Positions 1 through 6,169 of a stretch of DNA of 6,169 nucleotides are shown one piece after another (position 1 is the first letter of the stretch; each line of letters starts with the position of its first letter). The DNA comes from an uncultured Bacteroidales bacterium (GTDB lineage Bacteria > Bacteroidota > Bacteroidia > Bacteroidales > Bacteroidaceae). The notes under the pieces are model-generated. The model saw nothing but the letters and a program-made list of their open reading frames with translations. It had not been told where the DNA came from and searched no databases. Location: contig CACXLY010000111.1 in assembly GCA_902768605.1 (NCBI GenBank), positions 1 to 6,169 of the forward strand. The letters run 5' to 3'. The position numbers and the translations under genes are program-made.

Positions 1-594
1 GACGACGACCGCGAGTTCTTCGTCAGCGGCGACTACGCCTTTGCAAGCGGCTGCATGCACGACTGGGACTACTGGTACTGGTTCGGCTATGCCAACCGCG
101 CCGACAACAGCTACGCTACGCTCGACGACCAGTGGAACAACATCGTGGGTGGTGGCTACGACGGCTCTGCAACCTATGGCGTTGCCTTTGCTGCCGAGTT
201 CAACGGCCCCTGCTACGTGACGCTGCTCACCGAGCCTGCCGTCGTTCCCGGCTTCTACATCACAAACAGCAGCTACGCCTACGACTCCATGACGAACGGC
301 GACGGCTTTGCCAAGAAGTTCGAAAAGGGCGACTGGTTCAAGCTCACCATCACGGGCTATGATGCCGAAGACAATGAGACCGGCTCGAAGGAGTATTACC
401 TGGCCGACCTCCGCGATTCAAAGAAGGCTTACATCATCAATGACTGGCGCTACGTTGACCTTTCGTGTCTCGGCGAGGTCGCCAAGATTGGCTTCGCTCT
501 GACCAGCAGTGACAACGGCGCCTACGGTATGAACACGCCCGCCTACTTCTGCTTCGACAACTTCGGTGCTGAAGGCACGGAGGTTCTGCCCGAA
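1..594 (+). repeat. DUF4465 tandem repeat, copy 1 (cut by window edge)
   Basis: This stretch aligns without gaps to 682-1275 at an offset of 681 bp (227 codons). From base 55 on, I count by eye about 28 differences in 540 bp (~95% identity). The first ~54 bases are clearly more divergent ('REFFVSGDYAFAS' against 'RTEFVSGDFEFAT'). Many differences are synonymous third-position changes, with a cluster of replacements at 418-515. The start of the domain lies upstream of the window, so more copies may exist there. Confidence 0.93.
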
Positions 595-1827
595 AAGAAC
601 GTCGCTTTGCCTCTCGAGGTTGCTACCTTCGAAGAGCTTGAAGTGCCTGCCGACGGCCATATGAGCGTCAGCACCGAAGAGGACGACGACCGCACGGAAT
701 TCGTCAGCGGCGACTTCGAGTTTGCTACCGGCTGCATGCACGACTGGGACTACTGGTATTGGTTCGGCTATGCCAACCGCGCCGACAACAGCTACGCTAC
801 GCTCGACGACCAGTGGAACAACGTCGTGGGTGGTGGCTACGACGGCTCCGCAACCTATGGCGTTGCCTTTGCTGCCGAGTTCAACGGCCCCTGCTACGTG
901 ACGCTGCTCACCGAGCCTGCTGTCGTTCCCGGCTTCTACATCACAAACAGCAGCTACGCCTACGACTCGATGACGAACGGCGACGGCTTTGCCAAGAAGT
1001 TCGCGAAGGGCGACTGGTTCAAGCTCACCATCACGGGTTATGATGCCGACGACAATGAGACCGGCTCGAAGGAGTATTACCTGGCCGACCTCCGCGATGA
1101 GGCTAAAGCCTTCATCATCAATGACTGGCGCTACGTCGACCTTTCTTGCCTCGGCCAGGTTGCCAAGCTCGGCTTTGCTCTGAGCAGCAGCGACAACGGC
1201 GCCTACGGTATGAACACGCCCGCCTACTTCTGCTTCGACAACTTCGGTGCTGAAGGCACGGAGGTTCTGCCCGAAGGCAACGTGCTCCTCGTCTCTTCCG
1301 TAGGTTATGCCACTTATGTGGCACCGAGGGATGTGGACTTTTCCGAGACAGATGTTGAGGCGTTTGCCGTAACGGAGTCATTCAGGAAAGACTACGTCAG
1401 CTTGATGTCCATCACCGAGGCTCCTGCTGGTGAGGCCGTTCTCGTGAAGGCAGCCGAGGGCGCTTACGTCATCCCCGCTGCTACCTCTACGCCTGTCGCT
1501 CCCGAAGGCAACTTGCTGAAGGCAGCTACGACCGACATCGTTGCCGATGGCACTCAATACGTTCTTGCTCAGCCCGAAGGCGAAGAGATTGGCTTCTACA
1601 AAGCATTGACGGACACCACCATCAAGGCAGGCAAGGGCTACCTCCAGTTTACCGGCACTCCTGTCAAGGCATTCTACTGGACTGATGATGACGCAACAGG
1701 CATCGAAGAAATTGGACAACAGACAGCAGACAACAGTCAGCGGACAATCTACAATGTCGCCGGACAGCGTCTGCAGAAGCAACAGAGAGGCGTCAACATC
1801 ATTAATGGAAAGAAGATATTATATTAA
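1..1827 (+). CDS. Tandem DUF4465-domain secreted/surface protein with T9SS-like C-terminal tail (5' end missing)
   Basis: The frame is open from base 1 to the TAA at 1825-1827, giving 608 visible residues. The true start lies upstream: the ATG at base 55 is an internal Met of the repeat, since the same Met recurs at 736 and the 18 codons before 55 match the repeat. Visible residues ~1-198 and ~207-426 are two DUF4465 domains, recognised by an aromatic 'WDYWYWFGYANR' stretch, 'ITNSSYAYDSM', 'DLSCLG' and the hallmark 'SSDNGAYGMNTPAYF'. Residues ~427-555 form a beta-rich domain ('GYATYVAP', 'AGEAVLVKA', 'AGKGYLQF') often seen before the C-terminus of Bacteroidales surface proteins. The last ~30 residues ('IYNVAGQRLQ' ... 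'GVNIINGKKILY') resemble a type IX secretion C-terminal sorting tail. The protein is probably exported and surface-attached or released. The ligand is unknown; DUF4465 has no assigned activity, and no catalytic residues can be named. The family call is firm, the export route inferred. Confidence 0.9.
   Translation, partial: DDDREFFVSGDYAFASGCMHDWDYWYWFGYANRADNSYATLDDQWNNIVGGGYDGSATYGVAFAAEFNGPCYVTLLTEPAVVPGFYITNSSYAYDSMTNGDGFAKKFEKGDWFKLTITGYDAEDNETGSKEYYLADLRDSKKAYIINDWRYVDLSCLGEVAKIGFALTSSDNGAYGMNTPAYFCFDNFGAEGTEVLPEKNVALPLEVATFEELEVPADGHMSVSTEEDDDRTEFVSGDFEFATGCMHDWDYWYWFGYANRADNSYATLDDQWNNVVGGGYDGSATYGVAFAAEFNGPCYVTLLTEPAVVPGFYITNSSYAYDSMTNGDGFAKKFAKGDWFKLTITGYDADDNETGSKEYYLADLRDEAKAFIINDWRYVDLSCLGQVAKLGFALSSSDNGAYGMNTPAYFCFDNFGAEGTEVLPEGNVLLVSSVGYATYVAPRDVDFSETDVEAFAVTESFRKDYVSLMSITEAPAGEAVLVKAAEGAYVIPAATSTPVAPEGNLLKAATTDIVADGTQYVLAQPEGEEIGFYKALTDTTIKAGKGYLQFTGTPVKAFYWTDDDATGIEEIGQQTADNSQRTIYNVAGQRLQKQQRGVNIINGKKILY
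682..1275 (+). repeat. DUF4465 tandem repeat, copy 2
   Basis: Second copy of the 681-bp unit, colinear with 1-594. The linker between the copies (595-681) carries the N-terminal strand of the second domain ('ATFEELEVPADGHMSVS'). After 1275 the similarity ends and the C-terminal domain begins. About ten residues differ between the copies, among them Ile/Val, Glu/Ala, a 'DSKKAY' to 'DEAKAF' block, Glu/Gln and Thr/Ser. Confidence 0.93.
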
Positions 1828-1846
1828 TTGACAGCGGACTGCGACA

Positions 1847-1877
1847 GCAGCAGGCAGGCTTCGCGCCTGCCTGCTGC
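1847..1877. terminator. Strong GC hairpin after the DUF4465 gene (terminator-like, no T-tract)
   Basis: A perfect 13-bp stem, GCAGCAGGCAGGC (1847-1859) with GCCTGCCTGCTGC (1865-1877), closes a 5-base loop (TTCGC), 20 bases after the stop codon. The position suits transcript 3'-end formation or mRNA protection. No run of T follows on either strand, so a classic intrinsic terminator is not shown. Partial read-through into the 54-codon gene 39 bases further on is possible. Confidence 0.55.
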
Positions 1878-1915
1878 CGAGGTCCTGACTGCACAAATCT
1901 ATAATCGGAAAAGCA

Positions 1916-2080
1916 ATGAAAAGGACATATATCGTTCCTGCCATGCAGGCAGAAGAGGCTCAGGCAGCCATGATGATTGCCGACAGCCTGAAGGTCAACA
2001 AGGACAGCGAGAAGACTGTCGATGGCGGCAAGACGCTTACGAAAGAAGATGGCGCCTGGGACATCTGGGGCGAAGAATAG
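1916..2080 (+). CDS. Small 54-residue Bacteroidales peptide of unknown function
   Basis: ATG at 1916, TAG at 2078-2080. The peptide begins 'MKRTYIVPAMQAEEAQ', continues 'MMIADSLKVNKDSEKTVDGG' and ends 'WDIWGEE'. I recognise the layout as one common in Bacteroidales: a short protein with a Lys/Arg-Thr-Tyr-x-x-Pro opening, a Met-rich middle, a Gly-Gly or charged linker and a Trp-rich acidic end. I do not know a function for the group. There is no signal peptide or membrane segment; the sequence is hydrophilic and acidic. It lies 88 bp after the DUF4465 gene in the same direction and just before a terminator. No TAnnTTTG promoter is visible in the gap, so it may be expressed by read-through. The fit to this peptide pattern, rather than length, supports it as a real gene. 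Confidence 0.75.
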   Translation: MKRTYIVPAMQAEEAQAAMMIADSLKVNKDSEKTVDGGKTLTKEDGAWDIWGEE

Positions 2081-2105
2081 CGTTTACCTTAAAGCCTGGA
2101 AACGC

Positions 2106-2145
2106 GAAGCGAGGACACAATGACGTGCCCTCGCTTCATTTTGTT
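2106..2145. terminator. Intrinsic terminator between convergent genes
   Basis: A 9-bp stem GAAGCGAGG (2106-2114) / CCTCGCTTC (2129-2137) continues after one mismatch with CAC/GTG, closing the loop AATGAC. On the + strand it is followed by ATTTTGTT, a T-rich tail. It lies 25 bp after the small-peptide gene and 21 bp past the end of the convergent nucleotidyltransferase gene, so it may stop transcripts from both sides. The minus-strand tail (GCGTTTCC) is weaker. Confidence 0.8.
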
Positions 2146-2158
2146 CCTTAATGTGTGA

Positions 2159-3016
2159 TTAGTAGAGATGCGACGGGATGCGCTGCTTGGCGTTTTCAAA
2201 GTCCTCGACCGTGTCGAGCTCACAGGAAAAGAGGTCCGTGACGTCGAGCACGCTGAAGGTAAAGCCTTTCTGGATGAGGCGAAGGAATGCCAACTCGTAG
2301 AACTTGTTTTCGAGGTGCTCCTCATTCATCATCGTGTCCAGCTCCTTGTAGAGCGCCGTGGTGTAGGCCTTGCCCATGCGCTCGATGCCGAGACTCTCGC
2401 CGGCAGCCGATGCAGGGTCGCACGTCTTGCTTATCTCGGTGATAGACCCTTCCAAACTTCCCCTTAAAGGGGAGGCTTCCACATCCAAAGTCTCCTTCCC
2501 TTTAATGGAGGGCAGGGGTGGGTCAATGACGACCTTCATCTCCTCCTCACCAAGCTCGTGTCGGATAAGGGTGAGGACGTTTTCGTGCTTATCTGCGAGA
2601 ACGCGCTCCACGATTTGTCCGTCGTAGAGCAGGTCGCTGTCGAGCAGCAGCACCTCTTGCCCCTCGGCCTCGGGGCGCGCCAGCCAGAGCGAGTAGATGT
2701 TGTTGGTTGTCTCGTAGTCCTTGTTATGGATGAAGCAGATGCGGATGCTGTCGCCGTAAGTTTGCTTGACGAAGTTCTCGATTTGCTCATGCAAATAACC
2801 CGTCACGATGACGAATTCACGGATGCCTGCCTTGATGAGGGCATCCATCGAGCGCTGCAAGAGTGTGCGTTCGCCCACCTTGAGCAAGCATTTCGGCGTG
2901 TTGGAAGTGAGCGGACGAAGTCGTGAAGCTGTGCCCGCTGCAAGGATAAGGGCACGGACCCCCTCTTGCTCCCCCTTAAAGGGGGAGGAAACAGAAACTT
3001 TTGTCCCTTTATTCAT
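2159..3016 (-). CDS. LicC-like nucleotidyltransferase (probable CTP-dependent headgroup activation), carrying two REP-derived peptide segments
   Basis: 285 residues. This is an NTP-transferase fold related to LicC/phosphocholine cytidylyltransferases and sugar-1-phosphate nucleotidyltransferases. Visible motifs are the nucleotide-binding loop 'LILAAGTASRLRPLT' (23-37), 'PKCLL' (41-45), 'NNIYSLW' (105-111, typical of LicC relatives), the metal-binding 'LDSDLL' (125-130, Asp126/Asp128), 'GESLGIERM' (206-214) and 'ELDTVED' (266-272). The expected reaction is phospho-alcohol + CTP giving CDP-alcohol + PPi; the substrate cannot be read from sequence. Family members usually begin at the equivalent of Arg21 ('RALILAAG'). 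Here residues 1-20, including 'SPFKGEQEG', come from a REP palindrome, and no ATG, GTG or TTG lies nearer the domain, so the start at 3016 is forced. Residues ~165-190 ('PPLPSIKGKE' ... 'SPLRGSLE') are a second, in-frame REP-pair insertion between strands 'EMKVVID' and 'GSITEIS'. It lies 27 bp downstream of the HisC-like gene and no promoter is seen between, so they are probably co-transcribed. Family confident, substrate unknown. Confidence 0.9.
   Translation of the reverse strand: MNKGTKVSVSSPFKGEQEGVRALILAAGTASRLRPLTSNTPKCLLKVGERTLLQRSMDALIKAGIREFVIVTGYLHEQIENFVKQTYGDSIRICFIHNKDYETTNNIYSLWLARPEAEGQEVLLLDSDLLYDGQIVERVLADKHENVLTLIRHELGEEEMKVVIDPPLPSIKGKETLDVEASPLRGSLEGSITEISKTCDPASAAGESLGIERMGKAYTTALYKELDTMMNEEHLENKFYELAFLRLIQKGFTFSVLDVTDLFSCELDTVEDFENAKQRIPSHLY
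2445..2524. repeat. REPIN-like inverted pair of palindromic repeats inside the nucleotidyltransferase gene
   Basis: Two REP-like units of ~30 bp face each other. Unit A1 (+, 2445-2474) starts GACCC and ends in the palindrome CCCCTTAAAGGGG (2460-2472). Unit A2 (-, 2494-2524) starts GACCC on the minus strand and ends in a degenerate CCATTAAAGGG palindrome. A 19-base spacer separates them, so the whole has GACCC/GGGTC outer ends. It is translated in frame within the host gene. Confidence 0.85.
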
Positions 3017-3080
3017 AAGTCAGACTTGTATTGTATGGGGGGATTAGTCCTCTCCCTTTAAGGGAGAGTTAGAGAGGGTC
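2957..3080. repeat. REPIN-like inverted pair spanning the junction of the two minus-strand genes
   Basis: Unit B (+, 2957-2987) starts GACCC and ends in CTCCCCCTTAAAGGGGGAG (9-bp arms, 2969-2987). Unit C (-, 3050-3080) starts GACCC on the minus strand and ends in CTCTCCCTT/AAGGGAGAG (arms 3060-3068 and 3050-3058 on the + strand). Outer ends are GACCC/GGGTC as in the 2445-2524 pair, with a 62-base spacer. The element encodes the C-terminus of the aminotransferase ('SNSPLKGED') and the N-terminus of the nucleotidyltransferase ('SSPFKGEQEG'). Confidence 0.85.
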
Positions 3081-4099
3081 TTCTTAATAAGGTCCACCAC
3101 GGTCTGAATCTGTTCGCGACGTCCGAGGGTGATGCGCAGGCAGTCTTCCAGGCCCTTGTCCGTCATGAACTTGATCTTGTAGTTCTGGTCGGCAAGCGCT
3201 TTCTGCAGTCTCTCCTTGATGGCTGTCGGGTATTTGATGAGGATGAAGTTCGCGACGCTCTTATAGACCTTGAAGCCCGGCTTGTCGCCCAACTCTTTTT
3301 GGAAGAGCTGGCGGTCCCATTCCATCTCGTCTGCTACGCGGCGATAGTGGTCGTCGCTCTCGAGAGCCGCCAGCGCGACTGCCTCCGAGAAGCGGTTGTA
3401 GCCAAGGTACTTGTTGCAGTAGCTGAGGAACTGGTCGTGGCCGGCGCCGATGAAGGCGAAGCCCACGCGCAGGCCCGGCAGGCCGTAGAACTTGGAGAGG
3501 GTGCGCGAGATGATGAGGTTGTTGTATTTGTTCACGAGGGGCGCGATGTAGTCCACATCGGTCGTGATGAACGAGGCGTATGCTTCGTCCACCAGCACCA
3601 TCGTGTCCGCCGGGATGTTCTCCATGATGCGGCCTATCTCTTCGCTCGTCAGGCTGTTGCCCGTCGGATTGTTGGGCGAGGCGAGGAGCAGCATGCGGGG
3701 ATGAATGCGGTTGGTGTAGGCGATGACTTCGTCGACGTTGTAGGCAAACGTGTCACCTGTCTCGTAGAGCGGATACATCTCGAACGAACCGCCGCATTCG
3801 CCGGCAACGCGGTTGTAGTACCACCAGGAGAACTCGGGAATCAGGATGGTCTTGTTGTCGCCCTCCATCAGGTAGTAGTGGATGGCATTCTTCAGCATCT
3901 CCTCACCGCCGTAGCCCAGGAGCACTTGGTTCTCGGGAACGCCATAGATTTCGCTAAGGCGAACACTTATGACACTCTTCTTCCCTTGGTCGTATATGCG
4001 GGTGTAGAAGCAGAGCGTGTGCGGGTCGAAGTTCTTTATCGCCTCGATGACCTTCTGGGAAGGCTCGAAGTTGAATTCGTTTCTGTCGAGAAAGTTCAT
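3044..4099 (-). CDS. HisC/CobD-like PLP-dependent aminotransferase-fold enzyme (class I/II)
   Basis: 351 residues, normal length for the histidinol-phosphate aminotransferase family (fold type I). Visible motifs are 'GYGGEEMLKNAI' (62-73, phosphate-cup region), 'SPNNPTG' (141-147; Asn144), 'DEAYASF' (171-177; Asp171 and Tyr174 contacting PLP), 'SRTLSKFYGLPGLRVGF' (198-214; Lys203 is the Schiff-base lysine, Arg211 a phosphate contact) and 'LRITLGR' (321-327; Arg322 the usual substrate-anion Arg). All key residues are present, so it should be active. No his genes are nearby. Its partners are a LicC-like nucleotidyltransferase downstream and, divergently, a CDP-alcohol transferase, which suggests it makes or handles an amino-alcohol phosphate rather than histidine. 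CobD-type phospho-amino-acid decarboxylases share this fold and cannot be excluded. The ATG at 4099 lies ~27 bp after a consensus promoter -7 box. The final 'SNSPLKGED' and the stop derive from a REP unit; native family ends resemble 'VVDLIKK'. Confidence 0.92.
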   Translation of the reverse strand: MNFLDRNEFNFEPSQKVIEAIKNFDPHTLCFYTRIYDQGKKSVISVRLSEIYGVPENQVLLGYGGEEMLKNAIHYYLMEGDNKTILIPEFSWWYYNRVAGECGGSFEMYPLYETGDTFAYNVDEVIAYTNRIHPRMLLLASPNNPTGNSLTSEEIGRIMENIPADTMVLVDEAYASFITTDVDYIAPLVNKYNNLIISRTLSKFYGLPGLRVGFAFIGAGHDQFLSYCNKYLGYNRFSEAVALAALESDDHYRRVADEMEWDRQLFQKELGDKPGFKVYKSVANFILIKYPTAIKERLQKALADQNYKIKFMTDKGLEDCLRITLGRREQIQTVVDLIKKTLSNSPLKGED

Positions 4100-4125
4100 T
4101 ATCTTCTTTGTTTATATTTAGCGCA

Positions 4126-4156
4126 CAAAGGTACGACTTTTATCGTTAACGACAAA
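4126..4156 (-). promoter_or_regulatory. Bacteroidetes-type promoter for the minus-strand operon
   Basis: Read on the minus strand: TTTG (4156-4153), a 19-base spacer, then TACCTTTG (4133-4126). This matches the Bacteroidetes primary sigma consensus TTTG-N19-21-TAnnTTTG in sequence and spacing. The -7 box ends 27 bases before the ATG at 4099, giving a short 5' leader. Confidence 0.85.
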
Positions 4157-4179
4157 GCAAAAGGAAAAAAAAGGGGAAA

Positions 4180-4214
4180 GATGTGGCATAATTGGGAAAG
4201 AAGTTGTACTTTTG
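4180..4214 (+). promoter_or_regulatory. Bacteroidetes-type promoter for the CDP-alcohol transferase gene
   Basis: TACTTTTG at 4207-4214 fits the TAnnTTTG -7 consensus and lies 29 bases before the ATG at 4244. The -33 box is weak: only TGTGG (4182-4186) sits at the expected distance, in place of TTTG. It is back to back with the minus-strand promoter. The gap between them holds an A8 run (4165-4172). Confidence 0.7.
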
Positions 4215-4243
4215 CAGGCTGAATAAAGGTTATAAAGTAGAAT

Positions 4244-5212
4244 ATGTTTCAAGACCTCAAGAAAAAAGTACAGGCGACGCTGAAGTCCTCCGAGACAGAG
4301 GACTGGCTCGACTACCGAGTTGTGCGGCCGCTCAGTTACCTTTGGGCTTTGCTCTTTGCCAAGCTCGACATACATCCCAACACCGTCACCATCATCTCTA
4401 TGATAGTAGGCGCTGCCGCCAGCGTCTTCTTCATGCACGGCAGTTTCTACTACGAGGGGTGGCACGGACTGCTGATGAACATCATCGGCGTCCTGTTGCT
4501 CTGCCAGGCAGATATCTTCGACTGCACCGACGGTCAGCTGGCTCGCATGACGGGCAAGAAGAGCCGCTTGGGCAGAATCCTCGATGGCATGGCGGGCTTC
4601 GTATGGTTCATCCCCATCTACGTCCTGCTGATGGTTCGCTTCTATCATTACCATTCGCTGGAGTTCGGATGGCTCGGCATTCCCGATACGGAGCAGAACG
4701 CGATAATAGCCACCGCAGTGGTCGTGGCCATCGCCCTCTATTCGGGCTTCGCCGGCATGGGCGGCCAGCAGCGGCTTGCCGACTATTACATCCAGGTGCA
4801 CCTCTTCCTGCTGAAAGGCGAGAAGGGCAGCGAGCTGGACAACTCCGCGCAGCAGCAGAAGGTCTATGACGAGACACCCAGCGAAGGCAACCGCCTTTGG
4901 AAGCACTTCCTGCGGACATACATCGACTACACGCGCAAACAGGAAAAGGCGACGCCCGAGTTCCAGAAGCTGATGGCCGCGCTGCGCGAGAAGTATGGCA
5001 GTGCCGGCAACATGCCCGACCAGATTCGCGAGGAGCTTCATCGCGAGTCGAAGGCTCTGATGCCGCTGAACGCGATGCTCACCTTCAACTTCCGCTCCGG
5101 CATGTTCTTCCTGTTCTGCCTCATCGACCTGCCCGTCTGCAACTTCCTCTTCGAGATAGTCTGCATGGGGCTCCTATTAACCGTCGCCACGAAGCCTGCT
5201 GCCGAAGGGTGA
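4244..5212 (+). CDS. CDP-alcohol phosphatidyltransferase-family membrane protein with altered signature
   Basis: 322 residues. The CDP-alcohol phosphatidyltransferase signature D-x2-D-G-x2-A-R-x8-G-x3-D-x3-D is seen at Asp93, Asp96, Gly97, Ala100, Arg101, Gly110 and Asp114. The last position (118) is Gly, and no acidic residue follows until Glu140. Hydrophobic segments lie at ~32-40, 48-66, 77-92, 116-133, 153-174 and 284-318. 'HPNTVTIISMI' (44-54) is the usual family opening. A charged, helix-rich segment (~190-275) splits the C-terminal membrane part and makes the protein longer than the ~200-residue family norm. The expected role is transfer of a phospho-alcohol from a CDP-linked donor to an acceptor, in the inner membrane. 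The neighbours suggest the donor is made by the divergent LicC-like enzyme. CDP-diacylglycerol as donor, or a CDP-inositol-type donor, are alternatives. The ATG at 4244 has a promoter 29 bases upstream and no strong Shine-Dalgarno. Confidence 0.9.
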   Translation: MFQDLKKKVQATLKSSETEDWLDYRVVRPLSYLWALLFAKLDIHPNTVTIISMIVGAAASVFFMHGSFYYEGWHGLLMNIIGVLLLCQADIFDCTDGQLARMTGKKSRLGRILDGMAGFVWFIPIYVLLMVRFYHYHSLEFGWLGIPDTEQNAIIATAVVVAIALYSGFAGMGGQQRLADYYIQVHLFLLKGEKGSELDNSAQQQKVYDETPSEGNRLWKHFLRTYIDYTRKQEKATPEFQKLMAALREKYGSAGNMPDQIREELHRESKALMPLNAMLTFNFRSGMFFLFCLIDLPVCNFLFEIVCMGLLLTVATKPAAEG

Positions 5213-5222
5213 GGGAAAGAAT

Positions 5223-5321
5223 AATTCACAATTCATAATTCGTAATTCATAATAAGGCTTGCGCCCTGCTTACGGTTGAAGGATAAAATAATTATGAATT
5301 ATGAATTAACAATTATGAATT
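5223..5321. repeat. 99-bp AT-rich inverted-repeat (MITE-like) element
   Basis: Left arm 5223-5253 and right arm 5291-5321 are reverse complements at 27 of 31 positions. Each arm is built from iterated ATTCATAATTC-like words. The 37-base centre (AAGGCTTGCGCCCTGC and on) is GC-richer. It fills nearly all of the 115-bp gap between the two membrane-protein genes, ending 6 bases before the downstream ATG. As RNA it would fold into a long hairpin. AT-rich ATTCATAATTC repeats are, from memory, common between Bacteroidales genes; mobility here is inferred. Confidence 0.75.
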
Positions 5322-5327
5322 TGCCAA

Positions 5328-6169
5328 ATGAGCTGGAATAACTTCTTCTTCTTCCTCGGCATCGTTTGTGTCGTGGTGATGCTCTTTACGTTCGACGTCA
5401 GCTTCATCGAGCTTTGGGGCCACATCTGCCGTGCAGGTCTGTGGCTCATCCCCATCGTGGGCATCTGGATTGTCGTCTATGGCATCAATGCTCTCGCTTG
5501 GATGTCGGTCATCAAGGGCAACACTGACCCCGACGAGAAAGTGGGCTTTTGGCGAATCTACAAGCTGACCATCACGGGCTATGCGCTCAACTATGCCACT
5601 CCGGTAGGCGGCTTGGGCGGGGAACCGTACCGCATCATGGAGCTGAGCAAGGACATCTCGAAGCAGCACGCCACCTCCAGCGTCATCCTTTATGCGATGT
5701 TTCACGTCTTTGCGCACTTCTGGTTCTGGTTCACGTCCGTCTTCCTCTACCTTGCCCTTGCGCTGGTGGGCGACCTGCCCTTCGATACGACGGTCGGCAT
5801 CGTCTTAGGCATCATCGTAGTCTTCTGCCTGATTGCCTTCTACCTCTTCTATAGGGGATACAAGTACGGGCTCGTCGTGAGGCTGATTCGATGGGTGGGC
5901 CATCTGCCGGGGCTCGGAGGATGGAGCGACAGGTTTCTCAAGGCGCATGCTGAGGCCCTGCATAATGTCGATTCACAAATAGCAGCCCTGCATCAGCAGA
6001 GCCGCAAGAACTTCTATGCAGCCTTGGGCTTGGAGTACCTCTCGCGCATCGTGCAGAGTGCCGAGGTGCTCTTCATGCTCCTGCTTTTCGGCATAGATGG
6101 CGGCGGAGGGTTCGAGGGCATCACGCTCACCTTCTTGCACAGCATCCTCATCGTCTCGCTTACCACGCT
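5328..6169 (+). CDS. LPG-synthase-TM / flippase-like multi-spanning membrane protein (3' end missing)
   Basis: The frame opens with ATG at 5328 (TGA in frame at 5316-5318 just upstream) and stays open to the window end: 280 residues plus two bases. It matches the lysylphosphatidylglycerol synthase TM-region / UPF0104 type. Hydrophobic segments lie at ~5-22, 36-57, 117-148, 156-176 and 246-256, and the family's hallmark glycine-rich loop 'TPVGGLGGEPYR' (91-102) is intact. In MprF the equivalent domain flips aminoacyl-phosphatidylglycerol; stand-alone members are often assigned to lipid or glycan-lipid transport. Here it follows a CDP-alcohol transferase in the same direction, so an activity on that enzyme's lipid product is a reasonable inference but unproven. 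No TAnnTTTG promoter is visible in the gap, so it is probably read from the promoter upstream of the transferase, through the hairpin element. The ATG at 5315 is out of frame and hits a stop after eight codons. Confidence 0.88.
   Translation, partial: MSWNNFFFFLGIVCVVVMLFTFDVSFIELWGHICRAGLWLIPIVGIWIVVYGINALAWMSVIKGNTDPDEKVGFWRIYKLTITGYALNYATPVGGLGGEPYRIMELSKDISKQHATSSVILYAMFHVFAHFWFWFTSVFLYLALALVGDLPFDTTVGIVLGIIVVFCLIAFYLFYRGYKYGLVVRLIRWVGHLPGLGGWSDRFLKAHAEALHNVDSQIAALHQQSRKNFYAALGLEYLSRIVQSAEVLFMLLLFGIDGGGGFEGITLTFLHSILIVSLTT

Follow-up and report, generated by a model that had tools for sequence, protein, structure and literature searches.

Introduction

Passages of PMC3733652 describe palindromic repeats that lie in frame within likely functional genes of Rickettsia, as well as intragenic REPs of the GTAG/CGTC types in O. 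terrae, R. conorii and others, where dimers located in open reading frames (ORFs) encode 20-30 residues. RNA helicases, a DNA ligase and genes for repair are among the hosts mentioned in these passages, and most REPs are placed there in intergenic regions. For Bacteroidetes, passages of PMC6006769 report that the REPs of TnpAREP subclass 2.6, or RAYT group 5, are atypical and lack GT[AG]G.

Here, we report a computational analysis of 6169 bases of DNA from an uncultured Bacteroidales bacterium (this entire stretch is referred to as the window), with an emphasis on a segment of a nucleotidyltransferase (NTase) gene. The segment is, very probably, a REPIN that keeps the frame of a phosphocholine-cytidylyltransferase-like gene and encodes a flexible loop of the enzyme, the gene being under purifying selection; a second copy lies at the junction with the adjacent gene, and the repeat would have spread in trans with the help of a Y1/RAYT-like enzyme.

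Results and discussion

The window and the host enzyme

The window encodes a DUF4465 protein, the NTase, a HisC-like aminotransferase, a CDP-alcohol phosphatidyltransferase and an LPG_synthase_TM protein. The NTase gene, its aminotransferase neighbor and the parts of the intragenic repeat pair are located as follows:

2159..3016, minus strand: host gene, NTase of 285 amino acids, phosphocholine cytidylyltransferase-like (PF00483/PF12804; 1jyk; Foldseek)
3044..4099, minus strand: neighboring gene, HisC-like aminotransferase of 351 amino acids (PF00155)
2445..2471, plus strand: first REP arm of the intragenic REPIN, matching GACCCN8YYYCCYTTAAAGGG with 0 mismatches
2472..2497, no strand: spacer of the intragenic REPIN, 26 nt (from the sequence)
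2498..2524, minus strand: second REP arm of the intragenic REPIN, matching the pattern with 1 mismatch
2445..2524, minus strand: REPIN read in frame, residues 165-191 (DPPLPSIKGKETLDVEASPLRGSLEGS) (alignment, loci, model)

Sequence comparison with the PDB matches the NTase to LicC (1jyk, E 1.6e-19), Foldseek retrieves PntC (6pd2) and 1jyk by fold, and the homolog P0013 bears the name phosphocholine cytidylyltransferase family protein. Judging from sequence and predicted fold together, the enzyme appears to be closest to the LicC-type phosphocholine and PntC-type cytidylyltransferases. Pfam and NCBIfam yielded no enzyme name finer than NTase, all the NCBIfam matches shown being under the cut-off.

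The loci nearest to the window (L001-L020) come from metagenome-assembled genomes (MAGs) of uncultured Bacteroidaceae, Prevotellaceae or Bacteroidales, many of which carry the source labels goat, yak, deer, buffalo or reindeer. Two other repeated elements were noticed in the window. An AT-rich inverted repeat pair (5221-5321), with 87% complementarity, lies between the CDP-alcohol transferase and LPG_synthase_TM genes, and AT-rich repeats resembling it occur in frame within other genes of relatives. The DUF4465 protein region (1-1300) contains a duplication at a spacing of 681 nt, the initial 300 nt of which are 95% identical.

An in-frame insertion between two strands

As predicted from the sequence, two facing REP units with GACCC/GGGTC outer ends lie within the coding sequence, at 2445-2471 (+) and 2498-2524 (-), and the frame is kept, the NTase ORF (2159-3016, -) remaining open through both arms. 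The added segment had been put at about 24 residues (~165-190); the site is borne out, at codons 165-191, but the length was slightly overestimated, the net gain over empty homologs being 22 residues (28 versus 6 between V163 and I192). Among 34 aligned proteins, an extra block marks the filled forms at a position where the others have six residues, and beyond the two REP-encoded stretches the NTase aligns to the 33 homologs without an insertion of its own. The same precise gap is apparent among 31 loci (the window and L001-L030, of 80): four of these (the window, L001, L002 and L004) are filled and have 28 to 44 residues at this site, as against exactly six, the short turn that had been expected of relatives, in the other 27. 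L003, the closest kin of the window on the gene tree, is among the empty sites. An alignable segment of the same length in REP-free homologs, which would speak against an insertion, was seen neither in the 33 aligned homologs nor in the 31 loci. In the AlphaFold2 model of the NTase (41 sequences, mean pLDDT 86), the insert is predicted to form a low-confidence loop between strands 161-165 and 191-196, in keeping with the original prediction; residues 172-185, as well as residues 1-15, have a pLDDT <50.

Between the window and L001, pN is 0.05 and pS 0.55 over 60 codons on either side of the insert, values that point to purifying selection on the flanks. It is scarcely credible that the longer loop is native and its likeness to REPs accidental, or that the gene is a pseudogene or an assembly artifact, and all these explanations, in favor of which nothing was found, were rejected. 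A native loop is contradicted by the empty sites in homologs and loci, and a chance resemblance by the count of 0 matches to the repeat pattern in 200 dinucleotide shuffles of the window. Further evidence against these readings comes from the flank pN/pS, and from P0002-P0012 and, in separate assemblies, L001, L002 and L004, all of which carry this insert or one like it.

A third REP site in the NTase gene, after residue ~90, was found in L001 and L022 and is present in nine of the 34 aligned proteins (P0007, P0009, P0017, P0019, P0020, P0023, P0024, P0028 and P0070).

A dispersed family of short palindromic repeats

The repeat unit comprises 27 nt, GACCC-N8-YYYCCYTTAAAGGG. At <=2 mismatches, the window contains four copies arranged as two inverted pairs (2445-2524 and 2957-3080). 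Genome-wide counts were taken from relatives of the window's genome, one of which, G001, is the genome of L001. With the same tolerance, three related MAGs yielded 140 (G001), 90 (G004) and 114 (G002) matches, against 0 for the reversed-pattern control; part of the G001 matches at 2 mismatches, of the CACCCCTAACCC... type, resemble another repeat. At <=1 mismatch, G001 has 81 matches, and across 201 genomes of the family any match was detected in 17, and five or more in five, G001 among these, compared with a single control match in one genome. The dispersed high copy number and the closely spaced inverted palindromic pair are both features of REPINs.

The 99 matches listed for G002, out of 114, fall into 61 clusters, 30 of which are simple inverted (+-) pairs. 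That such a pair represents a MITE, with GACCC as its terminal inverted repeats and a DDE transposase as its mover, is quite improbable. The fixed ends fit this description, as do the recurring inner spacings among the 30 pairs (12 nt in 8, 24 nt in 8 and 36 nt in 4), but no target-site duplication was seen by eye at the printed filled and empty junctions, and arms also occur singly or in clusters of 3 to 5, as in REP/BIME families.

A second REPIN at the gene junction

The other inverted pair of the window spans the junction between the aminotransferase and NTase genes:

2957..2983, plus strand: arm of the junction REPIN, which contributes part of the N-terminal extension of the NTase (pattern match)
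3054..3080, minus strand: arm of the junction REPIN, which contributes most of the aminotransferase C-terminal tail (pattern match)
2960..3016, minus strand: NTase residues 1-19 (MNKGTKVSVSSPFKGEQEG), from the spacer and an arm of the junction REPIN, with the start codon within the spacer (alignment, loci)
3044..3079, minus strand: final 11 codons and stop of the aminotransferase (TLSNSPLKGED*), from the junction REPIN (loci)

In REP-free relatives (e.g., L006, L008 and L012), the aminotransferase ends in ...IKSCL* or ...IKNCL*, a few bases ahead of the NTase ATG, and the NTase starts with MKAIILAAG or a similar sequence. Where the REP pair is present at the junction (the window, L001-L005, L010 and L015), the aminotransferase ends in ...TLSNSPLKGED* and the NTase starts with MNKGTKV or MTKGTKV; relatives without the pair lack both the 11-residue tail and NTase residues 1-19. 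P0003 and P0008 share the internal insert, and the N-terminal REPIN is found in P0003 only, so that its presence is polymorphic among near-identical genes, an indication of mobility.

In-frame repeats in other genes of related genomes

The same arrangement was sought in the regions around the 99 listed of the 114 matches in G002 and, in G001, in the regions of 37 perfect-match clusters plus the NTase locus. A cluster was counted as intragenic when its two sides shared one open frame and codon usage scored >8 bits on each, an uncalibrated threshold of our own; by this score, 37/62 clusters in G002 and 22/45 in G001 are inside coding frames. With a stricter score (12 bits over 180 nt on either side), 28 of the 62 G002 clusters are intragenic, 19 have coding sequence on one side, 5 are at a contig edge, 2 have it on neither side, and 1 is divergent. 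The seven remaining G002 clusters, in which the frame is not continuous, were inspected and lie at gene boundaries, six of them 1 to 14 nt past a stop codon; a clearly broken gene was not encountered among these seven.

Several hosts are core enzymes. For the DEAD-box helicase (5gju), RmlD (1vl0), AroE (2egg) and EtfB (6fah), alignments with PDB sequences place a gap at the REPIN, and in LigA the REPIN is located between the OB and zinc-finger domains; an acyl-CoA dehydrogenase and a C1 peptidase are further hosts. The REPIN in the acyl-CoA dehydrogenase gene of G005 (L247) throws the gene out of frame, with a stop, which represents either a real, rare breakage or an assembly error. A DapA-like gene of G004 (L231, assigned by eye) contains one TAA in the matched frame. 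Two gene assignments were rejected: L136 as ProS, this locus being ProA-like with a Pfam Aldedh match just under the cut-off, and L117 as UvrB-like, this locus being sulfatase-like by eye. At two sites (L137, 2501-2597, and L114, 8674-8809), the charged leading portion of signal peptides (e.g., MFAKLRFLPFKGRLGGVFFLFLLLLLAAC) seems, by eye, to derive from REPs. The in-frame repeats explain the peptides SPLKGE, LPLREG and SPFKGE that are seen in proteins of these genomes and might pass for a conserved domain.

Conservation and inheritance of the inserts

The REPIN might be more than a tolerated passenger, being kept for a role as nucleic acid (an mRNA hairpin or a DNA site), with a sequence that is near-fixed even at synonymous positions; we regard this as unlikely. 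At nine shared sites (eight between G001 and G002, one between the window and L001), the arms differ at 6/442 positions (1.4%) and the spacers at 9/193 (4.7%), compared with 76/359 (21%) for third codon positions within 60 nt outside, but the arm figure is subject to ascertainment bias because arms were required to have <=2 mismatches to the pattern in both genomes. Decayed copies exist, such as the L111 site in G001 and G004, and between the window and P0006, which are 98% identical, six of the seven protein differences fall within the insert, against a near-fixed REPIN. Folding of the intragenic pair (2445-2524) as RNA is no better than that of shuffled sequences (z -0.49), and arm identity does not differ between 33 intragenic and 16 other pairs (p 0.9), which also argues against such a role. 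The junction pair (2957-3080) folds better than shuffles (z -4.26).

The idea that intragenic pairs form weaker hairpins was rejected, given the lack of a difference in arm identity, raw folding energies without a clear difference (p 0.08) and per-nucleotide energies that are marginally stronger in intragenic pairs (p 0.046), that is, in the opposite direction.

A separate question is how the same site came to be filled by near-identical inserts in species that are not sisters. That the element itself was inserted, converted or transferred more than once, as opposed to being inherited, has in our estimate somewhat less than an even chance. Mapped on the gene tree, the filled state at the NTase insert site takes 4 changes, and well supported branches force no fewer than 2 of them; the state is no more clustered on the tree than shuffled labels, the window's sister L003 being empty; these observations fit repeated gain, loss or exchange. 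Divergence changes sharply from insert to flank at the edge of the element, and there are two insert alleles, one shared by the window and L001, the other by L002 and L004. Against this stand the compatibility of the tree with a single gain and several losses, 10/28 of its inner branches being unresolved, and the variation of spacer peptides between sites of one genome, which speaks against copies of a single master; L005 can be read either as the original target or as a deletion scar.

Different repeats at the same loop

Orthologs of RmlD were found in 23/24 genomes and of the helicase in 24/24. Depending on the genome, the loop in question is empty, reduced to a remnant or filled by a GACCC REPIN, by an AT-rich or TCAATGN array, or by a member of a second inverted family, which has CTCCCCCTTTGGGGGAG cores. 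The second family has 8 copies in 0.375 Mb of G003, compared with 0 for the control, and 3/5 of its clusters are inside frames; a local scan of 80 NTase loci found 0 copies. TCAATGN arrays occur in 15/15 genomes searched, with 1 to 122 matches each. The RmlD gene of G009 (L197) has, at the position of the REPIN in others, the short remnant RKTLSQF, which resembles an in-frame deletion scar.

In a less biased test, ten G002 sites were sought in G001, G004 and G005 with the insert omitted from the query, and the classes were read by eye. Among the 27/30 sites recovered, 12 contain the same family (in one case combined with another repeat, in one out of frame), 7 are empty, 5 clearly carry a different repeat and 3 are ambiguous. 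Different repeats at one loop may reflect replacement in place or independent insertions at tolerant loops. We tentatively suggest, with the balance somewhat against it, that tolerant loops in these Bacteroidaceae are shared docking sites at which unrelated repeats (GACCC REPINs, CTCCCCCTTTGGGGGAG REPINs, and tandem arrays of the AT-rich and TCAATGN types) swap in frame. If so, such repeats would be interchangeable protein-coding modules that continually re-diversify housekeeping enzymes.

Search for the transposase

Matches to Y1 transposases were detected in 6/13 genomes, and genes with a motif match to the subclass 2.6-like RAYTs are present in G001 and G002. No GACCC REP was found at <=3 mismatches near RAYT/Y1-like genes in the scanned stretches of these incomplete MAGs (L081-L086, L092, L093 and L146-L148, with L087 and L090 outside the scan). 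The REP-rich genomes G004 and G007 showed no match to any of the three transposase queries, and G004, G005, G007 and G010, also REP-rich, none to the subclass 2.6-like RAYT of G001. By analogy with known families, we infer that a Y1 enzyme would move the GACCC repeat in trans.

One Y1-type protein (L088), 395 amino acids long from the first Met, contains GENAAKVHG repeats and has relatives at the level of at least 84% in G002, G005, G009 and G019.

A scenario and its implications

The following scenario builds on what was seen directly: the repeat and its copies throughout the genomes of relatives, the frame that stays open, the empty sites, and the recurrence of this arrangement in dozens of further genes. 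A short palindromic repeat is dispersed through a set of uncultured Bacteroidaceae/Prevotellaceae genomes, many of them from ruminants, and would have been spread in trans by a single-strand transposase of the Y1/RAYT type. One REPIN would have entered a tolerant surface turn of the CTP:phosphocholine-cytidylyltransferase-like gene with the frame intact, to be translated as a flexible loop with a net gain of 22 residues in the predicted structure. A second would have landed in the junction of a few bases, where it came to supply the C-terminus of the upstream gene together with the start codon and N-terminus of the NTase. Insertions would occur widely, and selection would remove those that break genes, leaving the in-frame and between-gene copies.

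REPs are extragenic by name, and here about half or more of the examined clusters in two genomes are in coding frames, several of them in core enzymes. The clean empty and alternative alleles in close relatives make it testable how bacterial proteins gain new loops, and also whether such palindromes persist as neutral passengers or because selection retains them.

Comparison with known systems

With the Rickettsia palindromic elements, the repeats analyzed here have in common that, as passages of PMC3733652 describe, palindromic repeats lie in frame within likely functional genes. The open frames, the empty homologs and the apparent purifying selection correspond to in-frame insertion into genes that probably still function, so that the predicted resemblance holds at the level of behavior. 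The host phylum is different, the elements here are inverted REP pairs with GACCC heads, and in sister species a given loop is sometimes occupied by other repeat families. The intragenic GTAG/CGTC REPs are alike in forming dimers within ORFs, but the repeats here have neither tag, their ends being GACCC/GGGTC. Whereas the REPs in the passages of PMC3733652 are mostly intergenic, 37/62 and 22/45 of the clusters examined here are intragenic, a departure from the extragenic location of REPINs as well.

The REPIN/RAYT systems of Pseudomonas and E. coli resemble the present one in having two inverted short palindromes closely set, tens to >100 copies, several arm types and clusters. In contrast to these, the GTAG head or a variant of it is replaced here by GACCC, 8 nt off the conserved core, and a cognate RAYT flanked by the same REPs was not found in the stretches scanned. 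TnpAREP subclass 2.6, or RAYT group 5, belongs to the same phylum and also has atypical REPs, and genes matching its motif occur in G001 and G002; however, the palindromic repeat on either side of the G001 gene (L086, ~1295-2230) is of the GGATTTGTAATCCGCC type, possibly its own REP family, and no GACCC REPs were found there. Among open-licence PMC papers, we found none that describes the GACCC repeat family or an exchange of families within one loop. In-frame REPs are already known from Rickettsia and elsewhere, and what appears to be new here is the GACCC repeat family and the alternation of repeat families at one loop.
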